A stretch of DNA of 64,000 bases from Natrinema mahii (GTDB lineage: Archaea; Halobacteriota; Halobacteria; Halobacteriales; Natrialbaceae). The DNA lies in the NCBI GenBank assembly GCA_000690595.2, contig JHUT02000001.1, positions 434,001 through 498,000 on the forward strand, given 5' to 3'. This document shows positions 1 to 64,000 of this stretch, in pieces; the first letter of the stretch is position 1; every line of letters begins with the position of its first letter. The position numbers and the translations under genes are program-made. Under the pieces are notes generated by a model. It was not told where the DNA came from. It saw only the letters and a program-made list of their open reading frames with translations, and did not search any database.

Positions 1-687
1 CGTCCCGCGCTCGGCGTTGTACTGACGGAATCGCTCGAGGAGTTGTGCCTGCGTAGTCGCGTCGAGTGCGGTCGTCGGTTCGTCGGCGATCACCAGCTCC
101 GGGTCGGACGCGAGCGCGATCGCGACGCCGGCCCGCTGGCGTTGTCCGCCGGAGAGTTCGTGGGGATATGCGTCAACGCGGTCGGCCGGGCTGGCGATCC
201 CGACCTGATCCATGAGGTCGATCGCCCGGTCGCGGTACTTGCGCCACTCCGACCGGCTACCGAACGGCGGGAGATGGAGGTACTCGAGCAGGCGCTGGGA
301 GCCGGGTTCGTCGTGGACCTTGATCGATTCGGCGATCTGCTCGCCGACGTCGAAAACGGGGTTCAGCGTCTCAGTCGGGTCCTGAAACACCATCGAGACG
401 GTGTCACCCCGGAGCCGGCGGAGCTGTCGGTCGGTCGCATCGGTCACTGCCACGTCGTCGAGGCGGATCGATCCCCGGACGATCTCGCCCGGGTCCTGCA
501 GGCCGACGATCGAGCGTGCGGTCACGGATTTCCCGCTCCCGCTCTCGCCGACGAGACCGACGATCTCGCCTTCGTCGACGGTCATCGAGACGCCATCGAC
601 CGCGTGAACGGGGCCCTCGCGGGTCCGAAACCGCGTGTGGAGGTTTTCGATCGAAAGCAGCGTGGAATCCGTCGATTGCTCAGTCAT
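1..687 (-). CDS. dppD: Dipeptide/oligopeptide ABC transporter ATP-binding protein, 3' end cut by window edge
   Basis: The minus-strand frame opens with ATG at 687 and runs 229 codons to the window edge with no stop, so the C-terminus is missing. Visible motifs are Walker A GESGSGKS (about residues 47-54), signature LSGGQRQR (about 177-184) and Walker B LVIADEPT (about 194-201). This is the DppD/OppD type of ABC ATPase that powers peptide or nickel importers from the cytoplasmic face. It is the fourth gene of an operon, starting 7 bp after the permease stop at 695. Family assignment is firm; substrate is not determinable from the ATPase. A partner DppF ATPase probably lies beyond base 1. Confidence 0.93.
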   Translation of the reverse strand, partial: MTEQSTDSTLLSIENLHTRFRTREGPVHAVDGVSMTVDEGEIVGLVGESGSGKSVTARSIVGLQDPGEIVRGSIRLDDVAVTDATDRQLRRLRGDTVSMVFQDPTETLNPVFDVGEQIAESIKVHDEPGSQRLLEYLHLPPFGSRSEWRKYRDRAIDLMDQVGIASPADRVDAYPHELSGGQRQRAGVAIALASDPELVIADEPTTALDATTQAQLLERFRQYNAERGT

Positions 688-694
688 GGCAGTA

Positions 695-1603
695 TCATAT
701 CGATTTCTCGAGAGGTTCATCGTGGGTCGGATCGAGGACGTCACGGAGCCCGTCCCCGAGCAGGTTGAACCCGAGGACGGTGAGCATGATCGTCGCGCCC
801 GGGGCGTTCGCGAGCCACCACGCCTCCCGGAGGTGGTGGCGGCCGGCCGAAAGCATCGTTCCCCACTCGGGCGTCGGTGGCTGTGCGCCGAGGCCGATAA
901 ACGAAAGGCCGGCCGTGCCCAGTATCACCGTTCCGAGGTTCATCGTCGCGAGGACGACGAGCGGACCGACGACGTTCGGAAGGAGATGCCGGACGGCGAT
1001 GCGACGCCGGGAGACGCCCATCAGCCGGGCCGCCTGGACGAACTCGCGTTCTTTCGTCGAGAGGACGCTGCTGCGAACGAGACGGGCGTAGGACGCCCAG
1101 CCGACGACCGCGAGCGCGAGCATGACGTTTCGGAGGCTGGGGCCGAGGATGCCGGCGACGACGAGTGCGAGTACCAGCCCCGGGAACGCGAGCTGGACGT
1201 CGACGAGTCGCATCAGGAGTTCGTCGAGCCAGCCGCCGACGTAGCCCGCGAGCAGGCCGATCGCAGTCCCGAGGACGAGCCTGATCGCGGTGACGGCGAC
1301 GGCGATGCCGAGCGAGAGCCGGGCACCGTACAGCAGTCGCGAGAAGACATCCCGCCCGAGCTGATCGGTTCCCATCGGATGGGCCGGCGTCGGCGGCTGC
1401 AACCGGTTCACGAGGTCCTGGCTCGTCGGATCGTAAGGTGCGATGACGGGGCCGAACACGGCCGCGATCGACAGGACGGCGACGATCACGAGTCCGACGC
1501 CGTTGAGCGGGTTCGCGAAAAACGCCGCGGTCGTCCGGGACGTCCGAACCGCACGGTACCGTCGTCGAAGAGCCGCCACGACGGTATCGAGACCGGCGAT
1601 CAC
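695..1603 (-). CDS. dppC: Dipeptide/oligopeptide ABC transporter permease (DppC type)
   Basis: 302-aa inner permease of a peptide-type ABC importer. After an N-terminal helix it shows the family hallmark GTDQLGRDVFSRLLYGAR (about residues 98-115), followed by several hydrophobic segments and the coupling EAA loop around EFVQAARLMGVS that contacts the ATPase. Length matches DppC/OppC (about 300 aa). The start ATG overlaps the dppB stop by 4 bp (1600-1603), indicating coupled translation. Its partner permease is upstream and the ATPase is 7 bp downstream. The substrate could be dipeptides, oligopeptides, nickel or glutathione; sequence alone does not separate these. Confidence 0.93.
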   Translation of the reverse strand: MIAGLDTVVAALRRRYRAVRTSRTTAAFFANPLNGVGLVIVAVLSIAAVFGPVIAPYDPTSQDLVNRLQPPTPAHPMGTDQLGRDVFSRLLYGARLSLGIAVAVTAIRLVLGTAIGLLAGYVGGWLDELLMRLVDVQLAFPGLVLALVVAGILGPSLRNVMLALAVVGWASYARLVRSSVLSTKEREFVQAARLMGVSRRRIAVRHLLPNVVGPLVVLATMNLGTVILGTAGLSFIGLGAQPPTPEWGTMLSAGRHHLREAWWLANAPGATIMLTVLGFNLLGDGLRDVLDPTHDEPLEKSI

Positions 1604-2550
1604 GCCGTCTCACCCCCGAGTCGGACGCGGGGATCGAGATACCGGTACGTGAGATCGACGACTAGATTCGTCGCGACGAAGACGACCGCGGTAACGAGGG
1701 TAACGCCCTGTACGACCGGGTAGTTGCGTTCGAACACCGCATCGACGAGCAACGTACCAAGCCCCGGCCGCTGGAAGATAATCTCGACGACGACTGCGCC
1801 GTTTAGCAGTGCCCCCAACTGGAGTCCGAGAACCGTCACGACCGGGACGAGCGCGTTTCGGAGCGCGTGTTTGTAGACGACGATCCGCTCGCGCAGTCCC
1901 TTCGATCGGGCGGTGTCGACGTACGCTTCGTCGAGGACTTCGAGCATGGAACTCCGGACGAGTCGCGTGACGACGGCCGCCATGCCGGTTCCGAGCGTGA
2001 TCGCCGGCAACACGAGGTGGCCGACGCTGCCGGCACCGGCGACCGGGAAGACGCCGAGGGTCAGCGGGAACACCAGAATCAGCAGGTACGCGAGCCAGAA
2101 GTTCGGCATCGAAACGCCGAGCAACGCGCCCAGCTGGCTCGCATAATCGATCGGCGAGCCCCGGGAAACGGCGCTGACGACGCCGGCGGGGATCGAAATC
2201 GCGAGCGTGACGAGCATCGCGGCGAGGGCCAACTCGAGTGTCACCGGCAGCGCCTCCGCGATCAGCGTCGAAACCGGCGTATCGCTGTAATACGACGTAC
2301 CGAAATCGCCGCGGCAGACGTCGAGCAGCCAGTCGAGGTACTGGACCGGAATCGGATCGTTCAGTCCGTTTTCCGCCCGGAACGCCTCGATTTCGGCCGC
2401 GGAGGGCTGACGACCGAGCTGCTGTGAGAGGATGATCTCGGCCGGATCGCCCGGAGTGAGAAAGAGCAGCCCGTAGGAGACGACCGAGACACCGACCGTA
2501 ACGGCGAGCGACGTCGCGAACCGGGACGCGAGGTAATCGTACCTACTCAT
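1600..2550 (-). CDS. dppB: Dipeptide/oligopeptide ABC transporter permease (DppB type)
   Basis: 316-aa membrane permease. It begins with the family-typical first helix (MSRYDYLASRFATSLAVTVG), then the FLTPGDPAE motif near residues 30-38 and the external loop GLNDPIPVQYLDWL, with about five further membrane segments. An EAA-type coupling loop (YVDTARSKGLRE) is near residue 215. The start overlaps the binding-protein gene's 3' end by 8 bp (2543-2550). Together with the adjacent genes it makes a complete periplasm-side receptor, two permeases and ATPase set, apart from the cut distal end. Confidence 0.93.
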   Translation of the reverse strand: MSRYDYLASRFATSLAVTVGVSVVSYGLLFLTPGDPAEIILSQQLGRQPSAAEIEAFRAENGLNDPIPVQYLDWLLDVCRGDFGTSYYSDTPVSTLIAEALPVTLELALAAMLVTLAISIPAGVVSAVSRGSPIDYASQLGALLGVSMPNFWLAYLLILVFPLTLGVFPVAGAGSVGHLVLPAITLGTGMAAVVTRLVRSSMLEVLDEAYVDTARSKGLRERIVVYKHALRNALVPVVTVLGLQLGALLNGAVVVEIIFQRPGLGTLLVDAVFERNYPVVQGVTLVTAVVFVATNLVVDLTYRYLDPRVRLGGETA

Positions 2551-4093
2551 TTGTGTCGGCGGTTCGCGTCAGGTTGCTCCACTCGGCGAACGCATCGATC
2601 GGGTGGAGCTCGAGGCCCTCGATTGCGGCATCGGCGGCGACGACGTATGCCTGGTAGAACAGCGGGACGACGACGGCCGCGTCCATGATCGTCCGCTGTG
2701 CCTCGAGGTAGGCGTCGCGCTTCGTGGCCGGATCGCGCGCCTGGTAGCCGGTCTCGATGTGGTCGTCGACCTCGCCGCCGAGGTTGTACAATCCGGTCCC
2801 CTCGGCCTCGTAGAGATCCTTGTTTTCGATACCCATCGTATGGAAGTTCTCCCACATGAGATAGTCCGCGCCGGGGCTGTTCGATCCCGTACTCCCGACC
2901 TGGAGGTGGAATTCGCCCCGTTCCGTCCGGTCGTTTATCGACGCGCGCTCAAGGACCGCGAGGTCGATATCGACGCCGATCTCGTCGAACGCCGACTGGA
3001 GGACCTGTCCGATCAGCTTGCCGTCGTCCATGTCGGCGTCCACGAGACAGGTCAGCTCCGTCCCGTCGTAGGCCGACCGGTCGACGAGATCGCGCGCGGC
3101 GTCTCGATCGCGCTCGTAGGTCGGCAGTTCGTCCTCGTCGACCCAGTCGACGACCGTCGAAATCGGGCCGCGGGCGGGCTCGCCGACTCCCTCGAGTACC
3201 GTCTCGACGAGTTCCGTCTGGGAGACCGCGTGGTTGAGCGCGCGCCGCAGGGAAACGTCGTCGGTCGGCTCGCGATGAACGTTGAGCCATACCGAGGTCG
3301 CCCCCGTCGACTGCTGGGACGCGATGCGCACGTCGTCGCGATCGCGAAGCGACGAGAGCCGGCTTTTCGCGGGCGTATAGATCAGATCGACCTCGCCGCT
3401 CTCGAGGAGGTCGGTCCGGGTGGTCTCGTCTTCGGCCGCCCGGAACGTGAGTTCCGTGGGGTTCGGTTCCCCGCCCCAGTAGTCAGCGAATCGTTCGACC
3501 CGGACGTACTGCCCGCGCCGGATTTCCTCGAGGGTAAACGGTCCAGTTCCGATAATCTCGCCCGCCTGCCGATCGGCTGCGGGCGGCTGGATGTCGATCA
3601 TGTTGTGGGCGATCGTGCCGGGAAATCCGGGAAACGGGTCCGTCGTCTCGAACGCGACGGTGTACTCGTCGCGTTTCGTGACGCTGCCCGGCTCGAGGTG
3701 GAGCCAGCCGTAGACGAAGTCACCGCGCTCGGTGAGGATGTTCTCCTCGAAGGTGTGGACGACGTCGTCGGCAGTCAGTTCCTCGCCGTTGTGGAAGGGG
3801 ACGCCCTCGCGGAGTTCGAACACCCAGGTGGTGTCGTCGGTCGCGGTCCAATCGGTCGCGAGCCACGGTTTCGGTTGCATATCGTCGGTGCCCCAGACCA
3901 GCGGCTCGATGACGCGTGTCCAGTACGGAGCCATGCCGCCCCAGTTGTCGTAGCGGCTGGTATCGGTCGGATCAGACGCCAATCCGACGGTGAATGCGGT
4001 CTCGTCGTCCGTGTTGCCGGTGGCACATCCGGCGAGACACGCGAATCCGCTACCGGCGATGCCGGCGAGCAACCGTCGACGTGAGCCGGCCAT
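2543..4093 (-). CDS. Peptide-type ABC transporter substrate-binding lipoprotein (Tat-exported)
   Basis: 516-aa family 5 extracellular solute-binding protein. The N-terminus has a twin-arginine-like SRRRLLAGIAG and a lipobox LAGC with Cys at about residue 23, so it is probably exported folded through Tat and lipid-anchored on the outer membrane face, as is usual in haloarchaea. The body has the family landmarks WVFELREGVPFHNGEELTAD and the ALNHAVSQTELVE segment. It is first in the operon with the two permeases and the ATPase. Ligand specificity (peptides, nickel, other) is not evident. The ATG at 4093 is the first good start and directly precedes the Tat signal. Confidence 0.9.
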   Translation of the reverse strand: MAGSRRRLLAGIAGSGFACLAGCATGNTDDETAFTVGLASDPTDTSRYDNWGGMAPYWTRVIEPLVWGTDDMQPKPWLATDWTATDDTTWVFELREGVPFHNGEELTADDVVHTFEENILTERGDFVYGWLHLEPGSVTKRDEYTVAFETTDPFPGFPGTIAHNMIDIQPPAADRQAGEIIGTGPFTLEEIRRGQYVRVERFADYWGGEPNPTELTFRAAEDETTRTDLLESGEVDLIYTPAKSRLSSLRDRDDVRIASQQSTGATSVWLNVHREPTDDVSLRRALNHAVSQTELVETVLEGVGEPARGPISTVVDWVDEDELPTYERDRDAARDLVDRSAYDGTELTCLVDADMDDGKLIGQVLQSAFDEIGVDIDLAVLERASINDRTERGEFHLQVGSTGSNSPGADYLMWENFHTMGIENKDLYEAEGTGLYNLGGEVDDHIETGYQARDPATKRDAYLEAQRTIMDAAVVVPLFYQAYVVAADAAIEGLELHPIDAFAEWSNLTRTADTNE

Positions 4094-4652
4094 CAGTACT
4101 CACCCGTCGTGTCCCGGCTTCGTGGGGCATTGTGAGAGCAACGCCGTCGAAACCGAATCCCGCTACGGGATGGCCGGGCCGACACTGGTACCGGCAGCTC
4201 ACGGCCATCGCAGCTATCACACCGTATCGATGGTTCGTTTCTACCCATTCTGAAACCTGACTTTCACTACTGAAAGTGCATTTGTAAATATTCTGCTTCG
4301 ACTCCACGGCGACCGTCGGCCGGCCCGAGAACGCGAGCGTATCGCTGTCCCGCAACTGTCGGTGTCGTCCGTGGGACACGCCGATCGCCGGATCGTCCTG
4401 CCGCAACTCCTGTGCGCTGTGAGACGTCCGTCCCGTTCGGTCGGCAGCGGCGTCCGTTTTTTCCGCCCCCGTGAGATCGAAACAGGGATTTAGGGGCCGT
4501 GGAACAGTACCACACGAATAGATGACTCCGAGCGTCTCCCTCGCGACCTGCGCCGCCCGCGACGGCAGTTACCGTCGGCGAGCGACCGGTGATCGATCCG
4601 GCCGGCGACGGTCCGGGGCGGCCGACGTGGGCTCCGCACGGGTGATCGCGCC
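4094..4652. other. 559-bp intergenic region between divergent units
   Basis: No convincing gene is seen. It separates the minus-strand peptide transporter from the plus-strand recombinase-like gene. An AT-rich patch at 4281-4292 (AATATTTAC read on the minus strand) is a possible TATA box for the transporter operon and would give a leader of about 160 nt. A perfect inverted repeat lies next to it (4260-4277). Confidence 0.5.
4260..4277. promoter_or_regulatory. Perfect inverted repeat, candidate operator of the peptide transporter operon
   Basis: ACTTTCA-ctac-TGAAAGT, two 7-bp perfect arms around a 4-bp spacer. It sits just downstream of the AT-rich minus-strand TATA candidate at 4281-4292, i.e. 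near the expected transcription start, a usual place for a repressor site. No binding protein can be named. Confidence 0.35.
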
Positions 4653-5777
4653 GTGACCGGCGTCGCGATCACCGACGCGGTCGACACCTATCTCCAGCGC
4701 AAGGCAGTGGGCGATCCCGACGGCTCCGGCGCGGGTGCCTACGCGTCCAACGCCGAATCGATCCTACGGCGATGGGCCGAGTGGCTCGAGGCCGACCACG
4801 GGATCCGATCGATCGCCGCCCTCGAGGTCGATCACATGCGCGCCTACGCCGCGGAGCTTCGTCGCCGGACGGAGCGGGGCCAGTACACCGCCTCGACCGC
4901 CGGCACCTACTACGCCGTGGTCCGGGCCTTCCTCTCGTGGTGCGTTCGCGGCGGCATCCTCGAGACCAACCCCGCCGCGACCGACCGCGCCGAGTCGGCG
5001 CTGCCGACCGCCGACGCCCGGCCCGCCAGCGACTCGTGGACGGCCGACCAGCGACGCGAACTCGAGCGCCACGTCCGCGAGCGGGCCCTCGAGTCGGGCA
5101 CCCAGGCGACGAGCGAGCGCCGCACCCGCCTGCGCGAGTACGCGATGGTGGCCGTCCTCGCCCACTCGACGGTCCGGGGCGCGGAGCTGTTCCGAGTGCC
5201 CGACGACGACCGCCGCACCGGCGCGACGTGGGACGACGTCGACTTCTACACGGGGACGATCCGCGTGCTGGGCAAGTCCCAGCGCCTCGAGGACGTCCCC
5301 CTGCCCGCCCGCGCACGGACGCCGTTGCGCCGCTATCGAACCGTGTTGGATCCCCCGGCGAACGACTGGCCGCTGTTCCCGACCGGCCACGCGCCGTCGA
5401 TCGCCCGCCGCGTGCGGACGGTCCTCGCCGAGCGCGGCCACGACGACGGCGAGATCGAGTCGCTGCTCGAGTCCGCGACGGCCCGGGAACTCGCCCGCGA
5501 GCGGGCGATCGCGCCCCCGGCGATCACCACCGAGGGGGCCCGATCGGTCCTGCGCCGGCTCTGCGAGGCGGCCGGCCTCGAGGTCGACGGCGACTACCTG
5601 ACGCCACGCGGGGTCCGCGGGGACCGAATCGACGACGACTACCGACAGGAGGCGACGGCCTCGAAGCCGACGCTGCGGGCCTCGGTGTTAGAGCAGTCGA
5701 TCGCCGTCCCGCCGGAGGAACCGCTTGTCGTCGACGCCGAACTCCTCGAGGGCGAGGAATCGACCGACACCGACTAA
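4653..5777 (+). CDS. Tyrosine-recombinase-like protein with degenerate active site
   Basis: 374-aa protein from a GTG at 4653. Residues 1-110 look like an N-terminal SAM-like core-binding domain (ESILRRWAEWLE, TASTAGTYYAVVRAFLSWCV, NPA linker) and residues 125-350 like the XerC/D catalytic fold. An Arg is kept in TVRGAELFR (R175) and a Lys in VLGKSQ (K208). The usual HxLRH box instead reads TPRGVRG (317-323), so the first His is Arg and the second is Gly, and no Tyr occurs at the expected nucleophile position after it. It may bind DNA without cutting. No att sites or prophage genes flank it. Start is uncertain by a few codons. Confidence 0.75.
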   Translation: MTGVAITDAVDTYLQRKAVGDPDGSGAGAYASNAESILRRWAEWLEADHGIRSIAALEVDHMRAYAAELRRRTERGQYTASTAGTYYAVVRAFLSWCVRGGILETNPAATDRAESALPTADARPASDSWTADQRRELERHVRERALESGTQATSERRTRLREYAMVAVLAHSTVRGAELFRVPDDDRRTGATWDDVDFYTGTIRVLGKSQRLEDVPLPARARTPLRRYRTVLDPPANDWPLFPTGHAPSIARRVRTVLAERGHDDGEIESLLESATARELARERAIAPPAITTEGARSVLRRLCEAAGLEVDGDYLTPRGVRGDRIDDDYRQEATASKPTLRASVLEQSIAVPPEEPLVVDAELLEGEESTDTD

Positions 5778-5872
5778 CGGAACCGAACAGCAGGTCGGCA
5801 GTTCTCAGCGAGTCTCGAGTCTACGCGAGCGGGTCGTGTAACACGGTCGGATGGAGAACGAGAGGGCGGGAC

Positions 5873-7732
5873 TCAGACGACGAGCAGCCAGAGGACCACC
5901 GTCAGGACGAGCGTCAGCAGGAGGACGGTCGTCCCGATGCTCGTCCGGAGGTGGATCGTCGACGGTCGGCCGCCGTCGGTCGGTCGCCGCTCGTCGACCT
6001 CGACCAGCGGGAGTCGCCGCGCGGCCGCGTCGACCGCGAGGACGGGGTTGTTCCCGGCCCAGTAACAGCGCTTGACCGCGCCGACGACGGCCCGGTCGAC
6101 GGCCGCGTATGTCTCGGTCACCGCGATCATCGTCCACCGACTGACGTAGTAGGTCGCGGGGTAGACGACCATCGCCGGATCCCCGAGATCGAGCTTCGAG
6201 AGCGGTTTGCGGACGACGACGAAGGTGACCGCGGCGACGCCCGTCAGGATCCCCGCCGTCTCGAGGTGGCTCGTGCTGTAGGGATGGAGTTCGCCTTCGC
6301 CGCTGGGATACGCGAACGAGAAGTGTCCCCCGTGAGCGTGGAGCGTCGGCGCGAGATCGGCCAACCCCTCCCACCAGACGCCGAAGAGGAGACAGGCACC
6401 GCCCAACCCGAGCATCGCGACGGTCTGGCCGGGCTTGGCGTCGGCGACCTCGAAATCGCTCTCGCCGTGGAAGAAGACGTAGTAGCCGAGTTTGATGAAC
6501 GACAGGAGGGTCCCGATCGCGCCGAGCCAGAGCAGCCAGTACAGGGCCTGGAATTCCGGTTCACCGTAGTAGTGGGGGTCCGGATTGGCTGCGTCAAAGA
6601 GCATCCCCTTACTGACGTAGCCGTTGAACCCGGGAATCGCGGTGATCGAGAGGGCACCGAGTCCGAACGCGATGGCGGTCAGGGGCATCTCGCGCCAGAG
6701 GCCACCGAGTTCGTACAGGTCCTCCTCGCCGGTGCGGTAGATGACGACACCGACGGCCATGAACAGCAGGCTCTTGAATAGGATGTTGTTGAACAGGTGA
6801 GAGAGCGCGCCGGCGACGGCGATTTCGCTGGTCACCGTCCACGCACCCATCCCGATCCCAGCGACGATGTAGCCGAGTTGGGCCTGAATGTGGTAGGACA
6901 GCAGCGCACGCATATCGTGTTGCAGTAGGGCGAATGTCGCGCCGTAGACGGCCATCAGCCCGCCCATGTACGCGATGTAGATCCCCAGCTCACTCTGGGC
7001 GTCGACCGGAAACGCCCGGTAGAGGACGAACGCGCTCGTCTTGGTCGTGTAGACCGAGAGGAACACCGAGGCGGCGATGTGGGGCCGCGGGTAGGTGTCG
7101 GGCAGCCACGTGTGAACGCCGATGAAGGCGACGTTGACGCCCATTCCGAGTACCGCGAGCAGGGCCGGGATTCCGTCGGCGATCCCCGTGGCGTCGTAGA
7201 CGAAGGTCCCCGCCTGCACGTAGTGGGCGGCGACCGCCAGCATCACGAGGACGCCGCCGGTGCCGTGGAAGAGGGCGTACCGGAAGCCGGCCCGGACCGC
7301 GTCGCCGCCGTAGTGCCAGACCACGAGGGTGCTTGTCACGGCCATCAGCTCCCACATGAACAACAAGACGAGCCAGTCGCCGGCGAAGGCCGCGCCGACC
7401 GACGAGGCCACGTAGACGAGCGCGAACGCGACCAGCGTTGTACTGGCCTCGCTCGAGTAGGCGTAGACGACGCTACAGACCCCGAGGAAGCCCAGCCCGA
7501 GCCCGATCATCCGGGAGAAGTCGTCGACGTAGTAGGGGACGACCTCGAACCCGAGGAAGGTCCCGGCCAGGTGCTGGCCCTCAGGCGCGACCAGCGAGAT
7601 CGCGAGGACGGCCGCCAGGCTGAGCGCGCCGATGGCGAAGCCGGCGATCCGGGGCAGGACGAGGACGAGCAGCGCCGCCGCGAAGATCAACAGCGGCGGG
7701 TACGCAAGCGACAGGAGTTCGAGTTCCATCAT
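5873..7732 (-). CDS. Mrp/complex-I antiporter-like membrane subunit (MrpD/NuoL-M type, third copy)
   Basis: 619-aa polytopic protein of the proton-conducting ND2/4/5 family. Landmarks include the membrane Glu in WLVLLFMWELMAV (about residue 128), a membrane Lys/His region in the discontinuous-helix repeat (HTWLPDTYPRPHIAASVFLS), and the second repeat LLSYHIQAQLGYIVAG. The C-terminal extension after residue 500 ends with a final hydrophobic helix (VLLLTLVLTVVLWLLVV). It is the last gene of the antiporter operon and its ATG overlaps the upstream stop by 4 bp. It would move protons or sodium within the Mrp complex. Which of the three paralogues matches MrpA-N or MrpD is not certain. Confidence 0.88.
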   Translation of the reverse strand: MMELELLSLAYPPLLIFAAALLVLVLPRIAGFAIGALSLAAVLAISLVAPEGQHLAGTFLGFEVVPYYVDDFSRMIGLGLGFLGVCSVVYAYSSEASTTLVAFALVYVASSVGAAFAGDWLVLLFMWELMAVTSTLVVWHYGGDAVRAGFRYALFHGTGGVLVMLAVAAHYVQAGTFVYDATGIADGIPALLAVLGMGVNVAFIGVHTWLPDTYPRPHIAASVFLSVYTTKTSAFVLYRAFPVDAQSELGIYIAYMGGLMAVYGATFALLQHDMRALLSYHIQAQLGYIVAGIGMGAWTVTSEIAVAGALSHLFNNILFKSLLFMAVGVVIYRTGEEDLYELGGLWREMPLTAIAFGLGALSITAIPGFNGYVSKGMLFDAANPDPHYYGEPEFQALYWLLWLGAIGTLLSFIKLGYYVFFHGESDFEVADAKPGQTVAMLGLGGACLLFGVWWEGLADLAPTLHAHGGHFSFAYPSGEGELHPYSTSHLETAGILTGVAAVTFVVVRKPLSKLDLGDPAMVVYPATYYVSRWTMIAVTETYAAVDRAVVGAVKRCYWAGNNPVLAVDAAARRLPLVEVDERRPTDGGRPSTIHLRTSIGTTVLLLTLVLTVVLWLLVV

Positions 7733-9654
7733 TCGTTTACCTCCGTCATGAGTTCGTCAAAGGGGACGGTCCCCAGTTCCTCGAAGGGCATCCCGAAGAC
7801 CTCCTCGACGATCCGCGTCGCCAGCTCGAGGAAGACCGCGTAGTCGGGGCCGACCCCGAGGACGACCGCGCCCGTCGCGATGACGGCGATGGGCGCGAGC
7901 ATGAGCCACGTGCTTTCGGTAAACGGCGAGCGACGTTGCCAGATGTCGGCCGGCGGGCCGCCGGTGAGGTGGTCATCGTGGTCGCCGTGGTGATCGACGG
8001 CGCTGACCTGCTCGCCACCGGGGACGTCGGCGTCGCTCGGGTGTTCGTCGACGGCGTACTCGTAGTCGCCGTCGTCGGCCGCGGCGACGCGGTCCGACTC
8101 GGCCGTGTCCCCGTCGCCGGCAGCCGCATCGGCCTGATCGGCCTCGCCGTCGGTCGGCCGGCCACCGTCGGCGGCGACGTCGTCCTCGGTGGCGTAGGAC
8201 TGTCCCAGTCCGCCGGCCGGGAACTCGAGCAGCGGTTTGGCGTCGTGGTCGTCCTCGCTCTCGAAGAAGGCGGTGTAGACGACCGGCCAGAAGTAGCCGA
8301 CGTTGAGGACCGCCGAGAGCAGCAATGCGCCGGCGAACAGCCAGTAGCTGCCGCCGACGTCGGCGCTGCCGATCAGCATGTAGAACTTGCTGACGAAGCC
8401 GGCGATCGGCGGGAGTCCGGCCATCCCGGCCGCGCCGATCGTAAACGCGGCCATCGTCAACGGCATCCGTTTGCCGATGCCGGCCATCTCGCTGATGTAG
8501 TCCGTGTGGGTCTCGACGTGGATCGCCCCGGCACAGAAAAACAGCGTCAACTTCGCGAACGCGTGGGCAGGGATGTGGAACAGGGCCCCGACCACGGTGT
8601 AGGGATGGAGCAAGGAGAGCCCCAACACGATATACGAGAGTTGGGCCGTCGTCGAGTAGGCCAGCCGGCGCTTGAGGTGGTCTTTCCGCATCGCGATGAT
8701 GCTGGCCGCGGTCAGCGTGAACGCGGCGACGATGGCGACGGGGATGTTGAGCCCGACCTCGCCGATCCCCGGGACATCGAGCGGGAGATCGTAAATGAGT
8801 CCCGGCCCGTAGACCTCGAGGATGACTCGAGCGATGCCGAACGCGCCGGATTTGACGACCGCGACGGCGTGGAGCAGCCCGGAGACGGGCGTGGGCGCGA
8901 CCATCGCATCCGCGAGCCAGGAGTGAAGCGGCATTAGCGCGGCCTTGACGCCGAAGCCGGCGATCAGCAGGAAGAAGGCGGCCTGTGCGTAGACCGGCTC
9001 AGCCTGTGCCGCCGCAGCCAGCGCCTCCATTCCGCCGGCCTCGAAGGCCAGCGTCGGCTCGCCGACGAGGCTCGTCAGCCAGTAGATCATGACGGTGCCG
9101 GCCAGCAGGAAGACCCCGCCGCCGAAGAACGTGTAGGTGAGGTACTTCCGGCCGGCGATGCGGGCCTCGCTGTCCTCGTTGTGGGCGACCAGCGGGTAGG
9201 TCACCAGCGACAGGAGTTCGTAGAAGACGAAGATCGTCACCAGGTTCGCGGCGAAGGCGATCCCGACCGCCGCCGAGAGGCTGGCGGCGAAGGAAGCGAA
9301 GAAGCGAGTCTGGGAGTGCTCGTCGAGCCCGCGCATGTAGCCCGCCGCGTAAAAGGAGGTAAAGATCCACAGGAAGCTCGCGAGCAGGGCGAAGAAGATC
9401 CCCAGCGGGTCGGCCCGCAGGGCGAAGTCCAGTCCCGCGAGGAACTCGATTCCCGTCGAGTCGGCGAGGCTCCACCGGAAGACGGTGCCGTCCATGACCG
9501 CGGGGAGCATGCTGACGACGATGCCGAACTTCGCGAGGGCGGCCAAAACGGACCACCCCTCGCGGAGGTTCGGCCGGCGATGCGACGCGACGATCAGGAC
9601 GATCGCGACCGCCGAGACGAGGACGGCCGCGAGCGGACGGATGTCGGCCACCAT
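7729..9654 (-). CDS. Mrp/complex-I antiporter-like membrane subunit with acidic, His-rich loop (second copy)
   Basis: 641-aa ND2/4/5-family antiporter subunit. It has the conserved ATNLVTIFVFYELLSLVTYPLV-type helix with its membrane Glu (about residue 168), the HSWLADAMVAPTPVS motif (about 245) and the KRRLAYSTTAQLSYIVLG segment of the second repeat. A long hydrophilic insertion (encoded about 7925-8265) between the last two membrane blocks is very rich in Asp, Glu and Gly and includes VDHHGDHDDH, a possible metal- or proton-binding patch. ATG overlaps the upstream stop (9654-9656) as ATGA. Because it is the longest copy it may stand in for the MrpA N-terminal domain, but that is inference. 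Confidence 0.88.
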   Translation of the reverse strand: MVADIRPLAAVLVSAVAIVLIVASHRRPNLREGWSVLAALAKFGIVVSMLPAVMDGTVFRWSLADSTGIEFLAGLDFALRADPLGIFFALLASFLWIFTSFYAAGYMRGLDEHSQTRFFASFAASLSAAVGIAFAANLVTIFVFYELLSLVTYPLVAHNEDSEARIAGRKYLTYTFFGGGVFLLAGTVMIYWLTSLVGEPTLAFEAGGMEALAAAAQAEPVYAQAAFFLLIAGFGVKAALMPLHSWLADAMVAPTPVSGLLHAVAVVKSGAFGIARVILEVYGPGLIYDLPLDVPGIGEVGLNIPVAIVAAFTLTAASIIAMRKDHLKRRLAYSTTAQLSYIVLGLSLLHPYTVVGALFHIPAHAFAKLTLFFCAGAIHVETHTDYISEMAGIGKRMPLTMAAFTIGAAGMAGLPPIAGFVSKFYMLIGSADVGGSYWLFAGALLLSAVLNVGYFWPVVYTAFFESEDDHDAKPLLEFPAGGLGQSYATEDDVAADGGRPTDGEADQADAAAGDGDTAESDRVAAADDGDYEYAVDEHPSDADVPGGEQVSAVDHHGDHDDHLTGGPPADIWQRRSPFTESTWLMLAPIAVIATGAVVLGVGPDYAVFLELATRIVEEVFGMPFEELGTVPFDELMTEVNE

Positions 9655-11201
9655 CAGTTGAACACCTCCGTGACGAACGGCTCGAGCAGGTCGGCGATCG
9701 TGCCGCCGGCGAAGCCGAGCGCGACGGCGGCGACGGCGGCGACCACGACGACGGCGATCATGCCGATCGAGACGGGATCAGCCGCCCCCGCGCCGCGGAT
9801 CGCGGCCGCGGCGTCGGTGTCGGCCGTTCCGCCGTCGGTCGCGGCCGGCCCCGGGCGACTCGCGTCGGCGGGTGCCGACGGCGTGAAGTACATCTTCTCG
9901 AGCAGGCGGGCGGCGTAGGCGAGGGTGAGCATGGTACTGAGGAAGATCACGGCTGCGACGGGCCAGAGCTGCGATTCGACGGCACCCAGGGCGATGTACC
10001 ACTTGCCGACGAAGCCGACGCCCGGCGGGACGCCGACCAGCGCGAACAGGAGGACGGCCATGGAGCCGGCGACGAACGGCCGGCGTTTGGCGAGGCCGGC
10101 GTACTCGTCGACGGTGCGCGCGCCGTAGCTCGTCGCGACGAGGGCGGCTCCGAGGAAGAGGCCGGCCTTCAAGAGGCCGTGTCCGACCAGATGGACGACG
10201 GCACCGACCAGCGCGGTTTCGGACTCGCCGGCGACGACGACGCCGTAGGCGGCGATCACCAGCCCGAACTGCGACACCGACGAATAGGCGAGCATCCGCT
10301 TGACGTCGGTCTGAATCACCGCCAGAACGGTGCCGGCGAGGACGCTCACGCAGCCGATCGTCAGGACGATCGGGGCGAGGTTCGGCACGGCGGCGAGGTA
10401 GTCGACGCCGAAGACGGTGACGATGATGCGGCCGAACGCGTACGCGGAGGCCGTCGAGACCAGCGCCGCGATCAGCGGCGTCACACCGTCGGGGGCCCGG
10501 TGGTAGGCACTTGGCTGCCACGTGTGTAGCGGCCACTGGGCGACCTTGACCGCGAAGCCGACGATCATGAACCCGATGCCGGCCCGAATCAGCGTGGCGT
10601 TGGCCTCGGGGATCGCGGCGGCGAGTTCGACCATGTTGAGCGTCCCGGTCGCCATGAAGACGAACGCGACGCCGATCAGGTACATCGAGGCGGCAACAGT
10701 CCCGAGGATCAGGTACTTCAGGGCCGCGACCGCCGCCTCGGGGCCGTCGCCGCTGGCGACCAGAGCGTAGGTCGCGATGCTCGAGATCTCGAGGAAGACG
10801 AAGAGGTTGAACACGTCGCCGGTCAACGAGATGCCGAGTAGACCGGCGACCAGCAGCAGGTAGGCGGTGTAGAACGTGTTCCCGCGCGGGCCGCCCCGGC
10901 GCGTGTACGCGAGGACGCCGGTCGCGACCGCCGTCACGAGCAGGACGATCAGCATCGAGAACTCGTCGGCGACGAGTTCGATTCCGTACTCGCGGGGGTA
11001 GCCACCGAGCCGGTGAATCACGTTCTCACCGGTGTAGACTTCGTTCGCGAGGGCGACGGCTCCGACGAAGAGGCCGCTGGTCGTGGCCGCGGCGACGGAC
11101 CAGCCGGTCCGATCGAACCACAGGCCGAGCGCGATCGGCAGCGTTGCCGCCAGAATGGGGGCAGCGATCAAAAGCGGCGGCAGCAGGTCGATACTACTCA
11201 T
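9654..11201 (-). CDS. mnhD: Mrp antiporter subunit D-like protein (first copy)
   Basis: 515 aa from ATG at 11201 (MSSIDLLPPLL). An in-frame upstream start at 11243 would overlap mnhC by 50 bp, whereas 11201 gives the 8-bp overlap typical of this operon. Features: GDVFNLFVFLEISSIATYALV with the key membrane Glu, KVAQWPLHTWQPSAYHRAP, and DVKRMLAYSSVSQFGLVIAA. Length and order right after mnhC match MnhD/MrpD of bacterial Mrp complexes, which couple Na+ export to H+ entry. The C-terminal 45 residues include an acidic Gly/Ala-rich linker followed by one more helix. Confidence 0.9.
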   Translation of the reverse strand: MSSIDLLPPLLIAAPILAATLPIALGLWFDRTGWSVAAATTSGLFVGAVALANEVYTGENVIHRLGGYPREYGIELVADEFSMLIVLLVTAVATGVLAYTRRGGPRGNTFYTAYLLLVAGLLGISLTGDVFNLFVFLEISSIATYALVASGDGPEAAVAALKYLILGTVAASMYLIGVAFVFMATGTLNMVELAAAIPEANATLIRAGIGFMIVGFAVKVAQWPLHTWQPSAYHRAPDGVTPLIAALVSTASAYAFGRIIVTVFGVDYLAAVPNLAPIVLTIGCVSVLAGTVLAVIQTDVKRMLAYSSVSQFGLVIAAYGVVVAGESETALVGAVVHLVGHGLLKAGLFLGAALVATSYGARTVDEYAGLAKRRPFVAGSMAVLLFALVGVPPGVGFVGKWYIALGAVESQLWPVAAVIFLSTMLTLAYAARLLEKMYFTPSAPADASRPGPAATDGGTADTDAAAAIRGAGAADPVSIGMIAVVVVAAVAAVALGFAGGTIADLLEPFVTEVFN

Positions 11202-11571
11202 CGGCACGCACCTCCCGAAGGGTGTCCTCGCGGAGGGTGCCATACTCCGAATAGATCCGGATGATCAGCGCCAGCCCGACCGCGGTCAGCGCGATGCCGA
11301 CGACGATGGCGGTCAGCACGATGACCTGTGGCAGCGGGCTCGCGACCATGACCTCCCCCGGCGTCCCCTCGTGGGGGACGATCGGTGCCGAGGCACCGTC
11401 GACGTCGATGTAGGCCATCGCGACGAAAAACAGGAAGATGGCCGTCTGGAACAGGTTCACCCCGATCAGCTTCTTCACGAGGTTCTCGCTGGCGATCACC
11501 ATGTAGATCCCCAGTCCGAGCAGCGCGAACATCAGGACATAGAGGTAGTGGCTCGTCAGCAGTTCAATCAT
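11194..11571 (-). CDS. mnhC: Mrp Na+/H+ antiporter subunit C (NuoK-like)
   Basis: 125-aa protein with three membrane helices. The NuoK/MnhC signature GIYMVIASENLVKKLIGVNL is at residues 21-40 and ASPLPQVIVLTAIVVGIALTA at about 77-97, the classic subunit C motif. It is homologous to the NuoK subunit of complex I and interfaces with subunit D. Overlaps mnhB upstream by 8 bp and mnhD downstream by 8 bp. Length matches the family (about 115-125 aa). Confidence 0.93.
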   Translation of the reverse strand: MIELLTSHYLYVLMFALLGLGIYMVIASENLVKKLIGVNLFQTAIFLFFVAMAYIDVDGASAPIVPHEGTPGEVMVASPLPQVIVLTAIVVGIALTAVGLALIIRIYSEYGTLREDTLREVRADE

Positions 11572-12094
11572 CGTCGCTCACCTCCGCGTTGGCCGCATCC
11601 GGGGCGTCGTCGATGTCGACGCCGCTGGCCCCGCCAGTGCCGCTGCGCCGGTCGGGCGTAAAGCCCGCGGCCATCGTGAAGAAGAGGCTGATGATGACCC
11701 CCGAGACGATCAGCGAGATGCCGCCGATCTCGACGGCCTCGAGCCCCCATTTGGGCTTGATGTCGAAGACCGCCTTGAGCTTGTAAAACTCGAGGAACTC
11801 CCCGCCCAGCGCGATCATCCCGAGGCCGATCGCACCGAAGATGACGACGCCGCCGGTGACGATGCCGGTGATGAAGGAGTTGCGGAGCCACTGGCGGGTG
11901 GGTTCGATCCCGAAGGCGAAAGCGAGCATGAGGACCGTGACGCCGACGATGGTCCCGCCCTGGAACCCGCCGCCGGGGGCGTCGCCCCCGTGGAAGGTCA
12001 TGAACAGCCCGTAGGTCAGCGTAAACGGTGCGATGATCTTGACGGCGGTCATGATCACCTGACTCTCGGTGTAGGTATCGTCGTAGTCTGCCAT
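11564..12094 (-). CDS. mnhB: Mrp Na+/H+ antiporter subunit B
   Basis: 176-aa membrane protein with four predicted helices. The MnhB hallmark is the segment YGLFMTFHGGDAPGGGFQGG (about residues 29-48), the conserved His/Gly-rich entry to the second helix. The tail after residue 145 is acidic and soluble. It begins immediately after the stop of the DUF4040/MbhE protein (no spacer) and overlaps mnhC by 8 bp. Part of the small-subunit block that forms the sodium pathway. Confidence 0.92.
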   Translation of the reverse strand: MADYDDTYTESQVIMTAVKIIAPFTLTYGLFMTFHGGDAPGGGFQGGTIVGVTVLMLAFAFGIEPTRQWLRNSFITGIVTGGVVIFGAIGLGMIALGGEFLEFYKLKAVFDIKPKWGLEAVEIGGISLIVSGVIISLFFTMAAGFTPDRRSGTGGASGVDIDDAPDAANAEVSDDD

Positions 12095-12634
12095 TCAGGC
12101 GAACACCTCGCGTTTCAGCACCAGCAGCGTGGAGACGCCGGCCGCGAAGACGACGACCGCCTCGCCGAAGGTGTCGAACCCGCGGTAGGCGGCGAGGACG
12201 GCGGTGACGGCGTTCTCGACACCGGTCTGGTGGTACGTCTCCGTGATGTAGTGTTGGGTCACGTCAGGGTTCGACCAGACGGGCGTCTCCGTGCTGCCGA
12301 CCGCGTACATCTCCGGCAGGACCGCGGTACACAGCAGGAGGACGAACGCGCCGACGACGACGACCGCCGGGACGTGGATCCGCTCTCGGAGCCGGTCGGT
12401 CGTGGGCCGGGTCGTGCGCGCGATGGTCAACAGGAGCAACAGCGTCGTGACGCCGGCACCGATCGCGGCCTCGGTCATCGCCACGTCCGGGGCCAGCAGG
12501 AACGTATAGAGGATCGCCATCCCGAGGCTGTAGGCCCCGAAGACGATGATCGCGGACAACACGTCCCGAAACAGCGCCGTCGCCACCGCCGTCGCGAGGA
12601 CGAAGGCGACGAGCGAGTAGACGAAGAGGCTCAT
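12095..12634 (-). CDS. Stand-alone MrpA C-terminal domain (DUF4040 plus MbhE-like)
   Basis: 179-aa membrane protein corresponding to the C-terminal part of bacterial MrpA. The N-terminal half contains the DUF4040/MbhD pattern VFGAYSLGMAILYTFLLAPD followed by MTEAAIGAGVTTLLLLLTIA, and the C-terminal half resembles MbhE (NAVTAVLAAYRGFDTFGEAVVVF). In bacteria these are fused behind a NuoL-like domain of over 500 residues; here they are a separate gene, as in archaeal Mbh/Mrp complexes. Start overlaps mnhG by 4 bp. Function is structural and part of the cation path. Confidence 0.87.
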   Translation of the reverse strand: MSLFVYSLVAFVLATAVATALFRDVLSAIIVFGAYSLGMAILYTFLLAPDVAMTEAAIGAGVTTLLLLLTIARTTRPTTDRLRERIHVPAVVVVGAFVLLLCTAVLPEMYAVGSTETPVWSNPDVTQHYITETYHQTGVENAVTAVLAAYRGFDTFGEAVVVFAAGVSTLLVLKREVFA

Positions 12635-13014
12635 CGCGTCTCACCCTCCGTGTCGGCGGCCGACTCGTCTGTCTCGCCTTCCTCGGCGAGGACCGGCTCG
12701 ACGCCGGTCTCGGCCGCCGATCGCGCGATCGCGTGGGCGGCCGTCGGATTCGTGATGAACACGAAAAACAGCAGCAAGACGGTGTACACCGCCGCGTGCT
12801 GCCAGCCGAAGGCCAGAGCGACGCCGGCCAGGGCAAAGCCCGCCCCGAGCGTGTCCGTCTGGGAGGCGGTGTGGGCCCGCGCGTAGATATCCGGCAGGCG
12901 GAGGACGCCGACCGTCGAGACGAGCGTGAAGAACACGCCCAGTCCCAGCAGGACGACGATCGCCCAGAACCGGACCGTCTCGAGGGTCACCTGCAGCGGG
13001 GTCGGTTCGATCAC
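12631..13014 (-). CDS. mnhG: Mrp Na+/H+ antiporter subunit G
   Basis: 127 aa from a GTG at 13014 that overlaps the mnhF stop (GTGA), the start that fits both family length and operon spacing; a longer frame upstream would run through mnhF. The signature LLGLGVFFTLVSTVGVLRLPDIYARAHTAS is split across residues 17-46 and is diagnostic for MnhG/PhaG. Three helices, then an acidic C-terminal tail. One of the small subunits needed for assembly of the complex. Confidence 0.9.
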   Translation of the reverse strand: MIEPTPLQVTLETVRFWAIVVLLGLGVFFTLVSTVGVLRLPDIYARAHTASQTDTLGAGFALAGVALAFGWQHAAVYTVLLLFFVFITNPTAAHAIARSAAETGVEPVLAEEGETDESAADTEGETR

Positions 13015-13292
13015 AGCACACCACCCCGTTCGACGGTGAACTTCGAGATGGCGACCGACATCAGGAAGTTCAGCAGGGCGTAGATCAGCGCCACGTCGAG
13101 GAACCACCGCTGGTCGAGCCCCGCCGCCAACAGGGCGAGGATGACGACCGTGTTCGTCCCGAGGACGTTGACCGCCAGCAGTCGGTCCTGCGTGGTTGGC
13201 CCGACGACCGCCCGGTAGAACATCGCGATCGCCAACACGACGAACAGGCCGGCCGCGACGAGGAAGACGTCCTCGAGCGAGGCCGGCGTCAC
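13011..13292 (-). CDS. mnhF: Mrp Na+/H+ antiporter subunit F
   Basis: 93-aa three-helix protein. The motif FYRAVVGPTTQDRLLAVNVL (about residues 25-44) is the MnhF/PhaF fingerprint, and the later LDVALIYALLNFLMSVAISKF helix is also typical. Overlaps mnhE upstream and mnhG downstream by 4 bp each. Length equals the family norm. Confidence 0.92.
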   Translation of the reverse strand: MTPASLEDVFLVAAGLFVVLAIAMFYRAVVGPTTQDRLLAVNVLGTNTVVILALLAAGLDQRWFLDVALIYALLNFLMSVAISKFTVERGGVL

Positions 13293-14320
13293 AGCTCGTC
13301 ACCCCCGACGATTTCGGCGTCGTCGCGTTCACGCGGCGAGGGGATCGCGGCCGACTCGCGGCCGTAGAAGACAAACCGGATCGCCTTCTCGAGGCCGCCG
13401 TCGAAGAGGTCCTCGCGGGCGGCGGGGATCAGCGTGTGGACCAGCAGCCGCTGGTCGGTGGCCCGGACGGTCAGCGTGCCCGGGGTGAGGGTGATGCTGT
13501 TGGCCAGCGCGGTCAGGGGCAGCCCGCTTCTGACTCGCGAGTCGACCTGCGTCAGCGTCGGCTCGATGGGCATCGACGGCCGGAGTATCACGGCCGAAAC
13601 CGCGATGTTCGCCTTGACGATTTCCCAGAGCAGGTAGGGGATGTAGAGGGCAAAGCGGACGACCCGGATCGGCGACTGGACGCGGTCCAGCGGCACCGAA
13701 AACGTCACCCGCGCGAGCGAGACGGCGACGATGCCCGCGACCGCCGCGCCGGTAACCAGATCGAACCAGTAGGTGGGATCGCCCAGCACGAGATAGAAGC
13801 CGTAGGAGACCATGAACGTGGCGAACAGCCGGTCGAAATCCTCGCTCCCCGTGAGTCGTCCGCGGCGAGTCGAGCGCTCGACAGGTGCCTCGTCGTAGGC
13901 CAGGCCGATCCGGTCGAGTTCCCGCTCGAGGGGCTGGAGGATGCGAGCGGTGACGCCGGGCTGGTACTCCGGATCGAGGACGACGCGATCGATCCCCTGG
14001 GCCGCGGCGTAGTCGTCGAAGATCTCCGCGTAGTCGCGGGGACCGAAGAGGTATTCGTCGGCACCCAGCGTCGCCGTCTCGATCGTCACGTCGGCGTCGC
14101 CGGCGTCCTCCTCGACCCAGTTTCGCGCCCGCGACAGCAGGTCGTCGGCGTCCTCGCGCTGGCGCGCACTCTCGGGGACGGCGTCGTCGTAAGGAAGGGC
14201 AACGACCAGATGACACTCGAGCGAATCGGCTCGCTCGAGGCCCGACTGGACGGCGTAGCCGACCGTCTGTCGGACGGTCACCGTGTCCGACAGCGGGACG
14301 AGCAGGCGTTCAACCGCCAC
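13289..14320 (-). CDS. mnhE: UspA-MnhE fusion: universal-stress domain joined to Mrp subunit E
   Basis: 343 aa, about twice the size of bacterial MnhE. Residues 1-145 look like a universal stress protein domain (MAVERLLVPLSDTVTVRQTV, with conserved hydrophobic beta-alpha pattern). Residues 165-330 are MnhE: two helices, YIPYLLWEIVKANIAVSAVI, then the cytoplasmic LTALANSITLTPGTLTV motif. It starts with GTG at 14320, supported by an upstream GGAGGG Shine-Dalgarno match. First gene of the nine-gene antiporter operon, so the soluble domain may sense nucleotide or stress state and tune the antiporter; that role is inferred. Confidence 0.9.
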   Translation of the reverse strand: MAVERLLVPLSDTVTVRQTVGYAVQSGLERADSLECHLVVALPYDDAVPESARQREDADDLLSRARNWVEEDAGDADVTIETATLGADEYLFGPRDYAEIFDDYAAAQGIDRVVLDPEYQPGVTARILQPLERELDRIGLAYDEAPVERSTRRGRLTGSEDFDRLFATFMVSYGFYLVLGDPTYWFDLVTGAAVAGIVAVSLARVTFSVPLDRVQSPIRVVRFALYIPYLLWEIVKANIAVSAVILRPSMPIEPTLTQVDSRVRSGLPLTALANSITLTPGTLTVRATDQRLLVHTLIPAAREDLFDGGLEKAIRFVFYGRESAAIPSPRERDDAEIVGGDEL

Positions 14321-14327
14321 GGCCGTT

Positions 14328-14333
14328 CCCTCC
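14328..14333 (-). promoter_or_regulatory. Shine-Dalgarno site of the UspA-MnhE gene
   Basis: GGAGGG on the minus strand, 7 nt before the GTG at 14320. It supports this GTG as the true start and implies a leadered transcript for the antiporter operon. Confidence 0.55.
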
Positions 14334-14562
14334 GGGTGACCGTCGTTGGATATGCATGACTCTCGTTGGTCGAGTCAAGCGTCAGCCGTAGGAAAACGAT
14401 TTCGTTATTCCCCGAAGTCGCCCGATCCGGCGGATTCATTCGGATTATTCGTGACTATCTTGGTTCCGTCCCGCCGAGCGGTTGACAGCGGTGAAATCCG
14501 GTGCCGCCGTCGGACGATCGGTAGTTTTACAATCGGAGTTTCAGTAGAGAAAATTGACTTGC

Positions 14563-14748
14563 ATGACGACGACCGACACCGTTCACGATCGTATCGGGAC
14601 CGCACGTGACGATCTCACGACCGCACAACTGCTCGCCGTCTTCGCGTTCGTCGCGGCAACGGCGTTCGCCCTGCTGTTCCTGCAGGAGCCGCTGGCCCAC
14701 GACGCGATGCACAACTTCCGGCACGCGGCCGGCGTCATCTGTCACTGA
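14563..14748 (+). CDS. cbtB: Cobalt transporter small subunit CbtB
   Basis: 61 aa from ATG at 14563. A single membrane helix (LLAVFAFVAATAFALLFLQE) is followed by the CbtB tail EPLAHDAMHNFRHAAGVICH, whose His residues and terminal Cys-His are the expected metal ligands. Its stop overlaps the cbtA start (TGATG at 14746-14750). A TATA-like GTTTTACA lies about 35 bp upstream. CbtB works with CbtA in cobalt uptake for cobalamin synthesis. Confidence 0.88.
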   Translation: MTTTDTVHDRIGTARDDLTTAQLLAVFAFVAATAFALLFLQEPLAHDAMHNFRHAAGVICH

Positions 14749-15521
14749 TGCTCGCCGACTACCTCGAGCGGGGCGTCCTCGCCGGGGCGATCGCAGGGAT
14801 CGCCTACGGGGCCTACGTGGCACTGGTCGCGAACCCGCTCGTCGGCTACATGGAGACCCGCGCCGAAGGCGGCGACCACGGCCACGCCGGCGAACACGCC
14901 CACGCGGCGGGTGAACACGCCCAGGCCGCCGGCGAACACGCCCACGCGGTTAGCGAGGCGACGACAGCCGCCGTCAGCATCGGCAGCGGCGTTCTCTGGG
15001 GGATCCTACTCGGCGGCGCATTCGCGCTTGCCTTCTACTTCCTCGAGCCGGCGCTGCCCGGCCGCGGGCGGGTCAAGGCCGACGTGCTGGCCGCGGCCGG
15101 CTTCCTGACCGTCTCGGTCGCCCCGTGGCTGGTGTTGCCGCCGACGACGCCGGGGGCCGAACTGGCGTTCGACCCGACGCTTCGCAGCGCGATCTACGCG
15201 GGAATGATGGCCGTCGGGGCCGTCGTCGCCGCAGCGTCGATCTACGGCTACGGTCGCCTGTCGCCCGATAACCGGCTCCTTGGGGTCGGCGCGGCCGCAG
15301 TTCCGATCATCGCGCTCGTCGCCGTCACGACGATCGCGGCACCGACGATCGTCGAGGCCGGCACGCTGTCGGCCGAACTGGTGACCGCGTTCCGCGGGCT
15401 GACCGTCCTGAGTCAGGCCGCGCTCTGGGCGCTGGTGGCCGCCTGCTTCGGCTGGCTCCAGACGCGGGCCGGCGCGCAGCCGGCAGCCGAGCGCCACGAC
15501 GACCTGCTGACGAGCCCATGA
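14748..15521 (+). CDS. cbtA: Cobalt transporter CbtA with His-rich loop
   Basis: 257 aa with about six membrane helices, beginning MLADYLERGVLAGAIAGIAYG. After the first helix comes a loop with three tandem GEHA(H/Q)A-type repeats (residues about 42-70), a probable Co2+/Ni2+ or Zn2+ ligand patch on the outer face. Family CbtA is the membrane part of a B12-related cobalt uptake system. Starts at the cbtB stop and overlaps the downstream ferredoxin by 4 bp, so all three are one operon. The His loop is longer than needed for the fold and may vary in repeat number. Confidence 0.87.
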   Translation: MLADYLERGVLAGAIAGIAYGAYVALVANPLVGYMETRAEGGDHGHAGEHAHAAGEHAQAAGEHAHAVSEATTAAVSIGSGVLWGILLGGAFALAFYFLEPALPGRGRVKADVLAAAGFLTVSVAPWLVLPPTTPGAELAFDPTLRSAIYAGMMAVGAVVAAASIYGYGRLSPDNRLLGVGAAAVPIIALVAVTTIAAPTIVEAGTLSAELVTAFRGLTVLSQAALWALVAACFGWLQTRAGAQPAAERHDDLLTSP

Positions 15522-15847
15522 ACGACCGGACCGAGCAACACACCGAGCGGCTCGACGCCCACGTCTTCGTCTGTACGAACGACCGCGAGGGCGAACACGC
15601 GAGCTGTGGTGCGGTCGGTGCCGACGAGACCGTCGCGGCGGTCAAGGCGTGGCTGCGCGAGCGCGACGCCTTCTGGACCGCCGTCTCGGTCAGCGAGACC
15701 TCGTGTCTCGGCCTCTGTAGCGAGGACGGGACCGCGATCACGATCCAGCCGCGAAACCGCTGGTACTCGGACGTGACTCCCGAGGACGTCCCCGCGTTGC
15801 TCGAGTCGGTCTTCGGGCCGGACGCCGAACGAGTCGGCGAGGCCTGA
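15518..15847 (+). CDS. Thioredoxin-like [2Fe-2S] ferredoxin in the cobalt transport operon
   Basis: 109 aa. Four cysteines in the thioredoxin-fold ferredoxin arrangement: FVCTND, ASCGAV 12 residues later, then SCLGLCSEDG near residue 65. Such proteins are encoded with cobalamin genes (CbiW-like) and with CbtBA in haloarchaea; the exact electron partner is not known. ATG overlaps the cbtA stop by 4 bp. A role in cobalt reduction or corrin-ring chemistry is inference from context. Confidence 0.75.
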   Translation: MNDRTEQHTERLDAHVFVCTNDREGEHASCGAVGADETVAAVKAWLRERDAFWTAVSVSETSCLGLCSEDGTAITIQPRNRWYSDVTPEDVPALLESVFGPDAERVGEA

Positions 15848-15955
15848 GCCGGTCCGCCATCCGGATTTCGCGGAACGACGCGACCGTTCTGCGGTTACAC
15901 CGAAACTGCGGCAGCTGCCCGAGTCGGGGACCGAAGATGGCCGGGCACACAACCG

Positions 15956-15962
15956 TTTTATC
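15956..15962 (+). promoter_or_regulatory. TATA box for leaderless acyl-CoA synthetase mRNA
   Basis: TTTTATC lies 30 bp before the ATG at 15992, which puts the expected transcription start almost at the start codon, the usual leaderless arrangement in haloarchaea. It also supports ATG 15992 over the in-frame GTG at 15971. Confidence 0.55.
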
Positions 15963-15991
15963 CGTGGTTTGTGATACCACACCTATCACCG

Positions 15992-17626
15992 ATGCTCACG
16001 TGGCCAGACGAAACCATCTACGAAGGGATCGCGACGGTCGCGGCCGAGCGGCCGGAACAGCGGGCCGTCGTCTTCGAGGGCGAGACGTGGACCTACGACG
16101 ACCTGCTCGCCGAGAGCCGCGCGCTCGCGGCCGGCCTCGCCGAGCTGGGCGTCTCGGACGGCGACGTCGTCGCCGTCTGGCTCGGGAACCGCCCCGAGTG
16201 GATCGCCTGCCAACTGGCGACCTCGATGCTCGGCGCGGCGACCGTCGCGGTCAACACCCGCTATCGGACCCACGAACTCGAGTACATGCTCGCCGACTCG
16301 AGCGCGTCGGTACTGCTCACCGAGGACGCTCTGCTCGGGCGGGACTACCACGAGATGCTCGCAACGGCGGTCCCCGAGATCGCCGCGGGACCGCCCGAGA
16401 CGTTCGACCCCGACTCGTTTCCGGCCCTCGAGGCGGTCGTCAGCCTCGAATCGGCGGCCGAACACTCGGCGCTGCGTGACTACGACGACGTGGTGGCGAC
16501 GGGGCGAGCGCGGGGATGGGACGACGTAGAGCCCGCGTCCGATTCCGGGGCCCCGGCGACGATCTTCTATACGAGCGGGACGACGAGCGATCCGAAAGGC
16601 TGTCTCCAGTCGAGTCGGTCGCTGTTGAACCACTCCGCACACGTCGCGGATCACCTCGGCGTGGACGGGGACGACGTCGGCGTCGCGACGCTGCCGTTCT
16701 GTGGCATCTGGGGCTACAACACGCTGTTCAGCGTCCTCGCGACCGGCGGCACGCTCGTCGCACGGACCCACTTCGATCCCGGCGAGACGATCCGGCTGGT
16801 CGACGAGTACGACGCCACCTCTCTCACCGGGCTGGGCGTGATGTTCGAACGGATGCTCGAGGCCGACGCGTTCGACGCCGCGCGGGTCGAGACCGTCGAC
16901 AAAGGCGTCGTGGGGTTCATCAGCAAGGGGTTCGACGAGGCGCTGTTCGAACGGATCGAGTCGACGTTCGGCTTCCCGGTCGTCCAGCCCTACGGCCTCT
17001 CGGAGGCCAACAGCCAGATATTCGTCGGCGACCCGGCCGACCCCGCCGAGCGGCGCAAGCGGGTCGGCGGCCCGCCGATCCACTCCGATATCGAGGCGAC
17101 GGTCGTCGACCCCGACACGCGTGAGGAACTGCCGGCCGGCGAGGAGGGCGAACTCGCGATCCGAGGCTACCCCCTGGCCGACGGCTACCTCGGGAAACCC
17201 GAGGCGACCGCCGCGGCCTTCGACGAGCAGGGGTGGTTCTACACCGGCGACCTCGCCGAAATCGACGCCGACGGCTACGTCTACTACCGCTCGAGACTCG
17301 ACGATGCCCTGCGGGTCCGGGGGTTTCTCGTCGCGCCCCGCGAGATCGGGGCCGCCGTCGAGGACCACCCCGCCGTCGACGCCTGCGAGGTCGTCGGCGC
17401 GCCCCACCCCCGCCACGGCGAGGTGCCGGTCGCGTTCGTCGTCCCCGCCGACGGCGACGTGCCGACCGACGACCTCGAGGCGTTTCTCGACGCCCGCGTC
17501 GCCGACTACAAGGTGCCCGAGGCGGTCGAGGTCGTCGACGAATTCCCGACGACCGAGGGGCCGAACGGGGAGAAAGTTCAGAAGACCGTCCTCCGGGACC
17601 GGGTCCGCGATCGGTTCGAGGCCTGA
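15992..17626 (+). CDS. Acyl-CoA synthetase / AMP-dependent ligase
   Basis: 544-aa ANL-superfamily enzyme from ATG 15992. It carries the AMP-binding P-loop YTSGTTSDPKG (about residues 190-200), the A5 region QPYGLSEAN, the A7 motif GWFYTGDLAEID and the A8 hinge with SRLDDALRVRGFLVAP; the A10 catalytic Lys appears in GPNGEKVQKT near the C-terminus. The reaction would be ATP-dependent activation of a carboxylic acid to the acyl-CoA. The substrate (short, medium or long chain) cannot be read. Monocistronic with a leaderless promoter. Confidence 0.87.
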   Translation: MLTWPDETIYEGIATVAAERPEQRAVVFEGETWTYDDLLAESRALAAGLAELGVSDGDVVAVWLGNRPEWIACQLATSMLGAATVAVNTRYRTHELEYMLADSSASVLLTEDALLGRDYHEMLATAVPEIAAGPPETFDPDSFPALEAVVSLESAAEHSALRDYDDVVATGRARGWDDVEPASDSGAPATIFYTSGTTSDPKGCLQSSRSLLNHSAHVADHLGVDGDDVGVATLPFCGIWGYNTLFSVLATGGTLVARTHFDPGETIRLVDEYDATSLTGLGVMFERMLEADAFDAARVETVDKGVVGFISKGFDEALFERIESTFGFPVVQPYGLSEANSQIFVGDPADPAERRKRVGGPPIHSDIEATVVDPDTREELPAGEEGELAIRGYPLADGYLGKPEATAAAFDEQGWFYTGDLAEIDADGYVYYRSRLDDALRVRGFLVAPREIGAAVEDHPAVDACEVVGAPHPRHGEVPVAFVVPADGDVPTDDLEAFLDARVADYKVPEAVEVVDEFPTTEGPNGEKVQKTVLRDRVRDRFEA

Positions 17627-17771
17627 CGTCGCGTTCTCACGGGCGGGGAGTGGGACGCCGCCTCGAGCGGGCGAAATCGGTCGCCGGACTTCATGATCCG
17701 CGTCTCCTCGCTGGGGAGTCGGCGCTGGTCGCCCGAGAGTTGGCATTCGTCGGTGACGATCGGGCCGACGG

Positions 17772-17933
17772 TCACGGCGACGCACCTCCGGTGAACGCCT
17801 CGAGTCCGGCCTGATACTCGAGTTCGTCCGCCCGACGACGTTCATACACCTCGCAAGCCGCCGATTCACCCTCAATCGCCAGCACGTCCGCGTCCGATCC
17901 GTACTCGTGTTCGGCGGCGATCGTCGCCGACAC
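17772..17933 (-). CDS. Small ORF of unknown function, possible gene remnant
   Basis: 53-aa minus-strand frame from GTG at 17933 (begins VSATIAAEHEYGSDADVLAI). Acidic composition and amino acid usage look haloarchaeal. The frame stays open upstream to a TGA at 17984-17986, just beside the MITE at 17997, so the 5' end may have been lost. Its stop overlaps a second GTG (GTGA at 17772-17775) that opens another frame running to 17578, whose first 30 residues look plausible before it enters the antisense of the acyl-CoA synthetase. This looks like a coupled, perhaps toxin-antitoxin-like, pair in decay. No family recognised. Confidence 0.3.
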   Translation of the reverse strand: MSATIAAEHEYGSDADVLAIEGESAACEVYERRRADELEYQAGLEAFTGGASP

Positions 17934-17996
17934 GGTTCGGTATACGGAACGATCACACGGCCCCTGAGGGAGATCGGTTTGAATTCATGGCACCGT

Positions 17997-18082
17997 CTAT
18001 AGTAGCCACTGAAACGATTCACACACTGATCACGACGCTGTCGTGCGATCAGGTGTGCAATGACTTTCAGTGGCTACTATAG
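17997..18082 (+). mobile_element. 86-bp MITE, copy 1
   Basis: Ends are perfect 18-bp inverted repeats: CTATAGTAGCCACTGAAA at the left and its exact complement at the right. The interior can also pair around a CGACGCTGTCG core. A second 86-bp copy lies in the opposite orientation at 53444-53529 with 9 differences, all transitions. No coding capacity, so it must move by a transposase elsewhere. The TA next to each end would fit an IS630/Tc1-like TA-target transposase, but no parent element is in the window. Confidence 0.85.
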
Positions 18083-18097
18083 TTAGCGTAGCGCGGT

Positions 18098-18472
18098 TTG
18101 AGAAACGAGCAGGTCGTAGATCTTGACGTTGCGCTGTTTAGTCGACATGGCACTGATCCGGCGGCTGCGTTTCTGCAGAAACTCCGCGAGAAACACGATC
18201 TCTCAGAGGCTGAGTTTCTCGTCGATCAATTTGGCTATCGGACTGCCCTCTCTCGAGTCGGACTGAGCGGTCAGGTCAACTATACCGACCGAAACCTCAT
18301 TGAAAAGTGGTTTCACACCCTCAAAATGAGAATCGACCGCTTCCATAATTCATGGGTGGGCAGTCGGGCGAGCGTTCGAGAGTGGCTTGAACAGTTCGTG
18401 CATTACTACAATCACCAGAGACCGCATCAAGCTCTCGATAGAAACGTACCAGTTGCGGAGGTACAGAACTAG
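18098..18472 (+). pseudogene. IS6-family transposase remnant, N-terminus missing
   Basis: Only the C-terminal half remains: similarity starts at about 18121 with LDVALFSRHGTDPAAAFL, then the second catalytic Asp region FLVDQFGYRTAL and the Glu in NLIEKWFHTLKMRIDRFHNS, ending HYYNHQRPHQALDR. The helix-turn-helix and the first catalytic Asp of the DDE triad are absent, so it is inactive. The bases 18083-18120 form an unrelated junction with the MITE on the left. The element's right end is intact at 18480. Confidence 0.85.
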
Positions 18473-18480
18473 ACAGTGCC
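18468..18480 (-). repeat. Right terminal inverted repeat of the IS6 remnant
   Basis: Read inward on the minus strand it begins GGCACTGTCTAGT, the type of end expected for an IS6-like element, directly overlapping the transposase stop codon. No matching left end is present within 1 kb. Confidence 0.55.
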
Positions 18481-18528
18481 GTATAGAATAAAGACTATTA
18501 CTCTAGAAATCTAAGTTTATGCACGGAA

Positions 18529-18771
18529 ATGACTAATAGACTAAACGAATATCTGCGCAAACGACCTATTCTCGGGACAGTGTTTTTTCTGATGATGTTT
18601 ATAAGTGGTAGCGTTATTTTCATAGCAATAGCAGAACCGTCTCGGTCACTATCATCAATTGCATTTGATAAAGGAATCTGGTTTACTATCCTCTTGTTTG
18701 CAGTACCTTGTGGGATAATCTATTTTATTGCCGCAAGGTCATCATATGCAAAGAGATTTGGTGGTGAATAG
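18529..18771 (+). CDS. Small two-helix membrane protein, low GC, unknown function
   Basis: 80 aa with a basic N-terminus (MTNRLNEYLRKRP) and two hydrophobic segments at about residues 14-33 and 48-68, ending in a short charged tail. The coding region is much lower in GC than its neighbours, which together with the flanking IS6 remnant suggests acquired DNA. A TATA-like TAAGTTTATG lies just upstream. No family recognised. Confidence 0.5.
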   Translation: MTNRLNEYLRKRPILGTVFFLMMFISGSVIFIAIAEPSRSLSSIAFDKGIWFTILLFAVPCGIIYFIAARSSYAKRFGGE

Positions 18772-18793
18772 CAGTTCTTGGCCAATACTGTGA

Positions 18794-19153
18794 AACAAAC
18801 CTATACATTATCAGCAATTTTTAGCGACATACGAACAGTTACCAGATACAGCAACAACTGCAACGTTTGGGAGGCAGAACGAAAGCACTGTAACAACACA
18901 CCCAACGGTAGCTGGTCCACTAATCCCACATGCCAATGAACCAACAGTACAGTGCGGTGAAGCCATGGCAATATCTATAAGACAAAGACTGCTTTTGGTG
19001 CCACAGGAATCCAAAATCGTAATTCCACCAGAAGAGGAGTTCCGGATGTGTGCCGACCGCGCGCCGGGCACTGTCAACACCGACGACGCGCTGGCAGCGC
19101 TGGACGATTTGCAATCCGTCGCGGACGTAAGCGAAGTCCTCGAGTCGCTCTGA
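18794..19153 (+). pseudogene. Open reading frame without start codon, probable 5'-truncated gene
   Basis: The frame is open for 119 codons from just after a TGA at 18791 to the stop at 19151-19153 and reads like a real protein (for example FLATYEQLPDTATTATFGRQ, then LLLVPQESKIVIPP, then TDDALAALDDLQSVADVSEV). The first ATG is at codon 58 (18965) and no GTG or TTG precedes it in frame. Its first two thirds are AT-rich, its last third GC-rich. Either translation starts at 18965 (62 aa) or this is the tail of a gene whose 5' end was lost next to the IS remnant. No family recognised. Confidence 0.4.
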
Positions 19154-19228
19154 TTGCGGACGGCCCCTCGAGCGACCGGGCGCGCGGCTTCGGGACGTTT
19201 ACCTGTCGGCCGCCCCCAGGGTCCGGCA

Positions 19229-20302
19229 ATGACGCTGTACTCGCGGGTCCGCCCCCTCGCGTTCAAACTGCCGGCCGAGACGGCCCACGACCTGGGCAAA
19301 CGGACGCTCCGGGCGGCCCAGTCCACGCGACCGACGCGGGCGGCCCTCTCGTATGCGTATCGGTACGACGATCCGGCCCTCGAGGTCGATCTGTTCGATA
19401 CCACGTTCCCGAACCCGGTCGGCGTCGCCGCCGGCTTCGACAAGAACGCGGAAGTGACCCACGCGCTCGCGGCGCTCGGCTTCGGCTTCGTCGAGATCGG
19501 CACGGTCACGCCCTACCCGCAGGAGGGCAACGACCGACCCCGGCTCTTCCGACTGCGGGAAGACGAGGGGATGATCAACCGGATGGGCTTCAACGGCCAG
19601 GGGATGGAACGGGTCAAAGCGCGACTCGAGGCAGACGGTACCCCCGCGGTCCCGCTGGGGGTCAACGTCGGCAAGATGAACTCCTCGAGCGAGCGCGAGG
19701 CGATCGAGGACTACCGCCGCGTCTTCGATCGGCTCTCGCCGTTCGCCGACTACGTCGTGGTCAACGTCTCCTGTCCGAACACGCCCGAGGAGTTCGACGA
19801 AGGGTCGCCCGAGCACTTGCGGGCGATCTTCGAGACGCTCGAGTCCGAGAACGATCGCGACGTGCCGATCCTGGTGAAGATCGGTCCCGACGAACCCGAG
19901 GAGTCGATCTTCGATCTCGTCGACATCGTCCGGGAGTTCGACCTCGACGGGATCGTCGCGACCAACACCTCGACGAGCCGCGAGGGCCTCGAGTCGCCCC
20001 GGCGGGAGGAGTGGGGCGGGCTCAGCGGCAAGCCGATCGCGGACCGCTCGACGGCCGTGATCCGGTCGCTCGCCGAGTACACGGACGGCGAACTGCCGAT
20101 AATCGGCGTCGGCGGCGTCGACTCCCCGGAGAGCGCCTACGAGAAGATCCGGGCCGGCGCCTCGCTCGTCCAGCTGTACACCGGCTTCGTCTACGGGGGG
20201 CCCTCGACCGCGAAGCGGATCAACCGCGGGCTGGTGAAACTGCTCGAGCGCGACGGCTTTTCCTCGGTCGAGGACGCCGTCGGTGCGGCTCTCGACGACT
20301 GA
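19229..20302 (+). CDS. pyrD: Dihydroorotate dehydrogenase (quinone type, class 2)
   Basis: 357 aa from ATG 19229. Oxidises dihydroorotate to orotate with FMN, passing electrons to the quinone pool, in pyrimidine synthesis. Class 2 features: N-terminal amphipathic extension (SRVRPLAFKLPAETAHDLGK), NPVGVAAGFDKNAE, FGFVEIGTVTPYPQEGNDRP, MINRMGFNGQG, and C-terminal IIGVGGVDSPESAYEKIRAG and QLYTGFVYGGP for FMN phosphate. The base position that is Ser in class 2 enzymes (NxSSPNTP) reads NVSCPNTP, i.e. Cys as in class 1. Dihydroorotase is encoded 6 kb away. Confidence 0.93.
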   Translation: MTLYSRVRPLAFKLPAETAHDLGKRTLRAAQSTRPTRAALSYAYRYDDPALEVDLFDTTFPNPVGVAAGFDKNAEVTHALAALGFGFVEIGTVTPYPQEGNDRPRLFRLREDEGMINRMGFNGQGMERVKARLEADGTPAVPLGVNVGKMNSSSEREAIEDYRRVFDRLSPFADYVVVNVSCPNTPEEFDEGSPEHLRAIFETLESENDRDVPILVKIGPDEPEESIFDLVDIVREFDLDGIVATNTSTSREGLESPRREEWGGLSGKPIADRSTAVIRSLAEYTDGELPIIGVGGVDSPESAYEKIRAGASLVQLYTGFVYGGPSTAKRINRGLVKLLERDGFSSVEDAVGAALDD

Positions 20303-20329
20303 TCGAACTCGAGCGCCCGGCTCGAACGG

Positions 20330-21256
20330 TTACGATTTGCGGACGATCGTCGGCCCGGCCATCGTCGGGACCGCGCTTTCGCCGGCCCAGACGGTGCTTT
20401 CCTGCCGGTCTTCGATCGGGTCCTCGAACGCCGAAATGCCCTCCTTGACGGTCTGTTCGGGGAGGTCGTCCGGATCGATCATGTCGAGGCCGCCCGCCGT
20501 GGGCGAGTACGCCCAGAGCCGAACGGCCTTGCGGAGGGTGTTGAGATTGATACTGACGAGGCGGTTCGCGATCGTGACGCCGCTGTCGTAGACGTCGTCG
20601 GTCGTCTCGATCAGGTTCTCCGCCTCGAGCAGTCCCTCGTTGGGCGTCGCGAACTCAGCCTCGTATCGCTCCACGCCGTCGGCGATGTTCGAATCGCTGA
20701 AATCAACCTCGAGTTCGATGTAGGTGGGTCGGAACAGGTTTGACGAGACACCGGTTTCGGTGTGATATTCGGCGCTGAGAGAGCCGGTTGCGCTTTGACT
20801 CTCGACCGTCGTCTCGGTGCTCTCGATCGTCCAGCTCCAGCCATTGTTTTCGTAGGACGTTCCGGGAGTGTTGGCGTCGAGTCGGACGTAAACCTCGCCG
20901 ACATCGCTCGGATCGGCGTCCGTCGCCCAGCTGATGACGAACGGAATGTCGACGGTATAGGAGTCGCAGTTCCCGCCGAACCAGCCGCAGTTACGCAGGG
21001 ACTCGTTGCGGTGCATGCAGATCGCGTCCGCGTTCCACTGGCCGTTGACGACGCCGGCTTGCTCCGGACTGAGCGGCGTGTCGTCTTTCCGGAACAGCGT
21101 CGGAACGTCGAGCGAGCAGAGGAACCCGGCGCCGGTCGCGGCGGCACCGAATCCGGGAAGCGTCGCCGCGGCGAGTCCGGTCCCGCCGACGGCCTTTAGC
21201 ACTGTTCGTCGCGAGCGATTCGATCGACCGTCCACATGATCAGTGCGATCGGACAT
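20330..21256 (-). CDS. Tat-exported protein of unknown function
   Basis: 308 aa. A twin-arginine signal (SNRSRRTVLKAVGGTGLAAA, residues about 12-31) directs folded export, followed by cleavage near AAATGAG. The mature part is acidic, predicted mostly beta, with four Cys (FLCSLD, ICMHRN, NCGWFGGNC) that could form disulfides outside the cell. No enzymatic motif or C-terminal anchor was recognised. The start ATG at 21256 is nearly leaderless relative to the TATA at about 21284-21294 and sits 7 bp from a perfect palindrome. Convergent with pyrD (27-bp gap). Confidence 0.75.
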   Translation of the reverse strand: MSDRTDHVDGRSNRSRRTVLKAVGGTGLAAATLPGFGAAATGAGFLCSLDVPTLFRKDDTPLSPEQAGVVNGQWNADAICMHRNESLRNCGWFGGNCDSYTVDIPFVISWATDADPSDVGEVYVRLDANTPGTSYENNGWSWTIESTETTVESQSATGSLSAEYHTETGVSSNLFRPTYIELEVDFSDSNIADGVERYEAEFATPNEGLLEAENLIETTDDVYDSGVTIANRLVSINLNTLRKAVRLWAYSPTAGGLDMIDPDDLPEQTVKEGISAFEDPIEDRQESTVWAGESAVPTMAGPTIVRKS

Positions 21257-21262
21257 CGCAGG

Positions 21263-21279
21263 GATCCGTACTACGGATC
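21263..21279. promoter_or_regulatory. Perfect 17-bp palindrome at the promoter of the Tat protein gene
   Basis: GATCCGTA-C-TACGGATC, two 8-bp perfect arms around one base. It lies between the minus-strand TATA (AATTTTAATT, about 21284-21294) and the start codon at 21256, so it overlaps the expected transcription start. A dimeric repressor binding here would block transcription. Confidence 0.5.
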
Positions 21280-21409
21280 TGTAATTAAAATTTTTCTAGC
21301 CAAATCTAGTACGTTATGTCCATGTACGTTGGTGATAATTCGTCAGAGAGAGGGCGCTATGAGCCAGCCGAGGTCAAAACGGAACGGCGTTGAAGCAGTA
21401 CGCGTTGCG

Positions 21410-21649
21410 TCAGTCCGCGGGTTCGGGGTCATCGATCGCGTCGCCGAGCCCGTGGAGTTCGGCCGGCCCGACGGCCTCGTCGGCCCGCTCTCCCTCGAGT
21501 TCCCGGTGATCGGAATCGTCCCGCTGTGACTCGACGACCGGTTCGGCGTCGCCGTCGGTCACGGAGAGATACAGCGAGCGGAGTTGTTCGGTCTTGTCCG
21601 TTCCGTCCGTCTCGTCGCCTGCGTTCGTCCGAGAGTCTGAATCGGTCAT
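21410..21649 (-). CDS. Small acidic haloarchaeal protein, unknown function
   Basis: 79 aa from ATG 21649 (MTDSDSRTNAGDETDGTDKT). The centre TEQLRSLYLSVTDGDAEPVVE followed by an acidic stretch resembles a small conserved haloarchaeal protein type whose role is unknown to me. Very acidic, no membrane segment, no cysteine. A longer in-frame start at 21715 adds a non-acidic leader and is less likely. Confidence 0.5.
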   Translation of the reverse strand: MTDSDSRTNAGDETDGTDKTEQLRSLYLSVTDGDAEPVVESQRDDSDHRELEGERADEAVGPAELHGLGDAIDDPEPAD

Positions 21650-22220
21650 CACGCGGTCCCTGTCGGCAGCGGACGGCCGGAACGGGAATATAAACGGGCT
21701 GCTACTTTCAGGCACTGAGAATCGTCACGGGAAACGGTCAATTCGGATTCGACGATTGTCGACTGCAGCGCGTCCCCAGGCCGATTCCGGACCGGGATCA
21801 GTGATGCGTCCGAACGGGGCGGGCCACCGCCAGCAGGACCGTCGATATCGACGATCGCTCGAGGAATATTATTTCGGTTAGTTAAATGAAATATATGTGT
21901 ACCAAGTATACGTTCTGTACGCTCTGGGAAGAAACATACGGACGAAATTAATTTCGGATAGTGTCAGATTCAGCTACTAGTGGTAGTCAGTAACACTATC
22001 GTCTGTGACGAACGATTGAGGCGATGAGACGGGCCAGAACGGGTATAGCTTTCAGCTAAAACGTTCTATCTGAACCATAACTATCTATATTTGACTGTTT
22101 TCTCGACTCGATGGGGAAGGTCATGAACACGGGACCGAACGGCGGACCGACGACGAGGGGAAACGACCAACCGGGGATCGCTCTCCGGAGGCCGACAGTC
22201 AGGTTCGAACGCGGGGGAGC
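21650..22220. other. 571-bp AT-rich intergenic region with nested palindromes
   Basis: No gene is visible. AT content is far higher than in the flanking genes. Contents: TATA-like patches at about 21865-21900 and 22079-22090 (CTATCTATATTT), a perfect 14-bp palindrome at 21943-21956 and a long imperfect hairpin at 21957-22000. It serves as the shared upstream region of the minus-strand small acidic protein and the plus-strand regulator at 22221. Confidence 0.5.
21943..22000. repeat. Palindrome plus hairpin cluster
   Basis: CGAAATTAATTTCG (21943-21956) is a perfect 14-bp palindrome. It is directly followed by GATAGTGT (21957-21964) whose perfect complement ACACTATC closes at 21993-22000; inside, CTAC and GTAG can form a second short stem. 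It may be an operator pair, an RNA hairpin or a mobile-element footprint. Confidence 0.45.
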
Positions 22221-22826
22221 ATGGTGATGACGAAGCTCCAGCGGGTGATGACTCGAACGGAGTCTCGCTCACCGACGCTCTCACAGGACGTCGCCTTCGA
22301 GATGCTGAGTTGCAGACGACGGCGATACGTCGTTCACTACCTCAAACGGCGAGAGGAAACGACCGCGTTGCGGGAGCTAGTCACACGGCTCGCGGCCTGG
22401 GAGAACCGCGTCGCCGTGACTGACGTCACCCACGAGCAGCGAATGCGCGTCTATACCGCCCTCCGCCAGTCACACTTGCCGAAACTGGACGAGAGCGGCA
22501 TCGTCGCCTTCGACGCCGATCGGGGCACCGTCGAACTCACCGCGGCCGGCGAGACGCTCGAGGTGTATCTCGACGTCGTGCCGCACAACGACATCTCCTG
22601 GAGCAAGTACTACGTCGGGTTGGGAATCCTCTGTACCGGTTTCGCCACCGGTATGTGGCTCGGCGCGCTGCCGTTCTCGCTCGTCCCACCGACGGTCGGG
22701 GCGATGCTCGTCACGCTTTTGTTCACCGTCTCAGCGGCGTTTCACGTTCGGTACGATCGCCGGATGCGACTGGAAACCGACACCGAAGCACCGCGTCGGC
22801 CACCGGGGGCGAACCGATGGGACTGA
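22221..22826 (+). CDS. Membrane-anchored winged-helix regulator (DUF7344 type)
   Basis: 201 aa. The N-terminal part (about residues 20-115) is a winged helix of the haloarchaeal type that begins EMLSCRRRRYVVHYLKRREE and contains LRQSHLPKLDESGIVAFD. Two membrane helices follow (about 133-172), leaving a short basic tail. This is the DUF7344 pattern as I recall it: a DNA-binding head tethered to the membrane. Located immediately upstream of a signal peptidase and overlapping it by 10 bp, so it likely controls or senses the export module. Two more proteins of the same kind are in the window (31852, 35732). Confidence 0.78.
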   Translation: MVMTKLQRVMTRTESRSPTLSQDVAFEMLSCRRRRYVVHYLKRREETTALRELVTRLAAWENRVAVTDVTHEQRMRVYTALRQSHLPKLDESGIVAFDADRGTVELTAAGETLEVYLDVVPHNDISWSKYYVGLGILCTGFATGMWLGALPFSLVPPTVGAMLVTLLFTVSAAFHVRYDRRMRLETDTEAPRRPPGANRWD

Positions 22827-23506
22827 ACCGCAGGACGGCCGTGTACGTTGTCGGCAGTGTACTGCTCGCGGCGCTGCTCGTCCTCGTCGCGATCGTTGCG
22901 TTCCCGGGACTCGTCGGCGGCGATGACGCCTACGTCGTCACGTCGAACAGCATGGAACCGACGATCGAATCGGGCGATATCGTCGTCACGAAAGCCGTCC
23001 CCCCCGAGGGGATCGAGGCCGGCGATGTCGTCACGTTCCATGCAGACACCACCACCGACCGCGGATACGTCACCCATCGTGTCGTCGAGATACGTGAGGA
23101 AGACGGCGACCGGTACTTCAAAACGAAAGGCGACGCGAACGACGTTCCCGACGAGGGATACGTCCCTGCAGACGCCGTGCAAGGCGTCCAACACCGCCAC
23201 ATTCCGTCTCTCGGATATCTATTCGTGTTCGCTCGCTCGAGTGTCGGGCTCGTCGCGCTCGTCGTCCTCCCGGGGCTCGTGCTGGTTGCATCGGGGGGAT
23301 GGCAGTTACTCCGAGAGCTCGGCTACGTTTCGGATCGTGAGCATATAGCCCGTAAATTACTGGGTGCAAAGAAGGCCGCGACAGCCACAGATGGCGAAAC
23401 CACGTCGGGGAGCGAGTCCGACGGACGGTCTGAGGCGTCCGGTAGAGAGGCCAACCAGCCAGTCCTCGGAACCCAGAACAATGATATTCGAACAGGTGAG
23501 GACTGA
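22817..23506 (+). CDS. Signal peptidase I (archaeal Sec11/SipW type)
   Basis: 229 aa from ATG 22817. One N-terminal membrane helix (residues 6-33) precedes the catalytic Ser in TSNSMEPTIESGDIVV (about residue 45); the family His is in GYVTHRVVEI and Asp in KTKGDANDVPDEG, which is the Ser-His-Asp arrangement of Sec11/SipW rather than the bacterial Ser-Lys form. A second hydrophobic segment is near 145-168, followed by a charged tail. Overlaps the regulator upstream and the small CalY-like gene downstream (TGATG). Probably dedicated to processing the CalY/TasA-like proteins next door. Confidence 0.87.
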   Translation: MGLNRRTAVYVVGSVLLAALLVLVAIVAFPGLVGGDDAYVVTSNSMEPTIESGDIVVTKAVPPEGIEAGDVVTFHADTTTDRGYVTHRVVEIREEDGDRYFKTKGDANDVPDEGYVPADAVQGVQHRHIPSLGYLFVFARSSVGLVALVVLPGLVLVASGGWQLLRELGYVSDREHIARKLLGAKKAATATDGETTSGSESDGRSEASGREANQPVLGTQNNDIRTGED

Positions 23507-23850
23507 TGGCGGATGATACCGCGACTCGACTCACGGTCGTATTGCTCGCTCTCGGAGTGATGATCGTCGGCGGAACATTGGCACCGTCAGCGGCGTTACT
23601 CTCCGAGGAAGAGACATTCGACGGCAGTCGTTTCGGTACCGCTTCCGACTGGGACCAACCGAACGGCGAGAACGAATCGGATAATAATTCGACTGCCCAG
23701 ATCGATACTTCGTCCGCAACGAACGCGACGGAGATTAATATTTCCTCGAGCCGAGAAAGGGCCGTCGCTCCCGATTCGAACACGATTAACGGAACGAACG
23801 ATTCGGGGACCGGGAACGCGACGACCGGCACCATCAACGAATCCCCGTAG
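23506..23850 (+). CDS. Small exported CalY/TasA-like protein, sequon-rich
   Basis: 114 aa. N-terminal hydrophobic segment LTVVLLALGVMIVGGTLAP then AALLSEEETFDGSRF, the pattern seen at SipW cleavage sites of camelysin/TasA-like proteins. The rest is Ser/Thr/Asn-rich and contains about nine N-X-S/T sequons in 75 residues, so it may be densely glycosylated outside the cell. Shares the operon with the regulator and the signal peptidase (start overlaps the stop as TGATG). Confidence 0.65.
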   Translation: MADDTATRLTVVLLALGVMIVGGTLAPSAALLSEEETFDGSRFGTASDWDQPNGENESDNNSTAQIDTSSATNATEINISSSRERAVAPDSNTINGTNDSGTGNATTGTINESP

Positions 23851-24290
23851 GTTCGGCCGAACGATCTCGTCGCGGCTCAAGCGGAGACGGACGGTGGCGG
23901 TTGGTTCCCGAGACGTCGCGGTCCGTGATCGGCCGTTCGATCCCAGAGCGGTCTCTTTTCGACTGTCTCTCACAGGAACGATCTCTCGAACCTAACCCAC
24001 AGAACGTCTCCGAGATCGAAACGATCGTCGGTCGCTTCGGCGAACCGTCCGCCGCCGACGGTGAAATTCGTACTCCCGTAGCGCGCCTTCTCGTGAGAAA
24101 CACCTCGACAGCAGCGATTCGAGTCCGCTTCGACGTGTGGATCCATCAACACGGGATCGAAAACGGAGCAGACCCGACCGGCGACCAGCCGAGACTCTAT
24201 CACGGGAGACGCACCGCTTTCGGACGGAACTGTCCTCGAGAAGCGACGGCCCAGATGCCGTCGATCAGAACAAAAAGATGGGCAACTCAG
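23851..24290. other. 440-bp region without a supported gene
   Basis: Lies between the convergent CalY-like genes. Frames on both strands are Arg/Ser/Thr-rich and not protein-like. No clear repeat or RNA was seen. Confidence 0.45.
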
Positions 24291-25535
24291 CTACTCGTCG
24301 ACCCACGGACTCACAGGGGTGTCGTTGTGGCGACACTGCTCGGTGTAGAACTGCAGGTCGAACCCGACGGACTTGTCCTGTACCACGTTGCCGACCTCTT
24401 TCGGAAGACACCATTTGAACCCGAGATACTGTGTCGTGGAGTTGGGAACGCACACTGGGTCGTCGTCCTTGTCGGGACAGTAGTAGAACGTCAGGTTACT
24501 GATCGCGGCCCGCTGGTCGCCGTCGTTCTTCGGAGCGATTACGTCGTCCCCCTTTGTCGCGCACTCGTCGTAAGGGTATGTTTTCGTCTTACTTCCATTG
24601 TCCTCATTGTTATCTGAACCACCGCCACGATTGCTCCCACCGCCTACGACGATCTTGCAGATGTCTGGACCATCTACCACTTTCCAGTTGAATCCGTACG
24701 TTTCAGTTTTGTCATCCTTTCTCCGCACGTCCGTCAACTTGATCTTGGGGCCGGGGTCCGAAAACTCGATCGTCGTTCCGGCCTCGAGTTTCTCGGGATC
24801 ATGCGTCTCGGGATCCGTATACTCGCTGAGGTTGTCATCGTCTAGCTTTTCGAGTTTGACACACTCATCTGAATGCTTTCCTGCGGTCCTCTCGGACGGG
24901 GCGCCGTCCAACAAGATGCCGTCGTCCAGTTCGTCGAAAACGTCCTTGAGCGAACCGTCGACGATGACCGGATCCTCCTCGTCGGGTTCGTTGTCCGCAT
25001 CGAGATCGTACCACAGCGTCGCCTCGATGTTCTCCGCGAGAGTCGAATCGTACGTGACGCCCGTCGTCCGGAGCCAGAGCCAGCCCGGGTTATCACAGAG
25101 GTGGTAGCTGAACGTGATTTCGCCACAGTCGCCGGGCTTGATGTCCTCGAGGGCGATCAGCGAATCCTGATCGCCACCGAAGTAGTACTCGTTATCGAGA
25201 TACTCTCGACAGTAATCGATCTCGCTGTCGCCGAGGTTCCGGCCGAGATCGCTGTACTTGTACTCCGTACCGTTGATTTCGATCGACTGCTCGCCGTCCC
25301 TGTCGTGATCGGGGTGTGCGTTGACGAACTCCCATTTTTCGGTCGGGCCGTAATATCGCTGTTGCCAGTCGAGTTTTAGCTCGAGTTCGCCAGTCGTGAG
25401 GTCATTGCCGTCTAGCGTCTCTCCGTCGCTGAAGAACGCACTCGTGCCTGCACCCACGAGTGCCCCACCGACACCGATCGTGCCGAGTCCTGCCAATACG
25501 TTCCGTCTCGAGATCGAATTCCGTTTGTCTGTCAT
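24291..25535 (-). CDS. Tat-exported CalY/TasA-like surface protein (SipW-dependent type)
   Basis: 414 aa from ATG 25535. The N-terminus combines a twin-arginine motif (SISRRNVLAGLGTIGVGGAL) with the SipW-type continuation GAGTSAFFSDGETLDGNDLT and then TGELELKLDWQQRYYG, which is the TasA/camelysin N-terminal domain pattern. The body has ten or more Cys, unusual for a haloarchaeal surface protein, and Asp/Glu-rich strands resembling Ca2+ sites (DLDADNEPDEEDP). Probably a structural surface fibre or matrix protein processed by the signal peptidase at 22817. A longer start at 25577 would precede the Tat signal without reason. Confidence 0.75.
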   Translation of the reverse strand: MTDKRNSISRRNVLAGLGTIGVGGALVGAGTSAFFSDGETLDGNDLTTGELELKLDWQQRYYGPTEKWEFVNAHPDHDRDGEQSIEINGTEYKYSDLGRNLGDSEIDYCREYLDNEYYFGGDQDSLIALEDIKPGDCGEITFSYHLCDNPGWLWLRTTGVTYDSTLAENIEATLWYDLDADNEPDEEDPVIVDGSLKDVFDELDDGILLDGAPSERTAGKHSDECVKLEKLDDDNLSEYTDPETHDPEKLEAGTTIEFSDPGPKIKLTDVRRKDDKTETYGFNWKVVDGPDICKIVVGGGSNRGGGSDNNEDNGSKTKTYPYDECATKGDDVIAPKNDGDQRAAISNLTFYYCPDKDDDPVCVPNSTTQYLGFKWCLPKEVGNVVQDKSVGFDLQFYTEQCRHNDTPVSPWVDE

Positions 25536-25837
25536 GGATTCTCTCCCCCAGTCCGTGGGAACTCCATCGGCGGCCAAACCGCCGTCTCATCCTTAACTGG
25601 GACATCACGGACATCCCGGCCACCGGTGGTATATATACACAGGCAGGAAAATCCCTAGAAGGAACCTCAGTTCGAGAAGTAAGCGAATTATACAGGACAG
25701 TTACGCCGATCGAAAACAGTCGTTCGCTACCGCTACGGGAGTAGCAACAGCGATTTCCATCGGTTTCTGAGTCTATTCCCCGGCTCGAGTGGTCTCACGG
25801 GGAAACAAACGGCTAAAACGACGGTTCGTGAGGGTAG
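25536..25837. other. 302-bp intergenic region with a strong TATA box
   Basis: GTATATATAC (25629-25638) is a palindromic TATA box preceded on the plus strand by the palindrome CCACCGGTGG (25620-25629). It most likely serves the minus-strand CalY/TasA-like gene, giving a leader of about 65-75 nt. The rest is AT-rich with no gene. Confidence 0.5.
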
Positions 25838-27211
25838 CTACTCGTTATCGACGTCGACGCGAGTGCCATACCCCGACTCGCCGACGACCGCGCCGTCCTC
25901 GGCGACGACCTCACCGCGGACGACCGTCGCGACCGCTTTCCCGGTGAAGGACTCGCCGATAAACGGCGTGACGCAGTTTTTCGAGTGGAGGTCGTCGGCG
26001 CCCTCGAGCGTCCACTCGAGGTCGGGATCGACGATCGTGAAGTCGGCGTCGGTGCCGACCTGCAGCGACCCCTTCTGTGGGTACATGCCCCAGATCTGGG
26101 CCGGTCGCGTCGAGTGGCGACGGACCCACTCCGCCATCGTGAGTCGGCCCTGATCGACGAACGTCAGCATGACTGGGATTTCGGTCTCGAGGCCGACGAA
26201 GCCGGAGATCGCCTCCCAGGTGTCGCCGAAGGGATCGTCGACCTTCTTCTCCTCGGGCGTGTGGGGCGCGTGGTCGGTGGCGACGGAGTCGATCGCGCCG
26301 TCGTCGATGCCGACATCCCAGAGTTTCGCGCGTTCCTCGGCGTTCCGGATCGGGGGTTGAATGCGGGCGGGGTTGCCCTTCTCGCGCATGACGTCCTCGG
26401 TGAACCAGAGGTAGTGGGGCGTCGTCTCCGCGGTGACGTCGACGCCGCGGTCTTTGCCGCGGGCGACGGCCTCGGCCGCCGAGCCGGAGGAGACGTGGAA
26501 CATGTGGATCTTCGCGCCGGTCTCCTCGGCGAAGGTGATCATGCGTTCGACGGCTTCCCGCTCGGCGATCACGGGCCGGGAGTGGGAGTGATCGATCGGT
26601 TCGTTTCGCCCGTCGGCTTTGAACTGCTCCGTGTAGTGGTCGATAATCTCGCCGTTCTCCTCGTGAAAGCCCAGTCGCTTGCCGGTCTCGCGGATCTTCG
26701 CCATCGCCTCGAGGATCTCGCCGTCGTTCGGTGGCGGGACGTCGCCGACCGTCGAGCCGAGGAAGATCTTGAACCCGAGCGCGCCGGCCTCGTCGATGTC
26801 GGGGATGAGCTCGAGGTTTTCACTCGTGACGACGGCGTAGCTCTGAAAGTCGACGTGAGCCGACGCCTCGCCGCGCTCGAACTTCAGCTCGAGGTGGTCG
26901 GGCCGGTCGATGACCGGGTCGGTGTTGGGCATCCCGACGACGGTCGTCACGCCGCCGGCGGCGGCCGCTCGCGTGGCCGATTCCCAGTCTTCCTTGTACT
27001 CGAGGCCGGGCTCGCGGTTGTGGATGTGGCCGTCGACGATGCCCGGCACGAGGACGTTGCCCTCGGCGTCGAGGACGCGGTCGGCGTCGGGGAGTCGGTC
27101 GCTTCGCCCGACGGCGACGATCTCTCCGTCCTCGACGGCGACGCCCGCGTCGGGCGTCCGCCAAGCGGGCGTGACGACGGTACAGTTGCACACGACGAGA
27201 TCGACGGTCAT
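25838..27211 (-). CDS. pyrC: Dihydroorotase
   Basis: 457 aa from ATG 27211 (MTVDLVVCNCTVVTPAWRT). Cyclic amidohydrolase: the metal motif DGHIHNREPGLEYKEDWES (residues about 60-78), the AAAAGGVTTVVGMPNTDPV stretch, a Lys in GFKIFLGSTV likely carboxylated to bridge two Zn, and the C-terminal catalytic SVATDHAPHTPEEKK. The RExG form and DHAPHT favour dihydroorotase over allantoinase or hydantoinase. It would condense carbamoyl-aspartate to dihydroorotate, the substrate of PyrD encoded at 19229. The upstream start at 27283 adds a non-conserved leader. Confidence 0.85.
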   Translation of the reverse strand: MTVDLVVCNCTVVTPAWRTPDAGVAVEDGEIVAVGRSDRLPDADRVLDAEGNVLVPGIVDGHIHNREPGLEYKEDWESATRAAAAGGVTTVVGMPNTDPVIDRPDHLELKFERGEASAHVDFQSYAVVTSENLELIPDIDEAGALGFKIFLGSTVGDVPPPNDGEILEAMAKIRETGKRLGFHEENGEIIDHYTEQFKADGRNEPIDHSHSRPVIAEREAVERMITFAEETGAKIHMFHVSSGSAAEAVARGKDRGVDVTAETTPHYLWFTEDVMREKGNPARIQPPIRNAEERAKLWDVGIDDGAIDSVATDHAPHTPEEKKVDDPFGDTWEAISGFVGLETEIPVMLTFVDQGRLTMAEWVRRHSTRPAQIWGMYPQKGSLQVGTDADFTIVDPDLEWTLEGADDLHSKNCVTPFIGESFTGKAVATVVRGEVVAEDGAVVGESGYGTRVDVDNE

Positions 27212-27399
27212 TGCCCGGCAGTTGCCGAGGGCGGCGCATATAGCTTCCCCAAACGGGTCGTAGCCTGATCGCGGACGGGCCACGAACTCGTAAGCGATGA
27301 ACGATCGAGAGCGTAAGGACTGCCTACGCGCACACAGTCGCGGGATCGGAGGGGGTACGAGCGCGATACTAAACAGCGAGGATCCGGTCGCTTCAGGGG

Positions 27400-28374
27400 A
27401 TGGACTCCCCAGCGATCCGCGACAGCACGGTACTCGTGACCGGCGGGGCGGGCTTTATCGGCAGCCACCTCGTCGACGCCCTGGTCCCACACAACGAGGT
27501 CAGGGTCCTCGATAACTTCACGACCGGCGACCCCGCCCACCTGCCCGACGACGTGACGGTGATCGAGGGCGACGTCGGGGACCCGATCGCCCTGCAGGAA
27601 GCCGCCCGCGGCGTCGACGTCATCTTCCACCACGCCGCCGTCGTCAGCGTCACACAGAGCGTCGACCGGCCCCGACAGAGCAACCGGACGAACCTCGAGG
27701 CGGGGCTGCTCGTCCTGGAGCAGGCCCGGCAGGAAGACGCGCGAGTCGTCGTCGCCTCGAGCGCCGCGGTGTACGGCCACCCCGAGGAACTGCCGGTCTC
27801 GGAGACGGCATCGACGAACCCGACCTCGCCGTACGGCGTCCAGAAACTGGCCCTCGACGAGTACGCCCGTCTCTACGCGGAGCTGTACGATCTCCCGACC
27901 GTCGCTCTCCGATATTTCAACGTCTACGGCCCCCGACAGCGGGGCCCCTACAGCGGCGTCATCTCGACGTTCCTCGAGCAGGCCCGGGCCGACGAGCCGA
28001 TCACGATCGAGGGCGACGGCCAGCAGAGCCGCGATTTCGTCCACGTCAGCGACGTCGTTCGCGCGAACCTGCGAGCGGCGACGACCGACGCGGTCGGCGA
28101 GGCCTACAACGTCGGGACGGGCGAGCGGACGACGATCCGGGACCTCGCCGAGACCGTTCGGGACGCCACCGAGTCGTCCTCGTCGATCGCCCACCGCGAG
28201 CCCCGTCCCGGCGACATCAGACACAGCGGTGCCGACACCGCGAAGACCGCCCGCGAACTCGGGTTCGAGGCGCGAGTGGGCCTCGAGTCGGGGATCCGGT
28301 CGCTGGTCGAACGCGATGCGGGCGTCCCGACTCGCGGGGATCCCGAGACGGCGGTCGAACTGCCCGGAGAGTAA
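27400..28374 (+). CDS. NAD-dependent sugar-nucleotide epimerase/dehydratase (GalE-like)
   Basis: 324-aa extended short-chain dehydrogenase. Rossmann motif VTGGAGFIGSHLVDAL at residues 12-27, VIFHHAAVVSV near 75, catalytic Ser in ASSAAVYG and YxxxK in SPYGVQKLALDEYA (about 147-151), and the sugar-binding RYFNVYGPRQ. Likely UDP-glucose/GlcNAc 4-epimerase or a related dehydratase that feeds surface glycan synthesis. Divergent from dihydroorotase with about 190 bp between them. Exact substrate unknown. Confidence 0.87.
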   Translation: MDSPAIRDSTVLVTGGAGFIGSHLVDALVPHNEVRVLDNFTTGDPAHLPDDVTVIEGDVGDPIALQEAARGVDVIFHHAAVVSVTQSVDRPRQSNRTNLEAGLLVLEQARQEDARVVVASSAAVYGHPEELPVSETASTNPTSPYGVQKLALDEYARLYAELYDLPTVALRYFNVYGPRQRGPYSGVISTFLEQARADEPITIEGDGQQSRDFVHVSDVVRANLRAATTDAVGEAYNVGTGERTTIRDLAETVRDATESSSSIAHREPRPGDIRHSGADTAKTARELGFEARVGLESGIRSLVERDAGVPTRGDPETAVELPGE

Positions 28375-28852
28375 CCCGGCGTCCGGGAGCTGTCTCTCGC
28401 GATTCCATCGACGGACCGCACACGGGAGAACGCGACCGTCAGAACTGACCGATGCGGCCTCGTATTGCCGGCAATCTCGAGCGGCGACCACCTGTGTTCG
28501 TTCCGCGGAGAGTCACGACAGTATTTGATTACCGTCTGAATCGGGAGCGAATCCGGGCTAACCGATCGAAACGTCCGGGCCGGTTTATTCCTCCCGTCGA
28601 GCAACGACTGGCCATATCATGACTAGGGAGTGTCAACCGAAACCCGGCACCGACAGGATCGACGTGATTCCGCCGCCGAGAGGCGTCGATCAACGATGAC
28701 GCGTCCGTCCGGAATCGATCGAACGCGCGGACCGTTCGGTCGGCGTGAGAGACACCGCGGCGACTAACAGCATATGGGTTATAAAAAACGATTTGTGGGA
28801 CGGTCACGAGGGTACAGGACATGAACCACCGAAAGACAACGCCTCCGGAGTC
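28375..28852. other. 478-bp intergenic region with TATA box
   Basis: No gene is supported. TTATAAAAA at 28779-28787 is a strong TATA box for the downstream regulator, implying a leader of about 40 nt. The rest looks like non-coding GC-rich DNA. Confidence 0.5.
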
Positions 28853-29347
28853 ATGACGATCCGACGACGGGCGTCCGCGGTCGTCGACGCGTTCGGACCG
28901 TCGACCAGCGGGGCGGTTGCGACGACGGTCGGGTTCGGGTTCCGACCCGAGGTTTCGCGAGTCGCCGCGCCGCTCCAACTCGAGGGCAGCGCACACCTCG
29001 CGGCTCTCGTCGGCATGGTCGCGCTCGCACTGCTTGGCGGCGTACTCGTCGCTCGGAACCGATACGACGGGTCCGGGACCGGTCACGAGACGGAACCCGA
29101 TCGGGAGGAGTTCGTCACCGACCGGGAGCGAGTTCGGCAACTGCTCCGGGACAACGGCGGTCGGATGAAGCAATCGAACATCGTCGACTCCGTCGACTGG
29201 TCGAAGGCGAAGGTCAGCCGGCTGCTCGCCGACCTCGAGGAGGACGGCCAGATCACGAAACTGCGTCTCGGCCGGGAGAACCTCGTTTGTCTTCCCGGAC
29301 ACGAACCGACCGCGTCGAAATCGCCCGAACAGGCCGGCGATGACTAG
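28853..29347 (+). CDS. Membrane-anchored winged-helix transcription regulator
   Basis: 164 aa from ATG 28853, chosen because the TATA box at 28779 makes the GTG at 28745 untranscribed. A membrane helix (HLAALVGMVALALLGGVLVA, about residues 51-70) precedes a cytoplasmic linker and a winged helix (about 90-150): RVRQLLRDNGGRMKQSNIVD and WSKAKVSRLLADLEEDGQIT. The order (membrane segment first, DNA-binding domain last) is the IclR/MarR-like haloarchaeal type. The neighbouring gene 155 bp downstream encodes the acidic surface protein, a plausible target. Confidence 0.78.
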   Translation: MTIRRRASAVVDAFGPSTSGAVATTVGFGFRPEVSRVAAPLQLEGSAHLAALVGMVALALLGGVLVARNRYDGSGTGHETEPDREEFVTDRERVRQLLRDNGGRMKQSNIVDSVDWSKAKVSRLLADLEEDGQITKLRLGRENLVCLPGHEPTASKSPEQAGDD

Positions 29348-29502
29348 CAAGGTTACCGTTCCTATCAGCAATCGTTGGTTTCGGAATTAGAACGCGAGAC
29401 TGAATCCGCCACTGTTGGGCCGTAGTTTCCGATTTCTCAGCGTAATGGTTCTGCCGGTTTATCCGCCGAAGCCACGACGAGACGGATGCCATTACGGCAA
29501 CT

Positions 29503-31665
29503 ATGAACGCACGCAAACAGGTACTGGTCGTACTCACCGCGCTGATGGTGGTTTGCTCCGGCGGGGCGATGGTCACAGCAGCTTCTGGCTCTGGGGCCGT
29601 CGATTCGGGCGACACCACAGGCGACGGCGAATACGACTCGGCGAACGAGACGGAGAGCGACGAAACAACGACGGACGACGCAGGCGCCGACGAAAACGAC
29701 ACGGAACCGGTCGTCGATGAGGACCAGGCGACGACGGACAACGACACTGGCCTCGAGGAAGACGCGGCCGGCCAGCAGTCCGCGTACGTGACGTTCGAAG
29801 ACCAAGAGACCGACGGGCAGACGGTCGTGGTCGAGAACGTCACGCTCGCCAGCGGCGGCTTCGTGACGATCCACGACAGCAGCCTCCTGGTCGGTGACGT
29901 CTTCGAGAGCGTCATCGGTACCTCCGCGTATCTCGAGGCGGGGACCCACGAACAGGTCGAAGTCACCCTCGACGAACCGCTCGAGGAGGACGAGACCCTG
30001 ATCGCGATGCCGCATCGGGATACGAACGACAACGAGACGTACGATTTCGTCGAGAGTGAGGGCGCGGCCGACGGGCCGTACCTCACGGCCGACGACGAGC
30101 CGGTGACCGACGACGCAGTGGTCTCCGTCGGCGCGGCCGACGAGGAGCCCGTTGCCGAGGAACCGGCTGAAGAGGACAACGAAACCGTCGTCGACGACGA
30201 ACCGGTCGAAGAGGATAACGAAACCGTCGGCGATAGCGAACCGGTCGAAGAGGATAACGAAACTGTCGGTGACGATGAACCGGTCGAAGAGGATAACGAA
30301 ACTGTCGGTGACGATGAACCGGTCGAAGAAGACAACGAAACCGTCGGTGACGACGAACCGGTCGAAGAAGATAATGAAACCGTCGTCGACGATGAACCGG
30401 TCGAAGAAGACAACGAAACCGTCGGTGACGACGAACCGGTCGAAGAGGACAACGAAACAGTCGTCGATGAACCGGCTGACGAAGACGAGGACGTCGTCGA
30501 CGAACCGGCGATGGACGACGGGCTAACGATCAACGTCGTGATCGAACAGCTCACCGTCATCGTCGGCGAGAACGGTGACGGCCTCGAGATGAACGGCGAG
30601 ATGGACGCCGGAGACGAGCAGGCTGACGACGGAGCGACCGTCGACGAAAACGAGACCGACACTGACGACGAAACCGAGTCGGACACGACGGACGACGGAA
30701 CTGCTGCCGACGTCGCCGGACTGCTCGGTGACGGCGACATCTCCCTCGAGCAGGTGACGATCACCGTCGACGTCGAGAACATCGAGATCCAGAGCGCGTC
30801 CGACGCCCCCTCGCAGGGCGACGGAGCCGGCGATGATCCCGACACCGAGACTGACGACACTGCAGCCGGCACCGACGACGCTGCGGACGGTGACGATGGG
30901 GCCGTCGCGGACGATGGTGACCAGCAGGGCGACCAGATCCAGGTGACCATCGAAGAGGCCACCGTGAACGTCAACCTCGGCGGCATGGACGAACAGCCCG
31001 TCGAGGACGAACCGGCTGAGGATGAGGAGCCGGTCGAAGAGGAGCCGACCGAGAACAACGAAACCGAAGACGACCTCGAGCCGATCGAGGACGAACCGGC
31101 CGACAACGAAACTGAGGACAACGAAACCGAAGACGACCTCGAGCCGATCGAGGACGAACCGGCTGACAACGAAACCGAGGACAACGAAACCGAAGAGGAA
31201 CCGGTCGACAACGAGACGGAACCGGCGGCGGGCTTCGAGGTCAGTAACCTCGATGCGCCCGCGAGCGCCGAAGTCGGTGACACGATCACCGTGACGGCGA
31301 CGATCGAGAACCCGAGCGACGAGGAACGCACCGAGACGGCGCAGTTCCGTCTCGACGGTGACCTCGTCGACGAGCAGAACGTCACGCTCGAGGGCGACGA
31401 GAGCGACGACGTCGAGTTCGAGGTCGACACGAGCGACCTCGCGGCCGGCGACTACATCCACATGATCCTTGCCGACCAGACCGGTGAAGTCGCGACCCTC
31501 GAACTGACCGAGGCGACCGACGACACCGAGACTGACGACACCGAACTCGAGGACGGCGAGGACGGCCTCGGGAACGACACCGACACCAACGAAACTGCGG
31601 ACAACGGGACCGACGACGGTCTCGAGAACGATACCGACGAAGAACCCGCACTCGTCGGCGCGTAA
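29503..31665 (+). CDS. Large acidic, sequon-rich secreted surface protein
   Basis: 720 aa. Signal peptide MNARKQVLVVLTALMVVCSG, then a DUF7282-like beta domain (residues about 88-205, starting AYVTFEDQETDGQTVVVENV). Residues 223-316 are eight 13-residue repeats of the form EEDNETV-x-DDEPV, and a second type (DDLEPIEDEPADNETED) repeats near 520-560. A CARDB-like adhesion domain follows (FEVSNLDAPASAEVGDTITV, about 580-660). Each repeat contains the sequon NET; about 25 N-X-S/T sequons occur in all. No C-terminal PGF anchor or membrane helix, so it is released or held by charge. It probably binds cations. Confidence 0.78.
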   Translation: MNARKQVLVVLTALMVVCSGGAMVTAASGSGAVDSGDTTGDGEYDSANETESDETTTDDAGADENDTEPVVDEDQATTDNDTGLEEDAAGQQSAYVTFEDQETDGQTVVVENVTLASGGFVTIHDSSLLVGDVFESVIGTSAYLEAGTHEQVEVTLDEPLEEDETLIAMPHRDTNDNETYDFVESEGAADGPYLTADDEPVTDDAVVSVGAADEEPVAEEPAEEDNETVVDDEPVEEDNETVGDSEPVEEDNETVGDDEPVEEDNETVGDDEPVEEDNETVGDDEPVEEDNETVVDDEPVEEDNETVGDDEPVEEDNETVVDEPADEDEDVVDEPAMDDGLTINVVIEQLTVIVGENGDGLEMNGEMDAGDEQADDGATVDENETDTDDETESDTTDDGTAADVAGLLGDGDISLEQVTITVDVENIEIQSASDAPSQGDGAGDDPDTETDDTAAGTDDAADGDDGAVADDGDQQGDQIQVTIEEATVNVNLGGMDEQPVEDEPAEDEEPVEEEPTENNETEDDLEPIEDEPADNETEDNETEDDLEPIEDEPADNETEDNETEEEPVDNETEPAAGFEVSNLDAPASAEVGDTITVTATIENPSDEERTETAQFRLDGDLVDEQNVTLEGDESDDVEFEVDTSDLAAGDYIHMILADQTGEVATLELTEATDDTETDDTELEDGEDGLGNDTDTNETADNGTDDGLENDTDEEPALVGA
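30169..30462 (+). repeat. Eight tandem 39-bp coding repeats
   Basis: Exact 39-bp period from 30169 to the eighth unit at 30442, each encoding EEDNETV followed by a variable G/V and acidic residues with Pro. Units differ mainly at third codon positions. Such arrays can change copy number by recombination. Confidence 0.85.
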
Positions 31666-31690
31666 GGAGACTGCCCCAACGGACAGCGCG

Positions 31691-31702
31691 CTTTTTCATT
31701 TT
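31691..31702 (+). terminator. T-rich terminator candidate after the surface protein gene
   Basis: CTTTTTCATTTT lies 26 bp after the TAA stop at 31665, the usual archaeal T-run signal. No hairpin is needed for this type. Confidence 0.4.
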
Positions 31703-31851
31703 GAACCGACGGCTCGAGCGACCGGACCGTCAGGGCGATCGTCCCCGCCGGTGAGCGGACGCGACAGGAGCGTCGATTTCGTCTCAGGTGCCGACGGCGA
31801 CGAGGCGCCAGGTCCGACCGGCCGGACACGGAGAGCCGCGCTGGTGTGGCC

Positions 31852-32355
31852 TCAGGCGAGCAGTTGATAGAGGCTGCTCGCGCCGACGACGAGCAACACC
31901 AGCACGCTCGAGAGGACCGGATCGAGAGCCGAGATCCCCGGGAGGCCGAGCCCGACCAGCGCGATGATCGCGAGCCCGAGGAGACAGCAGCCGAGGTGTA
32001 GCTGCAGGACTCGAGAGTGATCGTCGGCGTGGCCGTCGACGTACTGCAGGACCTCGTCGAAGTGCCGGCCGGGCCGGATCGTCTTCGCGTCGGAGTCGTA
32101 CTCGATCACGTCGTCTTCCTCGAGCTGGGGGAGATGGGTCTGCTGGAGGGAGACGTAGACGCTCTTGTAGAGGTTGTTCGGGACGGGAGTCGTGTCGGAT
32201 TCGGTCGCGGCGATCTCGGTCGCGACGTCGGAGACGTCGGTCTGTCCGCCGTCCTCGGCGAGCAACTGGACGATCGCTCGTCGCCTGTCGTTGCCGAGGA
32301 TGTGAAACACTTCGCTCTCCGCCAACGGGTCAGCTCGGTTCGTTTGAACTGACAT
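31852..32355 (-). CDS. Membrane-anchored winged-helix regulator (DUF7344 type)
   Basis: 167 aa. N-terminal winged helix (EVFHILGNDRRRAIVQLLAE ... LQQTHLPQLEEDDVIEYD, residues 14-90) and two C-terminal membrane helices (about 120-165). Same architecture as the proteins at 22221 and 35732. It faces the acidic surface protein gene convergently. Direct targets unknown. Start at the ATG of MSVQTNRADP. Confidence 0.78.
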   Translation of the reverse strand: MSVQTNRADPLAESEVFHILGNDRRRAIVQLLAEDGGQTDVSDVATEIAATESDTTPVPNNLYKSVYVSLQQTHLPQLEEDDVIEYDSDAKTIRPGRHFDEVLQYVDGHADDHSRVLQLHLGCCLLGLAIIALVGLGLPGISALDPVLSSVLVLLVVGASSLYQLLA

Positions 32356-32709
32356 CGATCAGGGAGAAGGGGAGCCGATTCTCGAGAGGCGATCCACCAC
32401 CAGTGACCATATCCCGCTAGTTCCGCCACCACTGACTTTAACTTTTGCAGGTTACGGGGGTCGCCGGCCGGGGCCGCGAGCCGGCGAGGTTCGGGAACCG
32501 GGGTAGGGAGCAGGTACAGCGGCGGCTACGACGGACGGTATGTCGGTCCGCGGTCCGCCTCGAAAAAGGGTGACCCGCCTCTCGGGAACTGCGAACCGAC
32601 GCGGCGAACCGATCGGCACGGCTGGCAAAGCGGCCGACGGAGCGTCGAACCGGCGGCCGAGTACCGGCGAGTCGGAGGGGGTAGCGTCGTCGCTCGACTC
32701 CGGCCGCGG
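32356..32709. other. 354-bp intergenic region
   Basis: No gene is supported. AAGTTAAAGTC on the minus strand at about 32430-32440 is a weak TATA candidate for the regulator ending at 31852. The remainder is GC-rich and featureless. Confidence 0.4.
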
Positions 32710-32901
32710 TCAGTCACCGGGGAGGTGGCCGCCGGACTGCATCTCGCGATAGGTCGTACAGGACGGACAGCCGTGGACGACGTCGCCGTTGTCGCCGAAG
32801 ACGCGAGCGAACTGCTGTGTGACGTGTGTCCCGCAGTTTCGACAGCGAGCGCCGGCTGTCGACGATTCCATGGGCTTCCAGTCGTGCTTGTGGGCGTTCA
32901 T
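32710..32901 (-). CDS. Small zinc-ribbon protein (DUF7563-like)
   Basis: 63 aa from ATG 32901 (MNAHKHDWKPMESSTAGARC). Two CxxC pairs, CRNCG and CPSCT, about 25 residues apart form a zinc ribbon. The conserved middle THVTQQFARVFGDNGDVVHG matches a widespread haloarchaeal small zinc-finger family. Function unknown; possibly nucleic-acid binding. Confidence 0.75.
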   Translation of the reverse strand: MNAHKHDWKPMESSTAGARCRNCGTHVTQQFARVFGDNGDVVHGCPSCTTYREMQSGGHLPGD

Positions 32902-33466
32902 GGGTGGTGGGGGTGTACTCGGACGGGCGCGGGAGTTGCCCCGTCGAACGGAACCGGGTGCGGTCCGTGACGGAGAGCGGCGGCAACGCCGCCGATGTCC
33001 CGCGATACCCCTCCGGGCATCATCGTATCGAGGGGGGCAAACGAGAATAAAGGACGCCGACCGTTCACCGGTGTCATGAATCCCAAAAGCGGGAAATAGC
33101 CGATTGCTGCCCGATAGAACGGCTGAAGTGGCCAAAATTCGCTGTTCCGGAACGGTCCGACCGAGCGACCTCAACCCGAATTCAGTCGTCTTGGCGCTGT
33201 GTCGGTCTGCAAACGGGAGATTGTGGCGACCGGTCGCCGCTCGAAACCAGTCGTTTCCGGGCCGAAATACGATCTTACGTCGCCGAAGGACGTGCCAAAC
33301 GCGCATAAGGTACATCGTTATAAAATACCACTATGGCTTACCGATCCTCGTGCCGGAATGTATCGGTGGACCCCCCGACAGTGGCTGCCCCCTGTGAACT
33401 CTCTCGAATCGCCACCTCTCACGAAGAGCGAACGGACCAGACACATCCCATTCGGTGACTACCACT
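32902..33466. other. 565-bp intergenic region with TATA box
   Basis: No supported gene. TTATAAAATA at about 33318-33327 is a strong TATA box, placing a start near 33348 and a leader of about 120 nt before the regulator at 33467. A 41-codon frame at 33333-33458 begins upstream of that start and is not credible. AT content rises in the last 200 bp. Confidence 0.45.
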
Positions 33467-33820
33467 ATGTCAACACAAGCGAGTGACACGCGATCGGAGT
33501 CGACGACCAACCCCGCGACCCAGCTGGACGTCCTCGGGGACGACTGTGCCCGGACGATCCTCGTCGCGACCAGCGAGGGGCCGAAGACGGCCAAGGAACT
33601 GACCGAGCGGACCGACAGCTCGTCGGCGACCGTCTATCGACGGATCAACAACCTCCTCGAGAGCGACCTCATCGCGGAGTGTGTGCGGTTCGAGGACGAC
33701 GGCTCGCACACGACCGCCTACGAGGCGACCGTGGACAGCCTTCGGGTTCGGATCGACGCCGACGGGATCGAGGTCGCGGTGTCGGAACCGAACGAGCCGG
33801 ACCTGTCGGACCGAGAGTGA
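33467..33820 (+). CDS. ArsR-like winged-helix transcription regulator
   Basis: 117 aa from ATG 33467. Residues 18-90 form a winged helix: QLDVLGDDCARTILVATSEG, TAKELTERTDSSSATVYRRI and NNLLESDLIAECVRFEDDGS. The tail is acidic. No metal-binding Cys. Typical of small haloarchaeal ArsR-like regulators; targets unknown. The PadR-like regulator lies 196 bp downstream on the same strand. Confidence 0.78.
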   Translation: MSTQASDTRSESTTNPATQLDVLGDDCARTILVATSEGPKTAKELTERTDSSSATVYRRINNLLESDLIAECVRFEDDGSHTTAYEATVDSLRVRIDADGIEVAVSEPNEPDLSDRE

Positions 33821-34016
33821 CGCTGCGACGCGTTCGGGACCGACCGCCTCGAGCGGGCGCGAGTGCGAGCGGTCGATCGAGCGCACCATCGGGTGTGAGT
33901 GACAGTCAGGTAAAGCCATCGTTTCTGCCGGTAATACGGAGTGAAATCGGGGAACGATAGCTGTATGATACGGATAACAAATATCCGTTCACTGGAACGG
34001 TCAGTGTGATTGAGCA

Positions 34017-34292
34017 ATGCACGATCTGACCGGCTTCCAGCGCGACCTGCTGTACGTGATCGCAGGTGCCGACCGTCCGTCGGGCCAGACCGTCAAGGAC
34101 GAAGTCGAGAAGTACTACAGTTCGGAGATCAATCACGGGCGGCTGTATCCGAACCTGGACACGCTCGTCAACAAGGAGTTGGTCGAGAAGGGGCAACTCG
34201 ACAGGCGAACGAACTACTACGCGATCACCGATGCCGGTCGAGAGCAGATCCGGGAGCGTCGGGAGTGGGAATCACAGTACGTCGATTTCTGA
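34017..34292 (+). CDS. PadR-family transcription regulator
   Basis: 91 aa, a minimal PadR winged helix: MHDLTGFQRDLLYVIAG, then SGQTVKDEVEKYYSSEINHG and RLYPNLDTLVNKELVEKG, ending in the wing NYYAITDAGREQIRER. It lacks the C-terminal dimer helix pair of long PadR proteins, as in short haloarchaeal PadR regulators. Probably dimeric repressor, possibly of the adjacent genes. Confidence 0.85.
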   Translation: MHDLTGFQRDLLYVIAGADRPSGQTVKDEVEKYYSSEINHGRLYPNLDTLVNKELVEKGQLDRRTNYYAITDAGREQIRERREWESQYVDF

Positions 34293-34457
34293 CCGGCGGC
34301 CGGCCCAATCGTCGGTCCGCGGTCGTCGCCCGTCGTTCGGGGGGACCGACCGCCGTGTACCGGCCATCACCCCACACGGAGAGTCTGATCGCTCGAGACC
34401 GCCAGTAGCGGCCTCGAGCCGCGTTGTACGACACACATTTTGTTCGATAACACGAGC

Positions 34458-34466
34458 ATAACAAAG
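34458..34466 (+). promoter_or_regulatory. ATAACAAAG motif upstream of the DUF1616 gene
   Basis: First of the recurrent motif sites; 81 bp between motif end and the ATG at 34548, the second-longest spacing in the set. Confidence 0.5.
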
Positions 34467-34547
34467 AACGGCAGCGTATACCGATCGGAGGAGCATGGCA
34501 TCCGGATCGTCCGAACGGAGACCGAACGCGGCGACGGCGGTGAACCG

Positions 34548-35534
34548 ATGAGTCATCGAACGAGTACCTGGACGCGGTTCGGGTTCGTTCGCCGCTACCC
34601 GTTCGACCTCGCCGCCGTCTCGATCGGTGCGGTCGTCGCGTACCTGCTCGTAACGGGCGAAAGCGGGAACGAGGGCCTTCGACTGTTGGCGACGCTGCCG
34701 CTCGCCCTGTTCCTGCCGGGCTACGGGCTGGGGGCGGTCCTGTTCCCGGCCGCCAAGCGCGAGGACCGCGAGACGGCCGCGACGGCCGCCGACGCCCGCC
34801 CCCGCGGGATCGACGTCGCCGAACGGCTCGGGCTGGCGTTCGTCCTGTCGCTGACGATCGCGCCGCTGGTCGTGCTGGTGTTGCCGATCACGTCGTGGGG
34901 GCTGACGACGACCTCCGTGGCGGCGGGGCTGTCCGGCGTCGCGATCTGTCTGGCGCAACTCGGCGTGGTCCGACGGCTTCGGACGCCGGCATCACAGCGG
35001 TTTACCGTCTCGCCGCTGGCCGGCCTCGAGCGGCTCCGTCGAAACGGGCGGGCGGCGGCGACGGTGTCGACGGTGGTTCTGACCGTGGCGATCGGCACGG
35101 CCGTCGGCGCGTTGCTCGTCGGCGTCCTCTTTCCCGTCGCGGGCGGCGGGTTCACCGAACTCGCGCTGTACAACGAAACCGCGGACGGGGAGGTCGTGGC
35201 GGATCTCCCGAGCGAGGTCGAGGCGGGCGAGTCGATCCCGGTCGTCGTCGAGATCGAGAATCAGGAGCGCGAGGACCAGACGTACACGTCGGTCGTCCAG
35301 CAGCAGGTCCTCGAGGACGGCGAGGTCGTCGAGCGGACGGAACTGGGGCGGACCGAGACGACCGTCTCGGCGGGGGCGACGGATAGCGGCGAGCGATCGA
35401 TCACGCCGACGGCAGACTCCGGCGAGACGGTTCGGATCAGCGTGTTGCTCTACGAGGACGAGCCGCCGTCGACGCCGACGAACGAAAACGCGGCCGAGAG
35501 TACGCACTTCTGGGTGACGGTCACCGACGGGTAA
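34548..35534 (+). CDS. DUF1616 membrane protein
   Basis: 328 aa from ATG 34548. Four membrane helices in the first 210 residues (for example YPFDLAAVSIGAVVAYLLVT, LPGYGLGAVLFPA), followed by an extracellular beta domain of about 130 residues (ELALYNETADGEVVADLP ... THFWVTVTDG). This is the DUF1616 pattern found beside archaeal surface-glycan and S-layer genes; biochemical function is unknown. An ATAACAAAG motif shared with the glycan operons lies upstream. Confidence 0.8.
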   Translation: MSHRTSTWTRFGFVRRYPFDLAAVSIGAVVAYLLVTGESGNEGLRLLATLPLALFLPGYGLGAVLFPAAKREDRETAATAADARPRGIDVAERLGLAFVLSLTIAPLVVLVLPITSWGLTTTSVAAGLSGVAICLAQLGVVRRLRTPASQRFTVSPLAGLERLRRNGRAAATVSTVVLTVAIGTAVGALLVGVLFPVAGGGFTELALYNETADGEVVADLPSEVEAGESIPVVVEIENQEREDQTYTSVVQQQVLEDGEVVERTELGRTETTVSAGATDSGERSITPTADSGETVRISVLLYEDEPPSTPTNENAAESTHFWVTVTDG

Positions 35535-35731
35535 CTCGACCCCCGCTCGAGGCCGTTCGGGCCACCGTCGCGACGCGTGAGATCGGGGTCGAGAAGACGC
35601 GGCCGGTGACGCCACCAATCGCGGCCGGGAGAAACTGTTCGCACCGGGGGACACGCCGACGATAGCCGAGACGAGTTACTACATCGAGGAGCGACCGCAC
35701 TCGAGCCGCGACCGGAGACACGGCGGCCGAA

Positions 35732-36268
35732 CTACCGGCCCGCGAGCCCGATCGAACGGCGGAGATCGGACCGACGAGACACGTGATGAACCGCCGCGAG
35801 CCCGAGAACGACGAGACAGAGGACCAACGCCACGAGCGGCGCGGCGGCCGTCGTCAACGGGCCGACGGCGAGTATCGACGGGACGACGGCGATTACGCCG
35901 ACGACCGTCACGCCCCCGTAGAGGTACTGCCACGGCCGCTGGTCCTCGAGGTGGCGATCCAGATACGGGTCGAACCGCTCCTCGCTCGGCAGCAGTTCGA
36001 TCCGGTGGCCGTCGGGGTCCCAGTCGACGATACCGTGGTCCTCGAGCATGGGGAGGTGGGTCTGGTACAGCGAGATGTAGACCCGGCGGCGCTGGGTCCG
36101 GGTGACGTCGTCGGGATCGGTGTCGTTCTCCCAGGCGGCGACCTGTTCGACGAGCGGTGCGAGGTCGCAGGCGCCGCCGGTGCGTTTGAGATACTGGACC
36201 GCGTGTCGTCTGCGTGCGTTGCTGAAGACGTCGAACAGTTCGGCCTGCGTGAGGTCGCTCTCAGACAT
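35732..36268 (-). CDS. Membrane-anchored winged-helix regulator (DUF7344 type)
   Basis: 178 aa. Winged helix: ELFDVFSNARRRHAVQYLKR (about 10-30), EQVAAWENDTDPDDVTRTQR, YQTHLPMLEDHGIVDWDPDG; then two helices (about 118-160) and a basic tail. Third member of the family in the window. It sits between the DUF1616 gene and the start of the glycan operon, whose promoter region (36269-36721) it shares divergently, so it is a candidate regulator of that operon. Confidence 0.8.
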   Translation of the reverse strand: MSESDLTQAELFDVFSNARRRHAVQYLKRTGGACDLAPLVEQVAAWENDTDPDDVTRTQRRRVYISLYQTHLPMLEDHGIVDWDPDGHRIELLPSEERFDPYLDRHLEDQRPWQYLYGGVTVVGVIAVVPSILAVGPLTTAAAPLVALVLCLVVLGLAAVHHVSRRSDLRRSIGLAGR

Positions 36269-36721
36269 GTGTGCCCTCGTCGTGTCCCAGTGGGTCCCGT
36301 TCCGATCTGACGGGTGTATTCGGATAGCTCACGGACTCGAGTGACAGCGATTGCCACTTTACTATCACCGGGCTACCCGTTCGAAATCGAATTGTACCAG
36401 TTAGCGTCCGTGACAGACGCTGCGACCGAGATTTCGTCGATCCAACGGGGTGTGACTACCCGATCGCGATCGTGACGGCGATTCCCAGCGACCGCGGGAA
36501 GCGGCCGACAGCGACGCTGTAGTTCCCGGCTACGGGCCGCTCAGGGCGGGGATAACAAAGCCTCGTTACCGGGTGTGTCAGCACGACTGCCCACGCGGGT
36601 ATCGATTCACTATGGAACGACTACACGACCGACGACGAACGGCGGTTCGAACGCGGACCGCGCGTGACCGCGCTCGCCCGGGCGAGCGCCGGACTGCGCC
36701 CGGCCGCATGCGAGGTGGACG
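36269..36721. other. 453-bp divergent promoter region of the glycan operon
   Basis: Contains the GATAACAAAG motif at 36551-36560. A short frame at 36612-36725 (37 codons, Arg-rich) ends in an ATGA overlap with the acetyltransferase start and might act as a translational leader. GAGGTG at 36711-36716 is a Shine-Dalgarno match 5 nt before ATG 36722. Nothing else is supported. Confidence 0.45.
36552..36560 (+). promoter_or_regulatory. GATAACAAAGC motif of the WbpD-E-B-A-like operon
   Basis: ATAACAAAG in the context GGGGATAACAAAGCC. It is 161 bp before the acetyltransferase ATG, or 51 bp before the small leader frame at 36612. Confidence 0.55.
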
Positions 36722-37312
36722 ATGAGCGAGACGGTACGCGAGGTCGTCCGCGGCGACGGCTGTACGATCGACGACGACGCGACGGTCGGCTACGGCGAGT
36801 TCGACGAGCCGACCCGGCTCGGCGACGACGCGACGATCAGGGCCGGCTCGATCGTCTACGGTGACGTCCGGATCGGCGACGGGTTCGCGACGGGCCACGA
36901 CGTCCTGGTCCGCGAGGGGACGACCGTCGGCGACGACGTCCTCGTCGGGACCAAAACCGTCATCGACGGCGAGACGACGATCGGCTCCCACGTCAGCCTC
37001 CAGACGAACGTCTACGTCCCGACCGAGACGACGATCGGCTCCAACGTCTTCGTCGGGCCGGGTGCCGTCCTCACGAACGACGAGTACCCCGTCAGGACCG
37101 ACGACGGACTCGAGGGGCCGACGATCGAGGACGGCGCGTCGGTCGGCGCGAACGCGACCGTCCTGCCCGGCGTGACGATCGGCGAGAACGCCTTCGTCGC
37201 GGCCGGGGCCGTCGTCACGGAGGACGTGCCGGCCGGGCGACTGGCCGTCGGATCGCCGGCGACGACGCAACCGCTGCCGGAGCCGCTCGAGGGGGCGAAC
37301 CGGCTCGCATGA
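36722..37312 (+). CDS. Sugar-nucleotide N-acetyltransferase, left-handed beta helix (WbpD-like)
   Basis: 196 aa built of hexapeptide repeats (DDATVGYGEFDEPTRLGDDA, TIRAGSIVYGDVRIGDGF, VGDDVLVGTKTVIDGETTIGS) folding into a left-handed beta helix, with the acetyl-CoA-site signature GVTIGENAFVAAGAVVTEDV. It resembles WbpD, which acetylates the 3-amino group of UDP-2-acetamido-3-amino-2,3-dideoxyglucuronate. First gene of a tight operon; the next ATG overlaps its stop. A Shine-Dalgarno site precedes the start. Confidence 0.83.
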   Translation: MSETVREVVRGDGCTIDDDATVGYGEFDEPTRLGDDATIRAGSIVYGDVRIGDGFATGHDVLVREGTTVGDDVLVGTKTVIDGETTIGSHVSLQTNVYVPTETTIGSNVFVGPGAVLTNDEYPVRTDDGLEGPTIEDGASVGANATVLPGVTIGENAFVAAGAVVTEDVPAGRLAVGSPATTQPLPEPLEGANRLA

Positions 37313-38517
37313 GCGACACCGAAACGGACGCCGAGCCCGACGCCGGCATCGAGGGAACGGCCGGGTCGAGCGAGGCAGCGACGGCCGAGGCCGACGTCGA
37401 CGAGGACGCCGGCCCCGTCCCGATCGCCGATCCGGAACTCACCGACGGGGCCCTCGAGCGGGTCGAATCGCTGCTCGCGGACGGCCGACTCGCCGACGGG
37501 CCGGAGGTCAGGGCCTTCGAGGAGGAGTTCGCCGCCTACTGCGGAACCGACGCCGGAGTTGCGACCTCGAACGGCACGACTGCGCTGCACGCCGCCCTCG
37601 AGGCGATCGGCCTGGAAGACGGCGACGCGGTGATCACCTCGCCGTTTTCCTTCGTCGCGAGCGCGAACGCGATCCGACTGGCCGGCGGTACGCCGGTCTT
37701 CGCCGATATCGACCCCGAGACGTACACGCTGGATCCCGGCGCCGTCGAGCGGGTGCTGGCCGAACGCGACGACGTCGTCGGGCTCCTCCCCGTCCACCTC
37801 TACGGGCTGCCCGCCGACATGCCGGCCCTGCGTGCGATCGCCGACGATCACGACCTGTTCGTCCTCGAGGACGCCTGTCAGGCCCACGGCGCGGCCGTCG
37901 ACGGCACCCGGGTCGGCGGTTTCGGCGACGCCGCCTGCTTCTCGTTCTATCCCACGAAGAACATGACGACCGCCGAGGGCGGGATGATCGTCACCGACCG
38001 CGACGATGTCGCCGAACGGGCCGCCAGCTACGTCAACCACGGGCGAGCCGACGACGGGACCGGCGGCTACGACCACGTCGAACTGGGCCACAACTACCGG
38101 ATGACCAGCCTCGAGGCGGCGATCGGTCGCGTCCAACTCGATCGGCTCGCCGAACTCAACCGGGCCCGGCGCGAGACGGCCGCCGTCTACGACGAGGCAC
38201 TGGCCGACCGTCCGGTCGAGACGCCGACGGAGCCGGCCGGCTACCGGCACGTCTACCACCAGTATACGATCCGGACCGACGATCGGGACGCCCTCGCGAC
38301 GACCCTCGAGGAGCGCGACGTCGGAACGGGGATCTACTACGAGACGCCGATCCACCGGCAGCCGGCCTACGAGACGGTGAGTTCGGCCGCGGCCGAGTTC
38401 CCGCGGGCCGAGCGGGCGGCCGACGAGGTGCTATCCCTGCCGGTCCATCCGACCCTCTCGGAGCGCGACAGGCGGACCGTCGTCGAAGCAGTGCGAGACC
38501 ACTTCACTACACAATGA
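37309..38517 (+). CDS. DegT/DnrJ/EryC1/StrS aminotransferase (WbpE-like)
   Basis: 402 aa, PLP-dependent sugar aminotransferase. After an acidic N-terminal extension of about 35 residues, it has GTTALHAALEAIGLEDGD (about 84-101), the DACQAHGAAVDG segment that packs on the PLP and the Schiff-base Lys in FYPTKNMTTAEGG (about 220). Expected to transaminate the 3-keto sugar made by the Gfo/Idh enzyme, as WbpE does with glutamate. Overlaps its neighbours by 4 bp on both sides. Confidence 0.87.
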   Translation: MSDTETDAEPDAGIEGTAGSSEAATAEADVDEDAGPVPIADPELTDGALERVESLLADGRLADGPEVRAFEEEFAAYCGTDAGVATSNGTTALHAALEAIGLEDGDAVITSPFSFVASANAIRLAGGTPVFADIDPETYTLDPGAVERVLAERDDVVGLLPVHLYGLPADMPALRAIADDHDLFVLEDACQAHGAAVDGTRVGGFGDAACFSFYPTKNMTTAEGGMIVTDRDDVAERAASYVNHGRADDGTGGYDHVELGHNYRMTSLEAAIGRVQLDRLAELNRARRETAAVYDEALADRPVETPTEPAGYRHVYHQYTIRTDDRDALATTLEERDVGTGIYYETPIHRQPAYETVSSAAAEFPRAERAADEVLSLPVHPTLSERDRRTVVEAVRDHFTTQ

Positions 38518-39539
38518 GTACGGACGAGCGAGCGAACGCGACGAGCGAGGAACAGCTCCGCGCCGGCGTCGTCGGCGTCGGCTCCATGGGCGAGAACCAC
38601 GCGCGGGTCTACGACGAACTCCCGAGCGTCGAACTGGCCGGCGTCACCGATCACGACGACGAGGTCGCCCGCCGCGTCGCCGCCGAGTACGGAACGGAGG
38701 CAGTCGACCTCGAGACGCTGTGCGAGCGCTGTGACGCGGTGACGGTGGCTGTGCCGACCCACGCCCACTACGAGACGGTCTCGACGTGTCTCGAGGCGGG
38801 TGTCCACGTTCTCGTCGAGAAGCCGATCGCCGAGACCGTCGAGCAGGGCCAGCGCCTCGCCGAGCAGGCCCGCGAGGCCGGGCTGGTCCTGCAGGTGGGC
38901 CACATCGAGCGGTTCAACCCGGCCGTTCAGACGATGGCGGACCTGATCGACGATCTCGACGTGATCGGCGTCGAGGCCGAGCGGCTCGGCCCGCCGATCG
39001 ACCGGACGGCGACGGACAACGTCGTCTTCGACCTGATGGTCCACGACGTCGACATCGTCGGCGCGCTGCTTGGCGAGCGGCCTCGATCGGTCGCCGCGAT
39101 GGGGACCGAGAACGGCCGCTACGCCACCGCGACGCTCGAGTACGGCGACGCCGTCGCCACCGTGACCGCGAGCCGCGTCACCCAGAAGAAGGTGCGGAAA
39201 CTAACCGTCACCGCCCGCGAGTGTCTCGTCGAGGTCGACTACCTCGAGCAGTCGGTGTTGATCCATCGCGACTCCTACCCCGAGTACCTCGCCGACGACG
39301 GCCAGCCCCGCTACCGCCACGAGAGCGTCGTCGAACGGCCACACGTCGACAACGGTGAGCCGCTCCGGTACGAACTCGAGTCGTTTCTCGACGCCGTCCG
39401 GACCGGCTCGGTGCCGGAAGTCACCGCCGACGACGGGATCGCGGCCCTCGAGACGGTCCAGTTGATCGACCGCCTCGCCGCGGGGCCGAGCGACGAGCCC
39501 GACGAGGAACTGCCCCAGGACCGGGAGGTGGAAGCCTGA
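38514..39539 (+). CDS. Gfo/Idh/MocA oxidoreductase (WbpB-like)
   Basis: 341-aa NAD-dependent sugar dehydrogenase. Rossmann motif VGVGSMGENHARVYDEL (about 20-36), EKPIAETVEQGQRLAEQA (about 102) with the catalytic Lys, then LQVGHIERFNPAVQTM and the substrate-binding FDLMVHDVDIVGALL. Likely oxidises C3 of UDP-GlcNAcA in the 2,3-diacetamido-uronic acid pathway. In-operon between the WbpE- and WbpA-like genes; its last base is the first base of the next ATG. Confidence 0.87.
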   Translation: MSTDERANATSEEQLRAGVVGVGSMGENHARVYDELPSVELAGVTDHDDEVARRVAAEYGTEAVDLETLCERCDAVTVAVPTHAHYETVSTCLEAGVHVLVEKPIAETVEQGQRLAEQAREAGLVLQVGHIERFNPAVQTMADLIDDLDVIGVEAERLGPPIDRTATDNVVFDLMVHDVDIVGALLGERPRSVAAMGTENGRYATATLEYGDAVATVTASRVTQKKVRKLTVTARECLVEVDYLEQSVLIHRDSYPEYLADDGQPRYRHESVVERPHVDNGEPLRYELESFLDAVRTGSVPEVTADDGIAALETVQLIDRLAAGPSDEPDEELPQDREVEA

Positions 39540-41026
39540 TGGACGCGGACTCGAGCGGCGAACGCGGCGAGAGCGACGGGGCGACCGTCGAGGGACTCTA
39601 CGGCTCGTACCTGTCCCCGGACCGCCAGCGCGAGCGCCTGACGGCCGGCGAGGTCCCCGTCGCCGTCTACGGGCTGGGCAAGATGGGGCTGCCGCTGGCG
39701 GCGGTCTACGCCGAGACGACGGGGAACGTCACCGGCGTCGACGTCGATCCCGACGTGGTCGAGACGGTCGCCGACGGCGAGAGCCACGTCGTCGGCGAGC
39801 CCGGGCTCGACGAGCTGGTCGCGAAGCAGGTGGCGGCGGGTCGGCTCGAGGCGACGACCGACGGCCCGACGGCCGCCGCCGCGGCGCGGATCCACGTGAT
39901 CATCGTCCCGACGCTGCTGGACGCGGAGAACGAGCCGGATCTGACGACCGTCGAGTCGGTGGCCGACGACATCGCGGCCGGGCTGGCCCCCGGCGACCTC
40001 GTGATCGCCGAGTCGACGCTGCCGCCGGGGACCTGCCGGGACGTCCTCCGGCCCCATCTCGCGAGCGAGAGTGGCCTCGAGCCCGACGAGTTCGGACTGG
40101 CGTTCTGTCCGGAACGGACGTCCTCGGGGACCGCCCTGCGGGACATCCGCGGCCAGTACCCGAAAGTCGTCGGCGGGGTCGATTCGGAGAGTACCCGGGC
40201 CGCGGCCGTCGTCTACGACGAACTCTCGGCGAACGCGGTTCACCCCGTCTCGGACGCGACGACCGCGGAGGCGGTCAAGGTCTTCGAGGGAATCTACCGC
40301 GACGTCAACATCGGGCTGGCCAACGAACTCGGCCTGCTCGCGGACGAACTCGGGATCTCGGCCCGCGAGGCGATCGACACCGCCAACGACCTGCCGATGT
40401 GTCAGCTCCACGACCCCGGTCCGGGCGTCGGCGGCCACTGCATTCCCTACTACCCGCACTTCCTGCTCGGTCGGACCGACGAGTCCATGGCCGTGACGGA
40501 GACGGCCCGCCGGGTCAACGACGGGATGCCCGCGACCGTCGTCGAGCGCCTCGAGCGGGAACTCGCCCGCGACGGCACCGATCTCGGGGACGCCGCGGTC
40601 GTCGTCCTCGGGATCACCTATCGGCCCGGCGTCGAGGAGACCCGCGCCTCGCCCGCGCTGGGAGTCATCGACGCGCTGGCCGAGTTCGGGGCCGACGTCG
40701 CCGGCGTCGATCCGCTCGTCGATCCGACCGACTACGGCGCACGGTCCGTCGGGATCGACGAGTTGGGCGACGAGGCGTTCGACGCCGCGGTGGTCGTCAC
40801 GCCCCACGCCGCGTTCGATCGCATCGAGTGGGACGCCCTCGAGCCGATGGTCGTCGTCGACGGCCGGGACGCGGTCGACCTCTCGGGGACGCACCATCGG
40901 GAGTACGACCTCGCGGGCTCGAGCGACGGGCGACCGCCTCGAGGCCGACATCGTGAGGGCGGCGACCCGGACGGCGACGACGCCGGGACGACGCCGGCGA
41001 CGGCCGACGGAGGCACCGATGTATAA
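39539..41026 (+). CDS. UDP-HexNAc 6-dehydrogenase (WbpA/WecC-like)
   Basis: 495 aa. Two Rossmann domains: VYGLGKMGLPLAAVYAETTG at 41-60 binds NAD, and VVVLGITYRPGVEETRASPA at about 356 starts the UDP-binding domain. The catalytic Cys is in PGVGGHCIPYYPHF (about 300) and the catalytic Lys in AEAVKVFEGIYRDVNIG. It would oxidise UDP-GlcNAc or UDP-ManNAc to the uronic acid, using 2 NAD+. The C-terminal 50 residues are a disordered Gly/Asp/Thr tail. Overlaps the GT2 gene by 8 bp. Confidence 0.9.
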   Translation: MDADSSGERGESDGATVEGLYGSYLSPDRQRERLTAGEVPVAVYGLGKMGLPLAAVYAETTGNVTGVDVDPDVVETVADGESHVVGEPGLDELVAKQVAAGRLEATTDGPTAAAAARIHVIIVPTLLDAENEPDLTTVESVADDIAAGLAPGDLVIAESTLPPGTCRDVLRPHLASESGLEPDEFGLAFCPERTSSGTALRDIRGQYPKVVGGVDSESTRAAAVVYDELSANAVHPVSDATTAEAVKVFEGIYRDVNIGLANELGLLADELGISAREAIDTANDLPMCQLHDPGPGVGGHCIPYYPHFLLGRTDESMAVTETARRVNDGMPATVVERLERELARDGTDLGDAAVVVLGITYRPGVEETRASPALGVIDALAEFGADVAGVDPLVDPTDYGARSVGIDELGDEAFDAAVVVTPHAAFDRIEWDALEPMVVVDGRDAVDLSGTHHREYDLAGSSDGRPPRGRHREGGDPDGDDAGTTPATADGGTDV

Positions 41027-42065
41027 GGGCAAGCGGATCGGCGTCGTCGTCACGGCCTACGACGAGGCGGCCTTCGTCGGGCGAGTCATCGAAACCGTCC
41101 CCGACTTCGTCGATCGGATCTACGCCGTCGACGACGCCTCGCCGGACGAGAGCTGGGCCGTGATCCAGCGGGTCGCCGAACGACTCAACGAGCGGGCGGC
41201 GAGCGAGGGCGCCGATCCGGCCGTCGCCGTGGCCGACGGGGGCGACGATCGCCGGGTCGTCCCGATCCGCCACGAGGCAAACCGCGGCTACGGGGCGGCC
41301 GTCAAGACCGGCTACCGGCGGGCCGCCGCGGACGGGATGGACGTCGTCGCCGTGATGAACGGCGACGGCCAGATGGACCCCGCGATCCTCGATCGGATCG
41401 TCGACCCGGTCGCCACGGGCGAGGCCGACTACGCGAAGGGCAACCGGCTGCGAAGCCCGGCGGACCGCGCGGAGATGTCGTCGTTCCGCCTGTTCGGCAA
41501 CGCCGTCCTCACCGGCCTCTCGAAGTTCGCATCGGGGTACTGGTCGATCGGCGACCCGCAGAACGGCTACACCGCCATCTCGCGGGAGACGATCGAGGAA
41601 CTCGACCTCGAGGCGATTACCGACCGGTACGGCTTCCTCAACCACATCCTGACTCACCTCAACGTCGCCGATCGCCGAGTCGCGGACGTTCCCATGACTG
41701 CCGTCTACGGCGACGAGGAGAGCAGCATCCGCTACGTGCCGTTCGTCCGGTTTGTCTCCCTGCTGTTGCTGCGCAGTTTCTGCTGGCGGCTGAAGACCAA
41801 GTACGTCGCCCGGTCGTTCAACCCGGCCGTCGTCCACTACGCCGTCGGCTCGCTGGGACTCGCCGGCGGGCTGGTCGGACTGGCCGGATCGGTCGCGCGA
41901 GCGACTCGCGAGGGGGACGGGTTCACCGCCGGGGTCGCATCGTTCGTCGCCACCATGCTCGGCCTCGTCTCGCTCGGCTCCGCGATCCGGCTCGACGCCG
42001 CGGCGAACGAGGACCTCGAGCGCCCGTGTGCCGACCGCGAGGCCGACGCGGAGCGTCCGCCGTGA
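41019..42065 (+). CDS. Glycosyltransferase family 2 with C-terminal membrane helices
   Basis: 348 aa from ATG 41019. GT-A fold: VVVTAYDEAAFVGRVIETV, YAVDDASPDESW, HEANRGYGAAVKTGYRRAAA and the metal-binding VVAVMNGDGQMDP. Residues about 145-200 match dolichol-phosphate sugar synthases (FRLFGNAVLTGLSKFASG, DPQNGYTAIS). Two membrane helices follow at about 270-325. It probably transfers a sugar to polyprenyl phosphate or to the growing chain. Last gene of the operon. Confidence 0.87.
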   Translation: MYKGKRIGVVVTAYDEAAFVGRVIETVPDFVDRIYAVDDASPDESWAVIQRVAERLNERAASEGADPAVAVADGGDDRRVVPIRHEANRGYGAAVKTGYRRAAADGMDVVAVMNGDGQMDPAILDRIVDPVATGEADYAKGNRLRSPADRAEMSSFRLFGNAVLTGLSKFASGYWSIGDPQNGYTAISRETIEELDLEAITDRYGFLNHILTHLNVADRRVADVPMTAVYGDEESSIRYVPFVRFVSLLLLRSFCWRLKTKYVARSFNPAVVHYAVGSLGLAGGLVGLAGSVARATREGDGFTAGVASFVATMLGLVSLGSAIRLDAAANEDLERPCADREADAERPP

Positions 42066-42181
42066 GGACCGAGCAGCCGACACGACGGGACCAGTAGCGA
42101 CGCGTCTCCGGGGGGAGCGATAGCGACTCGAGAGCGATAGCAGCGGCTCGAGCGACATCGTCGCCCGCCCGGATTCCCGGG

Positions 42182-42385
42182 TCACTCGATGGAGTAGGTG
42201 ACGATCTCCTGGCTCTCACAGGCGGGACAACGGCTCGTCTCGGCCGAGACGTTGGTCCCGCAGTTGCGGCACTCGTGGAGGACGGTGACCGACCCGTCGT
42301 CCCCGCTCTCCGTAGCGGTTTCGGGCGTGTCGGTCCCCGACTCCGCGTCGGAGAACAGGTCACCGAGGAGGGTGGAGAGGCTCAT
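42182..42385 (-). CDS. Small zinc-ribbon protein (rubrerythrin-like rubredoxin fold)
   Basis: 67 aa: a short helix (MSLSTLLGDLFSDAE), an acidic linker and a zinc ribbon CRNCGTNVSAETSRCPACES with two CxxC pairs. Common small haloarchaeal protein of unknown role, possibly regulatory. Lies between the glycan operon and the divergent DUF354 gene. Confidence 0.72.
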   Translation of the reverse strand: MSLSTLLGDLFSDAESGTDTPETATESGDDGSVTVLHECRNCGTNVSAETSRCPACESQEIVTYSIE

Positions 42386-42481
42386 AGAACGGGGTAGTGA
42401 TCGCTCCTATTCCGGAGCGAGCCATAAGTGTTTCGCGACTGTCGGTACGACATTATTATTACTGGACGAGTGATCGAGACC

Positions 42482-43582
42482 TCACATTGAACGCGATCGA
42501 GGGCGGAGCGCCCGCTTTGCCTCGTCCTCGAGACGGGCGATCGATCCCCGGGAGTCCGCGACTGCGACCAGCAGGTCGGTCAGGTTCACCAGGTCGCCGA
42601 CGTACTCCCGGCGCCGACGGTCCCAGCGGTCGCTCGCTCCGTCGTCGGCGAGGATCTCGAGCGAGCGATCCCGGACCGCGTCGTAGGCGTCGAACTGTTC
42701 GGCCAGCCCGGCCCGCTCGAGTTCGCGGAACTCGCCGTACTCGTGGTCGTCGGTGCCCCGGTACCGGAACGCGGGGGTGCCAAGCAGCGCGGCCTCGGTG
42801 GCCATCGTCCCGGTATCGGCCACCAGCAGTTCGGCCTCGGCCATCGCGTCGTGGATCAGCGCGGGGTGGAGATCGTACGGTCGCGCCGGGAGGTCCCGCA
42901 GGTCCAGCTCGTCGCCCTCGTCGGAGACGAAGACCGTCGCCGCCTCGCTCAGCCGCTCGATCAGATCGCGGCGCTGCTCGGGCCGGAACCCCTCGAGGTC
43001 GGTGTCGTGGAGGGCGTCGAGGGCGTTGAACCGGACGATGACGTACGGCTCGTCGGGATCGACGTCGAGGTATTCCCGGACGTCGCCGGCCGGCTCGAAC
43101 ACCTCGGGGTGGAGATAGGCACATTCCTTGAAGCCGTCGAACGTGTAGTGGGCGTCGCCGAGGTCCCGACGGGTCACGTCGGGCGAGATAATGCAGTCCG
43201 CGAAGGGGCGCGAGACGGTGTGGTTGAAGTCGCCGGGCTCGTCGTCGAGGACGAGGACGACCGGCGACCGCGAGAGCGTGCCGGCGTAGGCCGCGTAGGG
43301 CCCCCGGCCGAAGACCACGTCCGGATCGAACCGCAGCGCCTCGAGCCCGATCGTCAGGAACTGCCCGCCCAGTTCGCGGGCGAACCCGAGCCGCGAGTAG
43401 CCATCGGTCTCGTGGCGGCCATAGACCCGATAGGGCATCCCGAAGAACTCGAGTAGGTCGGTCGTACAGGCGTACTCCCGGGTGAGGACGAGGACGTCGT
43501 GGCCCGCCCGCTCGAGGCGGTCGACCGCGTGTCGGTACAGGTGCACGTGTGCCGGCGTGTTCGCCAGGACGAGGATCCGCAT
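42482..43582 (-). CDS. DUF354 glycosyltransferase-like protein, copy A
   Basis: 366 aa from ATG 43582. The N-terminus ILVLANTPAHVHLYRHAVDR is the GT-B-like opening of DUF354 proteins; further landmarks are VFGRGPYAAYAG, VLVLDDEPGDFNHTVSRPFA and the C-terminal donor-site segment DTGTMATEAALLGTPAFRY. DUF354 proteins are related to UDP-GlcNAc 2-epimerase and MurG-type transferases and occur in archaeal glycan loci, with activity unproven. A close homologue lies at 60106. The motif variant ATTACAAAG sits 25 bp upstream of the start. Confidence 0.82.
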   Translation of the reverse strand: MRILVLANTPAHVHLYRHAVDRLERAGHDVLVLTREYACTTDLLEFFGMPYRVYGRHETDGYSRLGFARELGGQFLTIGLEALRFDPDVVFGRGPYAAYAGTLSRSPVVLVLDDEPGDFNHTVSRPFADCIISPDVTRRDLGDAHYTFDGFKECAYLHPEVFEPAGDVREYLDVDPDEPYVIVRFNALDALHDTDLEGFRPEQRRDLIERLSEAATVFVSDEGDELDLRDLPARPYDLHPALIHDAMAEAELLVADTGTMATEAALLGTPAFRYRGTDDHEYGEFRELERAGLAEQFDAYDAVRDRSLEILADDGASDRWDRRRREYVGDLVNLTDLLVAVADSRGSIARLEDEAKRALRPRSRSM

Positions 43583-43607
43583 CGTCGGGGGGTAGCCGCC
43601 CGCGAGG

Positions 43608-43616
43608 CTTTGTAAT
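43608..43616 (-). promoter_or_regulatory. ATTACAAAG, variant motif at the DUF354-A promoter
   Basis: Minus-strand GCGATTACAAAGCCTCG, one change from the consensus. It ends 25 bp from ATG 43582, which fits a leaderless transcript driven from this element. Confidence 0.55.
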
Positions 43617-43707
43617 CGCATTACTACAGACGGGCGTGAGACGAACGGGCGGGAGGCGATCGTCACGTCCCGCTGTACGTGAAGAAAACCGCGCTCGAGC
43701 GCCGCGG

Positions 43708-43716
43708 ATAACAAAG
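43708..43716 (+). promoter_or_regulatory. GATAACAAAGC motif at the GT4 promoter
   Basis: GCGGATAACAAAGCGAC on the plus strand, 31 bp before ATG 43748. Divergent from the variant at 43608-43616. Confidence 0.6.
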
Positions 43717-43747
43717 CGACACCGGACCGTCGTCCCCCGCAGTCGAG

Positions 43748-44731
43748 ATGGAGGTTCTCACGCTCACGACCCACGCCGACGCCCCGTTCATGACTCAGCA
43801 ACAGGCCGCCCTCGAGGAGCGCGGCGTCTCCTTCACGACGCTGTCGGTGGCCGGGGAGGTCGCCGCCGACACCGATCGGCGGCCCGTCGACTACGTCCGG
43901 ACCGTCCCGCAGGTCGTCCGGGAGGCGGCGACCGGCTACGATCTGATCCACGCCCACTACGGGCTGACGGCACCGCTGGCGCTGGCGGGGCTTCGAACCC
44001 CGGTCGTCCTCTCGCTGTGGGGATCGGACGTCCACGGCCCCGTCGCCCCCATCAGCAAGGCGGCCGCGCCGTTCTGTGACGAAGTCGTCGTCATGTCCGA
44101 GCGCATGCGCGAGGCGCTCGGGCGGGAGTGTACGGTGATCCCCGACGGGGTCGATCTCGAGCGGTTCCGGCCCGAGCCACGGGAGCAGGCCAAACAACGG
44201 GTGGGATGGGACGACGAGGGCCGCGATATCCTCTTTCCGTACCCGCCCGCTCGCGGGGTCAAGAACCACCCGCGGGCCGAGCGGATCGTCTCCGTCGTGG
44301 ACAACCTCCGCGAAGACCCCGTCCGGCTCAGGACCGTCCACGGCGTCGCCCACGACGCCGTCGCCGACTACATGAACGCCGCCGACGCGTTGCTTTTGAC
44401 CTCCGACAGCGAGGGCTCGCCCAACTCCGTCAAAGAGGCGCTTGCCTGCAACCTCCCCGTTGTCGCCACGGACGTCGGCGACGTTCCCGAACGGCTGGCC
44501 GGCGTCGACCCCGCCGTCGTCGCGACGACCGACGAGGAACTCGTCGAGGGGCTGCTCGCGGTCCTCGAGCGCGACGAGCGATCGAACGGTCGCGCGGCCG
44601 CCCGCGAGGTCAGTATCGACCGGACCGCGGACCGACTGCTCGCGGTCTACGAGCGGGTCGCGGGCACGGTGATCGAAACCGACGGCGAGCGTGAGCGGCG
44701 ACGCGTCGCGGGGACGGGCCGGCTCGAGTAG
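43748..44731 (+). CDS. Glycosyltransferase family 4
   Basis: 327-aa GT-B enzyme. The N-terminal acceptor domain has HAHYGLTAPLALAGLRTPVV and VVLSLWGSDVHG; the C-terminal donor domain has VIPDGVDLERFRP and the GT4 EX7E region SEGSPNSVKEALACNLPVV. A short 327-aa version. Would transfer a sugar from a nucleotide donor to a glycan intermediate at the membrane. Driven by the motif at 43708. Confidence 0.87.
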   Translation: MEVLTLTTHADAPFMTQQQAALEERGVSFTTLSVAGEVAADTDRRPVDYVRTVPQVVREAATGYDLIHAHYGLTAPLALAGLRTPVVLSLWGSDVHGPVAPISKAAAPFCDEVVVMSERMREALGRECTVIPDGVDLERFRPEPREQAKQRVGWDDEGRDILFPYPPARGVKNHPRAERIVSVVDNLREDPVRLRTVHGVAHDAVADYMNAADALLLTSDSEGSPNSVKEALACNLPVVATDVGDVPERLAGVDPAVVATTDEELVEGLLAVLERDERSNGRAAAREVSIDRTADRLLAVYERVAGTVIETDGERERRRVAGTGRLE

Positions 44732-44762
44732 GCGTCGGTCTCGCCTTCGACATCCGCCCAAG

Positions 44763-44787
44763 TATATTTTTCTGGGGAAAACATATA
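44763..44787. promoter_or_regulatory. Imperfect AT-rich inverted repeat upstream of the toxin-antitoxin pair
   Basis: TATATTTTTC-tggg-GAAAAcATATA, arms pairing with one bulged base, just upstream of ATG 44812 and overlapping the likely TATA box. It could be the autorepression operator of the pair. Confidence 0.4.
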
Positions 44788-44811
44788 TTTCACCGGTGCG
44801 TACGGTGGCGT

Positions 44812-45399
44812 ATGAGCGAGGACGGTCCACGAGTCGCCGACCTCGAGCCGTTTCCGGAGACGGACGCCGACGACGAGGTCAACGACGCCGCGGAGACGGA
44901 ATGGCGGGCCGCGACGACGGCGTTCGAACGCGTCGACGCAGTGTTAGGTCGGACGACCGACTGGCAGCGCGCGAGCGAGATCGCCGATCGCGCCCGCGTC
45001 TCCGAACCGACCGCACGCAAACACCTCACGGCCCTCGCCGAGACGGGGCGGGCGGCGACGAAAGAGACCGGCACGGGGAAACGGTTCCGTCGCGATCCCG
45101 ATCGGCGACGGCTCGAGCGGGTCCAGCGACTGGCCGACGACCACTCGCGGGCGGAACTCGAGCGCTCGATCCGCGAGATGAAGGCGCGGATCCGGGAGTT
45201 CGAAGAGCGCTACGACGCGACGGGTCCCGCCGAACTCGTGGATCGGCTGGAACCGGACGACCAGGACGGCTGGGACGACCTCTCCCGATGGAAGACGACG
45301 CGTCGGAACCTCGCGTTCGCGAAGACGGCCCGGTCGTTCGCGGAGACGCGACTCGTCGACGCGAGGAGTACCAAGACGGGACACACGGAGAATGCCTGA
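44812..45399 (+). CDS. HTH antitoxin-like protein of a TumE-type pair
   Basis: 195 aa. An acidic N-terminus precedes a winged helix (VDAVLGRTTDWQRASEIADR, then RVSEPTARKHLTALAETGRA, about residues 42-85) and a helical C-terminal half with a probable coiled coil (about 95-135, RRLERVQRLADDHSRAELER). The organisation resembles the haloarchaeal DUF7342 regulators found in front of DUF6516-like partners. As the first gene, it is the likely autoregulator and antitoxin. Overlaps the next gene by 8 bp. Confidence 0.65.
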   Translation: MSEDGPRVADLEPFPETDADDEVNDAAETEWRAATTAFERVDAVLGRTTDWQRASEIADRARVSEPTARKHLTALAETGRAATKETGTGKRFRRDPDRRRLERVQRLADDHSRAELERSIREMKARIREFEERYDATGPAELVDRLEPDDQDGWDDLSRWKTTRRNLAFAKTARSFAETRLVDARSTKTGHTENA

Positions 45400-45823
45400 C
45401 GAACGGGGACCGATCGACTGGGACGCGCTCCGCGCGGTCGAGGGCGTCTTTCGGGACCGACTGAACGGACTGGTCACTGACGCCGAATACGTCCCCGACG
45501 CGATCGACCCGGTCGAACTGCGGGTGACCCTCGCCGCCGGCTTCGACGCCGATCGCTGTCGGTTCGACGTTCAGTGGTGGACGAACCACGGCTACAAGTA
45601 CCACTACAGCGAGGCCGACCTCGAGTTCCGGTTCGGCTGGGAGATCCGGCCGGGTGTGCCGGACAAGCACTTTCATCCGCCCGCGAACCCCGCCGAACAC
45701 CGCGAGTCGTGTATCGCCCACGAGGAGCCGGAACTGGTCACGCTCGCGGTTATCAAGTGCTGGTGGGACGCGCTCGAGGCCGGTGATCCCGCGGTCCTCA
45801 ATTCGAACGAGAACCCGCCGTAA
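45392..45823 (+). CDS. TumE/DUF6516-like toxin candidate
   Basis: 143 aa. Contains RFDVQWWTNHGYKYHYSEAD, then FGWEIRPGVPDKHFHPPANP and AEHRESCIAHEEPELVTLAV, a His-rich arrangement (HYH and KHFHP) resembling DUF6516/TumE toxins. Predicted beta-rich with a conserved His/Trp core, no membrane part. Translationally coupled to the HTH gene upstream. Assignment is from pattern, not search; an unrelated DNA-damage or stress protein is possible. Confidence 0.55.
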   Translation: MPDERGPIDWDALRAVEGVFRDRLNGLVTDAEYVPDAIDPVELRVTLAAGFDADRCRFDVQWWTNHGYKYHYSEADLEFRFGWEIRPGVPDKHFHPPANPAEHRESCIAHEEPELVTLAVIKCWWDALEAGDPAVLNSNENPP

Positions 45824-45865
45824 CCCCGACGAGGAACGATCGTCAGCGATCGCTCCGTCTCGCAG

Positions 45866-46840
45866 TTATTGGACTTCCGCCCGGTACCACTCCATCGCCT
45901 CGGGAACGTGGGCCTCGAGGGGCTGATACTCGTACCCTAACTCCTCGCTGGCCTTGCGCGACGTGTAGAACAGCCGCCGGGTCGCCAGCTCGGCCATGTC
46001 CCGGTCGAAGGGGAACACCCGGCGGTCGGCGACGGCGTCGACGACCTCGGCGACGGGGCCGGCGGCGCGGATCGCTGTCGCGGGCACGCGGAGCCGCGCG
46101 GGGGAGCCGTCGACGGCGTCGGCGATCCGGGACACGGCGCGGTCGTAGGTGAGGTTCTCGCCGCCGAGGATGTAGTGCTCGCCGCTCTCGCCGCGCTCTG
46201 TGGCCGCCAGCAGCCCGTCGACGACGTCGGCGACGCCGACGATGCTCAGCCCGCCGGGGAGGTGGGCGGGCATGGTCGGTTCGACGCCCATCGCGAGCAA
46301 CTGTGCGGTGAACGCCTCGTCGCCGGGGCCGAAGATCGAGGTCGGATGGACGGTGACGGCGTCGCCGCCGGCGTCGGCGTAGTCGTCGACCAGCTCCTCC
46401 GCGGCGGCCTTCGAGGCCTGGTAGGCCCCGACCGGCCCGGCCACGTCGGTCTCGTCGGCGAACGTGTCGTCGCCCTGCGGGCGTCGCGTCCCGGCCGTGC
46501 TGGTGAACACGAGTCGGCCTGCGTCGGCGTCGCGACAGGCCGTGAGGAGCCGCTCGGTGCCGTCGCGGTTGACCGCCCAGATCGTCTCGGGCCCGGCGCT
46601 CCAGAGCCCGATCCCCGCGAGGTGAAAGACCACGTCCGCGCCGTCGACGAGTTCTCGCAGGGCCTCGCCGTCGGCGAGATCGCCGACGTGCCAGTCGATG
46701 CCCTCGAGGTCGCCCCGGTCCGAGGTCGGCCGGCAGAGGCCACGAACGGTCCAGCCATCCGCCAGCAGCCGCTTGCAGAGGTGGGAGCCGAGAAACCCCG
46801 TCGCGCCGGTGACCGCCGCAGTGGGGGCGTCGGCGGACAC
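45866..46840 (-). CDS. NAD-dependent epimerase/reductase (HpnA/DFR-like SDR)
   Basis: 324-aa extended short-chain dehydrogenase. Rossmann motif TGATGFLGSHLCKRLLADG (about 11-29), VVFHLAGIGLWSAGPE, SSTAG-type catalytic region FTSTAGTRRP and YxxxK in VGAYQASKAAAEELV (about 140). It reads like hopanoid-associated sugar epimerase or dihydroflavonol reductase relatives. Third gene of a tight trio with a DUF362 protein and a Gfo/Idh enzyme. Sugar substrate unknown. Confidence 0.82.
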   Translation of the reverse strand: MSADAPTAAVTGATGFLGSHLCKRLLADGWTVRGLCRPTSDRGDLEGIDWHVGDLADGEALRELVDGADVVFHLAGIGLWSAGPETIWAVNRDGTERLLTACRDADAGRLVFTSTAGTRRPQGDDTFADETDVAGPVGAYQASKAAAEELVDDYADAGGDAVTVHPTSIFGPGDEAFTAQLLAMGVEPTMPAHLPGGLSIVGVADVVDGLLAATERGESGEHYILGGENLTYDRAVSRIADAVDGSPARLRVPATAIRAAGPVAEVVDAVADRRVFPFDRDMAELATRRLFYTSRKASEELGYEYQPLEAHVPEAMEWYRAEVQ

Positions 46841-46842
46841 GG

Positions 46843-47775
46843 TTATCGACCCCCCTCGAGCTGCGGGGGCACGGCGTCGCCGGCCACTGCCGCGTAGACC
46901 CGGTAGGCGGTCGTGACGGCGGGGTGGGGGTCGTCCGCGGGCGGCAGGTCGCCGTCACCGATCCGCTCCCGGAGGCGATCGACGTCGATGCCCGCGCCCT
47001 CGACGGCGACCGGGTCGTCGGTACGACGGGTGGTCGAGAGCGCCGGGTCGGCCTCGAGCGAGCGGCCGAGCAAGGAGGTGGCGACGGCGTCGACGGCCGG
47101 AGCCGAACCCGCAAAGAGCGCGTTCGCGGCGACCGGGTCGCCGCCGTATGCGACCGTCGCGTCGAGGACGGCGACGGTCGGTTCGATCGATCGGGTGACT
47201 GCCACGGGGGCCCGATCCGCCCCCGCGTCGCAGTCGACCAGCCCGGCGAGCGTCCGCATCGCGCCCGCGACCGGCCCGTCGGCGGTCGGCCGCAGCGACG
47301 GGACGACGACGACCGCGTCCTCGGCGAGCCGGGCCGGGATCGAGAGCGCGACCGGTTCGTCCTCGACCCCGCTGAGGCCGCCGGTTCGGGACTCGTCGGC
47401 CAGGTCGACGCAATCGGCATCGAACCGCTCGAGCAGGGCCGGATACCCCAGATACGCCGCGGTCCGATCGAAGTCGATCCGGTCGTCGGTCGCGCCCGCG
47501 ATGGCGATCTCGGCGTCGGTTCGCTCCTCGAGGCGGGCGACGATCGCGCCGACGACGGCGGGGTCGGTCACCATCCCCGACGAGGGATGAAACGGGTAGT
47601 GGGCGTCGGGAACGATCGTGATCCGCTCGGCGTCGGAAAGGGCCTCGAGCGCAGGGCCGAGGACATCCCGCACCGGTGACTCGAGGGCGGCCAGCCGGGC
47701 GTCGACGTCGGGCGTCCAGCCGCCGCGGCGGTCGGCGTCGTCGGTTCGGGCCGCACGGACCGTCTCGGTTCTCAT
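46843..47775 (-). CDS. DUF362-family protein
   Basis: 310 aa. DUF362-like alpha/beta protein: RITIVPDAHYPFHPSSGMVT, VVGAIVARLEERTDAEIAIA and EDAVVVVPSLRPTADGPVAG are characteristic. It lacks the C-terminal ferredoxin Cys clusters of some DUF362 proteins. The family is found beside Gfo/Idh and epimerase genes in haloarchaeal glycan loci; its chemistry is unknown. Stop-start overlap with the Gfo/Idh gene (4 bp) and a 2-bp gap to the epimerase gene show one transcript. Confidence 0.72.
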   Translation of the reverse strand: MRTETVRAARTDDADRRGGWTPDVDARLAALESPVRDVLGPALEALSDAERITIVPDAHYPFHPSSGMVTDPAVVGAIVARLEERTDAEIAIAGATDDRIDFDRTAAYLGYPALLERFDADCVDLADESRTGGLSGVEDEPVALSIPARLAEDAVVVVPSLRPTADGPVAGAMRTLAGLVDCDAGADRAPVAVTRSIEPTVAVLDATVAYGGDPVAANALFAGSAPAVDAVATSLLGRSLEADPALSTTRRTDDPVAVEGAGIDVDRLRERIGDGDLPPADDPHPAVTTAYRVYAAVAGDAVPPQLEGGR

Positions 47776-48923
47776 CGCGTCACCTCCGGGGTCTCTCGGT
47801 CGTCCGCGGGACCGCCCGTCTCGCTGTCCGCGTCGTCAGCCGTACCGTCCGTCTCGTCCGCTTCCGCGGCGAGTTCGTAGGCCCGTTCGGCCAGCGCGAG
47901 TGTTCGGCGGCCGACCTCGCCGTCGACGGGCGGTCGCTCCCCCTCGCGGATCGCCTCGCAGAAGTCCGCCAGCGCGTCGTAGTGGGCCTGCAGATAGAAG
48001 GTCGGCCCGAAGACGTCCGGTTCGTCGCCCGTGAACCGGCTCGCGACGTTCGAGAGCGCCGACCTGGCCGCGTCGGCGTAGAAGTTCGCCGGCAGGTAGT
48101 CGTCGTTGCTGATCGTCCCCGTCACGCCCTCGAGGCGCAGTCGGGTGTTGACCTCGGGGAGTTGCTCCCACTGGTAGGAGCCACAGTGGAGCGTGATCGT
48201 CGTCCCCGTCTCGGGAGCGGCCATGAGGACCGTCGCCGCGTCCTCGACATCGGTCTCGAGGCTCCGGCCCGTCGACGCGTCCCGCACCTCGAGGTCGCCG
48301 AACAGCCACTCGAGGACGTCGAAACAGTGGACGCCGAGTTCGAACAGCGAACCGCCGCCGGCCGCGTCGGCGTCGAGCGGCCAGGACGCTGGGGCGTCCT
48401 CGGCGGGCGGCCGGCCGAGCGGGCCGTCGTTGAGCCGGGTGATCGAGGCGTAGGGGACGTGACCGACGCTGCCCTCGTCGTAGGCCGCTTTGACCCCCTG
48501 CATGTCCGGCTGGTAGCGCAGCGTGTGGTCGACGCCGACGGCGATGTCGGCCTCGCGTGCCGTCTCGAGGAGCCGGTCGGCTTCGTCGGTCGAGCGGGCC
48601 AGCGGTTTCTCGACGAAGACGTCGACGCCGGCCTCGGCGGCCCGCTCGACGGCGTCGGCGTGGAGGAAAGGGGGGAGGGCGACGACCGCCGCATCGACGT
48701 CCTCGGCCGAGAGTAGCGTCGTATAGTCGTCGTAGGTCCGCGAGACGCCGGCCCGTTCCGCCCGCTCGCGGTTTGCCGGGACGGCGTCGGCGGCTGCGAC
48801 GACCTCGACCGACGGCATCGCCGCCGCCGATTTCAGGTGTACCATGCCGATGTTGCCGACGCCGAGGATACCAAGCGAGAGCGCGCTCGAGTCCGTCCAG
48901 CGATTCAAAAGCGGTGGAGTCAT
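47772..48923 (-). CDS. Gfo/Idh/MocA oxidoreductase, first gene of the trio
   Basis: 383 aa. Rossmann start LGILGVGNIGMVHLKSAAAM (about 17-36), EKPLARSTDEADRLLETA with catalytic Lys, VDHTLRYQPDMQGVKAAYDE and the family GGGSLFELGVHCFDVLEWLF. The acidic C-terminal 35 residues are a disordered tail. Likely dehydrogenates a sugar nucleotide. Its ATG at 48923 is 26 bp from the GATAACAAAGC motif, so the trio appears to be under that element. Confidence 0.87.
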   Translation of the reverse strand: MTPPLLNRWTDSSALSLGILGVGNIGMVHLKSAAAMPSVEVVAAADAVPANRERAERAGVSRTYDDYTTLLSAEDVDAAVVALPPFLHADAVERAAEAGVDVFVEKPLARSTDEADRLLETAREADIAVGVDHTLRYQPDMQGVKAAYDEGSVGHVPYASITRLNDGPLGRPPAEDAPASWPLDADAAGGGSLFELGVHCFDVLEWLFGDLEVRDASTGRSLETDVEDAATVLMAAPETGTTITLHCGSYQWEQLPEVNTRLRLEGVTGTISNDDYLPANFYADAARSALSNVASRFTGDEPDVFGPTFYLQAHYDALADFCEAIREGERPPVDGEVGRRTLALAERAYELAAEADETDGTADDADSETGGPADDRETPEVTR

Positions 48924-48949
48924 CTGCCCGAACAGGGGGCCGCGGCGGG

Positions 48950-48958
48950 CTTTGTTAT
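48950..48958 (-). promoter_or_regulatory. GATAACAAAGC motif at the Gfo/Idh-DUF362-epimerase promoter
   Basis: Minus-strand GGCGATAACAAAGCCCGCC. Ends 26 bp before ATG 48923, the same geometry as the sites at 43608 and 43708. Confidence 0.6.
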
Positions 48959-49007
48959 CGCCGTCGTACGTCTCGTCGAGCTTTCGTGTAGCGCTCCCTT
49001 TCAGCCG

Positions 49008-49952
49008 TCACTGCCAGCTCGCCGTTGCCCGTTCGCTAAACCCCGATTCGGGCGCGACCCGGCCGGCGACGTCGGCTATCGTCTCGACCCGGAGGTCCGT
49101 CGCGGCCCGCTGGCGGTCGAGATACGACAGGATCGCCCGCATGCGCCGGTCGTCGCGCTCGTCGGTCAGGTTGTTCGGGTGCAGCCACATGTGAAAGAGC
49201 CCGTCGGTGCGGGCGGCCTCGTCGATGCCGCGACGGGCCAGTTCGACCATCGGGTCAGCCCAGATCGACTCGGCGACGGTGCGGGCGGCCCCCTCGAACC
49301 CGAACAGGAACAGCGAGGCGGGAACGTTGACCAGCCCGTACTCGTCGACGACCGGTTCCACGAGCATCGATCGATCCCGGACCGTCGAGTCGAACAGGCC
49401 GCGGACGCCGTCGCGGGTCGGCGACCGCCCGCGATAGGCCGTGATCCCCTGTTCGGCCAGCACGTCGCGGTGGCCGACGTCGTTGCGCGGATAGACCAAG
49501 GTGTCGATCGACCGGTTCCAGTCGGCGGCGATCTCGCGACTGCGCTCGAGTTCGGCCACCGCGAGTTCGCGGTCGGTCTCGGGGCGACCGAACAGCACGT
49601 GCGAAAAGGTGTGGCTGGCGAACTCGTGGTCGGCGTCGGCCTCGAGGACGGCCGCGACGAGGTCGGGGCCGTATCGGAGATCCTCGCGGTCGACCCACTC
49701 GCCCCGTTCGCGGGCGAACCAGCCCTCGGGGGCCGGATGGTCGTCGTGAACCCCGTCACAGCTGTCGAGCATGAGGTGGCCGACGACGGCCCAGGTCGCC
49801 GGCACCTCGAACTCCTCGAGTAACTCGAGCATGACCGACCAGCCGCGACGGCCGGCCTCGACCCGTTCGGCCGGCGGCGTCACGAGGTCGTGAAACCCCC
49901 AGCCGAGTTCCGCGTCGAGCGAGATTACGACGCTGCCCACGGATCCCACCAC
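49008..49952 (-). CDS. Polysaccharide deacetylase-like protein A
   Basis: 314 aa. NodB-homology pattern: VVISLDAELGWGFHDL opens the domain with the metal/base Asp, HEFASHTFSHVLFG supplies the metal-binding His-x3-His, and VYPRNDVGHRDVLAEQGI and the late MWLHPNNL complete the fold. It may deacetylate surface polysaccharide in the outer space, although no signal peptide is seen, so a cytoplasmic substrate is possible. Candidate GTG starts at 49952, 49949 and 49940 all follow the motif at 49994-50002. Confidence 0.8.
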   Translation of the reverse strand: MVGSVGSVVISLDAELGWGFHDLVTPPAERVEAGRRGWSVMLELLEEFEVPATWAVVGHLMLDSCDGVHDDHPAPEGWFARERGEWVDREDLRYGPDLVAAVLEADADHEFASHTFSHVLFGRPETDRELAVAELERSREIAADWNRSIDTLVYPRNDVGHRDVLAEQGITAYRGRSPTRDGVRGLFDSTVRDRSMLVEPVVDEYGLVNVPASLFLFGFEGAARTVAESIWADPMVELARRGIDEAARTDGLFHMWLHPNNLTDERDDRRMRAILSYLDRQRAATDLRVETIADVAGRVAPESGFSERATASWQ

Positions 49953-49993
49953 GGTTGGACGCGTTTCATATCTGGACGGTTCCGACGGGATGA

Positions 49994-50002
49994 CTTTGTT
50001 AT
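49994..50002 (-). promoter_or_regulatory. ATAACAAAG motif at the deacetylase A promoter
   Basis: Minus-strand TCCATAACAAAGTCATC, 41 bp from GTG 49952 and 53 bp from GTG 49940. Confidence 0.55.
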
Positions 50003-50143
50003 GGATCTCTTGCCGGCCGCGGAACCGAGACCGGCGTCGTCGCCCGTCGACGAGCCCGCGGCGGCGAGACGGGCCGGGTTCGCGGCCGGGTTAACCGAAC
50101 CGAACAGGGGCCGGGCCGATGCGACACTGCCTGAACACGCTCT

Positions 50144-50152
50144 ATAACAAAA
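50144..50152 (+). promoter_or_regulatory. ATAACAAAA motif at the phosphodiesterase promoter
   Basis: CTCTATAACAAAACGCG, last base differs from the consensus. 56 bp before ATG 50209, divergent from the site at 49994. Confidence 0.5.
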
Positions 50153-50208
50153 CGCGCATCGAGCGATTCCCGGGATAGCAGGCGTCGCAGACACTTCAAA
50201 ACCCAATC

Positions 50209-51801
50209 ATGAGCGGATCTATACCCCCCTCCGAGCGAGCGTTCGTACTCGGATTCGACGGCGTACCGTGGCGACTCATCGAGCAATGGAGCGACGCGGG
50301 CGAACTCCCGAATTTCGCCCGGATGCGCGAGGAGGGGGCCGCCGGCCCGCTCGAGAGTACGCGCCCGCCGACGACGCCGCTGGCGTGGCCGTCGATCGCG
50401 ACCGGCGTCTGGCCGGACAAACACGGGATCTACGGCTTCCAGAACCTCTCGTCGGAGTACAGCCACGAGATGTACACGAGCCGGGACCTGGCACAGCCGG
50501 CCCTGTGGGACCAGCTCTCCCCGGCCCACGTCGGCAACGTCCCGATGACGTATCCGGCCCGCGAGATCGACGGCTCGATGGTCACCGGGATGATGACGCC
50601 CGCCACCGACCGGGAGTTTACGCATCCGCCCGAACTGAGCGAGGAGATCGACGCCCGGATCCCCGACTACGAGATCAGTCTCGATTACCCCGAGTACGCC
50701 GACCGCCCCGACGAGTTCGAGGTCGCCGTCGACGAGATGCTCGCAAACCGCCGCGACCTCCTCGAGCTCCAACTCGAACGGGCCGGTGACGACTGGCAGC
50801 TGTTTTTCTTCGTCTTTACCGCGCCGGACCGCTTCCAGCACCTCGTCTGGGAGATGGACCGGCTGCTGGCACACTACAAGCAGTTAGACGAGATCCTCGG
50901 AGAAGTGATGGCCTACACCGACGATCACGACGCCGACCTCTATGTCGTCTCCGACCACGGCTTCGGTCCGATCGAAGAACTCGTCTACGCCAACCGGATC
51001 CTCGAGCGAGAGGGGTATCTGGCCAGGCGCGAAGACGACGGGACCCGCGGCGCGCTCGCCAGCCTCGGGATCTCGCGGGACACCATCACGGGGGCGCTCA
51101 ACCGCGTCGGGATCACCGAGGAGACGCTGGTCCAGTCGCTGCCCCGGCGGCTGGTCGACTCCGTCGCCGAGCAGATCCCCGGCGATCACGCCCTCTACGA
51201 CGTCGACTTCGATCGGACCGTCGCCTTCGTCCACGACACCGGCAACTGTTATATCAACGACACCGATCGCTTCGACGGCGGCGTCGTCTCGCCGGCGGAG
51301 GTCCCGGAAGTAAAAGCCGACGTCAGGGCCGCCCTCGAGTCGGTGACCGACGAGGCAGGGGAGTCGCTGCTCGAGGTCAGCGACGGGGACGAACTGTTCC
51401 CGACCGACGACGACGCGCCGGACCTGGTCGTCGGCGGACGCGGCGTCTACGAGTCCCGCAGCGGGATGGCCGACGAGGTGCGGGGCGGCACCGGAACCTA
51501 CGACGCGAGCCACCGCAGCGAGGGAATCGTCCTCTGTCGGGGGCCGTCGATCGATTCCGGCGCGACCCTACGCGGGGCTCGAGTCGTGGATATCGCACCG
51601 ACCCTGCTACACGGCATCGACGAGCCGGTTCCGAAGAACGCGGACGGGCGTGTTCTGTTCGACGCTTTCGACGAGGCGAGTACGCCGGCGACGAGCCGGG
51701 TCGAGCGGACGACGGCCACCGCGATCGACACCGGCGACGACGTCGACGAGGACTTCGACGACGTCGAGGACCGACTGAAAGGGCTGGGCTACATGGAGTG
51801 A
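50209..51801 (+). CDS. Type I phosphodiesterase / nucleotide pyrophosphatase, alkaline phosphatase fold
   Basis: 530 aa. Alkaline-phosphatase superfamily: FVLGFDGVPWRLIEQW (metal Asp, about 12-27), the nucleophile Thr in RPPTTPLAWPSIATGVWPDKHGIYGF, VFTAPDRFQHLVWEMD and the second metal site LYVVSDHGFGPIEELVYANR. The C-terminus VEDRLKGLGYME is typical of the haloarchaeal subfamily. Plausible roles are cleavage of nucleotide sugars, phosphoglycans or teichoic-like polymers. Divergent from deacetylase A with motif sites on both strands. Confidence 0.85.
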   Translation: MSGSIPPSERAFVLGFDGVPWRLIEQWSDAGELPNFARMREEGAAGPLESTRPPTTPLAWPSIATGVWPDKHGIYGFQNLSSEYSHEMYTSRDLAQPALWDQLSPAHVGNVPMTYPAREIDGSMVTGMMTPATDREFTHPPELSEEIDARIPDYEISLDYPEYADRPDEFEVAVDEMLANRRDLLELQLERAGDDWQLFFFVFTAPDRFQHLVWEMDRLLAHYKQLDEILGEVMAYTDDHDADLYVVSDHGFGPIEELVYANRILEREGYLARREDDGTRGALASLGISRDTITGALNRVGITEETLVQSLPRRLVDSVAEQIPGDHALYDVDFDRTVAFVHDTGNCYINDTDRFDGGVVSPAEVPEVKADVRAALESVTDEAGESLLEVSDGDELFPTDDDAPDLVVGGRGVYESRSGMADEVRGGTGTYDASHRSEGIVLCRGPSIDSGATLRGARVVDIAPTLLHGIDEPVPKNADGRVLFDAFDEASTPATSRVERTTATAIDTGDDVDEDFDDVEDRLKGLGYME

Positions 51802-51846
51802 GTCCGCTCGCGGCCCGTGGACACGACCCGAGGAGACGGTCGGCCG

Positions 51847-53235
51847 CTACGAGTCCCGCGGCAGCGACACGACGATCGTGTTCCCTCCCTCGGAGCGTTC
51901 GAAAGCAACGTGGCCGTCCGAGAGGTCGACGACCCAGTGGACGAGCCACAGCCCCAGCCCCGAGGTGTGATAGACGTCGTCCATCCTCCAGTCGCCGGTC
52001 AGGACGCGAAACTCGATCTCCGGAATCGGCGGGCAGTCGTCGCGGATCACGATATCGACCCCATCGGACCGGGTACGGACGGCCACCGACAGCTCCGGCG
52101 TCTCGTCGGAGCCGTAGCGAACGGCGTTCTCGAGCAGTTCCGTCACCGCCAGTTCGACCTCGTATAGGGCGCGGGCGGTCGCCGCGTCCGGCAGGCTCGT
52201 CTCGATCGTCGCCTCGGGGTGTGCGTCGCGGATCCGATCGATCGCGCCGGCGACGATCGGAACGAGGTCGATCGATTCCGGGACCGGCCGCTCGGTCAGC
52301 AGTTCGATGATCTCGCGCTGTTTGTTCGCGCTCTCGAGAAGTTCCTGGCCCTGCAATCGGATGATCTCCGCGCGCCCGCGAGAGGGTTCCGACGCCTCGC
52401 TGGCGATACACTCGGCGTTGCCGAGGATGACGGACATGTCGTTGCGGAGGTTGTGTCGCAGGAGGTTGTCCATGACCGCGAGTTGGCGTTCGCGCCGTCG
52501 CCGGTCGGTGACGTCCCGGGAGAAGCCGACGATCCGGTCGACGTCGCCGTCCTCGAGGATCGGTTCCGAGCGGACCCAGACCCAGCGGCCGTAGTCGGCT
52601 TCTGGGTTGACCCGGTACTCGATGTCGGCCGATTCGCCGCTCGCGACCCGGTCCATCGCCTCCCTGACACAGGGGACGTCGTCGGGGTGGACGACGTCGA
52701 GAAACGCCTGCGGGTCGTCCTCGAGGGTCGACACCGGCTGGCCGAAGACCTCCTCGTAGGCGGGGTTGACGAACAGGACCTCCGCCCAGTCCTCGTCGAA
52801 CATCCAGAGGACGTCGCCGACCGTCCCGGCGATCGTCCGCAAGCGACTCTCCGCGTCGCGGCGTTCTCGCTCCGCGGACACCTGCTCGGAGATGTCGCGC
52901 GAACTCACGACACAGCCCTCGAGGCTCTCGTCCGGGGGGTTCGTGAACCGGCTCTCCAGCCACACCCACTCGCCGTCCGCGGCCGCGTGTCGGTAGCGGA
53001 CCGTCGCCGATGAACCCGTCGCCGCCATGACGGCCTCGAACTGCTCGAGAACGGTCTTTCGATCGTCGGGATGAATGTACTCGATGGCACGGTCGCCGAC
53101 GAGTTGGCTCGGCTCGTAGCCGACGATCGCGGTACTGGCTTCGTTGACGTACACGAACGTCCCGGCCGCGTCGACGACCGCGAGCTTTTCCCGGGCGTGC
53201 TCGAGCAACACGGACGAGAGATCACCCATCACCAT
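51847..53235 (-). CDS. Soluble PAS-PAS sensor histidine kinase
   Basis: 462 aa from ATG 53235 (MVMGDLSSVLLEHAREKLAV); a start at 53229 is equally good. Two PAS domains (about 8-125 with DRAIEYIHPDDRKTVLEQFE; about 135-255 with VDRIVGFSRDVTDRR), then the H-box DNLLRHNLRNDMSVILGNAE (about 270) and an HATPase domain with ELLENAVRYGSDE and TSGLGLWLVHWVVDLSDGHV. No membrane segment, so it senses an intracellular or membrane-diffusible signal. No response regulator lies beside it. A MITE lies 209 bp upstream. Confidence 0.85.
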   Translation of the reverse strand: MVMGDLSSVLLEHAREKLAVVDAAGTFVYVNEASTAIVGYEPSQLVGDRAIEYIHPDDRKTVLEQFEAVMAATGSSATVRYRHAAADGEWVWLESRFTNPPDESLEGCVVSSRDISEQVSAERERRDAESRLRTIAGTVGDVLWMFDEDWAEVLFVNPAYEEVFGQPVSTLEDDPQAFLDVVHPDDVPCVREAMDRVASGESADIEYRVNPEADYGRWVWVRSEPILEDGDVDRIVGFSRDVTDRRRRERQLAVMDNLLRHNLRNDMSVILGNAECIASEASEPSRGRAEIIRLQGQELLESANKQREIIELLTERPVPESIDLVPIVAGAIDRIRDAHPEATIETSLPDAATARALYEVELAVTELLENAVRYGSDETPELSVAVRTRSDGVDIVIRDDCPPIPEIEFRVLTGDWRMDDVYHTSGLGLWLVHWVVDLSDGHVAFERSEGGNTIVVSLPRDS

Positions 53236-53443
53236 ACGACGTTCTCGTATGGTTAGTGATAGACCCCGAAAAGCGTATGGGCGGTGTTCGCACACCGTCG
53301 CTATCGAGGGCGGGCGGCGACGCTGTGTGTCGCCGGCGGGACTGCCGGCACCGATACGCGATCGGTAGCGAGACCCTAGCGCCGGTACGCGAGGGCTACG
53401 GGTCGGCAGGGACCGCGATCCGCCGGGAAACACAGATATATTC

Positions 53444-53529
53444 CTATAGCAGCCGCTGAAAGTCATTGTATACCTGATCGCACGACAGCGTTGCGATCAG
53501 TGTGTGAATCGTTCCAGCGGCTGCTATAG
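53444..53529 (-). mobile_element. 86-bp MITE, copy 2
   Basis: Same 86-bp length as copy 1, opposite orientation; ends CTATAGCAGCCGCTG with complementary right arm, 17 of 18 positions pairing. 77 of 86 bases match copy 1; two TIR changes are compensatory. Lies upstream of the sensor kinase (minus) and of the small frame at 53625. Confidence 0.85.
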
Positions 53530-53624
53530 TGTCGGGCTCCGTGACGGTTCGGACGCAGGCACCCGTACTCGCCGTCGTCGCCAGCGCGGCCGGCGGGCCG
53601 AACGCGTGTGTCTCGAGTGAGAGG

Positions 53625-53843
53625 ATGACACGACGGAAGCTACTGGTCGCGATCGCGACCGCGGTGATCGGCGCGATACCGCTCGTCGGGTCCGGTCGCC
53701 TCGCATCGATCGCCCGCCGAGCCAAGGGATCGGAGCAGGCAAACGCCGAGACGACGGTCCCGCGGGACGGCTCGAGCGGGTCGGAACGACGGTTCGATCG
53801 GCGCGTGTCCGCCGCCTTCGATCCCATATTCCGGCAGCCGTGA
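53625..53843 (+). CDS. Small exported protein candidate
   Basis: 72 aa beginning MTRRKLLVAIATAVIGAIPL, a short basic plus hydrophobic leader that resembles a Tat or Sec signal, then a charged acid/Arg mix with no domain. The frame could extend upstream to 53529 at the MITE end, which is less likely. Low GC3 contrast to neighbours cannot be judged here. Weak support. Confidence 0.35.
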   Translation: MTRRKLLVAIATAVIGAIPLVGSGRLASIARRAKGSEQANAETTVPRDGSSGSERRFDRRVSAAFDPIFRQP

Positions 53844-53982
53844 CGAGTGGAGGGCGGGGTCCCGGCTTCCGGCCGCCCGGTTTCGGTACCGTCGGCCGCG
53901 ACCCGTCGTCGACGGGGACTCTCCGGTATGCGACTATTTACTAACACCGTGTCTGTGCTGAGTCGCAATCGATCAAACAGAC

Positions 53983-54126
53983 AATGAATCGAGGTCAGAT
54001 TCGGAGCGGCCCGCACCCCGCCGGGACCGACCGACGACCCGCGGACGGACTCGAGACGCGCCTGCAAGCCGACGCCCGCCCGCTCGCGGCCGGCCGCGAG
54101 CGAACCGCGGAGGTGGACGCCGAATG
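53983..54126 (+). CDS. Short leader ORF overlapping wecB
   Basis: 47 codons from ATG 53983 (MNRGQIRSGPHPAGTDRRPA), Arg- and Ala-rich, ending in an ATGA overlap with the wecB start. A similar small frame precedes the acetyltransferase at 36722, and in both cases GAGGTGGAC lies just before the real start. It may only provide a Shine-Dalgarno context or a translational coupling leader, not a stable protein. Confidence 0.3.
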
Positions 54127-55188
54127 AAGGTGGTGTCGGTCGTCGGTGCCAGACCGCAGTTCGTCAAGGCCGCGGCCGTCTCGCGGCGGCTCCGGGACGC
54201 CCACGACGAACGCCTCGTCCACACCGGCCAGCACTACGATCCCGAACTCTCCGCGGTGTTCTTCGACGAACTCGCCCTCCCCGAGCCGGCGTACCACCTC
54301 GGCGTCGGGTCGGCCCCCCACGCGACCCAGACCGCCGAGATGATGACGGCGTTGGAGTCGATCGTCGCGGACGAATCGCCCGACGTCGTCCTCGTCTACG
54401 GCGACACGAACTCGACGCTCGCGGGCGCGCTCGTGGCGGCCAAGTCGTCGGCGACGCTCGCACACGTCGAGGCCGGCCTGCGCTCTCACGACCGGTCGAT
54501 GCCCGAGGAGGTCAACCGCCGGCTGACCGATCACGCCGCCGACCTCCTGTTTGCGCCCGGCCCGGACGCGGAGCGGACCCTCGAGCGGGAGGGGATCACC
54601 GAGGGTGTCTCGGTTCCGGGGGACGTGATGTACGATACGCTGTTGGCGATCCGGGACCGACTCGACGCGGTGGCCGGCGACGGGCCGTCGGTCCCCGACG
54701 AGTACGTCCTCGCGACGGTCCATCGCGCGAAAAACACCGACGAGCCCGACCGGCTCGCATCGATCGTCGACGGACTGGGGCGACTCGAGCGGCCGGTCGT
54801 CTTCCCGGCCCACCCGCGGACGGTCGACGCGCTCCACGACTACGGTCTCTGGGAGCGACTGACCGCGGACGTCCGCGTCGTCGATCCCGTCGGCTACGCC
54901 ACGTTCGTCCGACTGGTCGAGGGCGCGACCTGCGTCGCGACCGACTCCGGCGGCGTCCAGAAGGAGGCGTTCTACCTGGACACCCCGTGTGTCACCCTCC
55001 GCGATCGGACGGAGTGGACGGCGACGGTCGACGCCGGCTGGAACGACCTCGTCGGAGCGGACGCCGACCGGATCGTCGACGCCGTCCAAGCCGCCAAGAA
55101 CCCGCCCGCCAAGCCCGACCTCTACGGGAACGGCAACGCAGCGGCGCGAATCGTCACCGCGCTCGAGCGACACGTCGACGATGGCTGA
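54124..55188 (+). CDS. wecB: UDP-GlcNAc 2-epimerase (WecB/WbpI type)
   Basis: 354 aa. Landmarks: VVGARPQFVKAAAVSRRL at the start, HTGQHYDPELSAVFFDEL, VYGDTNSTLAGALVA (catalytic Asp), AHVEAGLRSHDRSMPEEVNR (Glu and Arg), VFPAHPRT (His) and CVATDSGGVQKEAFYLDTPC near the end. The position usually TxHRxEN reads TVHRAKNTD. It would interconvert UDP-GlcNAc and UDP-ManNAc, or the UDP-2,3-diacetamido uronic acid as WbpI does; the WbpABED-like operon 13 kb upstream favours the second. Overlaps deacetylase B by 8 bp. Confidence 0.88.
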   Translation: MKVVSVVGARPQFVKAAAVSRRLRDAHDERLVHTGQHYDPELSAVFFDELALPEPAYHLGVGSAPHATQTAEMMTALESIVADESPDVVLVYGDTNSTLAGALVAAKSSATLAHVEAGLRSHDRSMPEEVNRRLTDHAADLLFAPGPDAERTLEREGITEGVSVPGDVMYDTLLAIRDRLDAVAGDGPSVPDEYVLATVHRAKNTDEPDRLASIVDGLGRLERPVVFPAHPRTVDALHDYGLWERLTADVRVVDPVGYATFVRLVEGATCVATDSGGVQKEAFYLDTPCVTLRDRTEWTATVDAGWNDLVGADADRIVDAVQAAKNPPAKPDLYGNGNAAARIVTALERHVDDG

Positions 55189-56221
55189 GACGCCCGCTCG
55201 AGGGCGGCCCGAACCGGGGGCGTCGCCCGACGACGACCGCGCGTCGGACGCGGTCGTCGACCCGGTCGCCGACCGCCCCCGGGCGCGGTTCGATCCCCCC
55301 GGCGATGCCTCGTTTGCCCTCTGTCTGACTCACGACGTCGACCGGCCGTTCAAGGGCCTGCGGTCGCTGTACTACGCCCTCCAGGAGCGACCGACACACC
55401 ACCTCCGGACCGCGGTCTCCGGGGACAATCCCTACTGGCAGTTCGAGGAGATCATGGCCCTCGAGGACGAGTTGGGGGTGCGCTCGGCGTTTTACTTCCT
55501 GAACGAACAGCACCTGCTCGCCGACCGGCCGGTCCGGGAGTGGTTCTCCCCGACCAACTGGGTCCAGCATCTCGGCCGCTACGACGTGACCGCCCCCGAG
55601 ATCGCCGACATCGTCCGGGACCTCGATTCGGGCGGCTGGGAGGTCGGCCTCCACGGCTCCTATCACACCGCGGACGACCCCGAGCGGCTCCGCGAGGAAA
55701 AGCGGATCCTCGAGGACGTTCTCGACGGCCCCGTCGCCGGCGGTCGCCAACACTACCTGCGGCTGTCGGTCCCCGAGACGTGGCGCTCCCACCGGGCGAT
55801 CGGTCTCGAGTACGACGCGAGCCTCGGCTCGAGTACCGAGTGTGGCTTTCACGCGGGCTACGACCCGATCCGGCCCTTCGGGGACGACTTCCTGGTGTTC
55901 CCGTTGACGATCATGGAGCAGGCGCTGCCGGACCCCGACAGCCGGCCCCGCGCGGCCCGTCGGACCTGCGAGCGGCTGTTGGTAGAGGCGGCGGAGAACG
56001 GGGCCGTCATGACCGCCCTCTGGCATCCGCGGTATTTCAGCGAACGGGAGTTCCCCGGCTACCGGACGCTGTATCGCTGGCTGATCGAACGAGCGCGGGA
56101 GCTGGGGGCCTGGATCGGCCCGCCGCGGACCCTGCAGGCGTCGCTCGAGGGCGAGGCCGACCGATCGCATCGTGCGGAAACCGACCCCACCGAGTTTCGG
56201 TTCACACAACTGCAATCATGA
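55181..56221 (+). CDS. Polysaccharide deacetylase-like protein B
   Basis: 346 aa from ATG 55181. Motifs: ALCLTHDVDRPFKGL (metal motif), ALEDELGVRSAFYFLNEQHL, GGWEVGLHGSYHTADDPERL with metal-binding His-x3-His, and ALWHPRYFSEREFPGYRTLY late in the chain. Cytoplasmic, no signal peptide. Resembles the long polysaccharide deacetylase group encoded in glycan loci. Operon with wecB (8-bp overlap) and the surface protein gene (4-bp overlap). Confidence 0.82.
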   Translation: MAETPARGRPEPGASPDDDRASDAVVDPVADRPRARFDPPGDASFALCLTHDVDRPFKGLRSLYYALQERPTHHLRTAVSGDNPYWQFEEIMALEDELGVRSAFYFLNEQHLLADRPVREWFSPTNWVQHLGRYDVTAPEIADIVRDLDSGGWEVGLHGSYHTADDPERLREEKRILEDVLDGPVAGGRQHYLRLSVPETWRSHRAIGLEYDASLGSSTECGFHAGYDPIRPFGDDFLVFPLTIMEQALPDPDSRPRAARRTCERLLVEAAENGAVMTALWHPRYFSEREFPGYRTLYRWLIERARELGAWIGPPRTLQASLEGEADRSHRAETDPTEFRFTQLQS

Positions 56222-57546
56222 GTCCACGACTCCCCACAGGCGCCGCGGCGGTCGTCGTCACCGCAGTGTTGCTCGTCGGCAGCGTCGGCGGCGTCGCCGG
56301 CCAGTCCGGCGCGCCGATCGCACAGACGAACACGCAGCCGCCCGACACCTACGTCGTCGAACAGGGTTCGTTCTGTCAGCAGATCGAGCCGCTGTCGTCC
56401 GGCGAGACGGTCGAATCGTTCTACGAGTACCGCAGCCACGAGACCCATCCGGAGGGGACCGACCGCTTCTACAGCTCCTACGGGATGACCCACCTCCAGC
56501 GGGACAACACGTCCGGCCTGTTCCTCCACGAGGGCCCCGAGGGGCTGAGTCTCGTGACGGTCCACGACCGGCTCGATACCGAGACCCCCGGCGGGCTGGT
56601 CACCTACGAGATCGCCGGCCTGCCCGCCGAGAGCGAGTGGGTCGTCCGGGACGACAACTACACCGGCGACACGAGAATGGACGTGTTCGACCGCGGCGAC
56701 GGCTGGACGTCCGCCTCCTGGATCTTCCGGGACGGACGGACCGACGGCGGCGCGATCAGGGGCGGCCTCGACGGCCAGTTCGCCGTGACCGTCCACCCCG
56801 GGTTCAACGAGGACTCGGCGTTCGCCGACCGGCGCAGCGAACTGTACGACCCCGACTTCGACGGCGGCGGCGAGATCGAACGCTGGGACGTCCTCTCCGG
56901 CGCGGCCGACGATCCCGAGCGAACGGAGCTGCCCTCCCTCGAGGAGCCGGTGACGATCCGGACCGGCACCTGCGACGACCCGTCGGTCACGTACGACCGG
57001 ACCGACGGCGGGATCACCGCGACCGTGACCGACGCCGCGCCCGAGGATCGCGTCTTCCTGCAGCCGACTCGCGGGACCGACGACGGCGTTCGCTTCGACG
57101 GCGTCGAGCTGACCGGCCTCGAGAGCGAGGCCGCGATCGGCTTCGAGAGCCAGTTCTCCGAGCTCTCCGGGAACGGCCCCGAGGGCGTCGAACCGCTGTC
57201 GTATCTGACCATCGCGAACGAGTCGGGGGCCGCCGACGCGTCGGGGACCGTCTCCGTTACCGTCCAGCGGGACCGACTCGAGGAGTTGGGCCTCGAGCCC
57301 GAGGAGGTCGTCCTCTACGAGCAGACTGGTGACGGGTGGACCGAGGCCGACACCACGGTCCGCTCGGAGTCCGATGGCGAGTACCGGCTCGAAGCGAACG
57401 TGACCGCGCTTTCGACCGTCGCGGTCGCGCCGGCACCGGGCAGCGGCTCGGACTCGCTCGGCCTGCTCGGGCTCGGTGCGGGGCTCGCCGCCGGTGCCGT
57501 CATCGGCCTGGGCTGGCTGGCGACGACCCGACTGCGCGATCGGTAG
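56218..57546 (+). CDS. Surface protein with N-terminal signal and C-terminal membrane anchor
   Basis: 442 aa. Signal peptide (PRLPTGAAAVVVTAVLLVGS), then a beta-rich extracellular part (about 40-400) containing CQQIEPLSSGETVESFYEYR and a PGF-pre-PGF-like segment SGTVSVTVQRDRLEELGLEP, and a C-terminal helix LLGLGAGLAAGAVIGLGWLA with basic end. Four possible N-glycosylation sequons. Probably an S-layer-associated protein, possibly the acceptor of the nearby glycan system. Coupled to deacetylase B. Confidence 0.78.
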   Translation: MSPRLPTGAAAVVVTAVLLVGSVGGVAGQSGAPIAQTNTQPPDTYVVEQGSFCQQIEPLSSGETVESFYEYRSHETHPEGTDRFYSSYGMTHLQRDNTSGLFLHEGPEGLSLVTVHDRLDTETPGGLVTYEIAGLPAESEWVVRDDNYTGDTRMDVFDRGDGWTSASWIFRDGRTDGGAIRGGLDGQFAVTVHPGFNEDSAFADRRSELYDPDFDGGGEIERWDVLSGAADDPERTELPSLEEPVTIRTGTCDDPSVTYDRTDGGITATVTDAAPEDRVFLQPTRGTDDGVRFDGVELTGLESEAAIGFESQFSELSGNGPEGVEPLSYLTIANESGAADASGTVSVTVQRDRLEELGLEPEEVVLYEQTGDGWTEADTTVRSESDGEYRLEANVTALSTVAVAPAPGSGSDSLGLLGLGAGLAAGAVIGLGWLATTRLRDR

Positions 57547-57837
57547 CCGTGCCGTCCGTGGCCGTGTCGAATCGGGTTCCGGGAGGACGGCTTCGTCGGA
57601 ACGCCGCCGCATCGCTGTCGCGGAAACGCGTCCACTGGGTCGCTTCTGCCGTCCGCTCGTGCCGTCGAGTCGGAGCGACGGGTCACCCCCTCGAGGGCGA
57701 GCCTCGAGGCCTGTCGGTACATCCCGCGCCGAATACGGCGTCCGTAGCGAGGACAGGAGTGAGATGCCAGTCCAATCAGGGACGGGAGAGTCGGAAGAAC
57801 AATACCCTTTTGCCGCTCCTTTTGCAATTTTCGGCCA

Positions 57838-58920
57838 ATGACGGAGCAGGGTTCGTCGGAGACTGAAGACCGGAAAGACGATCATATCCGGATCGTTCAG
57901 GAGCGAGACGTCGAAACCACGGGAACGGGCTTTGAAGACGTGCGACTCGTCCACGAAGCGCTGCCCGAACTCGATTACGACGCCATCGATCCGTCCATCG
58001 ACTTTCTGGGACACGAGTTAGCCGCCCCGATCTTCATCGAGAGCATGACCGGCGGGCATCAAAACACGACGGCACTCAATCGGGCACTGGCCCGCGCCGC
58101 CAGCGAGACGGGCATCGCGATGGGGCTCGGAAGCCAGCGGGCCGGCCTCGAACTCGACGACGACGGCGTCCGCGAATCGTATACCGTCGTCCGTGACGTC
58201 GCACCCGACGCGTTCATCTACGGGAACCTCGGCGCTGCACAGCTTCGGGAGTACGACATCGAAACGGTCGAGCGCGCTGTTTCGATGATCGACGCCGACG
58301 CGCTCGCAGTCCACCTAAACTTCCTCCAGGAGGCCGTCCAACCCGAAGGCGACGTTGACGGACGGAACTGTCTGGCTGCGATCGAACGCGTCGCCGCGGA
58401 CCTCTCGGTTCCGGTCATCGTCAAAGAGACGGGCAACGGGATCTCCGGGGAGACCGCCCGAAAGCTGTCCGCGGCGGGGGTGAGCGCGATCGACGTCGCT
58501 GGGAAAGGCGGCACGACGTGGTCCGGGATCGAAGCCTACCGTGCAGCCGCCGCGAACGCACCGCGCCAGCAACGGATCGGCACCCTGTTCCGAGACTGGG
58601 GCATCCCGACCGCTGCGAGCACGCTCGAGTGTGTCGCCGAGCACGACTGCGTGATCGCGAGCGGCGGCGTGCGGACGGGACTGGACGTGGCAAAGGCGAT
58701 CGCCTTAGGTGCCCGCGCCGGCGGGCTGGCGAAACCGTTCCTGAAACCGGCCGCGAACGGACCGGACGCCGTTATCGAACGCGTCGAGGACCTGATCGCC
58801 GAGTTGCGGACTGCGATGTTCGTCACCGGTTCGGGTTCGATCGACGCGCTGCGAGGGGCGGAGTACGTGTTGCATGGGGAAACGCGAGAATACGTCGAAC
58901 AACGAACCAGTAGCGAGTAG
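57838..58920 (+). CDS. fni: Isopentenyl-diphosphate delta-isomerase type 2
   Basis: 360-aa FMN enzyme. Family landmarks: [21 protein letters not shown] at the start, [79 protein letters not shown] and [10 protein letters not shown]-type FMN phosphate site ([16 protein letters not shown]). It interconverts IPP and DMAPP for isoprenoid lipids and for the polyprenyl carrier of glycan assembly. Preceded by a T-rich AT patch with TATA-like TTTTGCAATTTTC. Confidence 0.9.
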
Positions 58921-59001
58921 CAACTGTGTTTTTGACCACCGTCCAACGATGCGACGATCACCGATGAACCCCCGTTGTGCCGTCTCGGCTCGTGGAGCGA
59001 C

Positions 59002-59952
59002 ATGAGTATCCAACTGCTACTCGCCGCTCTGTTACTCGGTAGTCTGGTCGGATATTACGTATCTCTGCACCGGATTCAGGAGATCGGTGATGTCATTATC
59101 TTCAGCGGTCTCGCCATCTTGCTCGTTTCGATCGGGACACAACTCGGCGGTGACGAGCAGATTCTACAGGATTTGAATACGATCGGCGGCTCCGCCCTCG
59201 TGCTGTGTCTGGGCAGTATCATTGGAAGTGTCGGCTGTGTCTACCTCCTCATCACGGCCACGTCGATCGGCGATTCGGAATCCGCCTCGGCCGATGGGAC
59301 CGTCACTCGGCCGGACACACCGTCGGAACTAGACGCTGGTGGCTTCGATTGGAAGGTCACGGGCCTCATCGTCGTCTCGCTTACCGCCGGGCTCGGCCTC
59401 TCGGCCGTCGGGCTTCCGGAACACGTCGTCACACGTATCGTCTCGATCTCCGATTACGCGCTCCTGGCGCTGCTGTTCGGCGTCGGTATTACAGTTGGCG
59501 GCGATACCGAGGCCGTGAGTCATATCGTCCGGATCGGCTGGGGCGTCCTCCTGATTCCGGTGGCCGTGGCCGTCGGGAGCATTCTCGGTGGCGTGTTGCT
59601 CGGGACGGTTATCGGCATGCCAGTCACCCACGCCGCAGCAGTCGCAGCAGGGTTCGGATGGTACAGTTACGCGGGGGTCGTCGTGTTCGATCTCGGCGGG
59701 GTCGAACTGGGGACGATCGCGTTTCTCGCGAACCTCCTTCGGGAGCTCGTTACCTTCCTGGTGCTGCCGGCCGTCGCCAAGTACTTCGGGGGCATAACGA
59801 GTATCGCGCCGGGCGGCGCAACGACGATGGACGTCACGCTCCCGTTGATTCAGCGCGTGTCCGGCGAGCGGTTCGTGATTCCGGCGCTCATCAACGGCCT
59901 CGTGCTGTCGGTCGCCGCGACCGTTCTCGTCCCGACCATTCTGGGGATCTAG
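59002..59952 (+). CDS. LysO-family amino acid exporter (DUF340)
   Basis: 316 aa from ATG 59002. About eight to nine membrane helices; the first begins MSIQLLLAALLLGSLVGYYV and the second repeat contains LLALLFGVGITVGGDTEAV and the FGWYSYAGVVVFDLGGVELG region; the repeats GIxxGGDxE and the late PAVAKYFGGITSIAPGGATT match LysO-type (lysine/thialysine) exporters. Monocistronic between the isomerase and a convergent DUF354 gene. Substrate inferred only from family. Confidence 0.75.
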   Translation: MSIQLLLAALLLGSLVGYYVSLHRIQEIGDVIIFSGLAILLVSIGTQLGGDEQILQDLNTIGGSALVLCLGSIIGSVGCVYLLITATSIGDSESASADGTVTRPDTPSELDAGGFDWKVTGLIVVSLTAGLGLSAVGLPEHVVTRIVSISDYALLALLFGVGITVGGDTEAVSHIVRIGWGVLLIPVAVAVGSILGGVLLGTVIGMPVTHAAAVAAGFGWYSYAGVVVFDLGGVELGTIAFLANLLRELVTFLVLPAVAKYFGGITSIAPGGATTMDVTLPLIQRVSGERFVIPALINGLVLSVAATVLVPTILGI

Positions 59953-60105
59953 AGGCCGGTACCCGAGGACGAAGGTGATGGCTGTCTCTCTGCTGGTGCC
60001 GGAGAACGAACGTCGCTCGAGGCCGATACGGCGTCTCGTCACCGTTTCCCGAGACACCCGCAGGACGATCGCGGGTGGACGGGCAACGACTGACGGGACC
60101 CCGTC

Positions 60106-61224
60106 TCAGTCGCTGCCGACGCCGACGGGCGCGTTCGGACCGTCGGTCGCCGGGCGGTCGAACTGGCGGACGACGTCGATGTCGTCGACGCGACCGCGGG
60201 CCGTCGCGACATCGACGAGCAGGTCCGTGAGGTTGATCGTCTCGGCCAGGTAGTCGTCGCGACGCCGTTGCCACGCCTCGTCGATGCCCTCGTCGCGAAG
60301 CAACGCCGTCGCCCGGTCGCGGAGGTCGTCGAAGCGGGCGACGTTGTGGATCAGCCCTCGGTTCTCGAGCGCGACGAAGTTGCCCATATCGGCCTCGCCG
60401 ACGAAGGAGTTCGATCGGATCGCCGGCGTGCCAAGCAGGGCGGCCTCGGTGACCATCGTCTGGGTGTCGGCGACCAGCAGCGTCGCCTCGGCGAGCGCGT
60501 CGTGCATCAGGGCGGGATGGAGGTCGAACGACCGCGCCGGCAGCCCCGCGAGGTCGACGTCGTTCCCCTCGTCGGAGACCAAGACCGTCGCGTCGTCGCT
60601 CAGTCGCTCGACGAGGCGGCGACACTGCTCGTTCGTGATGCCGTCCTTGCCGACATCGTGCTGGGAGCCGAAGGCGTTGAGCCGGAGGAGGACGTATGGC
60701 TCCTCGTCGCCGACGCCGAGTCGGTCGCGGACCGCGGGGTTGGGGTCGTAGACGTCGGGATGGAGGTACGCACACTCCTTGAGTCCCGGAAACACGTAGT
60801 GGTCCGCTCCGAGGTCTTTTCGGAAGGTGTTGGGCGTGAGGATCGCCCGGGCGAACGGCGTGGAGATCGTGTGATCGAACGACGCCGGCTCGGAGTCGAT
60901 GAGCAACACCGTCGGCGTCCGGAGCAGGGCCCCCGTGTGGGCCGCGTAGCCGCCCATCCCGAAGACGAGATCGGGGTCGAACCGCCTGGCCCGCCGGATC
61001 GCCCGGAGATAATGGGCCGGCAGCCGGCTCAGCAACGACCCCTTCGACGTATCGCAGTAGCCGTAGACCTCGTAGGGCAGTTCGTACCACTCGAGCAGAT
61101 CGACCGTACAGGTGTAATCGCGAGCGAGAACGAGCACCTCGTGTCCGCGGTCGCGAAGCGTCTGGACGGCGTGTTTGTACAGATGGACGTGTGCCGGCGT
61201 GTTCGTGAAGAACAGGTATCTCAT
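60106..61224 (-). CDS. DUF354 glycosyltransferase-like protein, copy B
   Basis: 372 aa from ATG 61224. Paralogue of copy A (42482): opening YLFFTNTPAHVHLYKHAVQT, VFGMGGYAAHTGALLRTPTV, LIDSEPASFDHTISTPFARA, PGLKECAYLHPDVY and DTQTMVTEAALLGTPAIRSN. Predicted GT-B-like cytoplasmic transferase or epimerase relative in glycan synthesis. Divergent from the toroid-GT4 pair. A motif variant (ATAACAAT) lies 47 bp upstream. Confidence 0.82.
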   Translation of the reverse strand: MRYLFFTNTPAHVHLYKHAVQTLRDRGHEVLVLARDYTCTVDLLEWYELPYEVYGYCDTSKGSLLSRLPAHYLRAIRRARRFDPDLVFGMGGYAAHTGALLRTPTVLLIDSEPASFDHTISTPFARAILTPNTFRKDLGADHYVFPGLKECAYLHPDVYDPNPAVRDRLGVGDEEPYVLLRLNAFGSQHDVGKDGITNEQCRRLVERLSDDATVLVSDEGNDVDLAGLPARSFDLHPALMHDALAEATLLVADTQTMVTEAALLGTPAIRSNSFVGEADMGNFVALENRGLIHNVARFDDLRDRATALLRDEGIDEAWQRRRDDYLAETINLTDLLVDVATARGRVDDIDVVRQFDRPATDGPNAPVGVGSD

Positions 61225-61271
61225 GTCAGTGACCACCCGGATCCATACCCGAACGTGGGACCGTCACTGCA

Positions 61272-61279
61272 ATTGTTAT
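61272..61279 (-). promoter_or_regulatory. GATAACAAT, weak motif variant upstream of DUF354-B
   Basis: Minus-strand AAGATAACAATTGCAG, 47 bp before ATG 61224. Differs from the consensus at the 3' end (AAT for AAAG). Confidence 0.35.
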
Positions 61280-61394
61280 CTTGCTCATACCAGTTTCGAC
61301 GGGAGAGTACACCGAACCGACCGGTTGCCGATCCGACCGGTCGAGGGGGTAGCCGCCGTATAATAATGGCCCGTCGGCGGGAGGGCGGAGACAG

Positions 61395-62756
61395 ATGCAG
61401 TCCGAGTACATTCCGCGGATCGGCGTCCGGCGACTCTCGAGTACCGTGGCCTCCCGATCCGCCGGCCCAGCGGGCGATTCGACGGGGGGAAACAGGTCGG
61501 GGACGGACGCGCCAACGGCCGAGCGATACGGACCCGTTCTCGAGTCGACGCTCGCCTACGCCCGGGAGCGGGACTACGTCGGGCCGGATTACGGCGACGG
61601 GATGAGCAGCGAACTCCTGCAGGCGCTGCCGGTCGAGAACAAGTGGCTCAATCTCGCCGTTCAGGAGACCGTCAAACGGACGCCGGTCGATGTCCGGCCG
61701 CTGTTTCGCGTCGAACTCCGGCGCAACTTCAAGGGTGGCGGCCTGTTCGCGATGGCGAACCTGAACTACCACGACCTCGGAGCCGAGTGGGACCCGGCGA
61801 AGGAACCGGCGTTCGACCCGCTCGCGGAGGCCGAACGGCTCGCCGACTGGCTCGTCGCCGAGCGGTGTGAGGGCTACAGCGGGTTCTGCGGCGGGCACCG
61901 CCACGAGATCCAGCATCTCCACACGAAAGGCGAGCCGAACGATCCCGACATCGTCTCGACTGCCTACGCGGTGAAGGCGCTGTTGCGCGCCGCCCGACTG
62001 GACGAGCGATACGCGGCGGTCGCCCGGACCGCGCGCGACTTCCTCGTCGAGGACCTGAACTACCGGGAGGTCCCCGAGGGCGCGAAGATCGACTATCACA
62101 TGAACCACCCGGACGACTCCTACACCCTCAACTCCGCGGCGCTTGGCGCGGGCATGCTCGTCGACCTCTACGAGTACTTCGGCGACGACGAGTACCGCGA
62201 GCGGGCGACGAAGATCCTCGATCACGTCGTCGCCAACCAGACCGACCGCGGCGGGTGGCCCTACCGGCTGCCGGCCTCGGCCTCCCACCTCTCGATGGAC
62301 AGCCACCACAACGGCTTCATCATCGAGTGTCTCCAGCGCTATCGCGACGTCGTCGACGCGGATCGGTACGCCGACGCGCTCGAGACGGCCCTCGAGTTCT
62401 ACCGGACCGAACTGTTCGACGTAGACGGCGCGCCGAACTTCGACGAGGAGAACGCCTATCCCCGGGACATTCACGCCAGCACGCAGGGGATTCTGGTGTT
62501 TACCCGCGAGGGCGAACTGGACGTCGCCGAGCGGATCCTTCGGTGGGTCCTCGCGAACCTCCAGCCCGAACAGGGACGGTTCTACTACCGGAAGTATCGC
62601 CACCACACGAAACGGGTGACGCTGATGCGCTGGTGCCAGGGCTGGATGTCCTACGCGCTCTCGGAGTTCCTGCTCGCGAGCGCGGACCGATCCGGGCCCG
62701 ATCGGGTGCCGGAGCGTCGCAGGGCGGCCGACCCGTCGGCGGTCGGTGACCGATGA
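61395..62756 (+). CDS. Predicted alpha/alpha-toroid (six-hairpin glycosidase-like) protein
   Basis: 453 aa, all-helical with repeats of two helices. Typical stretches: YAVKALLRAARLDERYAAVA, NSAALGAGMLVDLYEYFGDD, TDRGGWPYRLPASASHLSMD, SHHNGFIIECLQRYRDVVDA, IHASTQGILVFTREGELDVA. His/Asp/Trp-rich loops are placed as in glycoside hydrolase or glucuronyl C5-epimerase toroids. Haloarchaeal homologues are often mislabelled. Possible role: uronic-acid epimerase or lyase on the glycan. Overlaps the GT4 gene by 4 bp. The nearest TATA is GTATAATAAT at about 61358-61367. Confidence 0.65.
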   Translation: MQSEYIPRIGVRRLSSTVASRSAGPAGDSTGGNRSGTDAPTAERYGPVLESTLAYARERDYVGPDYGDGMSSELLQALPVENKWLNLAVQETVKRTPVDVRPLFRVELRRNFKGGGLFAMANLNYHDLGAEWDPAKEPAFDPLAEAERLADWLVAERCEGYSGFCGGHRHEIQHLHTKGEPNDPDIVSTAYAVKALLRAARLDERYAAVARTARDFLVEDLNYREVPEGAKIDYHMNHPDDSYTLNSAALGAGMLVDLYEYFGDDEYRERATKILDHVVANQTDRGGWPYRLPASASHLSMDSHHNGFIIECLQRYRDVVDADRYADALETALEFYRTELFDVDGAPNFDEENAYPRDIHASTQGILVFTREGELDVAERILRWVLANLQPEQGRFYYRKYRHHTKRVTLMRWCQGWMSYALSEFLLASADRSGPDRVPERRRAADPSAVGDR

Positions 62757-63907
62757 GTCGATCCGGGGCGTCGTCGCGTCCGGAGCGGCCGGGGGCGGCG
62801 TCCGCAGCGACGGCAACGGCGTCGGGGGAGCCGGCGGACGGGGCACCGACAGTCGACGATCGCCGGGTCCTCGTCGTGACGGGGCTGGGACACAAAAACG
62901 AGCGCCACTACGGGCCGCTCGCCGACGTCGCCGGGGAGACGACCATGGTCTGTCTGGATCCGACCGGCGACCTCGAGTCCGCGCGGACCGTCCGCGTCCC
63001 CGAGATCGGCCCGCGGCCCGTCCGCGTCCTCTTCCTCTTCGTCCTCGCGCTGTACGAGGGGTATCGCAACGATTACGACGCGGTCGCGTCGATCTCGCTC
63101 GTCCCCTACGGGTGCTACGCGCTCGCACTGAAAGCGCTCTACGGCTACCCCGCCCACCTCGGGATCATCGGGATCGATCTCGACCACCACGCCGAACAGT
63201 GGTACGGTCCCGTCCCGCGGTGGCTGTTCAGGCGCTTCGACGCGGTGTCGGTCCCCGGCACCTCACACGCCGAGCGACTCGTCCGGTTCGGCGTCCCGCC
63301 CGCCCGGATCGAACGGCTGACGAACGCGATCGACGTCGACACCTATCGGCCGCCGGCACGGGCGGTCGAGACCGACTACGAGTTCGTCTGGATCGGCCGG
63401 TTCAGCGCCGAAAAGGATCCGCTGCGGTTCGTCGACGCCCTCGCCGAACTCGAGGCGGCCGACCGGGAGTTCCGGGCGGTCATGGTCGGCGACGGCCCCC
63501 TCCGGTCGGCCGTCGTCGACGAACTCGCCGCCCGCGGGCTGGCCGACCGGGTCGACTGCCCCGGCTGGGTGGACGAGCCGCTCGAGTACTACCGCCGATC
63601 GGCGACGTTCGTTTTGACCTCCGAGCGGGACGCCTTGCCGCTGGTCATGCTCGAGGCGATGGCGACCGGCCTGCCCGCGGTCGTCCCGCCGGTGGGGTCG
63701 ATCCCGGACATCGTGACCGACGGCGAGAACGGGCTCGTCGTCGCCGATCGCGAGCCCACGACCATCGCGGCGGCGATGGCGCGGTGTCTGGACGACCCCG
63801 AGTTCCGTCGCTCGCTCGGGGCCAACGCGGCGGCGGTCCGGTCGGACGTCTCGCTCGAGCGGGCGAGCGAGGACTGGCGGCGGATCCTGGCGGCCCTCGA
63901 GCGGTGA
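62753..63907 (+). CDS. Glycosyltransferase family 4
   Basis: 384-aa GT-B enzyme from ATG 62753 (ATGA overlap with the toroid gene). A Ser/Ala-rich extension of about 35 residues precedes the domain. Landmarks: GLGHKNERHYGPLADVAG, YGYPAHLGIIGIDLDHHAEQ, PGTSHAERLVRFGVPPARIE, WIGRFSAEKDPLRFVDALAE and the EX7E region SERDALPLVMLEAMATGLPA. Probably adds a sugar to the surface glycan; polar, no membrane segment. Confidence 0.87.
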   Translation: MSRSGASSRPERPGAASAATATASGEPADGAPTVDDRRVLVVTGLGHKNERHYGPLADVAGETTMVCLDPTGDLESARTVRVPEIGPRPVRVLFLFVLALYEGYRNDYDAVASISLVPYGCYALALKALYGYPAHLGIIGIDLDHHAEQWYGPVPRWLFRRFDAVSVPGTSHAERLVRFGVPPARIERLTNAIDVDTYRPPARAVETDYEFVWIGRFSAEKDPLRFVDALAELEAADREFRAVMVGDGPLRSAVVDELAARGLADRVDCPGWVDEPLEYYRRSATFVLTSERDALPLVMLEAMATGLPAVVPPVGSIPDIVTDGENGLVVADREPTTIAAAMARCLDDPEFRRSLGANAAAVRSDVSLERASEDWRRILAALER

Positions 63908-63983
63908 GCCGGGCAGTCGCAGTTCGGCAGACGGGCGGCTCCCGGCGACCGGAAGGACCTCGATTACCGCCGGTAGCGACGCG

Positions 63984-63992
63984 ATAACAAAG
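63984..63992 (+). promoter_or_regulatory. GATAACAAAGC motif at the window edge
   Basis: GCGATAACAAAGCGAAT on the plus strand, 8 bases from the end of the window. A plus-strand gene is expected to begin shortly after 64000. Confidence 0.55.
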
Positions 63993-64000
63993 CGAATACT

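Follow-up and report, generated by a model that had tools for sequence, protein, structure and literature searches.

Fibres of TasA have been described from Bacillus, and TasA-like ones from Pyrobaculum. The tapA-sipW-tasA system of Bacillus combines a TasA-family subunit with a SipW-type, ER-like signal peptidase, and camelysin CalY is its member in B. cereus. PMC10151520 describes the overlap of the TapA and SipW genes and the anatomy of TapA, and gives F29, P62, F200 and Q232 as residues of the TasA filament interface; the aromatic P2′ residue at the cleavage site is treated in PMC10269814. Among archaea, the bundling pili of Pyrobaculum (AbpA) are cited in PMC9674648 and PMC9715654 as a TasA-like donor-strand fibre, and the haloarchaeal tafi system (TafA, NF052520; Galeva 2025) is cited in PMC12687288 as Tat-exported surface fimbriae. 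No paper on haloarchaeal TasA-family proteins was found in the open-access literature searched.

The window analysed here comprises 64,000 nt of Natrinema mahii (assembly GCA_000690595.2, contig JHUT02000001.1, positions 434,001-498,000 of the forward strand). All four open reading frames considered, A to D, are present in it, with A-B-C on the plus strand and D convergent on the minus strand. Their features, in window positions, are:

22065..22083, plus: element TCTAY-N6-CATAACTA located 5′ of A, probably the A-B-C promoter (from an alignment upstream of A in type-1 loci)
22221..22826, plus: A, a DUF7344 (PF24035) winged-helix protein with a hydrophobic C-terminal segment, probable membrane-tethered regulator
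22817..23506, plus: B, SipW/ER-type signal peptidase I (Ser45, His87, Asp106, Asp112)
23506..23850, plus: C, small Sec-type secreted protein of 114 aa with a SipW-like box and an Asn/Ser/Thr-rich tail
24291..25535, minus: D, TasA/camelysin-family protein of 414 aa with a Tat and SipW-type signal, probable fibre subunit
24318..24479, minus: D TasA-core block 2, residues 353-406, GFKWCLP...GNVVQ...FDLQFYTEQCRHN
24480..24899, minus: D insert, residues 213-352 (~140 aa), the gap between the TasA blocks, Cys-containing and with no Pfam match
24900..25166, minus: D TasA-core block 1, residues 124-212, DIKPGDCGE...HLCDNPGW (from archaeal TasA and small-D mature profiles)
25437..25535, minus: D signal peptide, residues 1-33, with an SRRNVL Tat motif, a Gly-rich core and a GTSA/FFSD SipW-type box with the predicted cleavage site
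25629..25658, minus: predicted D promoter element CTAG-N15-TGTATATATAC

Like tapA-sipW-tasA, which it had been suggested to resemble, the locus pairs a TasA-family subunit (D, by profile homology) with a SipW-type ER-like peptidase (B); its small partner gene (C) overlaps the codons of the peptidase gene, an aromatic residue occupies P2′ at the predicted D cleavage site, and filament-interface residues are conserved in D. Unlike Bacillus, D carries a Tat signal and the ~140-aa insert, its gene is convergent and lies outside the operon, a gene for a putative DUF7344 regulator is attached, and C is without detectable TapA homology past the N-terminus. The likeness to AbpA, by the citations above, would be that of an archaeal TasA-like donor-strand fibre. 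From tafi the locus differs in the family of D, in its separate position and in its SipW box, which tafi lack. D shares its signal with the TIGR04088 proteins, a model covering the signal only and neither the mature domain nor Tat. We know of no Tat signal or haloarchaeal gene set for AbpA. We favour, with a probability of roughly two in three, the reading that A-B-C together with D is the haloarchaeal counterpart of TapA-SipW-TasA, with the D subunit re-routed to Tat.

Gene order of the locus

The layout of A-B-C with a convergent D is present in 12 related genomes, the window counted. A and B overlap by 10 nt (ATGGGACTGA) and B and C by 1 nt (TGATG), the start of C lying over the stop of B in 12/12 homologous loci, which bears out the translational coupling pointed out in the earlier note. 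A neighbouring Tat protein at 20330-21256 has no relative in 20 loci or in L031, its own ORF being the sole match, and is not counted in the module.

Profile homology of D to the TasA/camelysin family

The relationship of D to TasA was examined by profile comparison, using the D-family alignment A1 (16 members), the alignment A3 of 13 archaeal M73/TasA proteins and the small-D alignment A4. The D profile A1 matched A3 at an hhalign probability of 99.7%, and with the signals removed two ordered blocks were retained (96.6% and 95.9%); for block 2, mature A1 scored 95.9% against mature A3 and 99.7% against mature A4. A3 matches the solved TasA structures 5of1 and 8aur at E ~1e-9, and it is via this intermediate archaeal set that D is linked to solved TasA; for D-type proteins, PDB searches with single sequences, A1 or A4 returned nothing beyond matches to the signal peptide or by chance. 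Against PF12389, D scored 22.0 bits, just under the cut-off of 22.5 and in the signal region only, and it was not among the matches of a genome-wide PF12389 search of G000; 15/16 members of A1 matched the model with E values of at most 0.1, the lowest being 9e-08, and close D relatives in G021 and G061 pass the cut-off once the pieces are summed. An AlphaFold model of D from a two-row alignment was too poor for use (pLDDT 44.6, pTM 0.39). Of the TasA filament-interface residues, F29 corresponds to F35 of D (F in 15/16), P62 to P134 (16/16), F200 to W375 (W in 16/16, aromatic but not F) and Q232 to Q400 (16/16). As judged from these profiles, D, not C, is the TasA/camelysin-family member, with the signal box and both core blocks, split by the insert, and it is probably the subunit of biofilm-type protein fibres.

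D could also be a secreted or surface adhesin or binding protein of TasA fold that does not polymerise, in which the insert would be the working part and B and C would export and anchor D. Such a role would agree with the large Cys-containing insert itself, with the acidic tails on C homologues, which suit surface display, and with the vWA domain, a common ligand-binding module, that occupies the insert region in 8/20 long paralogues (and in 1/16 members of A1). Against it, the residues that make filament contacts in TasA show little or no variation across the D family, and the start of mature D is conserved as much as in TasA-type proteins; we regard a non-polymerising D as unlikely.

The small partner C

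The earlier note had expected a TasA-like protein in the module and had taken C for a CalY/TasA-like protein; the first expectation holds for D by its profiles and fails for C. When the signal was included, the C profile matched the archaeal TasA profile at 91.7%, whereas the mature part of C showed no similarity to that profile (hhalign probability 0.3%); the reading of C as a CalY/TasA-like protein was rejected on this result. Most C homologues carry a different, non-TasA beta domain and an acidic tail; this beta domain is absent from C in the window and in L033. The mature part varies greatly in length and is, in the window, a low-complexity tail, rich in Asn, Ser and Thr, with nine NxS/T sequons. 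The C signal is without twin Arg and more hydrophobic than that of D. A sequence search found C in 10/125 genomes, of which at least two (G036 and G109) are likely chance matches; the claim for C rests on synteny, not similarity. The TapA model TIGR04087 was matched weakly, by 1/12 members at E 0.023, and no TapA chain was among the PDB matches of C. C is TapA-like in layout, and by analogy we propose for it the role of fibre initiator.

The coupling of C to B, its SipW-like box and the 91.7% match with the signal included would accord with C being the true fibre subunit and D an unrelated Tat substrate that is a mere neighbour. This is very improbable, given a mature C that is not TasA-like, its variable length and low-complexity tail, and the position of D, which is next to B also where the layout differs, in 39 loci altogether.

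The signal peptide of D combines a Tat motif with a SipW-type box

D was described in the earlier note as a convergently encoded, Cys-rich protein of 414 aa uniting a Tat motif with a SipW-type signal, and this description was confirmed, D having 10 Cys. The twin arginine is at residues 10-11, and the SipW-dependent signal model TIGR04088 was matched at 20.5 bits (cut-off 19), D being its sole match in its own genome. All 16 members of A1 match TIGR04088, and R10, R11, G30, T31, A33 and D37 are invariant in 16/16. The hydropathy profile of D has no 19-residue window above 1.6, whereas that of C has. Among box-bearing ORFs of haloarchaeal loci, 93/95 contain RR; outside the order RR occurred in 3/9 box ORFs, in one of the three at a site internal to the predicted protein. 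By these sequence counts, the union of a Tat motif with a SipW-type substrate is genuine and holds generally among the haloarchaeal members examined. D would leave the cell by Tat and may be cleaved by B after GTSA.

Tat signals, a DUF7344-type gene and a nearby S26 peptidase also occur at the Taf-like locus of the same genome (L151), and the NCBIfam TafA model weakly matches the D signal (16 bits, cut-off 190). That D belongs to the Tat-fimbriae system is nevertheless highly improbable: Taf pilins matched the D or TasA profiles at less than 1% in hhalign and not at all in hmmsearch, and a different contig carries the Taf locus, which has a peptidase of its own. The absent pilin homology, together with the missed TafA cut-off, rules out D as a TafA relative.

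The signal peptidase B and its co-occurrence with D

B matched the archaeal signal peptidase model TIGR02228 at 116.4 bits (cut-off 52) and the Bacillus SipW equivalog NF046067 at 95.2 bits, under the cut-off of 190, and is therefore named SipW-type rather than SipW. Ser45, His87, Asp106 and Asp112, which we take to be the catalytic positions (Ser-His-Asp replacing Ser-Lys), are each invariant in 21/21 aligned peptidases. The assignment of B as a SipW-type peptidase thus stood.

D relatives occur in 47/125 genomes of the family and a SipW-type B in 39/125, D being present in 39/39 of the latter, so that the linkage is far beyond chance (Fisher p ~8e-25, relatedness ignored). In the 37 of these 39 genomes whose loci were inspected, D adjoins B in 37/37, and in the other two there are D matches within 3 kb. 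Eight of the 47 D genomes are without a SipW-type B, even by profile, so some D relatives must be processed by a different peptidase or remain unprocessed. Although B passes the general archaeal model, its being a housekeeping signal peptidase placed beside D by accident is highly improbable, since the SipW-type B is confined to genomes that always hold D and its own genome has a second, more distant peptidase (68 bits).

A DUF7344-type ORF is found in 38/39 loci holding both B and D, and the four-gene set, whose recurrence the earlier note had put forward for checking, is conserved together in haloarchaea. At the level of the haloarchaeal order, the family to which D belongs occurs in 176/392 sampled genomes; no D relatives were found in viral contigs.

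A and the promoter elements

A matched DUF7344 (PF24035) at 99.9 bits (cut-off 27.8, E 1.1e-28), and its hydropathy peaks near residue 152 in a hydrophobic C-terminal region. A may control the expression of the B, C and D genes. Both promoter patterns were derived from the same loci in which they were counted. The pattern TCTAY-N6-CATAACTA has 12 sites in 125 genomes, of which nine precede A in type-1 loci and three lie elsewhere. By number it is not enriched, the reversed-pattern control giving ~15 scattered sites, and the evidence for this element is therefore its position, not its number. CTAG-N15-TGTATATATAC occurs as one site per genome in 10/125 genomes, every one upstream of D, and its reversed control gave 0 sites; GTATATATAC has a single occurrence in the 64-kb window.

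Discussion

In the mechanism that we propose, the fibre would be built from D, a beta-sandwich of the TasA family interrupted by the Cys-containing insert, and the twin-arginine signal of D would direct it out through Tat, probably folded. B, with its Ser-His-Asp set of ER/SipW type, would cut D after GTSA, ahead of the aromatic P2′ residue, and so set free an N-terminal strand starting FFSD, which would slot into a groove on the adjoining subunit, in the manner of TasA donor-strand polymerisation. C, Sec-exported, translated in step with B and having a similar N-terminal segment, may start or anchor the fibre like TapA, and A, as a membrane-tethered winged helix, would govern expression. Fibre formation by D, its use of Tat, its cleavage by B and these roles of C and A are inferred.

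A more specific version, which we hold only tentatively, is that D folds in the cytoplasm and passes through Tat, that the uncut signal withholds the donor strand and that polymerisation is switched on when the signal is cut, in SipW fashion, outside the membrane; the Sec-exported TapA-like C would then supply the first strand, and the unique promoter element would time D synthesis.

Several observations were counted against the favoured counterpart reading. The insert of D is large, Cys-rich and unlike TasA. The PF12389 match of D is confined to the signal, a SipW-type B is missing from the eight D genomes noted above, the AlphaFold model of D gave no usable structure, and the score of C against TapA is weak.

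If confirmed, the arrangement would mean that subunits which leave the cell already folded can make up a donor-strand fibre, its assembly being triggered by signal cleavage. Haloarchaea would then have two Tat-dependent fibres, tafi and this one, which could be tested in genetically tractable relatives.

Gene content and locus layouts

In the window (G000:C1:434001-498000, a haloarchaeal genome), the plus strand carries A, B and C, and D lies convergently on the minus strand. Family scans assigned the putative regulator A to DUF7344 and the signal peptidase B to the archaeal signal peptidase model TIGR02228, and gave no family match for the small secreted protein C. In D, the SipW-dependent signal scored above the cut-off and the camelysin/TasA model PF12389 slightly below it; D is the sole TIGR04088 match in its own genome. 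The layout of A-B-C convergent to a single D (type 1) was found in 12 genomes, with the B stop codon overlapped by the C start codon in 12/12 type-1 loci, and two further genomes carry two short D genes instead. In type 2, a series of D paralogues with B as its last gene diverges from DUF7344 genes, and in a third layout all genes share one strand. The following neighbours were also recorded in the window.

18098-18472, plus strand: fragment that we take to resemble the C-terminus of an IS-type transposase
20330-21256, minus strand: 308-aa protein with a Tat-like signal and no family match; no relative among the 20 B loci searched or in locus L031
29503-31665, plus strand: acidic 720-aa protein with repeated EPVEEDNETV-type units
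31855-32358 and 35735-36328, minus strand: two more DUF7344-type genes, at most 14 kb from the module

The upstream pattern CTAG-N14/15-TGTATATATAC occurred in 10/125 genomes, at one site each and always upstream of D, and its reversed control gave zero sites in the 125 genomes; a distinct conserved element precedes A. In genome G041, a truncated D (149-aa frame; L052, 8170-8616) retains the full promoter element with no A-B-C adjoining, and looks like a decayed type-1 locus.

Co-occurrence of the peptidase and D

Relatives of D were found in 47/125 genomes of the family and, with the D profile, in 176/392 genomes and 62/95 genera of the order sample. B had matches at E 0.001 in 117/125 genomes; their scores were bimodal, none falling between 68 and 46 bits, and 39 genomes held a SipW-type B above this gap. 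D was present in all 39, 78 genomes had neither, and eight, confirmed by the B profile, had D without a SipW-type B (Fisher p ~8e-25 over the 125 genomes, which is overstated owing to relatedness among the genomes and to a score cut set once the gap was known). D-type matches without a SipW-type peptidase were seen in G056, G071, G035, G087, G093, G094, G123 and G124, among which G035, G123 and G124 are incomplete.

Across 39 B loci from 37 of the 39 SipW-type-B genomes, window included, a D-family ORF adjoined B in every locus and a DUF7344-type ORF was present in 38, the sole exception being a short contig. DUF7344 domains are matched 29 times across the 3.8-Mb genome of the window, so this company is unlikely to arise by chance. 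By hit coordinates, D lies at most 3 kb from B in the remaining two genomes, G005 and G041.

Relation of D to TasA

In the D-family alignment (A1, n=16), the twin arginine is invariant; the alignment also shows a GTxA[FY]FSD-type box, a core of the form KPGD...HLCDNPGW and, at the C-terminus, FYTEQCRHN. It was compared with A3, 13 short archaeal camelysin-type proteins, haloarchaeal and non-haloarchaeal, chosen from PF12389 and A1 matches. The two matched at 99.7% with the signal and, without it, in two ordered blocks at 96.6% and 95.9%; local-search E-values for this mature-block comparison refer to ~40 sequences and are not database values. A3 in turn matched solved Bacillus TasA structures (5of1 and 8aur, E ~1e-9) across the mature part, so that D is linked to TasA with A3 as the bridge. 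An insert of ~140 residues separates the two TasA-type blocks of D.

According to PMC10151520, F29, P62, F200 and Q232 form a conserved contact in TasA filaments. The matching A1 columns hold F35 (15/16), P134 (16/16), the aromatic W375 (16/16) and Q400 (16/16), and A3 holds F (12/13), P (13/13), a mixed third column and Q (13/13); the F200-W375 correspondence, taken from the A3-TasA alignment, is the least certain of the four. The AlphaFold prediction for D was too poor for use.

A von Willebrand A domain was found in 8/20 long D paralogues from other loci. These TasA-type Tat proteins, such as that at L047 7084-8589, are possible tip adhesins.

Twin-arginine motif

Among 45 haloarchaeal loci, a regular expression found 95 box-bearing ORFs, 93 with RR within the 35 preceding residues, figures that are motif counts and not Tat predictions; the other two were judged by eye to be wrong-frame. 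Haloarchaeal camelysins from the Pfam-model search also carry RR. Six loci outside the order gave 9 box ORFs, 3 with RR, which in two lay upstream of the likely start codon.

Comparison of C with TapA

The C profile with its signal matched the TasA N-terminus at 91.7%; the mature part alone showed no resemblance to the TasA profile (0.3%; five column-shuffled controls, at most 0.1%). C homologues have an acidic tail and a beta domain that weakly matches CARDB (1/12) or DUF1616 (5/12), and the C proteins of the window and of L033 have lost the beta domain and kept an Asn/Ser/Thr-rich tail. C fits the TapA pattern, although profile and PDB-structure matching did not establish homology with TapA.

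A Taf-like locus in the same genome

Haloarchaeal Tat-fimbriae (tafi, TafA) were described in 2025, as cited in PMC12687288. The genome of the window also holds a Taf-like locus.

L151 (G000:C9:63000-79000), 5992-11351: two Tat-signal pilins, a beta-domain protein, an S26 peptidase and a DUF7344-type gene

The start of one pilin resembles the pilin of PDB 9p0a. Because these Taf-like pilins have no sequence relation to D, two Tat-dependent surface-fibre systems may, judging from sequence, coexist in this genome.
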